Shown here in pieces: positions 1 to 64,000 of a stretch of DNA of 64,000 bases (position 1 is the stretch's first letter; every line of letters starts with the position of its first letter). Source of the DNA: Cafeteria roenbergensis (taxonomy: Eukaryota > Sar > Bigyra > Bicosoecida > Cafeteriaceae). Under the pieces are notes generated by a model, which was not told the DNA's origin, made no database searches, and was given only the letters and a program-made list of their open reading frames with translations. The stretch is from the NCBI GenBank assembly GCA_008330645.1, contig VLTN01000023.1, positions 372,001-436,000 on the forward strand, in the 5' to 3' direction. The translations under genes were made by a program, and so were the position numbers.

Positions 1-629
1 CGCGGGGCGAGGGATGGCGACGTTCGAGTCGACAAGGCGCGGGGATTCGAGGATCTGGAGAGAGTGGCCGGAGCATGGGAGCCGAGCTGGAGCCACACGG
101 GGCGCTCGCTGGAGCCGCCTCGGCCGGGAAGGGCCGGCGCGGCAGTCGAGGCGACTGGAGCGTGCTGGTACTGGGCGAGGGGACGATGCTGGAGGGAGGG
201 CTGGCGCGAGGGGGGCGACAGCCCGGGCAAGGGCGGCTGCAGCTGCTGCGGCTGAGACATTGCCGGGCGCTTGGCTGGCCGGCTCGCCTGTGCCAGGTCG
301 AGAGGACGCGTCGTGGTTCCGTCAGAGAGCGCTCCTGCGGCGTCCGACGCCGATAGATCCGACGCGCGCTTGCGCCTGCCAGAGCTTGCCAGTGTCGCCA
401 GCGCGACAGCTGCCGAGTTGCCAGCGTCATCGTGGCGAGCGGGCGCTCCAAGCGACAGGCTGCCGAGGCCGACCCCGAGCGGGCCTCCTCCGCCATCGGA
501 CAGGTCGGAGTGCATGCCATCGAGCGCAGGGAGCCCCATTCCATCTGATGCCAGCGCTCCGTGACCAGGCGTTGATCCCCAGCCCCCCTCTTCAGCCCCG
601 CTGGCGTTAGCGAGAGAGTAGGAGGCCAT
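1..629 (-). CDS. 5' part of an unknown low-complexity protein (runs off left edge)
   Basis: An ATG at 629 in a good context (GGCGCC before it, G after) opens a frame on the minus strand that stays open for 209 codons and leaves the window at base 1, so the 3' end is missing. The protein begins MASYSLANASGAEEGG and is rich in Ser, Ala, Gly, Pro and Gln. It has small basic patches (GRRKR near residue 91, PAKRP further on) that could be nuclear localisation signals, and a Gln/Pro/Leu-rich part typical of disordered regulatory proteins. No domain is recognised. The frame overlaps long plus-strand frames, but those have Arg/Ala-rich compositions typical of antisense reading. That it is a real gene is an inference from the start context and composition. 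Confidence 0.5.
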   Translation of the reverse strand, partial: MASYSLANASGAEEGGWGSTPGHGALASDGMGLPALDGMHSDLSDGGGGPLGVGLGSLSLGAPARHDDAGNSAAVALATLASSGRRKRASDLSASDAAGALSDGTTTRPLDLAQASRPAKRPAMSQPQQLQPPLPGLSPPSRQPSLQHRPLAQYQHAPVASTAAPALPGRGGSSERPVWLQLGSHAPATLSRSSNPRALSTRTSPSLAP

Positions 630-1390
630 GGCGCCGCCGAAGCTGGCCGCCACCGCTGGGCGGGAAAAAGCGGGCCGGCGCGAGGCCCCGAAGGGGTCAG
701 TGAAGGCAGCTGTGGGCCCTCCTGGGCCGCGGTGGTGAGCCGCCTGCTTGTGCGCCCGCGCTTGGAGCTGCGAGGCGAGGGGCAGGGCTTGCCGTCGGGG
801 GGGGATTGGTTGGTTGGTTGTGGGGGGGGGGAAGAGGTGAGGTGAGCAGTGGAAACAACCGCCTCGAGCACACGCGGGTCGTTTAGCTTGTGCTGCAAGG
901 CGGGTCTGGAGCATCCAGCGCAATGCTCAGCGTCGCGCTTGGCTTTGAACCGAAGCAGCAAACCCAAGCGTCCCGCCGCCCGAGGAACTCGCAGTGGCGG
1001 CAGTGGCGGCAGCAGCAGCAGCAACACGAGATGCAAATTGGACGAGCCACCGTGCTGCGCGCCTGGCTGCGAGCCCATGTCCGGCCAGCTGCGTGGCCAC
1101 GACGCAGCTTGCAACCGGCCGGGCATGCAACACGAGGAAATTGCGGCCACGGGCATGCTCGCCCGCTGCCTCCCGCGCGGCTGCCTTTGCAGCTGCCAAG
1201 CAGCTGGGAATGCGCAACTCTGGCCACCCGCCCCCGTGCGGCCGACAGGGCGGGGCCCCGCAGCCCGGCGCTGGTTCGCTGGCCAACGTGGTCGAAGGTT
1301 GACCCGCCAGCGTGGCCGCTGGCTCACCGGCCGCGCATGCGCCAGCAGTGCCCTCGACCCCAGCAGAAACGGGAGGGGCACGCTTTGGGG
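630..1390. other. gene-free stretch with G-rich tracts
   Basis: About 760 bp between the start of the left-edge minus-strand gene and the 3' end of the next minus-strand gene, so it should hold the promoter and 5' UTR of the former. The only striking feature is a G-rich tract at about 796-838 (two G runs separated by GGTT repeats) on the plus strand, with the capacity for a G-quadruplex. Frames across 850-1400 are open only because of GC bias and show no domain. Confidence 0.4.
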
Positions 1391-1705
1391 TCATGGTGCC
1401 CTCTGACTCACTGCTAGCGACGCCTCCACGGCGCGCTGGAGGCCGCCGTGCGCTACGGTGTCCTCAAGGCTCCGAGTGACCGAGTCCATTGTCACGGTGT
1501 TGTCACCGCGAAGCATGGACTGGCAGTGGCGCAAACCTGCCACAAAGAGCTCGATTGCGTCCCAGAGGTCGTTGGCCACTCCCAGGTGCACGGGCTTGGT
1601 CGTGTTGAGCTCCGCGATGAACGTGCACTGCCCGGTTTGCGCCACCCCGCCCTGGAACACGGCCACTACGCCCGAGTCCTCCTCCGGACCACTCTCGGAC
1701 GCCAT
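1391..1705 (-). CDS. small conserved-looking protein of unknown function
   Basis: A 104-residue protein starting at the ATG at 1705 (MASESGPEEDSG...). The same frame could start further upstream at 1876, but that part is Arg/Pro-rich and looks non-coding. The sequence has normal amino-acid variety, with hydrophobic and polar residues alternating as in a small alpha/beta fold (for example GVVAVFQGGVAQTGQCTFIA, then a helix-like WDAIELFVAGLRHCQSML). There is no signal peptide or membrane segment. It is divergent from the kinase gene at 2011, with about 305 bp between the starts. I do not recognise the family; an additional exon cannot be ruled out. Confidence 0.5.
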   Translation of the reverse strand: MASESGPEEDSGVVAVFQGGVAQTGQCTFIAELNTTKPVHLGVANDLWDAIELFVAGLRHCQSMLRGDNTVTMDSVTRSLEDTVAHGGLQRAVEASLAVSQRAP

Positions 1706-2010
1706 TTTGCTCAGAAGCCGGCCGTGCCCCGGCCTGGGAGGGTCCCAGCGCGTGGCGCGGCGCCGAGTGACTCGCGGCCCTTTAGCGAAGAACTGCTCTG
1801 CCGAGAGGCGCGGCGCGGCGGGGCGGCCCCCCGCCATAATCGCCCCCCTCCCCCTCCTGCTCACAGGCCAAGGCACGCAAGGCTGTTGCTAACCCTGCGC
1901 AAGGTGGGGCGAGCCCATCATCCCAGGACCCCATCAGCGCGGCATCCGATTTCCGCGCCCAGGCAAGCTGTCCGACCGCCGTTGCTGCACTCCCAACCCG
2001 GCAAGCAGGT
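1706..2010. promoter_or_regulatory. shared upstream region of two divergent genes
   Basis: 305 bp between the start of the small minus-strand gene and the Aurora-like kinase start. It must hold both 5' regions. No TATA box or other named element stands out. Confidence 0.35.
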
Positions 2011-4170
2011 ATGCGTTCAGCACGGACCGCTGCGCCTCCGCCGCCCGCGGACAACGGCATGCTGACGATTCGAGACTTTTCAATGGGGCGAGCCCTGGGC
2101 AGCGGGCGGTTTGGCCTGGTGTACGCGGCCACCCATCTGCCAACGGGACGCAAGGTTGCAATCAAGACACTGAGCAAAGCAGCGCTCATGCGCGAGCGCT
2201 GCGTCACCCAACTGCGGAGAGAGGTTGAGACGCAGGCCCGCCTGCGCCATCCGAACATTGCAAGGGTGCTGGCGTACTTCCACGACCAAACTCGAGCGTA
2301 TGTCGTCGTTGAGTTTTGTCCTGGCGGGGAGCTCTTTGGGCGGTTGCAGTCCCTGCCCGACCGCCGCATGCTGGAGGAGGAGGCAAGAGTGCACGTTGCT
2401 GCGGTGGTCGATGCGGTGCGGCACTGCCACAGGCGGAGCGTGCTCCACCGCGACATCAAGCCGGAAAACCTGCTCCTCGACGCATCCGGCGCCGTGAAGC
2501 TTGCCGACTTTGGATGGTCCGTCCACGCCCCCAAGCCCTTCGACGGTCGCTCTACCCTCTGTGGCACTCCCGAGTACCTCTGTCCCGAGCTTGCGTCCGC
2601 GCTCTTTGCTCGCGAGAGTGGCGAGCCAGCCGCGCCTGCTCGCCCGGCCGCGGCCTCCCGCCCTGGCGCGAGCGCAGCCACCCCAGTCGGCCAGCACGGT
2701 GCCCCGGCCGACATGTGGTCGCTGGGGTGCCTCGCGTACGAGCTCCTGGCCGGAACCACGCCGTTTGCCGAGGCCGCGCCGCTCGTGGTGGACGAGAGGC
2801 AGCCTAGCAGCGCGGCCGGCAGCGAAGAGGCCCAAGACGGCGGCGGAGCAGATGGGCCCCTGGCGAGCGCGGCGATTGGCCAAGACGTGGAAGGCCGGGG
2901 AGCGTCCTCCCGTGGCCGTGGGTCCGTGCAGGGCAATCGCCGCAGCGCCGGCAGCACCCCATCCGGGAACTCAGCAGGCACCGGCACCTCTCGGCTCGCG
3001 TCGCGACGGCGCGCTGCCAGCCCCCGCGCAGGCCGCCCCGCCTCCGCGGCCTCCTCGGTGGCATCCACCACTGGCAGAGCCGCTGCTTCCCGGCGCCGCG
3101 CTGCCCCGGGCCCAACCCCGGCCCCGCCGTCCCTGGCAGAGCCGTGGCGGTGCGGAGGGATCATCGGCCTCACGGCCCGGATCCAGCGGTGCCTCTGGCG
3201 CTTCCCAGACGACGTAAAGCCCTCTGCGGACGCGGCCGACTTTTGCCGTTCTCTGCTCTTGGCTGAGCCGTCCAAGCGCCTGACAGCGGAGCAAGCCGGC
3301 CGGCACCCGTGGATCGCCGACTTGATTCCAGACCGGCCGGACGTGGCGTCCGCCTGGGCTCCCGACTCCACCTCCGAGGCTGGGTGCGGGAGCGCCAAGG
3401 CCCCCGGGGCCAGCATTGTCTCCGGCCAAGCAAGGCCGCAGCGTCTCTCGGTGCCCTCATCGCGCCGGCCCCGTCTCTCTGCGGGCGCCGCCACCAGCGC
3501 TGCTGTCCGGATAGCAGCAGCCCAACAGGGCTCGGCACCCCCTGGCTCCGCCGCCGCTCCCCGTCCAGACGGGAAGGCTGCGAGCGGCGAGCGGCGCTCC
3601 GGAGGTGACACCGGGGCCGGAGCAGGCAGCAGCGGCAGCGTCGAGCCAGCGCGAGTCGCAACAAGCCCTAGCCCGCGAACCCCGCCCCCACCAGGGCCCG
3701 CGTCTCGCCGGGGCGTCGCTGACAGGCCCATGGTGTCGCCCTCCCCTGGCAGGGCACTGAGGGTGCCGCTGCGGTCCAGGACTGGCGAAGCTGCTGCAGC
3801 GGGCGCGCCACAGCCGGGGCGCTCAGAGCTGCCGCCACCCAGCCCAGCCGTCATCCGCGGCGCAGCCGCAGCTGCTGCTCGCACCCCACGCCGGTCCGCG
3901 GCCGTGCGTCGCGTCCTCCAAGACGCGGCGCCTTCCGCGGGCGCTGCCGCCGGGAAGTCAAGCGCCGCAACGCCGCCGTCTCCTCGCCCAACCATCCGTG
4001 GCTCTGCGGGGGCGGCTTCGTCAGCCGGTGGCTACAGCAGCGTGGGGTCCTCGCGCGGCTCCTCGTCGTCCCAAGGGTCGTCGTGGGTGCCGCGGGCGCG
4101 CGCGCGCCCGCGTGTGAAGCTTGGCAAGGCTGTGCGCGTCGTCCCGGGAGGTCGCTCGGAGGTGCTTTGA
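2011..4170 (+). CDS. Aurora-like Ser/Thr protein kinase with insertions and long tail
   Basis: A single-exon gene for a 719-residue protein. The kinase domain runs from about residue 25 to 435: glycine loop LGSGRFG, VAIK with catalytic Lys52, HRD at 146-148 and DFG at 166-168. The motif DFGWSVHAP is the hallmark of Aurora kinases, which phosphorylate mitotic targets at centrosomes, kinetochores and the midzone. The activation loop reads RSTLCGTPEYLCPE, close to but not the same as the usual Aurora GTLDYLPPE. Two disordered insertions interrupt the C-lobe: about 30 residues after CPEL, and about 130 residues after TTPFAEA. No GTGAG donor lies in them, so they look coding rather than intronic. 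The C-terminal 280 residues are Ser/Pro/Arg/Ala-rich and disordered, so the total is about twice the usual Aurora length. The start at 2011 gives a short N-terminus; an upstream exon is possible. Confidence 0.88.
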   Translation: MRSARTAAPPPPADNGMLTIRDFSMGRALGSGRFGLVYAATHLPTGRKVAIKTLSKAALMRERCVTQLRREVETQARLRHPNIARVLAYFHDQTRAYVVVEFCPGGELFGRLQSLPDRRMLEEEARVHVAAVVDAVRHCHRRSVLHRDIKPENLLLDASGAVKLADFGWSVHAPKPFDGRSTLCGTPEYLCPELASALFARESGEPAAPARPAAASRPGASAATPVGQHGAPADMWSLGCLAYELLAGTTPFAEAAPLVVDERQPSSAAGSEEAQDGGGADGPLASAAIGQDVEGRGASSRGRGSVQGNRRSAGSTPSGNSAGTGTSRLASRRRAASPRAGRPASAASSVASTTGRAAASRRRAAPGPTPAPPSLAEPWRCGGIIGLTARIQRCLWRFPDDVKPSADAADFCRSLLLAEPSKRLTAEQAGRHPWIADLIPDRPDVASAWAPDSTSEAGCGSAKAPGASIVSGQARPQRLSVPSSRRPRLSAGAATSAAVRIAAAQQGSAPPGSAAAPRPDGKAASGERRSGGDTGAGAGSSGSVEPARVATSPSPRTPPPPGPASRRGVADRPMVSPSPGRALRVPLRSRTGEAAAAGAPQPGRSELPPPSPAVIRGAAAAAARTPRRSAAVRRVLQDAAPSAGAAAGKSSAATPPSPRPTIRGSAGAASSAGGYSSVGSSRGSSSSQGSSWVPRARARPRVKLGKAVRVVPGGRSEVL

Positions 4171-4479
4171 GCCGTCATGCATGCTACGCTCGCGTTGCCG
4201 CGATGGCTGTCGCTCGTGGTGCGCGCGTGTTTGAGTTTTGGACTGCTGCTGGACAGGCCTGGCGCACACGCGCAATCGCAAGGAGAGCTTGGCACTGCTC
4301 GCGCAGCAAAGGCACAGCAGAGCAGGCAGCCTGCGGAAGACTTGGCAGGCGAGCCGGGGCGTCCGGGCTGCGTGCGAATCGGGCTCGGCGCTGGCTGACG
4401 ACACACTCCTTGCGTCGTCCCTGCGCAAGCGCCAGCAAGCCGGCAGCCAAAGTAATCCTGAACGCTCGCAGTGCGCTGC
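4171..4479. other. convergent 3' intergenic region
   Basis: 309 bp between the ends of the kinase and RAD16-like genes, which face each other. It holds two 3' UTRs; no repeat or structured element is evident. Confidence 0.4.
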
Positions 4480-7400
4480 CTACCCGCTGAAGAGGAAGCG
4501 CATGTCCGCCTCCGTCAGGCGAGCGAGGGCTTGGCTGTCTTTGCCAATGGTGCCCTCGAAGACGAGTTTCTTCTTTTCCTGGAGCTTCAAAATGCGTTCC
4601 TCGATCGAGCCAGCGATGACCAGCCGCACCGCAGTGATGGGGCGGTGCTGGCCGAGCCGGTGCGTGCGGTCCAGCGCCTGCTCTTCGGCGGCCGGGTTCC
4701 ACCACGGATCCAGCAGAAAAGTGCGCGAGGCTGCCGTGAGGTTGAGCGCGACTCCTCCCGCCTTGAGCGAGATCAGGAAGACCAGAACGGATGGGTCCGA
4801 GTCGAAGGCTTGGATGATGCGATCTCGCGCTGGGAGACTCATCCTGCCGTCCAGCTTCACGCACCGAACGCCCGCGTGGGTCAAGCGGTGCTCCACAAGA
4901 TCGAGCATCGACGTGAACTGCGAGAACACGATGGACTTGCACCCCGGCTCCTCCTGCTGGGCCAGCGTCAGCTCCTGGAGCAGGGCTTCGATCTTCGTGG
5001 ATGACCTGAACCCGCTGCCCAGCTGGTGCGGCGGGACGCGCGACAGAATGCCCTTGGAGGCGCCTCCCTGCGCCGCACTGGAGAGGCCGGCACTTGCGGT
5101 CAGGTCCACGGTGAGCGGCGCCATGCATGCGGGGCACTGTGCGGCTTTGGCAGCTGACGACCCAGCGCCGGCCGCTCGCGGACGCTTCGCGCTGGGCGAC
5201 GCGGCGACATCGCCGCTGCCGTCCTCCGCCTCGTCACCAGACACTTGCGCTTCGTCGACCTTGTCACCGGAGTCGAACGCATCCAGGTACGACACTACGC
5301 AGGCTCTGCAAAACAGGTGGCCGCACTTTGCGGGCACGGCGTCTTCGGCAGCCTCGCCGCAAAGCGAGCAGGCGCCCGATGCCGACTCCGCGGCCGCCGC
5401 GGCTGCGGAGCCAGCCGCTTGGGAGGACGCCCCCTGCGAGTAGAGGACGAGGAACGGGTGGTCCACAGCCTGGCGCAGCCGCAGCAGCAGCCCAAAGATG
5501 TGGGCGTAGTTGTTGAGAACGGTGCCCTTCTCGGCGTACCGTCCGAATTGCGCTTGCGACTGCGTATACAGCGCCGAGTAAAAGTCCTCCTCGTAGCGAT
5601 CCATGGCATCCTTGCGCAGGCGAACCAGTCGGCAGGGCAGCGCCATGTCGCCCGATCGGCCAGCCTTGGTCCGGCGAAGCAGCACGGACGGCAACACCTT
5701 GGCCCGCAGCCGGTGCATCGCTTCCGCTGCGGCCGGCGTGCCAGGGCGATAGCAGATCGGGTTCGTCACGTACCGGCCGAGCCACGAGTAGTGTTTGAGG
5801 GCCGAGCACCCGCAGTGAGGGCACTTGGAGACGCCTCCCCTGAACGAGTAGTCCGGACTCTTGCACGGGCAGCCGGTGCAGAAATAGAACGCGAAGGGAT
5901 CCGTTCGGAGGAACCGCACCAGGGCGTTCAACTCTCCCGCGCGATTCTGCAGCGGGGTGCCGCTCAAGCACCAGCGTCGCTCGGCAGTGAGCGATAGCAC
6001 TGCACGAGCAGTTGCGGACGCCAGATTCTTGATCGCGTGAGCCTCGTCCAGCACCACGCGGCGCCAGTAAATTTGCTGAAGCGGCGACACAGGTCCCAGC
6101 GACGGCGGCTTCCCGCTCTTGCCGGAGCCCTTCCGCCCGGCCGTCGAGCTGGACTTCTCCGAGGCACCCACCGAGCCAGCATCCGAACCGTCATCGTCAT
6201 CGTCGTCTTCGTCATCGCCATCGCCATCGTCGTCATCGTCAGCACCCTCGTCATCGTCATCGTCGTTACCATCGCCATCGTCGTCATCATCGTCATCATC
6301 ATCGTCGTCGTCGTCGTCACTGTCTGGTGCGAAGACGTCATCGTCATCGCCATCGGAGGCATCGCCACCTGCCAGAGCAGCCGCAGCTCGCCTTGCGCCG
6401 CTCCTCCCTGCTGCTGCTGCCTTTCGCAATGGGCTCCGAGCAGCCCTCCCGCCCCCAGGAGACGCCTTGCCGGAGGCACCCGGGGACTTGGCCTTTGCCG
6501 CGGCCCCCTTCGACGACGAAGGCTTCCCTTTTGATTCCCCCCTTCCTCCAGTCGGGCGTCGGCTTCGCCCGGCCGTGCCTTCGGCTCCAGTCCAAGTCGT
6601 TGCGTCCTCCTCACTCTCGTGCTCGCCGTCGCGAGCAGAGTCACCGGCATCGGAATCACCCTCGTCTTCACCGAGAGCTGCTGCAAGGCGGGCCGCAGCG
6701 TGCTTCCCACCTGCCCCCGCACTGGAGCCCCTCCCCTTCCCCGCCCACTTGCCCTTGCCCTTGGCGGCGCCGCTCCCAGCGCCCTTGCCAGCTCCAGGGC
6801 TCGGCCGTCCGCCCTTCGGCCCGCCTCCGCCCCGCTGAGCCAGCGCCCGGCGCATCCAGCCCTTCATCTCCCCACCCTCCCCGCGCTCTTGCTTGCGCTG
6901 CGCCTCAGTCAACACCGCGTCGGGTCCGCAAAAGTACTTGAGGTGAAACCGAAGCTTTTCTGGCATGAACAGCTTGCCACAGTAGTCACAGCGCACTTTT
7001 GACGGCGCAATCATTCGCCGAAACTCCGCCTCTACGATGGAGTACGACGTAATGACGACGTCGGCAGCGAGCAGAACCGCAGGGTCAGTCGTCCGCGTCG
7101 CTCCGTGGTGAACCAACACCTTGAGGGTGCCAGGCTTGGTATGCTTTTCGATCTCCTTGCGCCAGTGCGCGATGGCCACGACGGGGCACACGACAAGGGT
7201 GCAGTGCGAGGCAGGACCTGTTGGTGCCCTGAGAGCCAGCCGAGGCACCACGGGCTTGTGAGCTGACTCGGCACCCTGCCGCTTTGCGGCAGCCCTTCCC
7301 TTCTCCCGCGCCTCACGGGCCGCCTCCTCCGCCTGTTTCTCGGTCCGCACTGATGACGCCACGTCCTCGAGCGTTGCCACTCGAGACTGATAAGCGTAGA

Positions 7401-8571
7401 CCGCAGGGGCAGCGGGGTCCAGCCCGAACTTGGTCAGCACAGGCCCGGCCGCGCTCCGGAGCGCTGCCGTGGTCGCAGCCTGGACAGGGTCTTCAAGGGG
7501 GTGGCTGGTAGATTGCTGAGAGAGGGACGGAGCAGCGGCCGCCGCCGCTGCAGCACCGCCGCGGCGCCCCAGTCCGATGCGAAGGGGCTTGGAAGTGCCC
7601 GGGGCGGCCTGGTCAGAGCCAACTCTCGCCTCCACTCGCTGTGCCAGCTCGCCCTGCACCCCGCCTGCTGCAGATTCGGCACTGCCAGCCGCAGACTCGT
7701 CGGCCTCCTCGCTGCTCTCGGAGTCCGACTCGGAGCTGACCTCCTCCCCTCGCGCAAGGCGCTGCTTTCGGCGCTTCGCGCGCTCGCGCTTTGCTTTGAG
7801 CTTCTCGCGCTCAGCCTTGGCCCTGGCCCGCTTCGCCTCGCGCTCCTCCTTGGCTTTGGCCTTCTCCGCATCTGCTCGCTGCTTGAGCACTCCTCGCGAC
7901 TCGTAAATCTGCGGCCCGTCTGTTGGGGCGCAAAGCTGGTCGTGCCTGTTCTTGATGATCAGAGAAATTGTCTGGATTGTTTTCCCCATGCCCTGCGGCA
8001 GAAGCGCGAAGGGCAGCGACGACAGCAAGCAGGGAGAACCCGGAGTCAGCAACGCAGCCTTTTTCGCCCGATGAAACAAGTCTCGCCGATGGAAACTCTG
8101 CAGGCTCACCATTTCGTCCGCCAAAATCCCGCCCCGGAAAGCTGAGTGCTCTTGCCGGACCATCCAGCCCAACCCTTCACGCTGGAAAGGCAGCAGGTCG
8201 AGGAGGAGCTCGGGGGGCGCGTCGGCGGGAACGATGATGCGCTCGCCCCCCAAGTCGTCCACGTCATCTCGTGCGTCGTCAGGAAGCCCGATCTCATCGG
8301 CCCCGCCGTCCGCTGCGGCAGGGGCAGCAGCTGCGGAGGGGCCCTCGCTTGCAGCTGAGAGGCGGCGCTTCGGGGCGCGCTTCTCCGGTGACGTGGATGG
8401 CTTGCCGACGGAGCGCTTCAGCGAGCGAGACGCGCCGCCAGCGCCCCCGCTCGATTCGGCGGCGGTGGACGACACCACGAAGTCATCGTCGCTGGATGAG
8501 TCGTCCAGGCTGATGGCTGCGTCGCTTTCGCCGTCGCCGCTGCGCTTGGAGCGACCGCCGCGACGGGGCAT
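4480..8571 (-). CDS. RAD16: RAD16-type Snf2 ATPase with RING finger (global-genome nucleotide excision repair)
   Basis: Two exons, 8571-8110 and 7992-4480, give 1324 residues; the intron (7993-8109, 117 bp, GTGAGC...CCGCAG) falls inside the ATP-binding motif and splicing restores ILADEMGMGKTIQT. Domains in order: acidic/Ser-rich N-terminus, Snf2 N lobe with Walker A (about residue 150-160), a C2HC-like zinc motif beginning CDYCGKLF (about 487-507) typical of the RAD16 branch, a highly acidic Asp-rich insertion, DEAH box (about 800), RING finger from CSLC to CPAC (about 1025-1110), and helicase C lobe with SQFTSMLDL and DRTHRLGQ. The C-terminus LTEADMRFLFSG matches the RAD16 ending. In yeast, Rad16 with Rad7 scans non-transcribed DNA for lesions and acts in a ubiquitin ligase. 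The start at 8571 (MPRRGG) is preferred; an in-frame ATG at 8649 would add 26 residues. Confidence 0.93.
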   Translation of the reverse strand: MPRRGGRSKRSGDGESDAAISLDDSSSDDDFVVSSTAAESSGGAGGASRSLKRSVGKPSTSPEKRAPKRRLSAASEGPSAAAAPAAADGGADEIGLPDDARDDVDDLGGERIIVPADAPPELLLDLLPFQREGLGWMVRQEHSAFRGGILADEMVSLQSFHRRDLFHRAKKAALLTPGSPCLLSSLPFALLPQGMGKTIQTISLIIKNRHDQLCAPTDGPQIYESRGVLKQRADAEKAKAKEEREAKRARAKAEREKLKAKRERAKRRKQRLARGEEVSSESDSESSEEADESAAGSAESAAGGVQGELAQRVEARVGSDQAAPGTSKPLRIGLGRRGGAAAAAAAAPSLSQQSTSHPLEDPVQAATTAALRSAAGPVLTKFGLDPAAPAVYAYQSRVATLEDVASSVRTEKQAEEAAREAREKGRAAAKRQGAESAHKPVVPRLALRAPTGPASHCTLVVCPVVAIAHWRKEIEKHTKPGTLKVLVHHGATRTTDPAVLLAADVVITSYSIVEAEFRRMIAPSKVRCDYCGKLFMPEKLRFHLKYFCGPDAVLTEAQRKQERGEGGEMKGWMRRALAQRGGGGPKGGRPSPGAGKGAGSGAAKGKGKWAGKGRGSSAGAGGKHAAARLAAALGEDEGDSDAGDSARDGEHESEEDATTWTGAEGTAGRSRRPTGGRGESKGKPSSSKGAAAKAKSPGASGKASPGGGRAARSPLRKAAAAGRSGARRAAAALAGGDASDGDDDDVFAPDSDDDDDDDDDDDDDDGDGNDDDDDEGADDDDDGDGDDEDDDDDDGSDAGSVGASEKSSSTAGRKGSGKSGKPPSLGPVSPLQQIYWRRVVLDEAHAIKNLASATARAVLSLTAERRWCLSGTPLQNRAGELNALVRFLRTDPFAFYFCTGCPCKSPDYSFRGGVSKCPHCGCSALKHYSWLGRYVTNPICYRPGTPAAAEAMHRLRAKVLPSVLLRRTKAGRSGDMALPCRLVRLRKDAMDRYEEDFYSALYTQSQAQFGRYAEKGTVLNNYAHIFGLLLRLRQAVDHPFLVLYSQGASSQAAGSAAAAAAESASGACSLCGEAAEDAVPAKCGHLFCRACVVSYLDAFDSGDKVDEAQVSGDEAEDGSGDVAASPSAKRPRAAGAGSSAAKAAQCPACMAPLTVDLTASAGLSSAAQGGASKGILSRVPPHQLGSGFRSSTKIEALLQELTLAQQEEPGCKSIVFSQFTSMLDLVEHRLTHAGVRCVKLDGRMSLPARDRIIQAFDSDPSVLVFLISLKAGGVALNLTAASRTFLLDPWWNPAAEEQALDRTHRLGQHRPITAVRLVIAGSIEERILKLQEKKKLVFEGTIGKDSQALARLTEADMRFLFSG
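6190..6336 (-). repeat. Asp-codon simple repeat inside the RAD16-like gene
   Basis: Imperfect GAC/GAT trinucleotide repeat (read as gtc/atc on the plus strand) encoding a run dominated by Asp with a few Gly, Asn, Glu and Ala, including an uninterrupted stretch of 14 Asp. It lies between the zinc motif and the DEAH box, in a loop where Snf2 proteins tolerate insertions. Confidence 0.85.
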
Positions 8572-8886
8572 GGCAGAATGCTGCAAGCAATCCGCTGGCC
8601 GTCCCAAGCGTCGACTTCGAACGCTGTGGGCGCGGTGAGTAGGGAGCACGCAGAGCAGCGGGCGCGGCGAGGCTGCCCGGGGGACCTCCGCAGAGGGAAG
8701 CTCCGGAGTGGCGGAGTGCGGCGTGTGGCGACATGCGAACGCGCAGATTGGTCGATCGTCGCGTTGGGTTGTGTGCGCCTGGCAGGCGCGGCAAAAGCAT
8801 GACCCAATTCAAACACGCACTGGAGAAGACCCATCGTCAGTGCCCCCACAATGCAAGGACGCATCAGGTCGTCCGGGACGGCGGGC
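8572..8886. other. intergenic region upstream of the RAD16-like gene
   Basis: 315 bp between the 3' end of the large secreted-protein gene and the RAD16-like start, both on the minus strand. It should hold the RAD16 promoter and 5' UTR. No specific motif was seen. Confidence 0.35.
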
Positions 8887-11800
8887 TCACTCCTGAGCAG
8901 GTGCCGCGCGCAGGCCGCCTGTGACTACCACGCGAGGCCTGACCCAGTTGCGGGGGTCCTCGGAGCGGGCCTTGGCGGCCTCGGCCACAGCAGCAGCGTG
9001 GGCTGCCGCGTGCGCGATGTGGTGACCGGCCTTGCCGGCCTGGTGCAGAGCCGCGGGGCTGGCGCGGGCAGCGTTGGCAGCTGCCGTGGCGGTAGCATCC
9101 GCTGTGAGCTTGTCGAGCGCAGCAGTTTCCGGGTCCTGCTCGCCGCCGAGCAGGCGCGACGCCTGGCTGATGGCAGCGTCGAGAAGCTCCTCCACACGGG
9201 ACTGGGCCAGCGCCACATCGGGGCTGGCTGCGCCAGTGGCGGGGGCGCCCTCCGGCAAGCCGGTCTCCGGGTCGATGATGATGGGGCCATCCTCCTCTGA
9301 GGCAGCAGCGGCGTCGGCTGCGGGCTCAGCCGAGGCAGCGGCGTGGGAGGACATGGCCTCGGATGCGTCGCGGAGGGCCTTGATGACCTCGGCCTTGCCG
9401 GCGGCGTGCTCGGCCTGGGCGGCATCGACCTTGGGGTCCGTCCGGCGCTTGCAGCCAGCACCGCTGTGCTTGCCCAGCGTGACAACCCCGTCGGAGCCAA
9501 CGTGAACGGCCTTCTTGGCGCCGCCGCGAAGGTAGACGCGGGTCACGGTCTCCTGCTCCTCGTCCTCGCCGTCGCAGCTCTCGCCAAAGTGCACGCTGCC
9601 GCCAGCGGAGCCCTTGATGTGGACGCGCACGCCGCCCTTGGTACTGGGCTCAACGACAATGCCACGGTGCTCACGGGACAGGGCCTGCGCTGCCTCGTGC
9701 TTGCTGGCGGCCTCGGCGGCCTTGCTGGAAGCTGCCGGAGTCGCGGGTGCTGCCTCAGCAGCAGGAGCGGCCTCGGCCACAGGGGCAGCAGTGGCGCCCT
9801 CCACACCCTCCGCTGCGGCGAGCTCGGCTTCGGCCTCCGCCTCCTTTGCCTCGGCAGCGGCCTCGGCCTCGTCCTCGGCTTCCTCCTCGGCATCGGCCGC
9901 TGCGGTGGCCTCGTCGGGGGCAAGCGCCTCCTCAGCCGCAACAGCGGGGTCGGCTGCCTCGGCGGAAGCAGCGGTTGCACCGCCTTCGGCATCAGCAGCG
10001 GCATCAGCGGCGGCCTCGGCACCTTCGCCGGCTGGCACAGCCTCGGCCTCAGCCTCGGCCTCAGCCTCGGCCTCGGCCTCGGCGCCAGCCTCAGCGTCGC
10101 CGGGGGCGGAGGCTTCGGAGTCTCCGCCAGCGGCATCGGTCTCGGTGCCGTCAGCCTCGGCGGCATCGGCAGGGGCGGCGGCTGCACCGGCAGCTGCCTC
10201 CTCTCCGGCAGCCTCCCCAGCCTGGGTGGCTGCGGCTTCCTTTGCCGCCTCGGCCTCTGAGCCAGCAGGTCCATCCGCCTTCTTTGCCATGTTCTTGGTC
10301 AGCTCTGCAAGAGCCTTGTCGACGGCGAGGGAGACCTGCTCGGCGCTCAGGCCGTGAGCGGAAGCCTTGCGGCCAGCTTCGCGCCCAACACGCGCTCCAG
10401 CCTCGGCAGCCTCCTCCAGGCCCATCGACGCCAAGACGGATTCGCTGGCTGACTCGGCCTCCTCCTCCTTGGCCTCCTCGGAAGCGGCCTCCTCCTTGGC
10501 CTCCTCGGAAGCGGCCTCCTCCTTGGCCTCCTCGGAAGCGGCCTCCTCCTTGGCCTCCTCGGAAGCGGCCTCCTCCTTGGCCTCCTCGGAAGCGGCCTCC
10601 TCCTTGGCCTCCTCGGAAGCGGCCTCCTCCTTGGCCTCCTCGGAAGCGGCCTCCTCCTTGGCCTCCTCGGAAGCGGCCTCCTCCTGCTTCTGGCAAGGGC
10701 AGCAGGCGCTCTTCGAGTCCGCGGCCTCCTCCTCAGCGGTCTCCTCGGCCTTGTCCTCGGCGGCCTCAGCGTCAGCATCAGCGCCCTCCGCGGTCTCCTC
10801 CTTGTGGGCGTCGTCGCAGGTACAGGTGCAGCCAGTGTGCTTCTTCTTGGCCTCCTCGGCGGCCTCGCGGATGGCCGCATCAGGGGAGGGGGGCGGTTCG
10901 GAAATGGAGTCCGCAAGCGAACCGTCGTTGGGACCAGCGTACTGGGCGGCAAAGCGGGGGAAAGAGGCAAAGCTGCTGCCAGACGCCTCATCGATGTCCT
11001 CTTCGGGGACGCCGTTGCGGCGCATCTCCTCAGTGTCAAGGGCCACAGCCGCAGCACGAAGCTGGCGGAAGCGCTCCGCAGTGCCCAGCTGGGCCTGCAG
11101 GGCTTCCGTACGGGCAGCCTCGGCTGGCGACACCACGGGGGTCTGCGCGGCGGCACCCCACATCCCGGCCGACGCAGAGGAGGCGTGGTGGGATGCGCTT
11201 GCCGACATGGCGCGCTGGAGGTCGAACGCCTGCTCAGGGGTGAGCCCTGCTCCGGAGAACTGCCCGGCTCCCGCAGTGGCTGCAGAGCCAGCCTTGGCCT
11301 GGAGCATGGAGTAGCCCTCGAAGTCCTGCATGCCCTGGTAGGCAGGCGCGAACGGTGATGCGGTCGGGTCGTCATTCATGAGGCCGGCGCGAAGGCCGTC
11401 CCAACCGGTCGGGAGAGCGCCGGCCTGATCACGCTCCATCATCTCGTCGAAAGGCTGCTGGAAGAACGCTGTGGCTGCGGCGATGGCTCCGGCGTCGATC
11501 GCGGAGGGAGCTGCCTCGTCTGAGGCCTCGGACGGGGACTCAGCCTCCTCAGTGGCGGTGGAGTTCGACCCAGCGGCCTCGGCCTGGGTCGAGTTGGACT
11601 CGTTGGTTGTGCCCTCGGGCTTCTCGTCGTCAGCCGTGGCCGTCTCGGGTTTGCCCTCGCCCTCCTCCGCGGCCTCGTCGCTGTCCCCCTTCTTTTCTTC
11701 ATCGGCTGCAACCTTCTCCTCCCCGGCCGCACCTTCCTCCTCCTTCTTCTCCTCCTCCTCCTCCTCCTTCTTCTCCTCCTCCTCCTCCTCCTTCTTCTCT

Positions 11801-14800
11801 TCCTCCTCCTCCTTCTTCTCCTCGGCCTCCTTCTCCTCTTCCTCCTTCTTCTCCTCGGCCTCCTTCTCCTCCTCCTCCTTCTTCTCCTCCTCTTCCTTCT
11901 TCTTCTCCTCGGCCTCCTTCTCCTCCTCCTCCTTCTTCTCCTCGGCCTCCTTCTCCTCCTCCTCCTTCTTCTCCTCGGCCTCCTTCTCCTCCTCCTCCTT
12001 CTTCTCCTCGGCCTCCTTCTCCTCCTCCTCCTTCTTCTCCTCGGCCTCCTTCTCCTCAGCCTCCTTGGCGGCAGCATCAGCCTCAGCCTGAATCTCGGCC
12101 GCCTTCTGCTTGGCCTCCTCGATGATGGCCTCAGCCTTGGCCGCTGCCTCCTTCTCGGCTGCCACCGCACCATCAGTAGCGTTGCCGGCCGCAGAGGGCT
12201 CCGCGGCAGAGGCGTTCGCCTGGACCGGTTCCTCGACTGGAGCCGCTGTGGCGGAAGCATTTCCCTCGATAGCAGTGGCGTTTCCATCCCCGGCCACCTC
12301 GGCCGCGTCCGCGCCTGCCGCCTCGGCCGCTTCCCCGATTGCAGCTGCCTCGTCCTCGGTCACGCCAAGCACATCCGACGATTGCTGCACGGACTTGCGC
12401 GATGCCGAAAGGGCCTTGCGGGCCTCACGGGAGTGGATCGTGCTGCCAGTCGACTGAGAGGCGGTGTTGGCCGCTTCAGCGTGGTAGGCGGAGCCGTCAG
12501 CAATGGACTCGATCTTGGCGGCGAGGGCCTTCTGCTTGTCTTGAATCGACTGGCCGGCAGCCGCTGCCTCCGTCTCCGGGTCCACAGGGGTGCCGTCCTT
12601 GGCAGGGACGTCGAGCGTCTGGTCAGCGTCTGCGCCCATGGCCATGGAAGCGCTGACGTCGAGGTCACCGGCGTCCTGGCTCGCCTCGTTCTCGTCGACT
12701 GGCTCCTGGGGCGCCTCTTCCTGGGCGGGAGCACCCTCTTCGGCAGCACCATCAGTGGCCGGAGAATCGGCAGCGTCGGCAGCTGCGGCCGTCGTGTCCT
12801 CGCTGGCCGGAGCCTCTGTCACGCCTTCGACCGCCGTGGCGGCTGCCTCCTCGGTCTGCGCAGGAGCCGCCTCTGGCGCCTCGGTGCCAGCTGCTGCATT
12901 CTCCTCCGTCGTGGCCGGGGTGCTTGCCTCGGCATCCGCAGCGCCAGCCTCGACAGGCGCAGCGGAGTCAGTGGCTGCGTCGGTGGCAGCGGCTGCGGGA
13001 GCTTCCTCGGCAGCGGCAGCGGCAGCGGGAGCCGCCGAGGACTCGGGCGCGGCGCTGGAGTCCGCCGCGGCAGGCGCATCAGGCTCGTCCTGCAGCATGC
13101 GGAACGACATCTCGCGGAACTTCATCGCCTCGGGGCCGAAATCGGCAAGCACGCTGGGGCTGGCCTCCTCCTGCTTGTCCATTGCGGCCGAAGCGGGGTT
13201 CGCGGACGCGTCGGTGGCGAGGGAGGCCTCTGACTCGCGCTTCTTCTCGTCGATGGAGTGCTGTGCGATCGCGGCCTCGGCAGCCTCCTGGGCAATGTTC
13301 TTGGCCGCCACGGCCCGGTCCCGGAGCTTTTGGAGCTCCGACCCGGCGCCAGCGAGGCTCTCGAAGTCCGAGTTTGTGCCGGGGGAGGCGTCGGATCCGG
13401 CATCCTCGGGGGCGGCCTGGCCAGTGATCTTGTTGTGGATGGCCTCCTGCTGTGCCTGCAGGTCGCCCATGAGGCGAGTAAGGAACTGCGCGTAGTGCGT
13501 CTGGGCGGTGGAGAGGTCCTGCAGCGCGCGGGCGGCGTTTGCCTGGGCCATGGAGTGGTGCAGCGCAGCTGCTACCTCGGCGCCAGACCGCTGCTCCTGC
13601 TCTGAGCGGCGTGCGTCGCCAGCGGCGCGGTCGGTGATGCGGAGCTGGTGCGAGAGGTCGCGGTTCGTGGCGGTGGCCTGGTGCTTCGCCTCGCGCAGGC
13701 GCTGCTTGGCCACGGCCACTGCGCGGTCGATGGCGTGCAGCGCATCGCGGCGAGTGGAGTCGCGGATCTTGATGGCGTCAGCTGCGTGCTTCTCAGTCGC
13801 CTGGGCAGTCGCCTGGAGCTGCATGGTCTCGATCTTGACCTTGTGGGCGCTGTGGGAGGCGTCGGTGGAGGCGTCGAGCTTGGCAATCACGGCGGCGGCG
13901 TCTGCCTTCCACGAGTCCGCGGCCTCCGAGGCAGCATCGGCAGCAGCCTCGGCGTCGGCCGGGTCGGCGCCGTCTTCGGGCTCGTCTGCGGCAGAGGCCT
14001 CGTCGCCGGCCTTGGACTTGTCAGGGCTCCCGAGAGCCGACTGGACGCGCTGGGACGCGGACTCCGCGTCCTTGACCAGGGAATGGGCGCCCTGAAGCAT
14101 GGCCAGGAGTCGGGCCGAGGCCTCGTCAGCAGCGCGGCGCTTGGCGGTTGCGTCAGCAGTGGCGGCGTCGGCAGCGGAGTCTGCCGCCTTGATCTTGTCC
14201 ACCCAGCGGGAGAGCATGTCAGTCTGCTCCGACTTGATGCGAGCCTCGGTGTCGGACAGGGACTGGAGGAACAGGTGGATGGACTCAGCCTCTTCCTCCT
14301 CCGGCACGAGCTCCTCAGCGGGAGCCGCCTCCGCAGGCTCCGCGGGGGTGGCCGTAGCGTTGGCAGCAGCTGCTGCGGTGTTGTTGGCGCCCTCCGTAGC
14401 GGGGGCAGCCGCAGAGGCGGAGGCATCCGCGTCAGCAACATCCTCGGCGGCCGCCTCGGAGTCAGTGACCGCAGCGCCCTCGGCCTGCTCCTCGGCCTCG
14501 CCGCTGGCTGGCTCCGCCACGTCGCCAGCGGGCTCATCGGCACCGGGAGCCTCGTCTTCCATGGCACGGTCGCTGAAGCGCATCAGGGGCGAGCCCCCGC
14601 GCACGCCAGACGATTGCACGACGGCAAAGCCTGCGAGCCAGGGCCGGGCAGGCAGCAGCACAAAGCGCGAGTGGCTGGCGCCGCGATGGCGGCGAGGGCA
14701 GCGAAGCGCGGTCTTGGGCGTGCTGCCACCGGGCTTGTGGCCCCGGCACGGCATCGCGGCAGCGGCCAGCTTGGACGGCGTGGGAACTTAGCGTGCCGAG

Positions 14801-15053
14801 CCGAGAGGCGGCGACGGCGCGCTCCGCTGCCAAGGGCGCCCCCAGCGCAGCGCCAACCCCGCCCAGCGTGTGGGCCTCAGCAGCGCGCTCCGTTCCATCC
14901 CGCATGCCGGCCGTTGGCAACGCCTGGGGGGGCAATGGGCACCACTGCTGCCCTGGTTTGCGGCCACAGTGGCAGCGCGGCGCCTCGGCAAGCCTCACTT
15001 GCGAGTCCTGTGAGAGACATGGCCGCAAGTGCCACCATCAGTGACACCCGCAT
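8887..15053 (-). CDS. giant secreted Ala/Glu-rich repeat protein, unknown function
   Basis: Proposed exons 15053-14999 and 14630-8887 (intron 14631-14998, 368 bp, GTGAGG...TCGCAG) give 1932 residues. Exon 1 encodes a textbook signal peptide, MRVSLMVALAAMSLTGLA, joined in frame to SFAVVQSSG with an A-x-A-type cleavage site. The rest is dominated by Ala, Glu, Ser, Asp and Lys. It includes about eight copies of a 9-residue unit (EEAASEEAK) and a run of 11-residue Glu/Lys units (EAEEKKEEEEK) likely to form long helices or coiled coil. There are clusters of N-x-S/T sequons (GNATAIEGNAS, NESNSTQ), two small Cys-rich motifs (CTCTC and CCPC), and a less repetitive C-terminal part with GVRVHIKGSAGGSVHFG. 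A cell-surface or extracellular-matrix glycoprotein is a fair guess, not a demonstrated role. More introns inside the repeats cannot be excluded; the frame itself is continuous. Confidence 0.7.
10463..10685 (-). repeat. 27-bp tandem repeat, about eight copies
   Basis: Near-perfect tandem copies of a 27-bp unit (plus strand gcggcctcctccttggcctc followed by ctcggaa), encoding EEAASEEAK on the minus strand. Units start at 10484 and every 27 bp to 10673, with partial units at both ends. The copies are almost identical at the DNA level, implying recent expansion or ongoing homogenisation. Confidence 0.9.
11736..12070 (-). repeat. 33-bp imperfect coding repeat (Glu/Lys-rich)
   Basis: A CTC/CTT-rich region on the plus strand encodes repeated EAEEKKEEEEK-like units with some length variants. 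Period is about 33 bp, with the 5' part (11740-11820) collapsing into shorter EEEEEEKK-type units. It predicts a long charged helix in the secreted protein. Confidence 0.85.
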
Positions 15054-15424
15054 CGTAGCCGGGCGCGTGTCCCTTGCCGGGGCTCCAGGGACGTCCGAGC
15101 CGGGTGGGCTTGGCATTGCGGCAGCGCGGCGGCGACGTCGTCCTGCCGCGGCCGCGCCCAGCTCTGCAGCGTCGTCCCAAAAAGCGCGAGAACTCTTCCG
15201 GCTTGCTCGTTGCGACACAAGGTGACACTTACCTTGCGGTTTGTTTCTGGGCCTCGGGATCAGCCTCCTGGCCCCTTTGCTGTTGGGTCCTTGACAGACC
15301 AGCGCGCATCTCGCCAAGCGGCACGTTAACTTGGCGATACTGGGCTGCTTGTGCCTTCGGTCCACCGCTAGCGGCCAGAACACGACCAACAGCCGAGCAA
15401 TCGTTGCAGCTGTGCGTCAAAGCG
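15054..15424. promoter_or_regulatory. divergent promoter region (secreted repeat protein / E2)
   Basis: 371 bp between the proposed starts at 15053 (minus) and 15425 (plus). It must serve both genes; no distinctive element was recognised. Confidence 0.35.
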
Positions 15425-16694
15425 ATGGCAGCATCGGTTGGGACGACGAGTGAGGACACCTCTGGTGGCCGCACCGCCCGGGAGGCCAAGCCAATGGACT
15501 CGGCTGTTGAAGCCGCTGCTGCTCGCACTGCGTCCGACCCAAGCCCGGCTGAGGCCACGGCGACTGCCGCCCAGGGGGCAACCCACCGGAAGCGTTCAGC
15601 ACGCGGCAGCTCCATCCCTCCGGAGCTGCGTGGCTCGATGAGACGGTGAGCGCCCAGGCCGCAGAGAATGGAACGTTGCGTTGCGATCGATCGAGACGGG
15701 GTCTTCGCGGCCACGCAGCAAGGACGCCTGTGCCAGATATGGCGTGCCAAGCGGCAGTGTTGCATTGGAGTGCGCCCTCGCCCTTGCTGCGGCGAACCAG
15801 CGTGGCGTGGACGGGCTGCTATCGCGTCGGCAACCGTGACGTTGCACACACGTGTCCATCGTGCCATGGGCAACCCTTCGCGGTGTTCGCAACCCGTGCC
15901 ATTGTGGAAGCAGGATTGCCAAGGAGTTGGCAGAGATGGCCCGCGACCCGCCGTGCAACTGCTCGGCCGCACCTGCTGGATCAAACTTGTGAGGCCTCTG
16001 AGAGCGACTCTGGCCCCGAGTTGCCAGGGCGCAGGCCCTGCGCTTTCGCGAAATGCACCAAGCGAAGGTGGGCTCACGTTCACCACGGGCTTGGTGAGAA
16101 GGTGTGCGCGAGCGGTACGCGCCACTGTTCCTCCGCAGGTTCGAGTGGCGAGCCACAATCATGGGGCCAGAAGACTCGCCATATAGCGGAGGCGTGTTTC
16201 ACCTTGACATCAAGTTCCCCAAAGGTGAGAAGTGGGAACGCAGCAGAGGCCGCAAACAAGGGATCACGCAGGGCGCGTGCCGACCTCCCCACGATCCACA
16301 CAAGCAGCCTCTGCCGGCCTCGGGCCGTGGCGCCGCAACGGCTTCAGTGCGGACCTGCTCCTGTCCATGCTCAGCCTCTGTCACTGTTCCGGCACGCCTG
16401 CCAATCACGAAATTTGGTGCAGACTACCCGTTCAAGCCTCCCAAGCTTCGCTTTAAGACGCGCATCTACCACTGCAACGTGAGTGCCAGCGGGGAGATCT
16501 GCCTCGACATCCTCAAGGACAAGTGGAGCCCGGCACTGACCCTGTCGAAGGTCTTGGTGTCACTCTCCTCGCTGCTGACGGACCCCAACCCGGCAGACCC
16601 TCTGGAGGCAAGCATTGCGCAACTACTGATCCACGACAAGCCCAAGCACGACGCCCGCGCCCGCGAGTACACGCTTCGGCACGCATCTGCATAG
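15425..16694 (+). CDS. UBE2E-like ubiquitin-conjugating enzyme E2
   Basis: Four exons, 15425-15645, 15914-15988, 16139-16224 and 16423-16694, with introns of 268, 150 and 198 bp, each GTGAG...GCAG and in phase, give 217 residues. The first 73 residues are a Ser/Thr/Ala-rich extension ending in a basic patch, as in UBE2E enzymes. The UBC fold follows: [53 protein letters not shown] and the active-site Cys154 in GEICLDIL. The HCN in place of HPN is also seen in animal UBE2E proteins. The E2 accepts ubiquitin from E1 and passes it to RING or HECT ligases. The UBE2D/UBC4 family is the nearest alternative, but the long N-terminus and [14 protein letters not shown] favour UBE2E. Confidence 0.93.
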
Positions 16695-17102
16695 CAAGTC
16701 TGCGGCGCCCCAGCTGGTCGGGGAGACGACTAGAGCTCGAGAGGCGGTGTGTCCCGTATCCAGGCGAGTGGCCAGCTGGGGCGTTGTTCGAGTGAAGCGG
16801 CTGCCTGCAAGTGCGCCTCGGGATCACAGCTGTGACCTTGAGTGAGCAGGTTGGGGCAACGGCCTTGCCCGGTCCTTTGGCAAGCGTCGCCAGACGCATG
16901 TCAACGAAAATGCGAGGTCTTCGCAGCAACGCCTGTCCTGCCACTGTTCAGAGCCTGTGGGCCGAGCGTTGTGGCGAGGGCTGAGACTTTGTTCGCTGGT
17001 GTGCAGCCCAACATGCTTCAAAGAGGCACACACTTGGCTGCGCAGCACTCAAGCATCGCTGCGGGACGGCCAGACTCGGATGCGAGCCCGATTGAGGCGG
17101 AA
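16695..17102. other. convergent 3' intergenic region
   Basis: 408 bp between the ends of the E2 gene and the dcd1-like gene. Nothing beyond GC-biased open frames is seen. Confidence 0.4.
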
Positions 17103-19227
17103 TCAGAACCACTGGCTCATGTCGAGCTTGACGAAGGTGGAGCATGCGGCGGGCACCCAGTTGTCGCCCGAGTTGGCCTCCCACGCCGAGTAGATGACCT
17201 GGCTCTTCGGGTCAAAGGCCACGCTGAGCACGTTGGAGCCCTCGTGGGGAAGCGGCCCGCAAGTGTAGTAGTTGTCCCCCTTTTGCCCGACGACGGCGGT
17301 CACGTTGATGATGTCATCAGCGGTGGCGCGTGCGCCAGTACGCTCGATGTCCACAATCGAGTCATGGATGATCTGGTAGCGCTCCTGCGAGTTGGTGTGT
17401 GGGCCCTGCGACCAGAGGAAGTTGGCACGCATGCCAGGGTCGAACGGGTTGTTCGTGCGCCACACGGCATTGGGGAGCGGGAACCCGATTTGCTGGGTCA
17501 CGTTGTAGTGGTCGGTATAAGTTGCCGCGGCCTCGCGCGGGTCCATGTCCGTGAAGACAGCGGAGCGAGCTGCGTTGGTCTCGAGCACGACGAACTTGGC
17601 GTCCTTGGCGGATCCGATACCGTGGTTGAAACCAACCGTGTTCTTGGTGCTGTTCCACAGCTTGAGAGCCGAAGTCAGGTCGTCGGCGTTCTCCATGATG
17701 TAGCGGAGGCGGAGCATCCAAGGGAAGCCACTGCGAGGGTGCGAATGGGGCGGGCGGTGAGCCGGGCGTGTCTCGGGCATTCTGCACGACATGCAAGATC
17801 TTCATCGCGTGGAATCGCTGGCTGCAACCACCGTGCCGCATCGCCATCGCGCCGTGCAGCCTCACCGGAATGACTCAGGCTTCTCCTCCAGGTTGGCTTC
17901 GTGCACGGTGATGCCCTCGGCGCTCATGCCTGCCAGCGCGCCAATGAGGCCGCCGAAGCCCAGGGTGGCGTGCGCGGTGGCGTCATTGGGGCGGAAGACA
18001 GTGACGACCTTGTAGGCGTTGATGCCCGTGTTGGCCAGCCAGTCGAGGTTGCGGCCGGTGTACACGCGGCCGTCTGCGGTGCGGTTGCCCCAGAAGCCGA
18101 TCATGCTGCAGGAGAGCGGCTGCCACCCCTTCGTGACGAGGCGGCGAGCGAACTGGGCAACAGACGCTTCCCCGAGAGAGCGCACCGCGCCCAAGAGGGC
18201 CTGGTAGGACGGGGTGGACGTGGCGTTGGGGTGCGCGGCCTCGTCCTCGAGCACGTACACGAGATCTTCAAGCGAGCCGGGCAGGTTTGCCAGCACGAGC
18301 CCACGGGTGAGCAGGGTGCCAACCTCGACCCCCGGCACGCCAGCCGCTGCGCCACCTGCGGTTGCGCCGCGGAGCTCCTCGTGGTACTGCTCGGGCAGCT
18401 CCGAAGCCATGTAGTCGTTCCACTGCCAGTCAAGGAAGAGCTCGAGCGCCCCCTGTTCCAGCGGCGCCAGGGTGGAGTCCCCCAGAATGCTCTTCAAGAG
18501 CGATTCGAACACCGCCTTCTGCGGCGGTCAAGCACAGGATCCAGGGCGAGAGATGATGTGCAAAAGGCAAGAAGTGTCTCGCGACCGCCGCCACGGCGCC
18601 CGTCGCGCAGGCCCGCGCGGACACAGAGCCGCATGCGCGTCGCAACTCACGCCCTGAATGCCGAAGAGCAGGCCGTAGTCGTACCTGCGTGCGCGCCAAA
18701 GCCAGGGATTTTGCGCGGAAATCACTTGAGCACACGCGGGTTGGGGCAGCGCAGCTGCAACCGGAAGCGCGGTGCTCCACAGCGGGAGCGGCAGCGAGCG
18801 CCCGCGCCGCGAGCCCCGGCCAAGACCTGCACGCACCCCATCTCGTAGCGCGTGCCCTCGAGCTGGAGGAGGAAGGGGGGCGCCTCCGACGTGTAGGCCC
18901 CGTCAACTTGAAGCGTGGACAGAGAACCCTTGTAGGCGCCTGCGTTGCCAGCGGGCGGCCGGAAGTGGCTGGATGCAATCGCCAGGCGGGTGCGCGCGGC
19001 TGCCATTCGGGCCTGCATCGGCTTGCGCGAGACGTGGGCGGCCCCAAAGGAAGTCGGACGCCCCGTTGGAGACCGAAATTGCAAGCGCTCGAGGTCCACC
19101 GTCCCCAACTCTCACCGCGCGCCACCAGGTTCACTGATGAGGGAGAGGCGACCGTGTAGCCAACTGGGTTGGACCCTGCATTCGCGCAGGCGGCAAGCGC
19201 CAGCACGGCGGCGACTGTCCCGAGCAT
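17103..19227 (-). CDS. secreted/lysosomal dcd1-like (acid ceramidase-like, C45-type) amidohydrolase
   Basis: Five exons (19227-19116, 18939-18837, 18684-18651, 18518-17866, 17730-17103), with introns of 176, 152, 132 and 135 bp all in phase, give 509 residues. Exon 1 holds a signal peptide (MLGTVAAVLALAACANAG). Splicing of a 34-nt exon yields LEGTRYEMGYDYGLLFGIQG, the N-terminal motif of the C45 / phospholipase-B-like N-terminal-nucleophile fold. The probable nucleophile is Cys220 in PLSCSMIGFWGNRT, followed by GRVYTGRNLDW and GFPWMLRLRYIMENA as in Dictyostelium dcd1 proteins; in this family self-cleavage exposes the Cys. Several N-x-S/T sites fit a secreted or lysosomal enzyme. The substrate is likely an amide-linked lipid or other amide, but this is family inference. 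The gene is divergent from the desaturase over only 154 bp. Confidence 0.87.
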
Positions 19228-19381
19228 GCCGACCTGGTGTGACGGGTCTCGGCTTGCCCAAAGCTCGGACCGGCCGGCGATTGCCTTGCGCAGAGCTGTG
19301 ATGTGGCAGTGGAAGGGAGGAGACGAGCAGCAGCGCCCGGTGGCAGCACTCGCGCCCCTCGGTTCAGCACAAGGCGAAGTC
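19228..19381. promoter_or_regulatory. short bidirectional promoter (dcd1-like hydrolase / desaturase)
   Basis: Only 154 bp separate the two start codons, so the core promoters must overlap. The sequence holds no obvious TATA box. Confidence 0.45.
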
Positions 19382-21188
19382 ATGACCAACACCAAGGCCA
19401 ACCCCCGCAAGGGGGCAAGCGGCGAGGCTGTCAAGCCGGACCCGGCCGCGGCCGTGACCACGCCGGCCAACAAGCCTCACGCTCGCATGCCCGGACAGCC
19501 GCGGCCTCCTCCGACCGCGCACCCCCCCTTCACGATGCGCGACATCCGCAACGCCATTCCCAAGCACTGCTTCGAGCGGAGCCTCTGGCGCTCCATGTCC
19601 TACGTCGTGGCCGACGCCATCGGGGTGGCCGTTCTGGCGTACGGCGCCTCCTTCATCGACGCGTCGCCCCTTCCCGCCGCGGCCAAGTGGGCCCTCTGGG
19701 CCGGCTACTGGTTCCTCGCCGGCAACGTGATGACCGGCCTGTGGGTCCTTGCTCACGAGTGCGGCCACCAGGCCTTCTCCAAGTCCAAGCTGGTCAACAA
19801 CGTGATGGGCACCATCTTGCACTCGGCGCTCCTCGTGCCGTACCACCCGTGGCGCGTGTCCCACGCCAACCACCACTCCAACTGCTGCTCGATTGAGCAC
19901 GACGAGGTGTTCATCCCGTCCACCCGCTCGGCGCTGGGGGAGGCGCTTGCCGAGTCCCCCATCAGCTCGCTCTGGGGCGTGGTGCAGATGCTCGTTTTCG
20001 GCTGGTGAGACGCGCTCCACGCCTGCGCGCTGCCGCTGCCCGAGGCTCCCCGGTGTATCCCCGCAGCCCCTCCGCACGCTCGTGGTGCTGCTCGCGCGGT
20101 GGCGCGCCGTAGCCGCTCGCCTGCGCCGTCAGTTGCTGGCAGTTGACGCCCCCAGCTGCTGCCGTCCAGCGTTCGCGGCCGGAGCCCATCGTCCCTCGCC
20201 GTGCAAATGGCCGCTTGCTACCCGAATGCACCCCCCTTCTTCCCTGCTTGGGCGGTTCGCAGGCCCGCGTACATGTTCTGCAACGCTGGAGGCCCCCGCA
20301 AGTACGACAACAAGGTCGCTGATCACTTCAGCCCGTGGTCGGCCCTCTTCCTGCCCCAGCGTGAGCCCGGTTCAGTTGCGGCGCTGAGGCCCCCGGCATG
20401 TGGCGGTGATCATCGCGCCCCGCAACGCCTCGTCTCGGTATCGCACTCGCGGCTAGAAGTCGAATTCCAGCCCCCCGCCCCCGCAAAAGAAGACTGACGA
20501 ACCGACCCCCCCCCCCCAATCGACTTGTAGCATGCTTCCCCTCCCCCCGCTCCTCGCCTCAGACTACTGGCTCGTCGTCCAGAGCGACATTGCCTGGCTC
20601 GTGGCTGTCGGCGGCGTTGCGTACGCCATCCACCTCTTCGGCTTCACCACCGTGGCCGCCTACTACCTCATCCCCTACATGGTGGTCAACGCCAACCTCG
20701 TTGCCATCACCTACCTGCAGCACACCGACACCTACGTTCCCCACTACCGCGAGGGCGCCTTCACCAACATGCGTGGCAAGCTCTCCACTGTGGACCGCAG
20801 CGTGGGCTTCATCGACTACCTGTGGCACCACATCACCGACACCCACGTGCTCCACCACATCGACCACTCCATCCCCCACTACCACGCCGAGGAGGCCACC
20901 GAGGCCATCAAGCCCGTGAGTGGCCGGCCGCGCGGGCCTCCAGGTTGCTGCGCTCAAACACTGTCGCGCGCACCCGCTGCACCGTTTTGCCCGAGGCGTG
21001 TTGCGAGCCCTGCCCGCGGTCGCTTGCCCATTCATGTTTCGCAGCTGCTTGGCGACTACTACCTGTCCGACTCTACCAACTTCCTTGCCGCTCTGTACCG
21101 CTCTGGCGTGCACTGCCGCTGCATCCCCGACGACGGCGACTACATCTTCTTCGTCGGCCCCGACAACGACACGCGCAAGAGCGACTGA
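19382..21188 (+). CDS. FAD2: FAD2-like delta-12 fatty acid desaturase
   Basis: Four exons, 19382-20004, 20263-20360, 20563-20915 and 21045-21188, with introns of 258, 202 and 129 bp, all GTGAG...AG and in phase, give 405 residues. The three histidine boxes that bind the di-iron centre are present: HECGH at 125-129, HANHH at 161-165 and HVLHH at 335-339. The stretch HSIPHYHAEEATEAIKPLLG matches the microsomal delta-12 family. Hydrophobic segments follow the usual four-helix ER layout. The enzyme would introduce the second double bond into oleoyl chains on phospholipid, making linoleate. An omega-3 specificity cannot be excluded from sequence alone. The N-terminal 50 residues are Pro/Ala-rich and poorly conserved; the start is the ATG in frame with exon 1 nearest the conserved part. 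Confidence 0.93.
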
Positions 21189-22676
21189 GCTCGAGGCTTC
21201 GCCGCGCAGCATCTTGGCCGAGCTGCTTGCCAGGGTCTTGAGTGTCGTGTTGAGGCAGCAGCTGCCGCACCCCTCCCTTTGCTGAACCGAATAGAGGCGC
21301 GAGCGGCCCCCCTTTGCGCAGCGCTGCTGCCTGAAGTACTTGCCAAGCAACAGCTGGGGCGCATTCGAAATTGACGCCGCGCAAAGCGGCGCTGCTGGAG
21401 GCTCAGCTTGAACGAGGGTGCTTTTCGAGTGCTGCGTGTGCGAGGTGCAAGGCACGATGCGCCGGGTCCACAGGTCGCGAAACCCAAACTGCGGCCATAG
21501 CCAAGGAGAAGCAACGCGCAATCGCAAAGGGTTGCTTATGCGCTGGAGGAGAAGTGTCAGCACCGAGAGCCGCGGCGGACCGGCGCGGGAGGCCGAATCC
21601 AAACGTCTCAAGGTGCCGGGTTGGCCGCGGCACGCCGAAGCAGCCGCAGGCTGACCCCCCATCACCCAAACGAGTGGCGGGTTTAGTGTGTGCCCAGTTA
21701 ATTCACGGTGGGCGGTCAGAACAGCCGCCCGCACGTGCTCAATCGGGGCAAGGCGCGCGAGGAGCGCACAACGCCGAAGCGAAGAAGAGCTCACGGGCAG
21801 AACGGTGGGACTTGCCTAGGCTCCGCCAGAGGATGGCGCTGAAAGTTGTGGCGGGTGGCACGCGACAGGCGCCCCTCGCGCGCAGAGGGCGAGTGTGGAC
21901 GACTGAGGGCGGCCGTCACGTGGCGGACCGCTCTGCCGCGTTGGCCGATCGCAAGCTGGCCTTCAAGCCGAAGCCCCGGGGCGCCAACTGCGCTGGCCTG
22001 GGTGCGCTCCAGTCAACCACAAACCGAAAACCCTTGCCACTTTCCGGGCATAACTCGGTGCACGCGGTCAGGGGCTGTGCAGCGGGGCCATGCGCACTTG
22101 CGTGCCCCTCGGAGTCTTGCCATCGTGCAGGACAGGCTTCCTCCGCCGTGCCGAGTGCTTGTGGGTTGTGCTTGCTCCCAACGCGAAATGCGCGCGCGAC
22201 TCGGACGGACAGTGTTCGTGACGATGGCAAAGCCCAGCGGGAACGGAACGGGAATGGGGGCAGCGCTGAGCGTCAACCGTCGGGCGCACACACCGCCAGC
22301 CAGGGCAGAGCGCTGCCAGCGCGGACCAATAGGGCCAGGCGGCTGGCCCCGACAGCACCGAAGGAGCGAAGGAGCGCGCTGCGACAGCACGGCCAGTTCC
22401 CTGCTTCGACAGACATTGCTGCGTGAGCCGCTGCCTCTGGCATCAGATTCAAGGTGAGTCTCGGCGAGTGCGGCGTCACCAGCCGTCGCATTCGAAACTG
22501 ACTGCGCCTTGCTGCCCGGAGAGAGCGGGGGCGCCTGTCCTGGGACCGCCAAGCGCAATGGTGTGCGCCGGGATCTCCTGGGCGCTGCGTTGCGAGCCCC
22601 TAGCCCTTGTGGATGCCGGCCCGAACCACGTTGCGCAGGAATCGTCTCGCCAGGCACAGAGCCGCCGTCTGCCGCC
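21189..22676. other. longest gene-free stretch (about 1.5 kb)
   Basis: Lies between the desaturase end and the GTPase start, both on the plus strand. All frames here have the biased composition of non-coding GC-rich DNA. A strong donor-like site (AAG|GTGAGT, donor GT at 22454) with possible acceptors before 22677 suggests a 5' UTR intron of the GTPase gene. No tRNA or repeat was recognised. Confidence 0.45.
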
Positions 22677-24901
22677 ATGGCCCAAGTCCCGACTTCGGCG
22701 GCAGGCGCTCGAAATCGTGGGCCTATGTTGGCCCACGATGATTCGGCCGCCGGCAACGGCACCCACGCCGGCGGTGCACCGGACAGCGGCGCAGCTGACC
22801 AAGCCGCCGCGGCCGCGCTGTTCTTCCTCAGAGACCGTGCTGCGTCCGTTGACCTGGGCATGATGAGCAGGCAGCTCGCAGCCGAAGCGTCTGGGCCGGG
22901 GTCTTCTGGGCCGTGCTCTCCCGCCCGCGCGCCTTCCCGCGGCAGATCGCCGGGGCTGGGCCCAGCCGACGCCCTCTGCATGGCCCCGTTCGGCAACCCT
23001 GCCCCACTGACCAGCGCGGACATGACCCTTCCCGTCGGGTTTGCATCGGCTGGCAACGCCTGTCACCTCGCCCGGCCCCGTCCGCCCTCGCCGCTGCGCG
23101 ACGGCGGCGATCGAGATCGGACTGCCTCTGCCTCGCCTCACTGTCCGTCGCCCGCCCTTCACATGGACCTGGGCCTGGACGCGGCAGCGGCATCCCCCGC
23201 CGCCCCCCAAGCAGCACCGTCTCCTCCCGCCCTTTCCGCCAGCAGGGCTCCCCAGTCGCCCGTCAGGAAGCAACGGAGCGCTCCGGAGGCGGCGCCGCTC
23301 GACGCGCAGGCCAAGGACGCGATCGCACGAAAGGCTGCCAAGCGATACTGGCAGCGCCAGGGCGGCGCGGCCGCGCATGGTGGAAGCTCTGCCGCATCGT
23401 CGGAAGGGTTTGCAGTTGCTGCCGGGCAGGGGGCCTCGGTTGTCGCTGGCGGGGCCCCTGCGTCGGCGGAGGCGGATCCGAGCGACGAAGGCGTGGCTCG
23501 CTGGAAGGATCCCGCAAGCGAGCAACCAGTCGGTGGCCCAAGCCGGGAGGTGACGCTGGGTGGGGCGCAGGCGGCGGAGGCGGTGGCGGAGGAAGCCGCC
23601 GCCGCGACCGATGACGAGGAGTGGGCTGCCAGGGAGCTTGGGACGGGCGTGCTGCGCCCGACTGCCCGGGCTGTCAGGCTCCCTGCAGAGGTGGAAGAGG
23701 GTCCGGTGGAGTACAAGCTGAAGCTGGTCCGGCCGGCTGCGGAGCGCGTCCGGCACCTCGGCACGCAGATGCGTTGGCGCCTTCGAAACGGGGGCGGCGT
23801 AATGGAATACAAGCTTGGATACGAGGACGACGGCTACCCGCGAGGGGTGTCGCCTGCCCACATGGCCGCGACGCTCCGCGTCATTGTGGGCATGGCAAGG
23901 GCGCAGGGCGCGACGACGTCCGTGGACCCTGCCGCCGTGCTGGAAGGTTGGGGCCCGTCAGCGCACGAAGCCCGGAAGACAGCCGGCGCCCGCCTGGCCA
24001 TCGAGGCTGCCTGGGGCCACGGCAAGGACGTTGGCCCCGACCGCGCCCCTCGCTCGGACCCTGCCGCCTGGGTCGGCGCGGCAAGTGCCGCCGAAACGGC
24101 GGAGGCAGACGCGCCCTGCCTCCAGGCCGGGGCAGCGGGGCAGTTCGTCTGCTTGACCCTGGGCATCCGGGCCGGGCAGGAGACCGGGGCGGCGGACTGG
24201 GAGGAGCTCCGCGTGGCCGTCATCGGGGACGAGAGCTGCGGCAAGTCAACGCTGGTGAGCGTGATGACGCAAGGGGGTCTGGACGACGGCTGCGGCCTGA
24301 AGCGCATTCAGGTGTTCAGGCACTTCCACGAGGTCGAGGCCGGCAGGACGTCGGCCATCAGCGAGCAGATTCTCGGCTTCGACCGCGCTGGGAGGGTCGT
24401 AGACAGCGGAGGCCGGGAGGTGGCAGCGGCTGGCGACGGGGGCGCCGCAGAGGCCGCCGCGGGGGCGGGCCATGGGTCCTCTGCAGCGGCTGGTATCCGG
24501 CGCCAGGAGCACGTCGCTCCCCCTTCGTGGGCAGAGCTGGTGGGCATGTGCCTCGGCGGCAGAGTTGTGGTCTTCTCCGACACGGGCGGCCACGAGCGGT
24601 ACGCGAAGACGGCCATGCTGGGCCTGCTGGGGCGGGCGCCCGACCTCGCTTTGTTGGTCATTGACGCGACCAAGGGCCTCACCAGGCGCGCCAAGGAGCG
24701 ACTTGGGGTGGTGCTGGCGCTGCGCCTGCCCGTGGTGGTTGTCATCACCAAGAGCGACGCTGTTCCTGTCGGAAGGGTCCGCCGCGTCGCCTCCAGCATG
24801 CTCCGGCTGATGCGGTCCCACGGCGTGGAGCGGCGTGCTCACTTTGTGGACGGGACGGCACCAGACGCGCGGCCTCAGGACGGTGCGGGCATGCCGCTCA
24901 C

Positions 24902-24940
<39 letters not shown>

Positions 24941-26693
24941 AGGCCAAGGCCGATCCTCCCCGGGCACAGCCGCGGAGGATGGCGAGGGCAGCAGCCCGCG
25001 CAGGCGCGACTCAGCGGACGCGCGGGGCGACCAGGCCGGGCTGGGGGAGCCACTCGCCTGTCCCTCGGCAGTCGTGGCGCCATCGTTCTCCACCGGCAGC
25101 GCCGAGTCGTTTGGGTCGGCCCGCGTGGACCGTCCACGGCGGGGGATCAACTCTGCCGCAGACGCAAGGGCGGTCGTCGCCGCCGCGGCTGCCACTATGC
25201 CAGGGTCGGCTGAGGCTGCGGCAGGGGAGGCTTCGGGCGAACGGATCGCCGCGCGGTTTCGCGAGAACGCGTCGGCGGTTGTGCCCGTCATTGCCGCGTC
25301 AAGCGTTACGGGGGCGGGCCTGCGAACCCTCCGGTCGTTCCTGCGAGCTGCGCGGCGTCAGCCTGGGTGGGCGGCCGCTGCCAAAGGCCGGAGCACTGTC
25401 CTGCTCAACGCGGCCTGGGACGTGGCCAGCGTGAAGCGCGGGCTTGTTGTGAGCGGAGTGGTGGTTTCGGGGCGGGTGGTCGTCGGGGACGAGCTCGTTC
25501 TAGGCCCTGACGGCCTGGGACGATTTACCCCCGCTCGCGTGTCGTCGATTCAGAGCCTCCGGCGGCCGGTCGCGGCCGTGGAGGCCGGCCGCTCCGCGTC
25601 CTTTGCTCTCGAGGCGCAAGTTGCGCAGGGCGGGGAAGCCGCCCGCGCTGCTGCTGGCGCAGCGGCTGAGGGTGCTGCTGGCCCAGCAGCGACGCACCAC
25701 CGAAGAGCAACGGCGCCAGACCCTCCCGCCGCAGCGGCGGCAGCGGCAGCAGCAGCGCTTGCCCGCGCGCAGGAAGAAGCCGCTGCTGCAGCGGCGATGG
25801 ACGAGCTGGATGGCATGGGCATGGGGCTGCTGGGCGCAGACTCTGACGAGGACTCCGACGAGGACTCCGATGGGGACTCGAAGGGCGAGTGCCGAGCTGA
25901 GGGCCCTGGCGACGACGGCGGCATTGGCGGCTCCAGGGAAGAGTCCTCTGCCGCATCGGCGGTCGCAGCGCCCGCGCCTGCCGGGGCAGAAGGTGCCGCA
26001 AGGCAGGGCAGGCCCCTCCACCGCGAGGCCTACCGCCGAGGCATGGTGCTAGCCTCCCCGCTGCTTCACCCCAGGGCGATGCGCCGCTTTGAGGCCGAGC
26101 TGGTCGTGCTTCGCCACCCGACTGCGCTGCGGCCGGGGGCCAACGTGGCCGTCTTCGTGCGCACCATCAGGCAAAACGCTGTTGTGGAGGCCCTCGAGCC
26201 CATTGTGGACGAGCCGGGCCACGGCTCCGTCCTGGGAGCCGTGCCGGAGCACGGCGGGGGCGCTGCCAGCGGCCAGGCGGCCGCCGGGGGCCTGGCCATC
26301 GACGGCGACCTCAGCCTCTCGTCAGCCGTGATGCCCTCCTCAAGGTCAGTGTCAGCGCCCCAGAGCGGCTCGTCTGCTGACGCGGTGTCGCGGGCTCGAA
26401 GCGAGGCCTTCAGGCGAAGACTCCGCATGGGAGCGCGGACGGGCGACCGGTGCACGGTGCGGCTCCGCTGGCAGCACCACCCAGAGTACGTCACAGTGGG
26501 AGCTGCCATCCTCATCCGTGAGGGCCGCATCCGGGCCATCGGCCGCGTCACCGCCGTGGGGGGCGCTGCCGGCGTCAAGACCGCCCCCCCTCACCGCCAC
26601 ACGCCGTTTGCGCAGCTCCCCGATGCCACGGCCCCGGCGCGGCGGCCGCTTGGGCTTTCACGCCGCGCCAGCATCAACGTTGTGGACGACTAG
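22677..26693 (+). CDS. GTPBP1/GTPBP2-like translational GTPase with long insertions
   Basis: Single exon, 1338 residues, about twice the length of animal GTPBP1/2. The ATG at 22677 has a perfect Kozak-type context (GCCGCCATGG). The N-terminal 340 residues are disordered. A conserved block (EYKLKLVRP...LGTQMRWRL...YKLGYEDDG) precedes the G domain, as in GTPBP1/2. Signatures: G1 GDESCGKST from residue 517, switch I RTSAIS, G3 DTGGHE from 635, G4 TKSD from 691 (Thr in place of the usual Asn, as in this family). Poly-Gly and Ala/Asp-rich insertions split the later part, then beta-barrel domains resembling EF-Tu domains II and III follow (WDVASVKRGLVVSGVVVSG, FEAELVVLRHP, GDRCTVRLRW). GTPBP1/2 act in ribosome rescue and mRNA quality control; the role here is inferred from homology. 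Confidence 0.88.
24903..24945 (+). repeat. GGC repeat encoding poly-Gly
   Basis: A GGC-dominated simple repeat encoding about 14 consecutive Gly in the GTPBP-like protein, between the G4 motif and a Ser-rich insertion. Confidence 0.85.
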
Positions 26694-27137
26694 GCACGCG
26701 GACAGCGGGCAACTGTGTGTGTAGACTCTTTCCTCGTCCCCTGAAACACCGGCGTGGCGATGGGGCCGCCCGTCGCTCTCTCTCTCTCTCGCTCGTACGC
26801 GCGACGGACGCCGAGCCGGGTTCAGACGCGCCTCCGGAAGGCACTGCAGGGCCTCAGGGCACCGCAGCTGCCATCAGCGGCACACTGGTTCGGAGGCGAC
26901 GTGGGGGGCGGTGAGGCTGCGTGTGTTTGCATCCCTTGAGCTGGGCCTTATCGTTTCGATACAGCCGTCGTGCACAAACCAGCGTTCGGTACGGCACGCA
27001 TCGCTTTCGGAGAGCCGCCGCGTCGCCACAAGCGTCGCGCGACGACGGCAGCGCAGCAGAGCGCCCCGTGAAGCGGAACGCCACAACAAGCGCACATGCG
27101 CCTGCGCACGTGCGCGGCACCCACCAGCCTGTCCGGG
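26694..27137. other. convergent 3' intergenic region with CT microsatellite
   Basis: 444 bp between convergent gene ends. Contains a short CT dinucleotide run at about 26773-26790. No gene signal. Confidence 0.45.
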
Positions 27138-28130
27138 CTACTGCGCAGCTGCGGTCCAGCCCATGGCATCGGCCACTGCCCCGGCCACGGGCCCCACCAC
27201 TCGCTCCTTGCCCTGCTGCTCGTCCGACAGGGCCGCTGACTCCTCCGCGCTGCGAGGCTCGCTGAGCTTGCGCACTCGCCTGAGGTCGTCCCACATCTGC
27301 TGCATAGCCAGCAGGTTGACGGCCTGCGGCCCCCGCCGCGCCGCCTCCTCCGCCATCCTGAGCGACTCCTCCCCGATGCGGGCTCGCTCGCCCTTGGCGG
27401 CGGCCGACCGGGCCTCCTCGCGCTGGACCTCCCTGGCCACGTCCTCCTGGTCCACTTGCTCAAGCAGCCCCTGCACCGTGGCCCTGTCCTGCGGGCTGGC
27501 TGCGGCCAGCACGGCCGCCCGCTTGCGCCGTTCGGCATCCAGCGGCGCCTCCTCAGGCGCCCGCGCAACGGTCAGGACAGCCACGCTGGCCGCCTCGGAG
27601 GACGCCTCCTCGGCCTGCTCCTTGATTCGCCGGGCCCGCTCAAGCGCGTCGGCGGCGTCGGCGGCGTATGCCTGCGGGCAGCGGCAACAGCCGCAGCAGC
27701 TGGGCAGCGCAATTTATGGGGCTCCCGGAGCAGGCGAGACCTGAGCACGCCGCCCCGACTCGCGCACTGCACAGACGCTCACCGATAGCTTGGCCTTTTG
27801 CTCGTCCACGCCTAGGAAGGGCGCTCCTCCCATCGTGCTGAGCACGCTGGACTCGGACTTTGCCTGCTCCTCGGTTTCCTTTCCCAGCGCGTCCTCCAGC
27901 GCAAGCCGATTCAACGCGTTCTTCCTGTCGCGCAAGCGCTGCAAGATGGCGGCCTTGGCGGCGTCCGAGAGCGGAGGCGGCTCGGCCAGGCCTTCCTGCT
28001 CGGTCGGAGCGAGCACTGCAGAGCCCGAACGCAGCCCAGCAGCCCGCCCAGCTTGCCACACCCCGCACACGAGCAGCAGCAAGGCTAGCCGGGATGCCCC
28101 CGGCCGCTGCCCGGCCCTCTGGCTTCCCAT
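27138..28130 (-). CDS. secreted or lumenal coiled-coil protein, unknown function
   Basis: Two exons, 28130-27783 and 27671-27138 (intron 27672-27782, 111 bp, GTGAGC...CCGCAG, phase 0), give 293 residues. The chosen start yields a signal peptide with hydrophobic core SRLALLLLVCGVWQAG. The mature protein is Ala/Glu/Arg-rich and mostly helical by pattern: segments such as DAAKAAILQRLRDRKNALNR and ADALERARRIKEQAEEASSE suggest coiled coils. The end, VVGPVAGAVADAMGWTAAAQ, is small-residue rich. No N-glycosylation cluster or known domain is seen. Longer N-termini exist in the same frame but would bury the hydrophobic segment, so they are less likely. Confidence 0.68.
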
Positions 28131-28518
28131 GGGGCGCGGTGCCAGTTCTGCGGTTCGGCGCGGAGCAGAGCCCGGCAGAGTTGCAGTTGGGAGCCGCGGC
28201 CGCGACCGGGCGGCCCAAGAGCGCGAACCGCTGGGACGGCCGCCGCAAGCACTCGGAGCCGTTGCGCCATGCGTGCTGCGACAGGCTGGGTGGAGCCCGG
28301 CGCGTGATTTCCAGCATCCTCTCGGCAAGAGCAGCGAGTGAGAGGACAGCCACAGCAAAGCTGCGCGTGTGGGCAAACTTGGAGCTCGCGCCGCCACCAC
28401 AGCGCCGGATGGGCCAACTCCACACACGCCAACACACGCACACGGGCATCCACCGTTGCGCGCTCGCGAACTCACACGAGCCTGACAGGGGGCCAATGGT
28501 GAAGCGTGGAGAATCTGA

Positions 28519-30708
28519 TCAGCTGCGACGCAAGCGCACCGTTCGCGCCTCGCTGAGCGTCGGCGCTTGGCCCCGCCCAATGAGGAAGCTCAGCACCGCC
28601 CCAATGTTTCGGCAGTCGTCCAGCCCGCTGTGGTGGCGGCCTCGCTGGGGCAGCCCCGCGAACTTGAGCATGCTCGGCATCCCCCGCGCTGCAGCCGCGC
28701 CGTGCCTGCCCGCAACGGTGCGCTTGATGTTGATCCAGCTGCGCATCAGCTGCGGGACCGGCGCAGCGGGGCTGGCCGCGGCTTGCGCAGGCAGCATCGT
28801 CTTGATGTCCCAGTCGCCGCAGGTGACCAGCACCGCAGTGCCGGGCCTGCGCAGGCGCGTCCGCGACGTTCCAGCAGAGCTGGTGCCGCTCACTGCTCCC
28901 TCCCCGCTGAAGGACCAGTCGAAGCTCGCGGCGGGGCTCATGCTGTCCTCGGGCGCACCAGGACCGGCGCCGGCGGGCTCCGCGCTGCTCGCTGCGCCCC
29001 CTACCGCCGGCGTCCACCCCTGCTCGGAAACCCACGCCTCCCAGGCCGCGCAGGCCTCGGGCCACGCCGGCGCGGCGTCAACGGTCGGCTGCTCGATCCC
29101 AGTCAGCTCGGTGCAAAACTCGGACAGACGCGGGTGGTGCAGTGGCCGCACGTAGCTTCGGAACTCAGACAGCACTGCTCCAGTGCGCGCGTCGAGGGCC
29201 ACGCTGGGAAGCTCGATCACCTCCTGCGGCGAAAGGCGCCCCCCCCGCACGCAGGTGGCTTCGAAGTCCAGCACAATGTACACGTCCGGAAACCGGCCCG
29301 CCGAGCCTGCGGCAGAGCACTCGCCAGGGCCGGCAGAGCTGGCAGGGCCAGCGCCTCCCCGGGCGGCATCTCCGGGACCGTCGCTCGCCGCCCGGCGCGC
29401 GCCTGGGGCCCCTCGTCGTTTGCGGGCAGGCCTGGCGGCACCGCCTTTGTCGCCGCCAGCGTCGCTGGCAGCGGTGGCGGAGGAGGCGGCCGCCGCCCTC
29501 GCCCCCGCCCGCCGGGACGCAGCAGCCTCCATCGCGGCCGTCACGGCCTCTGCCGGGGCGCCTTTCCCTGGCGAAAGTCCGACGGGAAGCGGCCACCCGC
29601 GTCTCCATACCACTGCATCGTCGCTGCGGCGGCGAACTGACGAGAGCAACCACCACGGAAGCCGCCACCCGTCCTCCTCGGCAGACCCTGCCCCTGACGC
29701 GGCGACTTCGGCAGCTGCAGCTGAGCCACGGCTGCTGCCGCTGCCGCCCACGCTGCCGCTGGCCGGAGCTGATGCAGAAGCAGGCACCAGCGGGCGTGCG
29801 GCGGCTGCCGCAGCGGCCAGTTTCTCGGGCGGCACCTCCGAGCCAGCTGGCAGGTCCGCCAGAACGGCGTCCCCGGCCGCCGCTGCAGCTGGGGGCAGGC
29901 CGGCCGAGAGCGCGACTGAGTTGTCGCTCAGCCACACGCTTGCGCCCGCAGCCAGCGCCAGGGGGACATCGAGGTCGATGAGGGCGACCGCCGAGCCACG
30001 CACGCCGCTGCGCGCCTCGCCAACAGGTGCCGTGGCGAAGTGGACGTGACGCCTGGTCATTCGCGAGAGCCCGCTGCCCGGGCGAAGCACGAGGGGCAGC
30101 ACGCCTGCGCTGGTGCCGTGGTAGCAGATGGGCAGCTCAGCCGCCGACGCGACTGCCCGGAGCATGCTGCTGTCGTCGATGTGCTGCGAACAGGAGTCAT
30201 CGCATGGCGTCGCGGCGGCAGGCGAGCCCTTCGAACGCTGCGAGCGCGCCTGCAACTCGGCTGCCGCCGGAATCGAGTTTTCGCCTCACCTTGATGCTGT
30301 GGCCCTGATTCGCCCGAACCATGAGCACCCCGTCCCGGGTCTCGAGGGTGTAGCGACTCTTTTCGTCTCTTTCCACCGTCTGCACACCCCAAACTTGGCA
30401 AGCGCAAAGGAATGTCGCGGACTGGAAATTGCCGGCCCTGCCAGCTCCAATGTCGATCAGCGCTTTCCTCCCCCGAACGCAAGACGGGCGTGCGCCACAC
30501 TCACGGTACGGACATCGCGCACAGTAGCTCCGAGTTTGGCCATGGACGGGACGGCCAGGAGGGCCTCGACGACGGCAAAGCCGTCTTTGGTCAGGGCCAA
30601 GCCCACTGCCGCAGCCCTGTGCCGCAAGATAGAGCTCATGCACTTGCTCACCCGCACGAAGCGACTGTCTGGGCGCCGCCTACCAGACTGCCGATGTGCA
30701 TCAGACAT
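28519..30708 (-). CDS. fusion of tRNA 2'-phosphotransferase (Tpt1/KptA) and ERI1-like 3'-5' exoribonuclease
   Basis: Three exons (30708-30505, 30379-30290, 30183-28519; introns 125 and 106 bp, all phase 0, GTGAG...GCAG) give 652 residues. Residues about 15-190 are a Tpt1/KptA domain: SSILRHRAAAVGLAL (Arg29, His30), VRANQGHSIK (Arg90), CYHGTS, and GLSRMTRRHVHF. These cover the catalytic Arg-His-Arg-Arg set that moves a splice-junction 2'-phosphate from tRNA to NAD. A Ser/Ala-rich linker of about 200 residues follows. Residues about 400-640 form an ERI1/ERI3-type DEDDh nuclease: VLDFEATC (Asp404, Glu406), GDWDIK (about 555), HSGLDDCRNIG (about 615). Such nucleases trim 3' ends of 5.8S rRNA, histone mRNA or small RNAs. 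Both active sites look intact. The linker is open without any GTGAG-type intron, and no stop or promoter-like gap separates the halves, so one polypeptide is the simplest reading. Confidence 0.88.
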
Positions 30709-30956
30709 TCTGCCGGGAATCGCCGCTGTTGTCAGATTCGCGGGGTGCGCACACTCGCGTTCCGGGCGCGGGGCAAATCTTGGTCGATTGGCAAACAAGG
30801 CATGCGCTAGTCGATCGCTCCACAGCGTTGGTGCAACACGAAAACCACACGCATCGCCTTGGCGGCCGCACTGGGCCTCGCCGCCCCGCCTGGCGCGCTC
30901 GCTGCCAATCAGCGGCAAACCATTCACTGTCCCAGCGAATCCTCCCCGCTAGCCGC

Positions 30957-32132
30957 TCACTCCTTGCGCACGTAGACGCCGAGGTCGGCGCACATGCGCA
31001 CAAACTGATCGCGGTCCACCTCGCCAGACGCGTCCAGGGCCTTGAGCATGGCCTCGGCGTTGAGCGGGCTGAAGTCGTTTTGGCCCACACGCGCCAAGAG
31101 CCGGCTCGCGGCGGTGAAAAGGCTAGCCTTGGTAATTTTGCCCGTTTCGCCGTCGGCGAGGTGAGAAAACATCTCGGTGGGGACCTCCTCGTCGTCCTTG
31201 CCAAGGAACACAATGGCCGCAAGCTCAAGCCACTCGAACAGCTCCAGCTCTCCGTCGCCATTCACGTCGAACCTCGCAACGAGGTTCGCACAGTCCTGGT
31301 CGCTCGGTCGCTGCGCTCGCACACGTTGACAAGTCCACCAAAATGCGACAGCTAGCCAGCCTTCGGCCGGATGGGGCGAACACAGCAAACTGCCCCTCCA
31401 CACGCATGTGAAGCACCTTGCAATGCTGAACGCCTTTAAAGTCTCACCATACCGCAGAGCTGCAGCCCGGACTTGACCTCGCTCGTGCTGATGGCGCCGG
31501 AGCCGTCGGTGTCAAGCATGGCAAACGCTGCGGCGCGCGGTCGCCAGACGCCAAAGCAGGGGCAGCATGCCGCGTACGGCCAGCGTGGGTGCTGTGGCCG
31601 GGCTGAGTCGGACGTGCGGCTGCCAAGCCGACCAAGCGGGCTGAGGCCGCGGCGCGAAAAGCAACTGGTTTCGCGCGCGCGTGCCTCCCGCCGGGCCTCG
31701 ACGCCACCCCAAGTCCCAACCTTCCACTCGGCTGTCACCCAAGCCCTAGGCTGTCAAGGCCCCGTGATCTGGTGGAAGCAACACAGCGGAGGGGGTGGGG
31801 TGGTGCATCATTTCGTGTGGGCTCACTCTCTGTGAATTCAGCCTTCTGCGAACGCCAGACGCGGATCGCGCACACGGAGCGGCCCAGGACGCAATTGCTG
31901 AGGCCTTGTCTGACGCGGACGACAAGGAAGCCCATCATGGACGGGAGCTGCTGACCTGCCCACACCGTTGGGCTTTTCCCGGGCGCAGACGCTGGCAGCG
32001 TGCTCCTGACCCGGGCGAGAGGGGCTGGCGCATTTACGCACCCGGAGCGCGGCAGCTGGGCAAGGAATCACTGAGGTCCGTGCTCACCTGGCTGCTGGTC
32101 AGCTTGGCGCGCATGTTGCGGTCGGTTGCCAT
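30957..32132 (-). CDS. calmodulin/centrin-like EF-hand protein with a 19-nt microexon
   Basis: Four exons, 32132-32088, 31845-31827, 31527-31448 and 31310-30957, with introns of 242, 299 and 137 bp, give 165 residues. The 19-nt second exon encodes KAEFTE plus one base and is needed to join LTSSQ to TFAMLDTDGSGAIS in frame; the result LTSSQKAEFTETFAMLDTDG closely follows the calmodulin/centrin entry helix. EF-hand 1 (DTDGSGAISTSE) and EF-hand 2 (DVNGDGELELFE) keep their Ca-binding residues. EF-hands 3 (ADGETGKITKAS) and 4 (DASGEVDRDQF) are degenerate. A Ca2+ sensor is likely; the exact subfamily is not clear. Confidence 0.83.
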
Positions 32133-32534
32133 CGTGGACCCGTGCCCAGCGTCAGGAGGTTCACTTGTGCCCTCGAGACGAGCAGTCGCCAGCCGCAGGG
32201 GCAGCAACTGAGCGTGCCCGGGAAGGATCGGCTGGTGCTCTGCTCGCGGTTTACCCAGGTCGCGCCCAATCCGCACCTGCCCCGCTGCAGACCAGCGTGA
32301 GTTTCAAGGCCCAGCGAGCGCCAGCCGGGGGGGCGAGCGGATGCCGCGTTTCAGCACTGGCCATTTGAAAGGGAGATGGTTATGCCTCGCGTGGCGGCGC
32401 CGGGCGAAACCCATGGCAGCCGCTGTGCGGGTTCGCCAACTCGGCGATCCGTTTGGCCCAAGCGCGCGCTGACGATCCCACGAGACGCCCAAGGCTCGAG
32501 CGCACGTCCGCTTCTCGCCGCTGCAGGCAAGGCT
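32133..32534. promoter_or_regulatory. divergent promoter region (EF-hand protein / WW-MyTH4-FERM)
   Basis: 402 bp between two divergent start codons. An acceptor-like CTGCAG just before 32527 may mean that the plus-strand gene has a 5' UTR exon here. Confidence 0.35.
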
Positions 32535-35315
32535 ATGTCGCAACACACTCTCGGAGAAGGATGGGGGGCGGTGTTTGAGCCCACCCAGAGCAAGTACTAC
32601 TACACGCAAGGCACGTCGACTCAGTGGGAGTGGCCGGAGGACGACTTGTGAGCCCCTCGCAACGCTGGCGCGTGGCACGGCGCACACAAGCATGCCACCA
32701 TATTTTTTTTTTGGGGGGGGGGAAGGTGGAGGGGGGCCGATGGGGCGGCGGCTGGTCGGTGACTGCGCGGCTGTGCGCACGGCCAACCCGTTCTGCACCC
32801 CGGATAGATCCCGCTGTTCAGCCGCCGCTCGCCGGCCGGTTGGCGGAGCCTTGAGCGAGGTCAGCTTTGCCTGCCTTGGCCCTCCATCCCATGACCTTGC
32901 TAGTTTGCTCATTCGCCCGTTCGGCGCAGGCCCAAGCCAGACACCCCTGCCGGAGACTGGACCTGCCACACGCACGAAGGCAAGGCCTACTACTACAACG
33001 CCAAAACCCAAGTCACCGAGTGGCAGCCCCCTCCTGAGGTAGTCGACGCGTGGGTGGCCGCGCAGGCGGCCGCCCCCGCAGCTTCCGGGGCTTCTGCCGC
33101 AGCGGTGACCGAGAGCGAACACGAGTCACCGGCGGAGGCCGCTGAGGCTCCCCCCTCGGCTGAGTCCGCGGCCGCGGACTCAGCCGAGGTCGATGCTCCA
33201 GCTGACCCTGCCATTGAGCCAGCAGCCACAGTCGCCCCGGCAGCTGAAGCTGCTGCACCAGCAGAGGCTGCCGGACCAGCAGAAGCTGGCGATGGCGAAG
33301 TGGCGCCGCAGGCCGACGCCGCAGCGTCCGGGGCTGGGGAGGGCACCGGCCTCGAGGCAGAGAGCGCGCCCGATGCAGCGGCGGCGGACGGCACCGAGCC
33401 TGCGCCCGCCGCGGCAGCCTCGCCTCTGGCTGGCGTGAAAGGCGCCCCGGCCGAGGTGTTGGCCCTTTGGAAGTCTCTCTTGGGCGTCCTGAAGGAGGAC
33501 GCCGACGAGATTGTGACCAACCGGCGCAAGAAGTTCGAGCGATTGAGGAAGATCCGCGCCAAGAAGAGCCGGGAGGAGAAGGTGCGTCTGGAGCGCGAAG
33601 CCGCCGAGGCTGCAGAGGAGGAGGCCCTCATCCGGGCAGAGGAGCTGCGCCTGAGCCAGCTCACGCTGATGGTCATGACCAAGCTGGACGACCCCCCGCC
33701 GGTCGAGCGCAAGTACATCGCTGATGACATCAGCGACTTCATCAACCTGGAGCGGAAGGGCAACGCCCTGTCCACCATGGGCATCGGGCGGCGCAGCGAG
33801 ACGACGGCGTCCAAGGCTCTCTCGTGGAAGAACGAAGTCCTCGCCATGCCGCTGACCCACATCCCCAAGTCGGCCACAGAGCTCTGGGCGTCAGCGATCC
33901 AGTGCTTCCGCAACATCACTGGCTTCATGGGCGACCGCAGCTCGAACAAGCAGGCAGGCGGGCACGCCGAGAAGCTGCTGAAGATGCTGTCTGGCTCGGC
34001 CGCCGAGCTGCGCGACGAAGCGTACATGCAGCTGATGAAGCAGACAACGAACAACGAGTCGGACATTGACGGCTCCGAGCTTCGCGGCTGGCAGCTCTTC
34101 ACGATCCTTACGGGCTCGTTCCCCCCGAGTGACGACCTTCTGGAGTACGTGAACTGGTACTTCAAGGAGGGCGCCGACAAGCACAGCCCCCGGGCCAGCG
34201 AGATGGAGCCGCCAGGCATCCATGAGCACGCCGAGGCGTGCATCGCGCGGTTGGCCAAGCTGCGGACCATGGCCCCCAGGAAGGAGGTCGCTCCCACGAT
34301 GGAGGTGGAGGCGACCAAGGACCTGCTGCCCGTGATGGTGCGGGTCTACTTCCTGGACGGCACGTTCGAGATGCTGCCCGCCACGTCCCTGACGACTGCC
34401 ACGGACATGCGCAACATGTTGCGCGAGTTGCTCGGAATCGAGCCGGTGAACATGTCCGGCTTTGGCATCTTCGATATCGACAGCGAGGGCCACGAGCGGT
34501 ACCTGGAGCCCACAGAGCGAATCCTCGACGTGGTCGCCTACTGGCTTCGTCTGTACGGGGACCTTCTCCAGCGCGACAAGAAGCGGGTGGAGGAGTTCTT
34601 GCCCAACCGCTTCGTGTTCAAGGTGAAGCAGTACTACTCGCTTGTGCACACTCCGAAGCACGATTCCGCGGCTGAGCGCCTCCTCTATACGCAGGCAGTG
34701 TACGACGTGGTCAAGGACCGCTACCCGTGCCTGGACGAGGACTGCGTGAAGCTTGGCGCCATCCAGCGCCAGGCGGAGGCCCCGCACACGCCCATTTCGC
34801 TGGAGATGGCGCCACGGTACCTGAAGGAGGGCATTTGCAAGAACCCAAAGCTCTCGGACTTCGTCGCCGAGCTCAACAAGCAGCTCGCCGACCACGCGGG
34901 AAAAGACCCGGTGAGCTGCATGCGCGAGTACCTCAAGGAGGTCAAGTCGTGGAAGATCTATGGCAGCTCCTTCTTCTGGCTCGAGCCAGTGGACCGCGGG
35001 ACCTTTGGCGACAAGGTGTTCGCTGCCGTCAACCCGCGCGGCGTGATGTTCATCAACCCGGACACCAAGGAGAACTTCAAGACCATCCCATACAGCGAGC
35101 TCCCGCAGTGGGGCCACGCTGAAAAGTCCTTCGTCATTTTTGAGGGCTCGCTGATCAAGCAGACCAAGCACCAGTTCACGACGCGCACCGTTGGAGTGAC
35201 GGCGGAGATGAACGACTTGATTCACGGGTACGTGAACGAGAAGGTCGCCCGCCAATCGACCGCGGACGACCCTGTCGCGGCAGCGGCTGCTGCCAGCGCA
35301 GCGGGCCTCGAGTAG
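32535..35315 (+). CDS. motorless WW-MyTH4-FERM protein
   Basis: Two exons, 32535-32647 and 32930-35315 (intron 282 bp, GTGAGC...GCGCAG), give 832 residues. Two WW-like modules sit at the N-terminus: GWGAVFEPTQSKYYYTQG...WEWP (about 9-36, encoded by exon 1) and DWTCHTHEGKAYYYN...TEWQPP (about 46-72, exon 2). An Ala/Glu-rich linker and a charged helix (FERLRKIRAKKSREEKVRLE) follow. Then comes a MyTH4 domain (about 340-475; AIQCFRNITGFMGDR, LRDEAYMQLMKQT, GWQLFTIL) and a FERM domain (about 500-815; YYSLVHTPKH, LGAIQRQAE). MyTH4-FERM pairs normally form myosin or kinesin tails that bind microtubules or membrane proteins; here no motor head is present, and both flanks are accounted for by other genes. 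Confidence 0.9.
32701..32723 (+). repeat. T10/G10 homopolymer tract in an intron
   Basis: A run of about ten T followed by about ten G inside the intron of the WW-MyTH4-FERM gene. Such a run is unusual in a GC-rich, T-poor sequence and could also be a sequencing or assembly weak point. Confidence 0.8.
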
Positions 35316-35468
35316 TGCTGTTACGCGCGGCGCGTGCGTGTTTGTGCGTGACCGGCGAGAGCGTGCCTCACGCGCTGAGCTTTGCGTTGGCCGAGGTTGC
35401 TGCCAACGTGTGCACAGTGCTTTCCTGCGCATGCCGGCCGGCCACCCATGAAAACCCGTGCTCACGAT

Positions 35469-38263
35469 TCACATGAGCCCGAACCCTTCGCTCTCGAGAA
35501 TGGCAGACCGAAGCTTCGCCACCAACTTGTCCTTGGACTCGTACTCGGGCAGCAGCATATGGCTGAAGCAGGTGTGTGCCGAGGGCAAGAACTCCGAGTC
35601 GGGGCCTGCCCGCGAGATGGTCAGGCGCACCGACCCGAGCCCTCTGATGGGTGCTCTTGCAGACCCAGTCGCGAAGGCGAGGAGCTTCCGTTGTTCCTCG
35701 GCCGACAGCTCGTCTTGGACCGCCTCCCAGAACCACTTGATCACCTGGTGGTCTGCATCGTACGGCTCCTCGTAGCGCGCCGCGGACTTGAGCTTGGCGA
35801 AGTCGAGGTCCTTGGAGCCTGTGACCAGCAGCTCCATCTCTTCGGCCTGGAACATCTTGGGCACTTTTCCAGAGACCACGTTTGCAAAGCCCTTGCGGAA
35901 CGGCTCGAACTGCTCACTGATGAGCTCCTCCAGGGCCCAGGTCACGTAGCGCTGCACGTACTCGGCCTTGTTGGCCTGGGTCACGGGGCGCTTCGCGCCG
36001 TCGGGAACAAGCTCGTGCGTCTTGGACGCGCCCCACGAGTCGTAGGACGCCGTAAAGTCGAGCGCCATCACGTCCTCGATGTCGTCGGCCTCGTAGTCCA
36101 GCAGGGCGGAGAGCGATTTCGCGACGCTGGGCCGAAACTCGGCCAGGTCGCGCAGCGTCACGGGCTGGCCAAGCAGGCGCCGGTACACAACCGTGGGGAA
36201 CTGCACGTCCAGGATGATGGAGTTGTGGATGGCCATGCCCAGCAGTGAGCCCAGCAGCTCCCACTGGACGCGTGACTCGACCGAGTCGTGGTTGAACCAG
36301 AGCGTGTTGGTCTCCGGCTCCTCCCGGAACATTCCGTAGTCGACAGTGAAGAGCTGCCTGGTGATGACTTGGAAGAACTCCTTGCGCACGCCGCCCTCGT
36401 CGATGCCGGCCTCTCCGGCGAACTTGACGCGCAGGGGCTTGAGAAGCTGCCACTTTGGGCTGGCGTTGACGATGCGTCGAAGAGTGTCCTCGACGATGGC
36501 GTCTCTTCGCACCTCCAGGACGAAGAAGGGGCTGGCGAGGTCGTCGGACGTGTGCGCGGCTGCCGCTCGCTCCGCCGCTGTCCGGCTTTGGGCCAGGCTC
36601 TCAGAGTGGCGGATCCGCTCAATCATGGTGCTGCGCGCCTCGAGGGCAAGCAGCTCCGTCTTGGCGGCGGCGGAGAGGAGGAACGGGTACATGAGGAAGC
36701 TGAAGCTGCCCTTGCCCCGCTGCGACAGGATGTGCCGCTTGTACTCGTCCTCGGGCCTGATCTCGTCTGAGAGAACGCTGCTGTAAAATCGCTCAAAGGG
36801 CAGAATCCGGCGCATTTCCCGGCGAAAGCAAGCCTCGTTCGCCTCGTGGGCGATGGCGAGGAGCTCGCTGGGCCCGCGAACCTCGTCCACGGTGAGGCTG
36901 CGGGAGTGGAGCTCGTCAAAGACAGCGAGGCTGGGCGTGATGATGGCCTCAAGCGCCCCGGCCGGCATCCTGCTGAACCAGCGGACGAGAGTGGCCCTTG
37001 CTTCGCTGTGAAGCGAGGATACCACGTCCAGGGCCAGGGTGAGCGGCTTGGTCTTGCCTTCTGGCAGGCCGAGCATCTCCGTGTCGAGGGTGAGGCCGAC
37101 GAACGGCGAGAGGAGGATGACGACGAGACGCCGCAGCGTGTGGGGATGAGCCACGCCGAGCTCCTCTGCGCGGGGCTTCATCGCCCTCAGGGCGAGGAAA
37201 CTGGCCATGGCCCCGGCGTCCCCGACCTGCATCCCGCCCGCGTCCTTGATCATTGCGAAGCCGGCCATGGCAGCGTCGTAGTCGATGCCGCTGTCCTCGG
37301 ACGTGGCCACGACCTCGGCGGGCATGCCCTCCTCGCGCCCCTCCTCGTCGGCTGGGGCGTCCTTGACAAAGGCGCGGTCCAGAGCGGCCTCCTCCCCGAG
37401 CGCCTCGCTGACGAGAAGGCGAAGCGGCTGAAACGTTGTGTCCACCTCTGCGGCTAGCAACGACACGCTCTCCTCCAGGGCGGCAGTCAAGGACGCGACG
37501 GTCGCCCTGGGGTGGCGGGAGGCAGGAGCCCGCGAACTCCGCAGGCAGCCGGGCGCGCTGTTGCCGAACCGAAGGGCCTCCGCGCTGGCGGCGTCCTCGG
37601 CAGGCTTGGCAGGGCCAGTCGACTCATCGCTGTCGTCCGCTCCCGAGGGCTCGTCGGCTGCAGCCGCCGCGGCGGCTGCGGCGGCTGCGGCCGCTGAAGC
37701 GGCGGCTGTGGAAGCGCTCTGCCGGGCGGCTGCCTCCGCGGCAGCCTGCCTCTCCGAAGCGGCTTGCGCAGTCGCTGCAGCACGGGCGGTGGCCGTCGCA
37801 GGTGTTGTCGGCGTGTGCGCTGCCAGTGCTGGCTCCGCCGAGGGGCGGGCTGCGCCCGCGGGCGTGCCCGGTGCCGGTGTCAGTTCGCTTGCTGACCTTG
37901 ACTGCGCTCCCGCGCCTGTAGCCGCAGGCCGGCCGGCCGCTGACCCCGCCCCCTCACCGGCGCCAGCGCCCGCGCTGGGTGGCGCTGCTGCTGCTGCTGG
38001 TGCTCCTGATCGAAGGGAGCTGGCAACCTCGCGAGTTGCGGTGACAAACGCATTCTTGGGGTCGGCGCCGGTTGCAATGAGCTCCCGAACGCGCTGCACG
38101 ACCTGACTGCGGGCAGCATCAGCCGGGGTGGGACACAGGCACCCGTCGTGACCGGTGCTCGGGGCCAGGCGTTGCCTCCGGAGGCATGCGCGCCGTGCCA
38201 CGCGGAAAATAATTGCGACACAGGTGACACTCACGCCTGAATCGATGCCGGGATGCTGGCCAT
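35469..38263 (-). CDS. HECT-type E3 ubiquitin ligase, UBE3A-like catalytic region
   Basis: Two exons, 38263-38235 and 38106-35469 (intron 128 bp, GTGAGT...CCGCAG), give 888 residues beginning MASIPASIQ-A-QVVQRVREL. The N-terminal third is helical then Ala/Ser-rich and disordered. The HECT module covers about residue 435 to the end: FERFYSSVLSDE, LKPLRVKFAGEAGIDEGGVRKEF, NTLWFNHDS, LLGSLLGMAIHNSIILDVQF, and the catalytic Cys856 in AHTCFSHMLLPEYESKDKL. The Cys lies 32 residues from the C-terminus, the same spacing as in E6AP/UBE3A, and the ending EGFGLM resembles its GFGML. No AZUL zinc finger is visible. HECT ligases accept ubiquitin on this Cys from an E2; the substrate is unknown. Confidence 0.92.
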
Positions 38264-38661
38264 TCTGCGCTGGGACAGCACACGCGCGACGTGCCAGAGG
38301 GCGGTTCAGGCAGGGGACGCCGCGCGAGGGCGCGCGCGGAAACGGGGCTTTGGGCGTGCGGAACGCCATTCCAGAGGAATGCAGTCAGCAACGCGGTGCG
38401 AAGACGAACCTGAGCGCTGCAGGCAGAATTCAGACTGCTAGTGCCTCGCGCCTTCTCCCTCGATTGGTGCCAGGGGAGGGCTTGGCCCAAATCTGGGTCC
38501 CGATGCCTGGCCACGTGCGCAACGCAGGAGCGTAGATCGCAGCAAATTCTTGCGGGCAAGCCATCCGGGTTTCGGCTCTGCACCGACCAGCGCGCCCACG
38601 GCCCGGCCCTGCTTGCGTTCGGAGGGCACCGCCTGGGAAAGGACTGGACGGAAGGGGGGAA
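38264..38661. promoter_or_regulatory. divergent promoter region (HECT E3 / RFC1)
   Basis: 398 bp between divergent start codons at 38263 and 38662. No specific motif recognised. Confidence 0.35.
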
Positions 38662-41600
38662 ATGGACATTCGGTCCTTCTTCGGGGGGGGCAAGGGCGCA
38701 AAGGCCGCTGCCGCTCCCAAGGGCGCCAGCGTGAGGCCTTTCGTTTGAATGTTGGCAGCGCAATCGCGCCTCCGCTCGCGCCCGCCTCTGCGATGGCCTC
38801 GCTCCGGTGGACTCCTGAATGCCGGCGGTCGCAGAAAAGAAAACCGGCCGCCAGGTCTACATCGGCCGCAGCGAACCGGTCTCCGGCCCGGCGTGGAGGG
38901 CCTCAGCAGCTGGCCGGAGCGTCCGCCGCGTCGCCGCGCAGGTCGCCGGCTCGCGCTCGGACAAGCAAGGCCCAGCCGACCCAGGCGAAGTCTTCTCCGC
39001 CACGCCGGTCTGCGGCTAAAACCGGGGGCTCACCGTCGTCCAAGCGCAAGCAGGGCGCAGCTGCGGTTGTGGAGCTGCCGGCCGCGGGCATCACGCTGAG
39101 CGACGGCCCCGACAGCAGCGGCGACGAGGATGACGAGTCGTCGTCTGCCCGGCGTGCCCAGACAGGCGCGCAGACCAGACCTGGCAAGCGCCGCCTGCTC
39201 CGCGCTGACGACGCCAGTGGATCGGGCTCGAGCGGCGGCGCCGCTGCCGCGGCCGGGGTGGGCGAGTCGAGCCCGGGCCGGGCCCCCAAGCGGCCCCGCG
39301 GAGACGACGTCTCGCAGGAGGCGAGCGCCACGTCCACCCTGGGAACTGCATCCACTCTCCGTGTCGGCTCCGCCGCCACAGACGCCTCGGACGGTGACTC
39401 CTCGGACGACGACGCCTCCAAGGGCCGAGCCTCGTCAACTGGCCGCACAACAAGAGTGTCGAGCCAGCCATCGGCCTTGCCTGACCGCAGCGTCGGCAAA
39501 CTCTCGGCAAGCACTCGTGCGGCGAAGCCAGCCTCGCCCCCTCGCCGCGCTGCCATATCTGCGGACGCGTTCTTCAGCGCCGGCGGCGACAAGCGCGCCG
39601 CAGCCCTTGCCAGGCCGGCTGCTGTGCAACGAGGGGCGGAGGAGGGGCTGGGGAGATCCTCCAAAGGGGGCAGCCGGGAAGGGTCGGCCGCGGCGTCGCA
39701 GAGTGAAGCGGAGGATGTCCCCAGCGACGACGACGGCAGCGACGACGGCGACTCTCTGTTGGAGGCGCAGGAGGACGAGGAGGACGAGGGTGAGGACGCC
39801 GGTAGCGGGGGCGCCTCTTCGAGTCAGGCTCGCCGCCCCAACACTCGGCGCGGGGCCAGGGCAAGCGGCGGCTCCACCGGATCGGTGGTGGACCTGTGTG
39901 ACGCAAGCGACGCGGGCACAGGCGAGAAGGTCTCTGCGGCCAAGCGGCCGAGGCTGGCGGGTCAGTCCAGCGCTGGCGCGGCAGCGGACACCAAGGCGGA
40001 CGAAGGCACGGCCTCCTCGTCCTCCTCCTCCTCCTCCTCCTCCTCCTCCTCCTCCTCGACCTCCTCCGCACTGCCAGCCGCGGCCGCCAAGGGGTCCTCC
40101 GCCAGGCCGCTAGCCTCCATGCGCGTGTGCGTGACGGGCGTGCTGGCGAGCATGACCCGCGGCGAGGCCACGACCATCATTCAGCACTTTGGGGGCACCG
40201 TCTCGGCCTCTGCCGGGATGCAGCTGGACCTGTTGGTGTGCGGTTCGAAGCTGGAGGACGGCCGCGACGTTCAAGAGGGGTCCAAATACGCCAAAGCCCT
40301 CGAGGCGCAGGAGGAGCAGAAGGCCCGGCTGGCCGCCTTCGAGGCTCAAGGCGGAGGCAAGCGCAAGCAGCCCAAGGCCCCGCTGCGCATCGTGGGCGAG
40401 GACGACTTTTTGGCAATGCTCCCCGGCCGCGCCGAGGCTGAGATCAAGCAGCTCAAGGAGGGAATGGCAGGGGCCAACTCGCACCGCCGTCGGGCGCTCG
40501 ACATGGGCTCAGCGCTGGCCCAGGCCGATGAGTACGCACGTCGCAAGCGTGAGGCGGGGTCGGCCAGGCCGGTCGCCAGCTCCTCCTCCTCCTCCTCCTC
40601 CTCCTCCTCGGCTGGAGGGGCAGCTGCTGTGCCCAGTCTCATGTGGGTTGACAAATACGCACCGGAGACGGCGGGCGACCTGGTGGGCAACACGGCCGCC
40701 TTCGAGAGGCTCCTTTACTGGCTGCAGAACTGGGACGAGCTCCACGCCGGAGGGCCTCCGGTCAAGGGCGCCAGGGGGACAGCCAAGGCCCCCAGGCCGC
40801 CCCTTCCGGCCAAGGGAAAGCCCGCCACTCTCCGCGCCGACAAGCACAACATCTACGCCCGCGCAGCTCTGCTCTCGGGCGCCCCGGGCATCGGCAAGTC
40901 CACCTCGGCCAGGCTGGTTGCGTCAATGTGCGGCCGGCAGGTGGTTGAGCTGAATGCCTCCGACAAGCGCAACGCCAAGACGCTTGCCATGACCTTGCGG
41001 CCCGTCACGTCTGGCATTCGAGTTCTGACGATGGGTGGCTCCGCCGGCTCGCCCATGCTGGGCGCAGGCGCGGGGGGCGCGGGCAGCGGCAAGGGGAAGC
41101 ACGTCGTGATCATGGACGAGGTGGACGGTCTGGCCGGCAACGACGACCGCGGGGGCACGCGAGAGCTGATCAGCATCATCGCCAAAACGCGCGTTCCCAT
41201 CATCTGCATCTGCAACGACAGGTCCAACACGAAGGTGCGGTCGCTGCTCAACCACTGCCTGGACCTGCCGTACACGCGCCCGCGCAAGGACGCGATTGCC
41301 AAGCGAGTGGCCAGCATCGCCCAGCGCGAGGGGCTCGGCGTGGACCCCGCAGCGATCCAGGTGCTTGCTGAGGCGGTGGGCGGCGACGTCCGCCAGGTGC
41401 TGCACACGATGGAGTCGTGGGGGCGCCGTGCCAAGCGCTCGGGCGCCAGCGGCGCCCCCATGCTCAGCGCCATCACAATGAAGGCCGAGCTGGTATCGAC
41501 GGACAAGGACGCCATCCTCCGCCACACCGGCTTCTCCGCGGCAGAGCAACTCCTCCTCGTCGGCACGGGCGAGTCGGCCATGCGGCCGTCGGAACGCCTG

Positions 41601-42602
41601 CGTCAGCTGACCGAGCTCTTCTTCGTGGACTACGACCTCGTGCCGCTGCTGCTGCAGCAGAACTACGTGCCATCGCTCTCGGGGCAGCGGGACCTCGGCT
41701 CTGCCGCCGCAGTCTCCAGAGCGGCGTACGCTGCGCAGGCCTTCGCGGACGCAGATGTGCTGGGGTCGCGGCTTCGGTCGCAGGGGCAGTGGGGCCTGCT
41801 TCCCGCCACCGCTGCGCTGAACGTGCGCGGGGCGCTGGCGGCCCGTGGCGGTGCCAAGATGCGATCGTCCTTCCCAGAGTGGTTCGCGAAGAACTCCACC
41901 TCGAACAAGCGGCGCAGACTGCTGGCAGAGCTGAGCACCCACATGTCGGCGCGCGTGTGGGGCCTGCCTGGCAGGTCGGGGCTGGTTATGGACCACCTGA
42001 GCGTGCTCCGCGAGCGGGTGTTCCGGCCGCTGTTCGCTGCCTCGGCAGTGAGCAAGGGCGCGGTTTCCGACGAACAGGCCGAGCAAATGCTGGCAGCCTG
42101 GTCCGACCCGCCGGCTCCCGAGCTGTGGCAGGCGGGAGAGGAGGACGAGACGGACATGCCGCCCGTGCGAAAGCTGGTGCGGGCGGGCGTAGGCGTGATG
42201 GGCGAGTACGGGCTGAGCAAGGACGACGCGATGGAGTCGCTCTGCGAGCTCCGTCTGGGGGCGGTAGTGGACCCCCGCACGGACATCAACACAAAGACGA
42301 AGCTCGCCATCACGCGCGAGTACGGCAACCTCAGGATCAGGTCGCAGGCCCTGGTGGAGGAGCAGGGCGTCACAGCTGCGGCACGCAAGCGCAAGGCGGC
42401 GAGGAGCATGGCTGCGGCTGCAGCGGAGGGCGGCGGCAGCGACGACGAGGACGACGGTGCTGGCGTCGACGACGACGACGAGGACGACGCGGGGGACGGC
42501 GACATCGACCTCGAAGCCTTCCGGGCCAAGGGCAAGTCCAAGGCCAGGTCAGGCTCTGCGAAGAAGAAGGGCCGCGCTGGCTCTGCCAAGGCCAAGCGGT
42601 GA
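38662..42602 (+). CDS. RFC1: replication factor C large subunit
   Basis: Two exons, 38662-38730 and 38835-42602 (intron 104 bp, GTGAGG...TCGCAG, phase 0), give 1278 residues. Exon 1 encodes MDIRSFFGGGKG, matching the N-terminal PCNA-binding motif of RFC1 (MDIRKFF in animals), so the start is secure. Then come a long disordered, Ser- and acid-rich region, a BRCT domain (about 440-540; MRVCVTGVLASMTRGEA), WVDKYAPETAGDLVGN (about 626), Walker A GAPGIGKST (about 704), Walker B VVIMDEVDGLAGND (about 779), and the RFC1 C-terminal domain (ELFFVDYDLVPLLLQQNYVP). The tail is acidic then basic (KGKSKARSGSAKKKG). RFC1 is the large subunit of the clamp loader that places PCNA on primer-template junctions. 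Confidence 0.96.
40014..40062 (+). repeat. TCC repeat encoding poly-Ser in RFC1
   Basis: A run of TCC codons (about 17 Ser, one Thr) just before the BRCT domain. A second, shorter TCC run lies at about 40581-40610 before the AAA+ region. Both are simple-sequence linkers. Confidence 0.85.
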
Positions 42603-42986
42603 GGGCTCTGCCTCTGCCACACCTCTCCCGGCAGAGCACTGCTTCGTGCGGGCCGCGGGCCTGCCAACGGCTCGCTCAGCGCCCTTGCGAGGACGACCTG
42701 AAGAGCGGGGGCCCAAGGGCTGAGTTCAAGTGCGTGTGCGTGTGCGTGTGCGGGGCGAAGGCCCCCGGTGAGTGCGAGCGGTGCGAGAAGGTGCAGTGTG
42801 CCTCGCGTCGCGTCAGTTGCGGCAGCGCGCACTCAGAGCGGCGCAGCGAGCAAACCGAGCGATGCGGGTGACGGAGGCACGCGCGCCGGAGGCCCGAGGG
42901 GGAAGCGGAGACAAAGGTGCCTGTCGACGGCGGGCGCGCATCGTCCGATGCAGCCGATGGGACGGAGGAGGGGCGGGCTGGTGCGC
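42603..42986. other. convergent 3' intergenic region with GTGTGC microsatellite
   Basis: 384 bp between the ends of RFC1 and the EGF-like gene. A short GTGTGC repeat lies at about 42730-42752. No gene signal. Confidence 0.4.
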
Positions 42987-44270
42987 TCAGACCAGCGCGC
43001 TCTGGAGGGAGCAGTCCTCGCCGTATGCGCCGCGGAAGCAGTTGCAGAGGCCAGTAGAGTAGGAGCAGAGGCCGCGGCCGGAGCAGTCGCGGTATTCCTT
43101 CTTGCCGACGCCAAAGCCGAAGCCAACGCCGTCGGGGCCGCCCTGGGGGTCAGCGCCGGACGGGCACTCCATGAGCGAGCAATCGGGGCCGCGGAAGCCG
43201 TCCTCGCACTTGCAGCCGTGCATCTTGCGGGCGTCCCAGGCGCGGGAATAGGTGACGGTAACGGGGGAGCCCTCGACGTCCTCGCCGGCCTCATCCTGAT
43301 CGGTAGCGAACTGCTTGGCGCTCTGGCACGTGCCGTGGCCGGAGCACTCGTTGGGGCACTTGGAGCGGGCGCAGGCCTTGCCCTCGAAGCCGGGGAAGCA
43401 CAGGCACTGGCCGGAAGAGCGGTCGCAGGTGCCGGCGTTGGAGCACTCGGCCATGCGGTGGGCCTGGTTCACGGCGAAGGGCTCGTCGATCCAGGCGTTG
43501 CCGTACGGGCAGGTGCCTGCGGAGCCAGGAGAGACAGGGCGAGGGCGGGGGAGAGCGGCAGCGGGCGGGTGGCCGCGGGATCGGCAGCAGCGCGCGAGGT
43601 TGAGGCCCGGCGGCCGCCTCGGCACGACAGGCCGACATGCCAGCCGAAAGCGAGCATGTGCTACACGGCGCGACCGGGGTGCGCGCGGCATGCGCGGCGG
43701 GGGCGGGCCCGGAATGCCCAGGGCGCGCCCGCCAGCGACGCTTCGCGGCCCAACGCTCAGGCAGAGGCAACGGCTCACGCTGAGAGCAGTCGGGGCCGGT
43801 CCAGGCCGGGATCAGGTTGTTCTCGGCGTCGCGGAGGGCGTCCTTGCGGGCGTAGCAGGCGCACTGCGGGCACGGGGGGAGGCGGCGCAGTGCAAGGGAG
43901 GGGAGGGGAGGGAGGCAAGCGCGTGGCAAAGGCGGCGGACCCTTGTCAAAACGCAACGAGCTGCTTCCGTTGCCCCGCCGCGGCGCGCGCCTGCCGCGCT
44001 CCCAGCGCCGCCGCGCCGCGCCGCGCCCCACCAGCCAGACCCAGACTCGGATCGGAGCCTGGTTCGCGGGCGCTGGGCGGGCGGGAGGCGCTGGGCGGGG
44101 CGGGGGCGACGCAGTCGGCGTGAGCGACAACGAGGCGCGCCCTCGCCAACGCGCCGGCTCGCGCGGCTGACCTTGTCGTTGCCGCTGCAGGTGCCGTGGC
44201 CGGAGCAGGAGTTGCTGCAGCCCGCGAAGGCGGTGGCTGCCAGAAGGAGCACGCAGGCGATGATGCGCAT
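42987..44270 (-). CDS. secreted EGF/tenascin-like Cys-rich protein
   Basis: Three exons, 44270-44172, 43863-43779 and 43516-42987, with introns of 308 bp (GTCAGC donor) and 262 bp (GTGAGC donor), give 237 residues. Exon 1 has a signal peptide (MRIIACVLLLAATAFAG) running straight into CSNSCSGHGTCSG, the start of an EGF-like repeat. The junctions rebuild WTGPDCSQRTCPYGNAW, a motif common in EGF/tenascin-like secreted proteins of stramenopiles and related protists. Further EGF-type units are CSNAGTCDRSSGQCLCFPGF, CPNECSGHGTC, CKCEDGFRGPDC and CSGRGLCSYSTGLCNC. No transmembrane segment follows, so it should be secreted or wall-associated. Ligand unknown. Confidence 0.87.
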
Positions 44271-44557
44271 GGTGTCAAGCGGTGAGCTCGAGTGGGAGGG
44301 GCGGGGCCGCCACGCGCCGCGCCGGACAACGCCCCTCGGCGGGCTCTGCCGGCCAGCGCCCAGCAGAGCAACTCGGCGCGTGCGAGCCGTGGCCCGCAGG
44401 CCGGGCCGGCACGCAGGCAGCGTGCTTCGCGGCTTGTGGCGCGAGTGGGGCGGAGGCTCCAGCCGTGCGGGCCGGGCGCGCGGGCGGCGCCAGGGGGCGC
44501 AGCTATAGCAGCCGCACTGAATGATGCAGTTTCGCATGCGGCTGCGCGCGCTGCCCC

Positions 44558-45779
44558 TCACTCAAAGCTGACAACATGGTAGCTCTCCTTGAGCTCGCGG
44601 TTGATGAAGATCCAGCGGTCCAGCGAGTGGCCGGGCATGTCTGCCTGGTAGAGGTATGAGAGCAAGCGCGGAGTTGCGGCCCGCTTCTCGAGCAAGACCA
44701 GTGTGACGAGCTTGTAGCCCTCCTTCACCGGGCAGTCGACGGGCGGGCTCACGAGGAGCTGGTTGACCTGCGGGCGGGCGAGGCAGCGCAGCGCGCAAAG
44801 GGAAGCGGGGCAGCGCGAAGGTCGTGTGGCGCTGGGCCGACAGCTGCCGGCCGCGTTTTCACGCGCGGGCCCGCGGCCAGGGCACGTGCCGCCGCACGTC
44901 CCCCGGTCCGTCAGGAGGCACCAGCACTCGGGCCCGCGCGCGCGCGGTGCCATTCTCACGAGGTCAAAGTCGAACGTTGCGTCGACCTCGAGCCTGTTCA
45001 CAAGGCGGCTCGGGCCGGCCGGAGCAGCGACCTCCGCCTCCTCGTCCGCCGGCTCCTCGTCCGCCGGCTCCTCGTCCGCCGCCTCTGCCCCCTCCGCCCC
45101 ACCACCCGCCGCCCCGACCTCAGCAGCATCGTCCTTGTCCCCCGCTCCAGCCGAAGCCTCTTCCGTGCCCTCGGCGGCGGTTTCGCCAGCGGCGGCCGCG
45201 CCATCGCCGGACGCCGGCGCCGGCGCCAAAGCAGCAGCCTCGGCTGCTGCCGCCGCCTCCTCGTCGGCCTTGGCAAGCGCAGCCTTTGCAGCTGCGCCCT
45301 TGCGGCGCCTGCCTCCCCTGCGGCGCTTGGACTTGCCGGCTGGCTTGGTCGCTGCCGCGCCGCCATCCGCGCCCGCTCCCGAACTGGCGGCCGCCGCCTC
45401 CGCCGCGATTTCTGCCTCCGTGAGCTCCTCCCTCACAACGCAGCAGTTCTTCACCTGCATGGTGATCACTTTGGCACCCAGCTTTGCGAGACGCCCAACC
45501 TGCGAGACGCGCACACCAAAGCCGGCCGAGCCCGCTTGAGGCCTCTGGCACCCGCACCATCTCTCGCTCCGCCCCCCCCCCCCACCCCCGAGGGGACCCA
45601 CTTCGTGTGCAAACCTCGGCTCGCCCGGCCCATCGCACCTCCGTCGCGAGCTGCTCGCGCATCCAGTTGGCCACGTCGGTCTCTGCCAGGCCTTCGCCCT
45701 CCGGGGTGCCGAGCGTGGGTGTCCCTGCGTCCGCAGCCGAGCCAGAGGCCGGATCCCTCTCCGCCGAAGAGTCTGCCAT
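44558..45779 (-). CDS. unrecognised protein with conserved ends and low-complexity middle
   Basis: Three exons, 45779-45639, 45499-44960 and 44767-44558, with introns of 139 and 192 bp, all phase 0, give 296 residues. The N-terminal part (DVANWMREQLATEVGRLAKL, then GAKVITMQVKNCCVVREELTE) and the C-terminal part (FDFDLVNQLLVSPPVDCPVK, LVTLVLLEKRAATPRLLSYL, DRWIFINRELKESYHVVSFE) have normal globular composition. Between them is a basic stretch (GKSKRRRGGRRRKG) and about 120 residues of Ala/Glu/Gly/Asp-rich sequence with an EEPAD repeat. I do not recognise the family. The first exon uses a GTGCGA donor. It is head to head with the next gene, 170 bp between starts. Confidence 0.72.
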
Positions 45780-45949
45780 CGCCACCGGTCCAGTGCGCGG
45801 CTCGCCCAGGCCCGGCGCGAGGCCCGGTTGCCGGTTTACCTTCGCACTCCGACCGGCAGAGCAGCGGCCGTGATATTTGCGCGTCGTGAGCATTCCTGGC
45901 AAGTGGGGGAGAAATTGCTTGCGACACCGCGTGCCCCTCGCGGCTCACC
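45780..45949. promoter_or_regulatory. short bidirectional promoter
   Basis: 170 bp between start codons of two unrecognised divergent genes. Both first exons are short (141 and 45 nt). No TATA box evident. Confidence 0.45.
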
Positions 45950-48900
45950 ATGGCGGCTGTGATCGGCGCGTCCATCTTGGAGGGAGCCAGCAAGGTGGGT
46001 CAAGCCGCCGGCCGGCGCGCGAGCGCGCGCCCGTGGCGGGAAAGAGGGGCCTGCCGGCAGTTCGAAGGCCGGATCCCCAGAGATTGCACCGCGCCGCCCT
46101 CGCTGCCCACCCGCAGGTCTCGGCGGTTGCCACCCATGCCGGGAAGTGGATGGCAGTGGCCACCGACGCGACTGGAGTGGCAATTTTCCTGCGCGAGGAG
46201 GACCAAGACGTGAGGCTGGGCCGGGAGTGGCAGTCGCTCCAGTGTGGTGCTCCCGCACTGCGCTGCGCTCAGGTCGCCGTGGCCACCGCAATGCCCCCCC
46301 CCCCCGCCCCCCGTCCACGACCCCGCCTGTTCACCGTCCCCCACCCGGTGTGGCTCGCAGGCGCCTGTTCGCGCGCCCGGGGAGCCGTTCGTCCCGGGGC
46401 CCCGCCGGTGCGTGCGGGAGCTGCTGGGGCTCCCGAGCGACACTTTTGCGGCGCTCGGGCACGACCAGCCCGCCTTCCTGGCCCTGGACGAGGCCGGCAT
46501 CCTCACCTGCCTCTCCAGGTCGGGAGCGCCGCTGTGCTCGTGCGTGCTGCTCCCCCCCGGCAAGGGCAGCACGGGCCTCTCAGCGGGCGGCATCGCCTCG
46601 CTGGCCCTCGTCCGCGCCAGCCCCCCCGGTTCTGCGCACGCCTTCCCCAGTGTTGTTGTGGCAGGGTCGACCCAGTCCGGGCGCGTGGCGGCGGCCCGCC
46701 TCACCCTCGCCCCCGACGCTGTCGGCGGCTCTTCCGCTGCTGCTGCCAGCGGCACCCCTCCGCGCTGCGTCCTGTTCCGCCTCCCGCCCTCGGCCGTCAT
46801 GCCCCTGGAGCGAACCTCACCAGAGGCGCTATCGGAGGTGCCCGCGGTCGGCCACCCTGTCGTCACAATCGCCGGCCAGAACGCCCCAGACGACCCGTGG
46901 GCCGTATCCACCGCGTTCTCGGCCGACTCGTCGACCCCTCTCGCCGGAACGCCGGTGCGGGTGGTGGCGGACCCGGCGGCCGGCAATGCCTCCTTGATCG
47001 TCACCTGCCACACGACCAGGAGCACTGGGCTCGTGCGGGACACGGAGCCGGGCTCTCTGCACACCACGGCAGCGGTGCCGTTCCGGCCCCTCCCTGGCTG
47101 TGACGTGGCGGCACTGCCGCCCCCCCGCGTCGCCGCAGCCCCCGCTGGCGCCGAGGAGCCCGAGCCGATGCCGTTCCGGTCGGCGAGCGGCGTGGGCGTG
47201 GCGCTGGGGTCCGCCACTGCGGCGACGGTGCTCCGGCTCCCGGCGCGGCTGCGGGCGGCGGGGTCCGGCGCAGCGGACGCCCCCGCCGCCCCTGCTGCCG
47301 GGGCGGCATCCGCGGCCGGTGCCGCCTCGCCGGCCGCCGCATGGCGCTGCGTCACCGCCTTCGCAACCCGCACTGGCGACATCACCGTCTGCGAGGGCGA
47401 CGTGGGCTTGGCCCAGGTCGCCATCGACACGGTGAGCGACGCGCTCTCCGTGCGTGTCGAGCACCTGTCCAAGCAGGGAAGCGCGATGGCGGCGGTGGTG
47501 ACGGCCACATGCATCGCAGCCCTGCCGTCAGCCGACGAGGCAGGCTGTGTCGTGGCCGTGGGGTGCAGCGACCGCACGCTCCGTCTGTACGGGGTGGACT
47601 GGGCCCAGCTAGAGGCCTCCCGCGCCAGCCCTGCCAGCGAGCGCAAGGACGGGCTGTACCCGCTAGGCCGAGTCTCGCTGCCCGGCCGCCCCACCACTGT
47701 GAGCGCCAACGCGGAGCAGGGGGTCTTTGTCGTGGGCTGCGGCGTGATCGGGGTCCCCACCGGCGGCGTGGTGCTCGTAGTCCGCCCGCCCGCTGACGCG
47801 AGCGAGGCGGCTGCCGACGGCTCGGCCGCGTACGCCAGGCGGGCGGCCAGGCCCGGCGTCGGGTCGCAGGCCGGGACTGCGGCTGCGGCTGCGACGAGCG
47901 GCGTCGGCAGCGCGTCCGTGGGGGTCGCTGCAGCGGCTGCGGCTGCAGGCGGGGTGCTTTCGGGCGGAGGCAGCGCTGTTGGGAGGGCGGCACGGCTGCT
48001 GGCGGGAGCCTGCATGCAGAGCAAGGCGGCCGCTCTGGCCAAGTCGCAGGCCGCCATGGAGTCCCTCCAGGCGCTAGACAAGGCTGTCAAGTCGCTCCCT
48101 GCGGCGGGATCAGGCAGCCCCGAGGTGGATGTCCTGATCAAGCGCAGGGAGGCGCTGCGCGCGCAGATTGAGACGGAGGCCGAGGCGGCGGGGCTGCGGC
48201 ACCTTGACCCCAAGGAGAAGGCGGCCGTGGACTTGCTGGAGCGGGGCATGGGGCTGCAGTCCGTGCCGTGCGTGCCGGCAGACTGCGTCCCGGTGCACGC
48301 GCTGTGGGCAGAGCGGGCGCGCTTCGGGCCCGCCCCTGCGCTGGCAAGGCAGATCGCCCGCGAGCGCGAGGCCGCCAGCAGCACCTCGGGCAGCGTGGCA
48401 GACGCGTACGACGCGTCGGCGCAGACAGCCGGGGAGCGGGAGGCCGACGAGGACGCGGCAGCGCGCGACGCGGCCGAGGTTGCGTCGTCGGCATGGGCGG
48501 ACCGCGTGGCGCTGTTCCGCGACACGCACGCGGAGACGGGGCGCACCGTGGTGGTGGTGGCCCGCTGGCTGCCCCACCGCGGCGGGTGGGTGGAGGTGGC
48601 CCGCTACGCCGCGGCCGAGGGGTCCACCCTCGGCCTCTCCGCCGCCGAGGACGAGGTCGCCGCCTACGTGGCTGTGCGCTACGAGTCCCGCCTCAGCCCC
48701 GGCGAGCGCTTCCAGATCCACACCCTGCACCACCTGGACATGGCCTCCTCGAACCAGGCGTGCTTCGACCAGATCATCAAGGAGTTCGGGCTCAAGGACA
48801 CGCCGGCGACGCGCCAGGCCGTCATGGGCCAGGTGACAATGGCCAAGATGGACTGCGGCGCCGACAGCGGGCACATTGCAAGCCGCCCCATCCGCGTGCT

Positions 48901-50140
48901 GGAGCAGGCCGGCGCCACCCTCGCCGGTGACGACAAGGAGGCCATCGATGCGCTGGAGGACGAGCGGCAGGCAGCGCGCACCATCGCACGCCGCCGCCAG
49001 AACGCGCGGATGGCGGTGGGGCTGCGCGACCGCATGGTGGGGGAGCACTCGCGCCAGTCCGTCTACCGCCAGGAGCTCTGGCAGCCGACCAACCCCTCCT
49101 TCCCAGCCGCGCGACTGGCGGTGCCCGACGGCACGCTCGTGCCGGGGGACTTCTCGGGAGAGGTCGGGGACGCCGGGCCCGTGGCCGGGAGCGAGTGGGA
49201 GCTCGGCTGGGCGACGCGCCCGAGCGCCGCCGGGGCTTGGGCCCAGCTTGGCAAGTGGAGCGCCTGCGTGCGGACAACGAACAGGCTCTCCCCCATGCAG
49301 GGCGGGGCGGTCGAGCGCAAGGCGGGGGCCGGCCACCCTAGCGCGGCCCGTCTGCAGCAGCTTGCCGCCACGCTTCAGAGCAACTGGATGCTGCCCCAGC
49401 TAGCGTTCACGGACTCGGAGGTGGACGCCGTCATGAAGGGCCTCCGGCACGGGGGGGCGGCGCTCAGCATGGTGCTGGCTCTTGCGCGGGCCTCCATGCA
49501 CTTCGCTGGCTTCCGCGACAAGCTCGCCTGCGAGCTGCCGGGCGGGGGGTGCCATGGCCACGCCCTGGTCGATGCGACAGCTGCGGTGCTGGGCGACGAA
49601 GCCGCCACCTTTGCATGCAAAGCGCAGGCGGCGATGCTGCTGCAGGAGGCCGGGTCGTATCCGGACGCCGTGGCCATCCTCGTGCCCCGCCTCGTCCGCG
49701 TTGGCGCCGCGCTCGCTGCCTCCGAGGCGGGCCTGAAGCCGGAGCATGCGTCCAAGCTCCGGGCTGTCAACGGCGACGTCCTCCTCAACGCGTCCATCTG
49801 CTGCCTGGGCGCCGCTGTGGACGGCAGAGCGGGCGCCGCCGAGGGCGCAGCGTCGCTGCTGCCGATCGCGCTCAAGGCCGCCCAGGACGCCGTGGCCGAG
49901 GCCAAGGCGGCACTGGCCGCTGCACCTGCGGCCTCCGCCGCGCCGCCAGCCGCCTCGGGGGATTTTCTGGGCCGTATCCTCCACGCGCTGGCGGCCGTCA
50001 CCGTGGCCTCGACCGCAGCGCCTGGAGGGTCTCCTCCCGACCGAAGCGCGGCCGTGGACGTGTTCCGCTCTTGCCTTGGCGAGCTCAGGGACAAGGTCCT
50101 CACGTCGACCGCGGCAACCGTCCTGCGCTGCGTGGCCTGA
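45950..50140 (+). CDS. large unrecognised protein, possibly beta-propeller N-terminus and helical C-terminus
   Basis: Three exons, 45950-45994, 46117-46209 and 46361-50140 (introns 122 and 151 bp, phase 0), give 1305 residues. The first exon uses a GTGGGT donor and the second intron holds a long C tract. The N-terminal half has strand-like segments resembling WD or beta-propeller blades (VSAVATHAGKWMAVATDATG, PAFLALDEAGILTCLSRSG, GCVVAVGCSDRTLRLYGVDW). The middle is Ala-rich with helices (LEALDKAVKSL-like and KSQAAMESLQ). The C-terminal half is helical and better conserved in appearance (ERFQIHTLHHLDMASSNQAC, DQIIKEFGLKDTPATRQAVM, LQSNWMLPQLAFTDSEVDAV). A propeller plus alpha-solenoid layout would suit a trafficking or scaffold protein, but I cannot name the family. 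Confidence 0.72.
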
Positions 50141-50459
50141 GCTGGGGGACGTGAGTGTGTGACTCGCTTGCGGTGTGTGTGTGGGGGGTCGCGGCACGAG
50201 CTCTCGAAGGTGCCGTCACGGGTCCATGCCAAAAGAATGCGCGGCTGGCCTAGAGTGATGGGGCGATCGGAAGCGAGGTGGTGGTGAAAACGAGTCCCTT
50301 TGGCGTGTGCGTGGGGGCGAAGCCGCAGAGAGCCGCAACGACGATTGAGCCAGCGCTGCGAACCAACCAAATGTTTGCCGCAAAGGCAAATACTGTCTGC
50401 CGATCCACGGCAAGACAAGGAAGCGCCCACGTTTGCCCTTGGCCGACAAGCGCGGCAGG
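50141..50459. other. intergenic region between tandem plus-strand genes
   Basis: 319 bp holding the 3' UTR of the upstream gene and the promoter/5' UTR of the thioredoxin-PUB gene. A GCGGCAG just before the ATG at 50460 resembles an acceptor, so a 5' UTR intron is possible. Confidence 0.35.
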
Positions 50460-51891
50460 ATGGCGAAGCGCTTCCGGCAGGTCGAGGCGGATGTTGCAAA
50501 GCTCGAGGCGATGGCGGGGGCTTCCGTGAGGCCCTCGGCCGAAGAGGCTCGGGTGGTGCTCAAGGATGTGACGGCGCTGCGGGAGGCGCTCGCCAGGTTC
50601 GTGGCACGCGCCAAGGAGACCGACAAGGAGAAGCAGGTCTACGGCCCGAAGATGTGTGCCAAGGTGAGGCCGGGCTCGCGCGGGCGGGCGCGCCACAGCA
50701 GGCGGGAGGGAGCTGAGTCGGCGCGCTCCTCTGTTCCGTGCCGAGGCTTGCTTTTTCTCCTGGGCGCCAGCGCTGGACCGTGCGCCCTGGGCGGTCCGAG
50801 CGCGGCCCCGCCACGCCTGGCTACCCCGCTCTTCCCTCTTTTGTCCGGACCGCGCAGATCATGGACGCGAACTCCCGGTTCGAAGCCGTGGAGGCGAAGC
50901 TCGAGGAGCTCGCCAGAGGCTCCATCGCCGAGGCCAAGGCCAAGGCCGAGGAGGAGGCAGCGGCTGCCGCAGCTGAAGAGGCTGCCGCGCAGGAGAAGCT
51001 GCGCCGCGATGCCGAGGCGGAGGCCCAGGCGCGCGAAGAGGAGGCGGCGCGGCACGCAGCCGAGCAGGCCGAGCAGGCGGCGCGCGAGCAGGAGCTTGCC
51101 GCTCTCGCCGAGAAGCAGCGCGCCGAGGCCGCCGCCCGCGCCGATGCGAAGAAGCACGAAGTGGAGGAGGCCGAGGCCAAGGCCCGCCGCAGCGCCCTGG
51201 AGCTGCGCGCAAAGCGGGCCAAGGACGCGGAGGCGGAGGCCGCGCGCCTGAGGGCCACCCGCCGCGAGAAGCAGGCTGAGGTGCTGGCCTCGCGCAAGGC
51301 CGGCGGCGCTGCAGCTGCGCCTGCGTCCTCTGACGGCGCCGCGGCGCCCCGCGCGGCCTGGCTTCAGCGCGGAAAGCCGTCGGAGCTGCCCTCGTACGAG
51401 GGCTGGGTGGAGCACGTCAAGCACGTGACGACGTCTCCTGAGCCGCTGGTCACGCTGGTGGATGTGACCGCGACGTGGTGCGGGCCCTGCCGCATGATCG
51501 CCCCCGCTGTGGACGCCGTGGCGGCCAGCAACCCCGACATGGCCGTGGTGAAGATCGACGGCGACAAGCACGCCCAGCTCATCGGCTCCTTCGGCGTGAG
51601 GGGCTTCCCCACCTTCATTGTCTACTGCCGCGCCAACGAGGTGACCCGCTTCAGCGGCAGCAGCGCCGCGCAGCTCCAGAGCGCTGTCGCCAAGGGCGCC
51701 GCGGCCGCCGAGGAGATGCTGATGGAGGAGACCATTGCCCGGAGCTCGCAGGACCCGGGGGCCGAGGCAGCGGCCGAGCCGGCGCCAGCGGCTCCTGCCG
51801 CAGCCGCAGCCGCGGCCGCGGCCACTGCCACGACGGAGGGGCAAGGTGAGCGCGCGGCGGCCCCCAGCGAGCCCTCCGCTGTTGAGACGGG

Positions 51892-51933
<42 letters not shown>

Positions 51934-53521
51934 TTCGTCGTCATCCTCGTCGGCTGCGGCAGCTGGGTCGGGCGGCTCGAGCAGCTCGGCCGCAGACGCT
52001 GCGGCGGACTCCGCCGTCGTGGCGGTCAAGGCCACCGACCCGGAGTCCATTGCTGTGGACAAGGACACCATGGCCCCCGCCGCAAGCGTGTCCGGGGCCT
52101 TTGCCACCGCCCTGCGCTCCCTCCGCAGCGATGTGCGGCGCGTGGAGTACCTTGCAGCCGTGGACACTCTGCACAAGGCTGCCAAGCGCGCGCTCGACGC
52201 CCCAGAGGACGACAGCTGCCAGCGCATTCGCGCAGACAACCCCGCCTTCCGCTCTCGCGTGACCCGCTTCGGCCGCGGCGAGGCCTGCGTCGAGGCGCTG
52301 GGATTCAAGCGTGCGGAGGAGCCCGCCTCCCCGGACGCCCCCGGCGCCGCTCCCGCGGACTCCACTTCCGCGTCCTCCTCGTCGGCAACGTCATCCTCGT
52401 CGGCAACGTCCTCCTCCCCGTCCGACGCGGCCGGAGCAAGCGCTGCAACGCCCACTGCTGCGGGCGCGGAGGCCGCCGCCGGGGAAGACGAGCAGCAGCA
52501 GCAGCTGGTCCAGGTGTTCCGCTTCCCGCGCAAAGACGAGACGGCGGTTTCGCGCCTCGAGCTGGCTGTGAAGCTGATGGCAGCCATCCTGGACGCTGAC
52601 GCGGCCGCCAACGCCGACGAGGACCAGGCTGCCCCGTCTTCGGGCGCAGCTGCACAGACCCCCGCCCCCCGCTCCGGGCAGTCGGCCGACCGCACCCCCG
52701 GCCCGATCCACGCGGCCATCCATGCCGCGCGCGCCGGCATTGCGCCCGCCGGCTCCCCCACCTCCGGCTTTGGAAGCCACGGAATGTTCGGTGTCACGCC
52801 CAGCCCTCCCGGCGCCGGCGCGCCGGGCGCTCCCACCCGCCCCTCGGCGTCTTCGCGCGCCACCCCTCCTACCGCAAGCCCGGGAGGGCCCCGCACAATT
52901 GCCGTGACCCCCGAGACAATGCTCAAGATCCGTCTCATCATCTCCAACCCGGCCCTTCGCCACTGCCTCCAGGAGGTCCTGACCATGGGGCAGCCGTCCG
53001 CGGAGACGGTGCAGGCCCTCTCAGCCATGCCCCGTGGCCTGGAGATCATGGAGGAGCTGATGACCAACCACGACCTCGTCTCTGTGTCAGCCATCGTGCT
53101 GGGGCAAGTGATGCGCGGCGGCGGCGTGAGCATGACCGAGCAGGACGCCGCCGCGCTCGACGGCATGCACTTTGACGGCGAGGACGACGGCGAGGACGAC
53201 GGCGAGGACGACGGCGGCCACGGCGGGGCGTACGGTGGAGGCGGCGGTGGGTTCGGCGGAGGTGGCGGTGGGTATGACGACATGGACGAGGAGGAGATGA
53301 TGCAGCGAGCGCTGCTCGCGTCCATGGAGGAGCCGGCGGCGGCACCCGCACCCACGCCTGCGCCAGCACCGGCCCCGGCGCCCGCTGCCGCCCCGGCGTC
53401 CGGCTCCGCGCCCGCGCCCGCGCCTACGCCGGCCCCGGAGGGCGGCGACGGTGAGGCTGACGGCGCTGCCGACTCCAGCGCAGACGCGCCGGCGCCTGCT
53501 GACGACGAGGCCTCAGGCTGA
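50460..53521 (+). CDS. thioredoxin-PUB-UIM protein (probable p97/ubiquitin adaptor)
   Basis: Two exons, 50460-50663 and 50858-53521 (intron 194 bp, GTGAGG...GCGCAG, phase 0), give 955 residues. Order of parts: N-terminal helix, long Ala/Glu/Arg coiled coil (about 90-220), a thioredoxin domain with the full redox motif WCGPC at 275-279 (VTLVDVTATWCGPCRMIAP, FGVRGFPTFIVY), a poly-Ser linker, a PUB domain (about 480-650; FATALRSLRSDVRRVEY, NPAFRSRV, VEALGFKR, VFRFPRKDETAVSRLELAV) split by an acidic linker, an STI1-like helical part (IISNPALRHCLQEVL), a Gly-rich stretch, and a ubiquitin-interacting motif (DEEEMMQRALLASMEE, about 878-893). PUB domains bind the tail of p97/VCP and UIMs bind ubiquitin, so a cytosolic role in ubiquitin/p97 handling with a redox module is inferred. 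Confidence 0.85.
51893..51950 (+). repeat. TCG/TCC repeat encoding poly-Ser
   Basis: Imperfect Ser-codon repeat (about 18 Ser) linking the thioredoxin and PUB domains of the preceding gene. Confidence 0.8.
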
Positions 53522-53674
53522 GTTGCGTTCCCCCTGCGCCCTCGCTGCCAGCGGCTCGGCCCATTTGCTTGCGTGAGTCTGTGCGAGTGAGTGGGCAAGT
53601 GTGTGCGTTTCGAATCGACTCAGGGCTTCCTCACCCCCAACCTCGGCCGCTGACAGCACCAGCGCAATACTCTG

Positions 53675-54289
53675 TTATGCTTCACAGCGGCTTGCCCCTG
53701 CCCCGCTGGGAGGCACACGGCCCAGCACCGAAACGCCGTACACGGTCACTCGGCCAAAAAAGTCCGACGACGAGGAAAACACGACTTTGAGCCTCCTGGC
53801 CACGACAGCGAGGGCCCCGTCCTCACCCCGCACGAGAACGCCAGCCTTCTCGGCGGCGCCGCGATCAGGCTCGGGCAAGGCAGCTGCGAGCGCGCGCAAG
53901 TCCACGCTCTGTTCTCCGGTCGCGTCGGCGAACCGCGTGCGCCCCACCAACGCCCACTCCGCCCCCTTGCGCTTCACCGCGGTACTAGCATGCACTTCGG
54001 TGTCCAGGCCGGCAAACCCGCCCTGGAAGCTCGCGGCGACTGCCTCGAGGGCGCGCGGCGTCCAGGCCTCTTCCCCGTCGCGCTCCGCGTCGCTGCCGAG
54101 CTCCAGCTCCAGCCACTGCGGCACCCCCTGGTCGGAGTTCCAGCAAGTGCTAGCGTCGCCGTCAATTGCTCGCGCTGGGCCGTACTCGCGCTTCTTTCCG
54201 CCTAGAACGGTGGATGCCCTCGCTCGGCAGCCAAGCGCCACAAGGTCCAAAGCGGCCTCCGCTGCATGCGACCCTGCAGCGGCTGCCAT
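53675..54289 (-). CDS. NR2C2AP-like discoidin-fold protein
   Basis: Single exon, 204 residues. Motifs ASTVLGGKKREYGPARAIDG, DASTCWNSDQGVPQWLELEL, ASFQGGFAG and SSSSDFFGRVTVYGVSVLG match the animal nuclear receptor 2C2-associated protein (TRA16) family, in which the CWNSDQG...QW and FQGGF motifs and the DFFGRV ending are conserved in a small F5/8-type C (discoidin) beta-sandwich. Its molecular role is poorly known outside animals. Compared with animal forms (about 139 residues) it carries extra low-complexity segments near residues 70-80 and 140-160. It converges on the thioredoxin-PUB gene with 153 bp between stops. Confidence 0.85.
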   Translation of the reverse strand: MAAAAGSHAAEAALDLVALGCRARASTVLGGKKREYGPARAIDGDASTCWNSDQGVPQWLELELGSDAERDGEEAWTPRALEAVAASFQGGFAGLDTEVHASTAVKRKGAEWALVGRTRFADATGEQSVDLRALAAALPEPDRGAAEKAGVLVRGEDGALAVVARRLKVVFSSSSDFFGRVTVYGVSVLGRVPPSGAGASRCEA

Positions 54290-55104
54290 GGGAAGAGGGA
54301 GGGGGGGTCGATTGCCCCGCCCGACGGCGCCTTTGGCTGCGGCGCGGGACCCGGGGACTCGTCAAGCGGGGCGCAGGGTGCCTCTCGCTCACTCCCGAAG
54401 CTGCAGTCAGCGCGCTCTGTCGAATCCTCAATGGACACGCGCCCGTTCACCAGGTTCGCTGCGCCAACGGGAGAGCGCGCGTGCGGCATGTCACTCGGCC
54501 ACCACGCTGCGTCGTTCGGCGTCACCCCGCTGCCGAGGCCGCGGGTGGGGGGCTTGTGCCAGGCATCAGCGCGCAGTGACTCCGCGGGGGGTGACCCAGC
54601 CAGGACGCACAGGCCGCGGCTCGATGCGTGCGTGGCTATGCCGCCGCGCCACGACAGCGTCGCTTGTCACCGAGCCGCCCACAGGAGGTTGCGGTCGCGT
54701 GAGAAAGCGGAGGCCGGCGGACGTCAGAGCAGAGCAACGCCGTCGGCCGGCAGCGGCCGGCTGCCCCTTTGCGCGCGCGCCCACTCGCCGCCGACTGCAG
54801 CCGCGGCCCTTTCTGGCGCCAGGGTCCCGACGACAGCTGCCTGACCATCGCCGTGTTGGTGGTCCGTCTGGCGGCCTCGTGTTGCAAGCAGCCAGACTCT
54901 TTGTTCCAGCAGCTCCGCTAGTCTCCGCCCTGAAGGCGGAATCTCGCGGCAGGACAGGAGCCCCCGCGCTCCCCCGCAGGCCAGGCTGCGCAGGCAGTGT
55001 GGCAAGCTAGCGAAGGACAGGGAGGCAGCCCTGCTCAGAGGGCAGGCTTCCGCGAATCTCGGCCCCGAGTCTCCAGCAACGCTTGCGACGTGCGTGGCCG
55101 TGGG
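54290..55104. promoter_or_regulatory. divergent upstream region (NR2C2AP-like / MscS-like)
   Basis: 815 bp between the NR2C2AP-like start and the chosen MscS-like start. It may include coding sequence if the channel starts at the in-frame ATG at 54997. No clear promoter motif. Confidence 0.35.
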
Positions 55105-58100
55105 ATGGCCGAGGGCACGACAGCGCGAGGCTCGAGCTCGCGGGCGGCTCGGGGAATCACCCCCCGCTCCATTGTACGTGCAGCGGTTCAGGCCCGCGAC
55201 AGGCAACAGCGATTGCGATGGATCCCGAGCTGCAGGTGGTGCTGCCGCAAATGCGCCTCGTGTTCCTGCCGATGCGCACGGGTTTCGTGCACCCGTGTGA
55301 CACGCGAGCTGCGCGCAACGGAGGACGGCACCGACCCTGCTGGCGCCCCGGGTGGCAAGACGGGCGCCACCAGCGATGACGAGCAAGCCCCGAGCTCGTT
55401 CGGGTCAGGCAGCGCCTCCAGCGCGAACGGGGCCGTGACGGACGGGGACGACGACGACAGCTCCTCCTCGGGCGGCGACCACGACCCGCGAGACGACGAC
55501 GAGGGCGGCTGCTTGACCTGCTGCGGCAAGCCGTGCTGCGCCTGTTGGCCCTGCTGCGGCAGCTGCTGCGCTGGCCCCAGCGGCGGCGGCGGCGGCGGCG
55601 GCGGCGGAGGCCGCCACAGGCACGGCCGACCCACCTGCTCGGGCCGCTGCCGCCGCCGCTGCCGCCGTCTGGGAAGGACCGTGCACCGCCACAGCCGCAG
55701 CCTCTTGACTCGCGCCCTGGAACAGCTCAAGGCGGACGCCCTGTGGTTCGTCGTGGCCGCGCTCTGCGTGGCGCTGGCGGCCGCTGTAAGCTCCACCGCG
55801 TCCATCGCGGCGTCGTCGGGGGCGTCCACCGGCACTGCAGCCACGGGCGAGGCCAACGCCGCTGCCGCAGAGTACCTCAATCTCGCGTCCATCACCCTGG
55901 CCGCCGACCCGGTCTGCCGCTACGCCGCGCACCTCGCCCTCAGCATCCTCATGGCCCCCGTTCCAGACTCCCTCATCCTCGTCCGCTACTACGTGCGCTC
56001 GCTGGGAGACCCCATAGGCCACGTGCTGGCAGCGCTGGGGTTCAGCGTGGTCTTCTGGGACTGGGCCGTCCAGGATCGGCCCAACGACAGCGTGGCAGCC
56101 CTCCGCCCGCAGCTGTCCGCGCAACTGCTGCTCGCCGCGGCGCTGCTGCTGCCCGCCGCCGTCGTCATGCGGGCGCTGCAGCAGAACATATCGCTGGCCG
56201 CCTTCTCCAAGCGCGCCGCAGCGGTGCGGAAGCGGCTTCGCGCGCTGCAAGCGTTCACGCTGCTGGGCGGCCTCGCAGGCGTCGTGCGCCGCCGCATGAC
56301 CGGAAGGATCAAGAGGGCGCACAGGGCCGGCAAGCCGCTGCCGTGGGTGCCCCCCAGCGGCGCGAGGCCCTGGGGGCCCGCCGTCGACGGCCACAGGAGC
56401 GCAGCCATCTACGGGCCGGAGGACCCAGCGGCGGCGGCGGCGGCGGCGGCGGCGGGGGGGGCGGGGGCAAGGCTTGCGCCAGGAGGCACCCATATGCCCG
56501 CCACGGGGCGCGGCGGAGCGCAGCCGCTGCAGCACAGACAGTGGCACCACTCGCAGCAGCCGTACCCGCACGGCGCCGGCTCTGACCCGCACCAGCGATA
56601 CTACGAAGGGACGTTCGACGCGCCCCGCAACCAGCCGTTCGGCGACCACCTGACCCGTCACGGCGAGGGCAAGGTGTCGCCCCTGTCCGCGGGACGCTTC
56701 CCGGCCGACGACGCAGGCAGCTTCTCTGGCCACGACGCGACCTCGCAGCCCTTCGGACGCGGGGCCGCCGGCGTGTTTGGCTCGCACGCCCGGCGAGGGG
56801 GCGGCGGCGACTTTGCCGCTGGCAGGGGCGCCGTTGCGGGAGCTGCCGGCGGCGGCGCCGCCGGGGCTGGCCTGGCGTACGAACTTGGCCGCGGAGCTGC
56901 GGCTGCGCCCCACTACAGCCACCACCACCACCACCACCACCACTCGGCGGGGCTGTCGGGGAGCGCTGGCTGGGACGGCAGCGACGTCTCGCATCTTGGG
57001 GACAGACACTCGCAAGGCACCCAGCCCCACGAGGCGTGGCCCCACCGGGGCGCCGGGGACTCTCACAGGTCCTCACAGGCCACGGGCCACCCGGCCCACG
57101 GCCACGCCGTGGCCTCGGCACGCCCCGGCTCGCGCCCCGCCGCGCCCGCGGAGGGAGCCCACGCCTTTGCCTCCTCGGCGCCAGCCGCCCTCGCGCCCGC
57201 ACAGGCCTCCGCCCGGTCCACCCCGGCCACACCGGACCCCTTCGCGGCAGCGGCCGTGCCGCTCTCCATGGGCCTGGCGATGTCGCCGCTCGGCCACATG
57301 CAGCCGCCACCGGCGGCCGTGCCGGTGCCCTACGTGGTGGAGCACGCCCCCGACGGCCCGGCTGCGGCCAGGGTCCCCTTCTCTGGGCGCCCGTCGCTCA
57401 ACACCGTCGCCGGCCCCACGACCACCGGCCAGCTTCCGGCCCTCCTCAGCCCGGTGCTGGAGGCTGTGTCGGAGGAGGACCGCCTCATGACCCCGCTCCA
57501 TCGCTCGCGCGCTCCCTCCAGCGCCGCCGTCACGCCCCTCCAGGTCGGCAGAGCCGCGGCACCGTTCCGCGCCTCCCCGGGCGCGTCGCCGTTGCCCAGC
57601 CACGCCGCGGCGCTGGCGCCGCCCGTCGCCGTCCTCTCTCCGCAGGTGCTGCCCCATCCAGTGGAGATGGCGGTCAGACAGCCTGCCCCTCCTCCCATGG
57701 CGGCCCCGGGGGAGGTCGACACGGCGGCGCACAACCTCGGATACTCCCTCGCCGGCATGCCAAACATCCCCATCGGGACGGCGGCCACGCCGGTCATGCC
57801 GGATCCGCCCCTCAGCGCAGGCCAGGGCACGCCCATGACCAGCCCCGTCGCCCCCCAGCACGCTCCCGCGGTGCAGCACCCCTCTCCCAGGCGCGACCCG
57901 ACGCCTCCCGAGTCGCCTGGCGACCGGCGCCGCCGCCTGGGCGGGAGGGGCCCTGCCCCCGCCTCCCCGAGAGCCTACGGCCAGCCGCCGAAGCAAGCCA
58001 CCCCCCCGCGCAGCCACGAGGCCCGCTCCGTCGGCTCGGCGCGCGGCCGCCGCCGGTCGCACAGCGGAGGGCTGCACCACGACATGGCCGCCGCGCCCAA

Positions 58101-59104
58101 CCCCGTGCTGCTCGCTGAGGAGGGGGTGCCGCCCCCGCTCGAGGCCGTGGGCGCGCGGCTGACGGCGCCCGGGCCCTCGCTCCTGCCCCTCCCCGGCACG
58201 ATGGGCGGCACGGAGTGGAGCGGGCCGGGCCAGGCCGTGGCCGCGGGCGGGGTGGCTATCGATTTTCTCCCCCCCGGAGTGCCCGGCGACGCGCGGCCGG
58301 CGGGGCGAGACCTGGCCTTCGGCACGCGCCACCGCGCAGACCACCCGGACGCAAGGGCCGGAGCTGGGGCCACAAATGGGAGCGGCAGTGCTGCCAGCGC
58401 GGAGCGGGCGCCAAGCAAGCAGTCCGCTGGCAGCGGGCATGCCGCCGGCGCGACGCCGGCCGGCCGCAACCACCGGCGCGGCGCGTCGGACCCGAGCGGC
58501 GTGCTGCTTGATTTCTCCCCGACGACTGCAGCCATGGCTGTCGTCGGGTCTGGGCCCGGCCTGGCTCCAGCAGGGGCAGGGGCCCCCGCTGGGCCCGCCA
58601 GCGACGGCGCGCCAGGCGACGGGCTGGCCTCACCGAGGATCGACTGGCGGCTGCAGTGGGCAGCCGCGTCCAAGGCTCGGCGCGCCTCGATGGCCGGGGC
58701 AGATGCCACGCGGGCGGGCAGCGAGGGCGACGCGGAGGCGCTGACGTCGGCTGACGACGCCGCCTCGTCGTTGCCCGCCAGGCGGCCGGGCGGCTCCGGC
58801 CTTCGCTCGGCGCTGCGGCGCGGGCCTCGGTCCGAGTACGGTGGCTTCGGCCGGGGCGCTGGCCCCGCAGTGACTATGCCCAGCAGCAGCAGCAGCGTCG
58901 GGGCCTTCATGCCCGAGGCTGTCCGCCGCTCGCTGGCGAGCGGGGCGCCGGCCCCGCCCATGCGCCGGACCAACCCCGCAATCCTTCGCGCCAGGGCCAC
59001 GTGGCGCGAGATCGCGGACGGCATGAACAAGGGTGACGGCGAAGGGACCCACCACCGGCGAGGCTCCGCGCGCTCGCGCTCGTCAGGCCGCGCCGCTGGC
59101 ATGC

Positions 59105-59138
<34 letters not shown>

Positions 59139-62115
59139 GGCTGGGGGCGGCTCTGCCGGAAAATCGGGCCACAGCCGGGGCATGGCCAAGGGCGGCAGCG
59201 CCGGCGATCTCCGCGCTCTGGCTGAGGCCTCCTCTGCTCCCGGGAGGCCGGAGTCTGTTGTTGGGTCGGCCCCGGCCCCTGCGTCGCACGGCCGCTCCGG
59301 CGGGATCGTGCACATCCGGTCTCGAAGGCAGCTGCTGCAGCAGCAGCAGCAGGGCCTCGGAGCGGCGCACCCGTCGAGCGCCGACTTTCAGGCCCAGCAG
59401 CGGCAGCTCCAGCAGCGCCAGGCGCACCAGCGACAGGTCGACTACATGCGCCAGTACGGCGGCACGGGGCCCTCCGAGCCCGGGCCGGTGCGTGGTGCTC
59501 ACCATCACGGCAGGCACAGCAGCGGCCGGGGGTCGGGGCCGGACCACGAAGCCGCCAACGCGGTCACGTTCGCCGGAGTTGACGGTGGCGCTCGGTGGCC
59601 GGGGGCCGCAACGAGCGGGGCGGGGACGTCGAGCCTCGGCGCGTGGCCTTCCCACCCAAGCGGGGGGCACGGTGGCCACGGGGGGCCGCACCCGCACGGA
59701 CCCAGCTCCGTGGTCGCCAGGACGACGCCGCGCGCCCCCCGGTGGCTTGTGGCCCCGCGTCTCGACGACGTGTGGGTGCTTCCGGAGGAGGCTGAGGTGC
59801 TGTCCCTCGTCAGCGCCGTGCTTGACGACGACAACCGCGGGGACAACGCCCTCCCGCTGTCCTCCCGGCACGGCGGCCCTGGCTCCATCTCCGCGCTCGG
59901 GAGCGACAGCGCCAGGGGTAAGGGCAAGATTCTGAGCGGGGACTCCGTCGCTGGCTCCCTCACCTCCGGCATCACAAAGGGCCTGGTCGGGCAGGCGCAG
60001 CGCTTTGCCCTCTACGTCCTCCCGCAGGCTTCCCACCGCAAGCGGTACGGCCTCCCCCCCAAGCCTGCTGCTTCTGGCGCAGGCCCGGCCCCGCAGCCCA
60101 AAACCCCGGCCTCCGCCGCCGCGGCGACGCCCGACCCGCAGCTCAAGTCAGCGCCTCCCACAAGCACGGGGCTAGACTCTGGCGCCAAGGCGAGCGCCAG
60201 CGGCGACGCCGGTGACGCCGACGACGACTCCAGCACGGACAACAGCAACGGAAGCGACAGCGTCGCCGGGAGCGAGGGGGGCGACGAAGTGGCCCCGGAA
60301 GAGGAGGACCCGTCGCGCCTGCCCGCCAGGAAGCGCGTTTTCGTCGGGACGGACAGACACCCGCTGCCCTTCCTCGCCTCGGTGGGGTCGACAGGCGTGG
60401 CTCGGCGCCTGGCCATGGAGGCCTTCGACCGCCTCGACTGGCAGCGGCACGGCGTGGTGTCGTACGACTCCCTCACGTCGGAGCTGCACCTCGACGAGGA
60501 CGTTGCGGAGAAACTCTTCGAGCGCCTCGAGTTCTCGGTGACAAAATCGCTCACCCGCCGGGAGCTGGCTCTCCTCGTCTCGCAGGTGCTCCGAGACTGG
60601 ACAAACTTGGGCAAGACTCTGGAGAACTACTCATCCGTGACGCAGGCACTGCGCATCGCCGTCTACAGCGTGTGGGGCGTGGCCGTGGCGATGAGCGCCC
60701 TCCTGATTTTCAACCTGTCCATTCTGGAGATCATTGTGCCCATCTCAACCGTGGTGGTGGCGCTCTCGTTTGCGTTGGGTGAGCCGACGAGGCAGCTGGT
60801 GCTCAGCGTGCTGCTTCTGGCTGTGTACCAGCCGTTTGAAATCGGGGACCGCGTCTACATCCAGGGGGAGTCCCAGTACGTTCACCGCATCACGCTCCTT
60901 GGCACGTGGTTCAGGACATTCCACAACAAGCTCAAGTGGATCGTGAGAGCGGCAAGTTGACTGCGCGCGCGACGGGTCGATCCATCGATCGTCTGAGCGC
61001 GCCGTGCGGCGCTGCGCGCGACTGCCCAAGCGCGCGAACGCCCCTCGTCGTTTCCGATGAGTTTCCGCGCTCGCTTTCCTCCCCCCCCCCTCCCACTTTC
61101 CCGCTTCTGCTCGCCCCGTCCCTCGCTTGTCGCAGCCAAACCACTTGCTCGCAAACCTGGTCATCGAGAACCACCGGCGATCCAAGGACGCCGTTGTGGA
61201 GCTTCACTTCCCCGTGGGCTACCGCACCACGGCGGAGCAGATCGACAAGCTCACCACGGCGCTCACCCATTGGATCCGCGCGCACCCGGCGCAGTGGCGG
61301 CCCGAGACTGTGGAGGTGAGAGGCTCGAATCCGCGCGGCGCCCCTGCCCGGTGTGCCCCGATTCCTCGTGCAACCGCGCGGCACCGCGCATCCGCGCGCT
61401 GCTGCGACGTCTGAAGCACGCGCACGCTTCCGGTGAGCGACTGCTGCGGATGTCGCCATTCCGTTTCCTTGCCTTTTCGCCCTCATCGCAGCTCTACGTC
61501 TACACGGCGTCGCCAGGCAGCGCCGAGATGAAGATTGCAGTGTGGCTGCAGCACCGACTCGCGTGGCAGGACGGCCTGAGCGTGTACTCGGACATCGGCA
61601 AGGTGAACGTGTTCATGATGCAGGCCATGGTGCGGCTGGGCATCGAGTTTATCAAGCCCGTGCAGCCGGTCACGATGGCCCCCCCAGCGGTCCTTGCGCC
61701 GTCCATGCGGGCAACGGCGGGAACTACTCCGGACTTCGAGCGAATGTGGCACAACGGGGCGCCGGCCTCGGGCATGGGCTCGAGTGCAGGCATGCCGCCG
61801 CCAGCTGGGGGCGCCGCGCAAGCGCCCTCGCAGCCGCAGGGAATCGGCCCGTCAGGGCGCCCCACCGGCGTCGACCAGGCCGCCGCTGAGTGGGTGCCGC
61901 TGCCGTATGACGAGTGCCTGATGCGCACGGACCCGGGGCGCGAGGCGTCCATCCAGCGATTCGACGCCAAGCGCTTCGGCTCCGACTTTGTGGACATCCG
62001 CACCGGACCGGTGGCCTCTACGTGGACCTGGCGGCTGAACTACGCGGACAGGGCTCGCCAGGCGCTCCGAAAGCGGTATGCGGAGGGCGTCGGCCACGGC
62101 GAAATTGTGGCATGA
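55105..62115 (+). CDS. giant MscS-like mechanosensitive channel with EF-hand-like region
   Basis: Three exons, about 55105-60942, 61136-61315 and 61492-62115 (introns 193 and 176 bp, both phase 0), give about 2213 residues. Near the N-terminus are a Cys-rich cluster (GGCLTCCGKPCCACWPCCGS) and four hydrophobic segments (for example ALWFVVAALCVALAAAV, AQLLLAAALLLPAAVVM). About 1350 disordered residues follow, rich in Pro, Gly, Ala, His and Gln. An EF-hand-like helix pair (FDRLDWQRHGVVSYDSLTSE) precedes two more membrane helices and the MscS pore signature (VPISTVVVALSFALGEPTRQ), then FEIGDRVYI and the spliced KLKWIPNHLLANLVIENHRR typical of the MscS beta domain. The layout matches plant MSL10 and fungal Msy channels, which open under membrane tension. 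The start is uncertain: ATGs at 54997 and 55105 share the frame, and MDPELQVVLP at 55218 in another frame could be a first exon. Confidence 0.85.
56915..56945 (+). repeat. CAC repeat encoding poly-His
   Basis: CAC-codon run giving eight consecutive His within the disordered loop of the MscS-like protein; poly-Gly runs from GGC repeats occur in the same loop at about 55577-55612 and 59106-59150. Confidence 0.8.
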
Positions 62116-62386
62116 GTGCTGGTCTTGGTTGAGTCAAGGCCGCTTCAGCATTGGAAACTCGAAAGAGCACCACGCACGAGCAGGCGCAACGCGCGTGCGG
62201 CAGCGCCATTCAGGTCATTCGGGGTGCCTTGCACAGAGGCGGCCCCTGCGGCCGCGCGTGACCGGCGCTTGATGCGCAGCAGCGCGCGGCGCCGGCAGAG
62301 GCTGCGTGGTTGGGCAGCGCAGCAGCCGAGAGTCTTCGCGGCCGGCGGCACTTGCTTCCGCGAGGGAGACAGGCCGGGAGGCTGCC

Positions 62387-63724
62387 ATGGACGAGATGTG
62401 GCTGGTAGTGCTTGCAGTCTGCGTCGCGGGGCTCGTGAGTGCACCGGCGCCGGCCTGTCGCCTCGCGCAGCCTTGCCTCGAAAACGCTGCCCAACGCTTG
62501 CGCCTGCTACGTTCCCACGTGTCGCCCCACCGCGCAGGGTGCCGTGGCCGCGTGGGTCAGCACGCCCATCATGTCGGCGTCTGCATCGCTGGCGATGGTG
62601 GACGATGCGACGGAGGGCGTGTCCCCGCACGACGAGGCTGGGTGAGCGCCGTGCGTCCTGGCCGCCCTGCGGCGGCTGCAGCTGGTGTTGCGCGCTGGCC
62701 GCATGCGCCATTTTTGGTCCCGCCTAGCGAGCGCGCGGCCAGCCACTTGGGCCCTGCGTGGGGGGGCGTGCCCTCGACTTGGCGTGCGTGCTTCCCGTGG
62801 CCGCCCCGCGTCCGCAGGGTGAAGGAGCTGCGCGCCGGAATTGTGGACAAGGCGAAAACCACCGCGTTTCCGAGCCTGATGCACGACGAGGCGACGGTGG
62901 ACCTCACCCTTGTCGTTCCGGCCTACAAGGAGGAGACGCGCTTGCCCAAGATGATGGAAGAGACCTTGCCGGCGCTTCGCCAGCTGGAGCGCGAGGATGG
63001 CGTGCAATGGGAGATCTTGATCGTGGACGACGGCTCCTCCGACCGCACCAGCGAGGTTGCGGCCAGGCTAGTGGCCGAGCACCGCTCCGGGGATAACCTC
63101 CCCGTGCGACTGTGCCGCCTCAAGCAGAACCGCGGCAAGGGCGGCGCGGTGCGCATGGGAATGATGCGCAGCCGCGGCCGCTTCCTGCTCATGATCGACG
63201 CCGACGGCGCGACTGCCGCGCCCGAGATCATTCGCATCTACCGCAGCGGCAAGAAGCTCGTGGACGACAAGGGCCACGCCATGGTTGTGGGCAGCCGCGC
63301 CGACGCAGAGGACGGGACCGGGTCCAAGGCCAAGCGCCACGGCCTGCGCGCGCTGACGCAGTGGGGCATGCGAATGGCCGTGCGCGTCATCGGCGGCGTC
63401 TACGGCATCAGGGACACGCAGTGCGGCTTCAAGCTCTTCGCCCGCAACACAGCCCGCGTGGTGTTTCCCCCGCTGCACATCGAGCGCTGGGCGTTCGACG
63501 TCGAGGTGCTGTACCTTGCCACGCTGCAACCCGGCGGCGTCCCCACGCTGGAGCTGCCCGTCGAGTGGAACGAAATCGAGGGCAGCCACCTCGAGGTCGT
63601 GTCCGCCTCGCTGCAGATGATCCGCGACATGCTGGCCACCCGGCTTTGCTACACGCTGGGCATTTGGTCCAAAGCCGACGGCGCGCGTCGCTCTGGCTCC
63701 TGCGGAACCTCCAGCTCCGTGTGA
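62387..63724 (+). CDS. ALG5: dolichyl-phosphate beta-glucosyltransferase
   Basis: Three exons, 62387-62434, 62538-62641 and 62818-63724, with introns of 103 and 176 bp, in phase, give 352 residues. Exon 1 is a short hydrophobic anchor (MDEMWLVVLAVCVAGL), matching the N-terminal ER membrane helix of ALG5. The GT2 catalytic domain has LTLVVPAYKEETRLP, WEILIVDDGSSDRTSEVA, QNRGKGGAVRMGMM, the metal-binding DAD in LLMIDADGAT, and DTQCGFKLFAR, all conserved in ALG5. It makes dolichyl-phosphate-glucose on the cytosolic face of the ER, the glucose donor for the last three additions to the N-glycan precursor. The related DPM1 is shorter and lacks the DTQCGFKLF context, so ALG5 is preferred. Confidence 0.95.
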   Translation: MDEMWLVVLAVCVAGLVSAPAPACRLAQPCLENAAQRLRLLRSHVSPHRAGCRGRVGQHAHHVGVCIAGDGGRCDGGRVPARRGWVSAVRPGRPAAAAAGVARWPHAPFLVPPSERAASHLGPAWGGVPSTWRACFPWPPRVRRVKELRAGIVDKAKTTAFPSLMHDEATVDLTLVVPAYKEETRLPKMMEETLPALRQLEREDGVQWEILIVDDGSSDRTSEVAARLVAEHRSGDNLPVRLCRLKQNRGKGGAVRMGMMRSRGRFLLMIDADGATAAPEIIRIYRSGKKLVDDKGHAMVVGSRADAEDGTGSKAKRHGLRALTQWGMRMAVRVIGGVYGIRDTQCGFKLFARNTARVVFPPLHIERWAFDVEVLYLATLQPGGVPTLELPVEWNEIEGSHLEVVSASLQMIRDMLATRLCYTLGIWSKADGARRSGSCGTSSSV

Positions 63725-63948
63725 CCCAGGCATGCCCCGCGCGTTGCGAAAGCCCCTCGGCCGGTGTCCGTGTGCGTGCGGCTGGAGGTGGTGCCCCAAT
63801 CGTTGCCAGACTTTGGCTGCGGCCAGCGCGCTGCGCGGAGTGGCCACTTGCCCGCGCTCTGCCGCGGCGGCGAACGCTCCACACACGCTGCGGACCCCTC
63901 GCGGCTGGCACCGCGTCTCCAGCCAGCGCGCGCGCACGCGCTGCCGGA

Positions 63949-64000
63949 ATGGCAGACCTCTCGATCAGCGTGGACAACCCGATCCACTCCTCCCCGCTCG
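63949..64000 (+). CDS. possible start of a further plus-strand gene (cut by window end)
   Basis: An ATG at 63949 opens a frame reading MADLSISVDNPIHSSPL to the window edge. Composition is more protein-like than the surrounding frames, and it lies 224 bp after the ALG5 stop, a normal spacing here. Only 17 residues are visible, so this is tentative. Confidence 0.3.
   Translation, partial: MADLSISVDNPIHSSPL

Follow-up and report, generated by a model that had tools for sequence, protein, structure and literature searches.

Question raised by the locus

Can a single gene of the bicosoecid Cafeteria roenbergensis encode two complete RNA enzymes, a tRNA 2'-phosphotransferase (Tpt1/KptA) and an ERI-type exonuclease, and what would such a protein do? 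The question arose from a sequence-only reading of the window, i.e. the whole stretch of 64,000 nucleotides that was analyzed (contig VLTN01000023.1, positions 372,001 to 436,000; 69.8% GC). We examined the gene model, the two domains and the linker between them, compared the protein with known systems, and surveyed the genome for other RNA-processing functions.

Gene structure and neighboring genes

The proposed layout of the gene is summarized in Table 1. Spliced translation reproduced the coordinates, exon number, motifs and frame that the sequence-only reading had assigned to it. At the edge of exon 1, the upstream PF01885 match in a six-frame search stops at window position 30502, while the downstream match starts at 30183, which is the edge of exon 3. 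Exon 2 is too short to give a match of its own in this search, and is covered by the Pfam match to the spliced protein. The first ATG of the fusion frame is at 30708; the frame is open further upstream, to 30948, and contains no second methionine there.

Table 1. Coordinates of the fusion gene, its exons and introns, and the parts of its product, in window numbering.
Feature	Position	Strand	Residues	Description
Fusion gene	30708-28519	minus	652 aa (spliced frame)	3 exons, 2 introns
Exon 1	30505..30708	minus	1-68	Contains the start codon, the beginning of the Tpt1 RNA lobe, R29 and H30 (spliced translation)
Intron 1	30380..30504	minus		125 nt; GTGAGT...GTGCAG
Exon 2	30290..30379	minus	69-98	Carries R90 and the RANQGHS motif
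Intron 2	30184..30289	minus		106 nt; GTGAGG...TTCGCAG
Exon 3	28519..30183	minus	99-652 and stop	Tpt1 NAD lobe, linker and entire ERI nuclease; single unbroken frame
Tpt1/KptA domain	29899..30663 (including both introns)	minus	16-193	PF01885, E-value=2.8e-42
Linker	29296..29880	minus	200-394	About 195 codons; 75% Ala/Gly/Pro/Ser/Arg; low-complexity
Tryptophan-rich island in linker	29533..29685	minus	265-315	EEDGWRLPWWLLSS...WRRGWPLPVGL; less low-complexity, unlike the surrounding linker
Met316	29530..29532	minus	316	Sole linker methionine; only possible ATG start within the linker for the whole nuclease
ERI-type DEDDh nuclease	28570..29283	minus	399-636	D404, E406, D557, H616, D621
Low-complexity insert in nuclease	28837..29013	minus	489-547	59 aa; from alignment

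An EF-hand-like frame (30957-31511, minus) lies directly upstream on the same strand and ends 248 nucleotides before the fusion start codon; its EF-hand matches are below the Pfam cut-offs. Elsewhere in the window, the frame at 32904-35315 (plus) has MyTH4, RA-like, central FERM and PTB-type matches, and begins with a WW match that falls below the cut-off. No motor domain was matched in this frame, and the product is a myosin-tail-like protein. The 1411-amino acid open frame at 22458-26693 (plus) possesses an EF-Tu-type GTPase domain (residues 585-961) in which long stretches of low complexity, among them a run of glycines, break up the sequence.

The Tpt1/KptA domain

Pfam analysis of the spliced protein revealed a PTS_2-RNA match of 145.2 bits (cut-off 26) covering profile positions 2-177 of 177, i.e. 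the full length of the family. The best solved relative of the N-terminal part is human TRPT1, with an E-value of 6e-23 for the whole protein and 8.4e-24 for residues 1-197 alone (PDB). The sequence was aligned with those of six KptA proteins, four from plasmids, one from a phage and one from a viral contig. All seven sequences share R29, H30, R90 and R142, and the same alignment contains the GHS and HGT motifs of the Tpt1 domain. The last of these residues, R142, we take to be the fourth member of the catalytic Arg-His-Arg-Arg tetrad. An Arg, a His and an Arg of the Tpt1 RNA lobe are described as essential in the available text of PMC6333775, and by our own assignment these would correspond to R29, H30 and R90. 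The genome (36,303,456 bases in 167 contigs) was searched in six frames, an approach which may miss short exons; PTS_2-RNA matched at two places, both within the fusion gene (exons 1 and 3).

The ERI-type nuclease domain

RNase_T was matched in two stretches of the C-terminal part, the best being residues 401-484 (E-value=2.4e-20; Pfam). The closest solved DEDDh nucleases are human ERI3 (1.1e-36, in stretches 399-488 and 548-636), ERI2 (1.1e-23) and human ERI1 (5.2e-21). In the alignment to human ERI3 the five residues listed in Table 1 occupy the DEDDh positions. Human ERI3 itself is described, in the available passages of PMC5041148, as merely a likely 3'-5' exonuclease. The families which Pfam reported for the fusion protein were PTS_2-RNA, RNase_T and, below its cut-off, HHD_RTEL1; the same scan gave no match to a SAP domain at E-values up to 1.

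Two further ERI-like genes were found in the genome, on contigs C4 and C22. Human ERI1 is clearly the best relative of the C22 copy (2.7e-22 vs 7.6e-19 for ERI3) and barely the best of the C4 copy (4.7e-10 vs 1.8e-9). Since both are closest to ERI1, the fusion gene is the only place where these six-frame searches revealed an ERI3-like copy. In the region of the nuclease core where the fusion protein has its low-complexity insert, the C4 and C22 copies bear extra residues too. A further RNase_T match, on contig C60, belongs to another gene.

The linker and the question of one gene

The fusion would be an artefact if an error in the sequence or the assembly had merged two adjacent genes of the same strand, or if a non-canonical intron lay unseen between them. 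A chance origin of the two domains is ruled out by their E-values (Pfam, PDB). The linker is GC-rich as well as low in complexity, and chance alone kept a frame of its length open in 5-16% of simulations (255 of 5000 with regional dinucleotides and 795 of 5000 with those of the linker itself). Among 1308 stretches of linker length taken from the window 299 are open, and 150 of these, real genes included, score at least as high as the linker; an open, coding-like stretch is therefore not rare here. On the other side of the balance, codon statistics prefer the fusion frame, which ranks first of six (0.04 vs -0.03 for the next) in a model trained on four genes. It also ranks first in all four leave-one-gene-out models, with a negative score in one of them (-0.05; next -0.09), and when tried on 105 control windows the method picked the correct frame in 103. 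By these statistics the low-complexity linker is weakly coding-like, its signal being small, and the tryptophan-rich island scores negative in a two-gene codon model. A 59-residue query with the island gave five weak matches elsewhere in the genome, none of them significant (best E-value=0.077), which are taken as chance; the linker showed no relative in the PDB.

The arrangement of the sequence also speaks against two genes. Scanning of the linker revealed neither an in-frame stop nor a GT[AG]AG donor, the one such donor of exon 3 (28893) being located within the nuclease insert. Since there is no stop between the domains, a separate Tpt1 mRNA would be without a stop codon; and since the linker has a single methionine, a separate nuclease gene would have nearly no room for an upstream region of its own. 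From the genomic sequence we consider the model of one fused gene highly probable and an artefact very improbable. The sequence-only reading had claimed one gene with both complete enzymes, and this is supported by the two full domains, their catalytic residues and the one open frame.

Comparison with known systems

The likeness to Tpt1/KptA/TRPT1 proteins (PF01885) extends over the whole domain, the R-H-R-R residues and both motifs. The difference is the linker and nuclease which follow Tpt1 here, whereas five named KptA genes from phage and plasmid records specify 179-218 amino acids, the size of a single domain. In a similar manner the nuclease shares the DEDDh residues and core with ERI3 and ERI1/3'hExo, human ERI3 being its best solved relative, but differs in the 59-residue insert within that core. 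KapD of Bacillus subtilis is not known to have a Tpt1 domain. It too is an ERI-like DEDDh 3'-exoribonuclease, but a bacterial one, according to the available text of PMC11736430; the same source describes a SAP domain in 3'hExo and Eri1, in place of which the fusion has an N-terminal Tpt1 domain.

Fusions of KptA to other partners are known (PMC9503650, in the part available). In the KptA-Nudix fusion of Bodo saltans virus a KptA domain is likewise joined to a second enzyme, but the predicted role of that partner is processing of the ADP-ribose product, whereas the ERI partner here is predicted to act on RNA. We inspected 94 prokaryotic and viral KptA open reading frames, comprising the best 80 of 543 confirmed relatives from species genomes and 14 viral loci, a sample which leans to bacterial KptA near the queries and in which two of the 14 viral loci repeat other records of the comparison. 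All 94 hit a stop within 189 amino acids of the match start and none runs off its locus; thus none has a nuclease behind KptA. KptA occurred in 14 phage and 34 plasmid records, and viral contigs queried with the window's own domains yielded a single, distant KptA and nothing related to ERI.

Among the matches listed in the open-access literature none describes a fusion of Tpt1 with ERI, which agrees with the earlier claim that no described protein combines the two. Two articles, PMC12524790 and PMC12622666, contain both Tpt1-family and ERI names; their titles concern depression and breast hypertrophy. Judged from prokaryotic and viral KptA and from the open-access literature, this is probably a real, undescribed pairing of two known enzymes.

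RNA-processing context in the genome

Ligation by RtcB leaves no 2'-phosphate. Since the genome contains an RtcB ligase (E-value=1.1e-160; profile search), removal of a splice-junction phosphate is not an obvious job for Tpt1 in this organism, and the initial idea that it serves tRNA or HAC1-type ligation appears doubtful. A Trl1-type ligase (PF09511), the Trl1 CPD domain (PF08302) and CNPase (profile search) gave no match in the genome; because the controls were silent too, these negatives are not counted as absence. One gene of the 2H superfamily was detected (E-value=6.1e-20, and 4e-24 in a second search), its assignment being at the superfamily level.

ARAGORN located no tRNA in the window. 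In a search for an intron-bearing tRNA-Tyr the pattern gave 2 sites vs 9 for the reversed control, and the sole tRNA-like match was, in our reading, a different tRNA. Among the best 63 of 405 candidates in the genome there are regularly spaced tandem tRNA arrays, at C47:58995-63548 (8 copies about 640 bases apart), C1:365847-372736 (9 copies about 850 bases apart) and C1:513615-516535 (7 copies about 475 bases apart).

Proposed function and alternatives

We propose, with a probability of roughly 0.45, that the gene product is a single RNA-end enzyme with two functions, in which the Tpt1 domain would clear a 2'-phosphate block and the tethered ERI domain would trim or degrade the RNA. The predicted reaction of the former is the NAD+-dependent removal of an RNA 2'-phosphate, yielding a 2'-OH and ADP-ribose cyclic phosphate, while the ERI3-like DEDDh domain would degrade or trim RNA from 3' to 5'. 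A 2'-phosphate, whether at the 3' end or internal, would stall exonucleases; with the Tpt1 domain tethered, the block would be cleared and the nuclease could go on. The likely substrates would be RNAs which have been cut by metal-independent nucleases and whose cyclic phosphate has then been converted to a 2'-phosphate, as a 2H-type phosphoesterase might do; such ends would be unfit for RtcB ligation. We infer expression as one protein, and with it both activities, their order and these substrates; the role suggested for the 2H gene is equally conditional, and it may act on another substrate.

According to the available passages of PMC6456296, a 2'-phosphate stops Xrn1, an internal 2'-phosphate protects against 3'-5' decay by PNPase (cited therein), and CNP converts RtcB-ready ends to 2'-phosphate ends which RtcB cannot join. 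From the block and the CNP data in these passages we infer that Tpt1 would clear the block and ERI would then trim or degrade. In the passages of the literature examined there is no statement on how ERI nucleases respond to a 2'-phosphate. According to the available text of PMC9458441, animals and bacteria can do without their Tpt1, which is able to ADP-ribosylate 5'-phosphate ends; the enzyme of thermophilic archaea can reverse the 2'-phosphouridine modification of tRNA. From this it follows that other jobs are possible. As a reading of the sequence, removal of a 2'-phosphate block followed by trimming, proposed at the outset, remains the best one. That the protein is a dedicated 2'-phosphate-clearing exonuclease, i.e. 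an NAD+-dependent decay or trimming enzyme which unblocks and digests 2'-phosphate RNAs, is a tentative idea and, in our view, somewhat unlikely.

Perhaps the fused protein is real and its activities are directed to different RNAs, the fusion being neutral or merely co-localizing two housekeeping RNA enzymes. The long, low-complexity linker with little sign of a fixed arrangement would be in keeping with this, as would the large inserts tolerated by the ERI copies of this genome and the loss of Tpt1 in mouse and E. coli without a reported phenotype (PMC9458441, available text). We regard it as unlikely but worth serious consideration; against it, a joint chemistry is available in the blocking of exonucleases by 2'-phosphates (PMC6456296, available passages) and the sole Tpt1 matches and sole ERI3-like copy found both sit in the fusion. 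Classical tRNA splicing, where Tpt1 would clear the junction 2'-phosphate after Trl1-like ligation and ERI would trim the tRNA or the excised intron, was suggested by the sequence-only reading and is favored by two loci with weak tRNA-intron endonuclease-like matches that fall short of the Pfam cut-off. The RtcB ligase described above makes this quite improbable; PF09511 and PF08302 gave no match, their controls being silent as well, and one tRNA-Tyr intron pattern with no convincing gene proves little.

The Tpt1 domain might, instead, ADP-ribosylate RNA 5'-phosphates and the ERI domain act on the same RNAs, so that the state of the 5' end would be coupled to 3' decay. Human TRPT1, the closest solved relative, caps 5'-phosphate RNA (PMC9458441, available text), and a 5'-phosphate stimulates KapD, a bacterial relative of the ERI nucleases (PMC11736430, available text). 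A KapD model is also among the family matches of the fusion protein, far under its cut-off (33.7 vs 169 bits). This response is known, however, for a single bacterial enzyme and nothing at the fusion locus points to it; of the explanations weighed here, coupling to the 5' end seems to us the least probable.

Significance

Bacteria, archaea and animals retain Tpt1, yet their tRNA processing leaves no 2'-phosphate junction; the enzyme is dispensable in the examples tested, and its job in these groups is open, according to the available text of PMC9458441 and PMC6333775. The occurrence in nature of a gene linking Tpt1 to a 3'-exonuclease gives a physical clue to a reaction that may accompany its own, and a single protein allows the two activities to be measured with defined 2'-phosphate RNAs. 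The interest of the finding will rise if the fusion proves to be conserved or catalytically coupled. Should the protein indeed be a 2'-phosphate-clearing exonuclease, it would mean that Tpt1 in organisms which splice with RtcB can serve RNA 3'-end decay rather than splicing.
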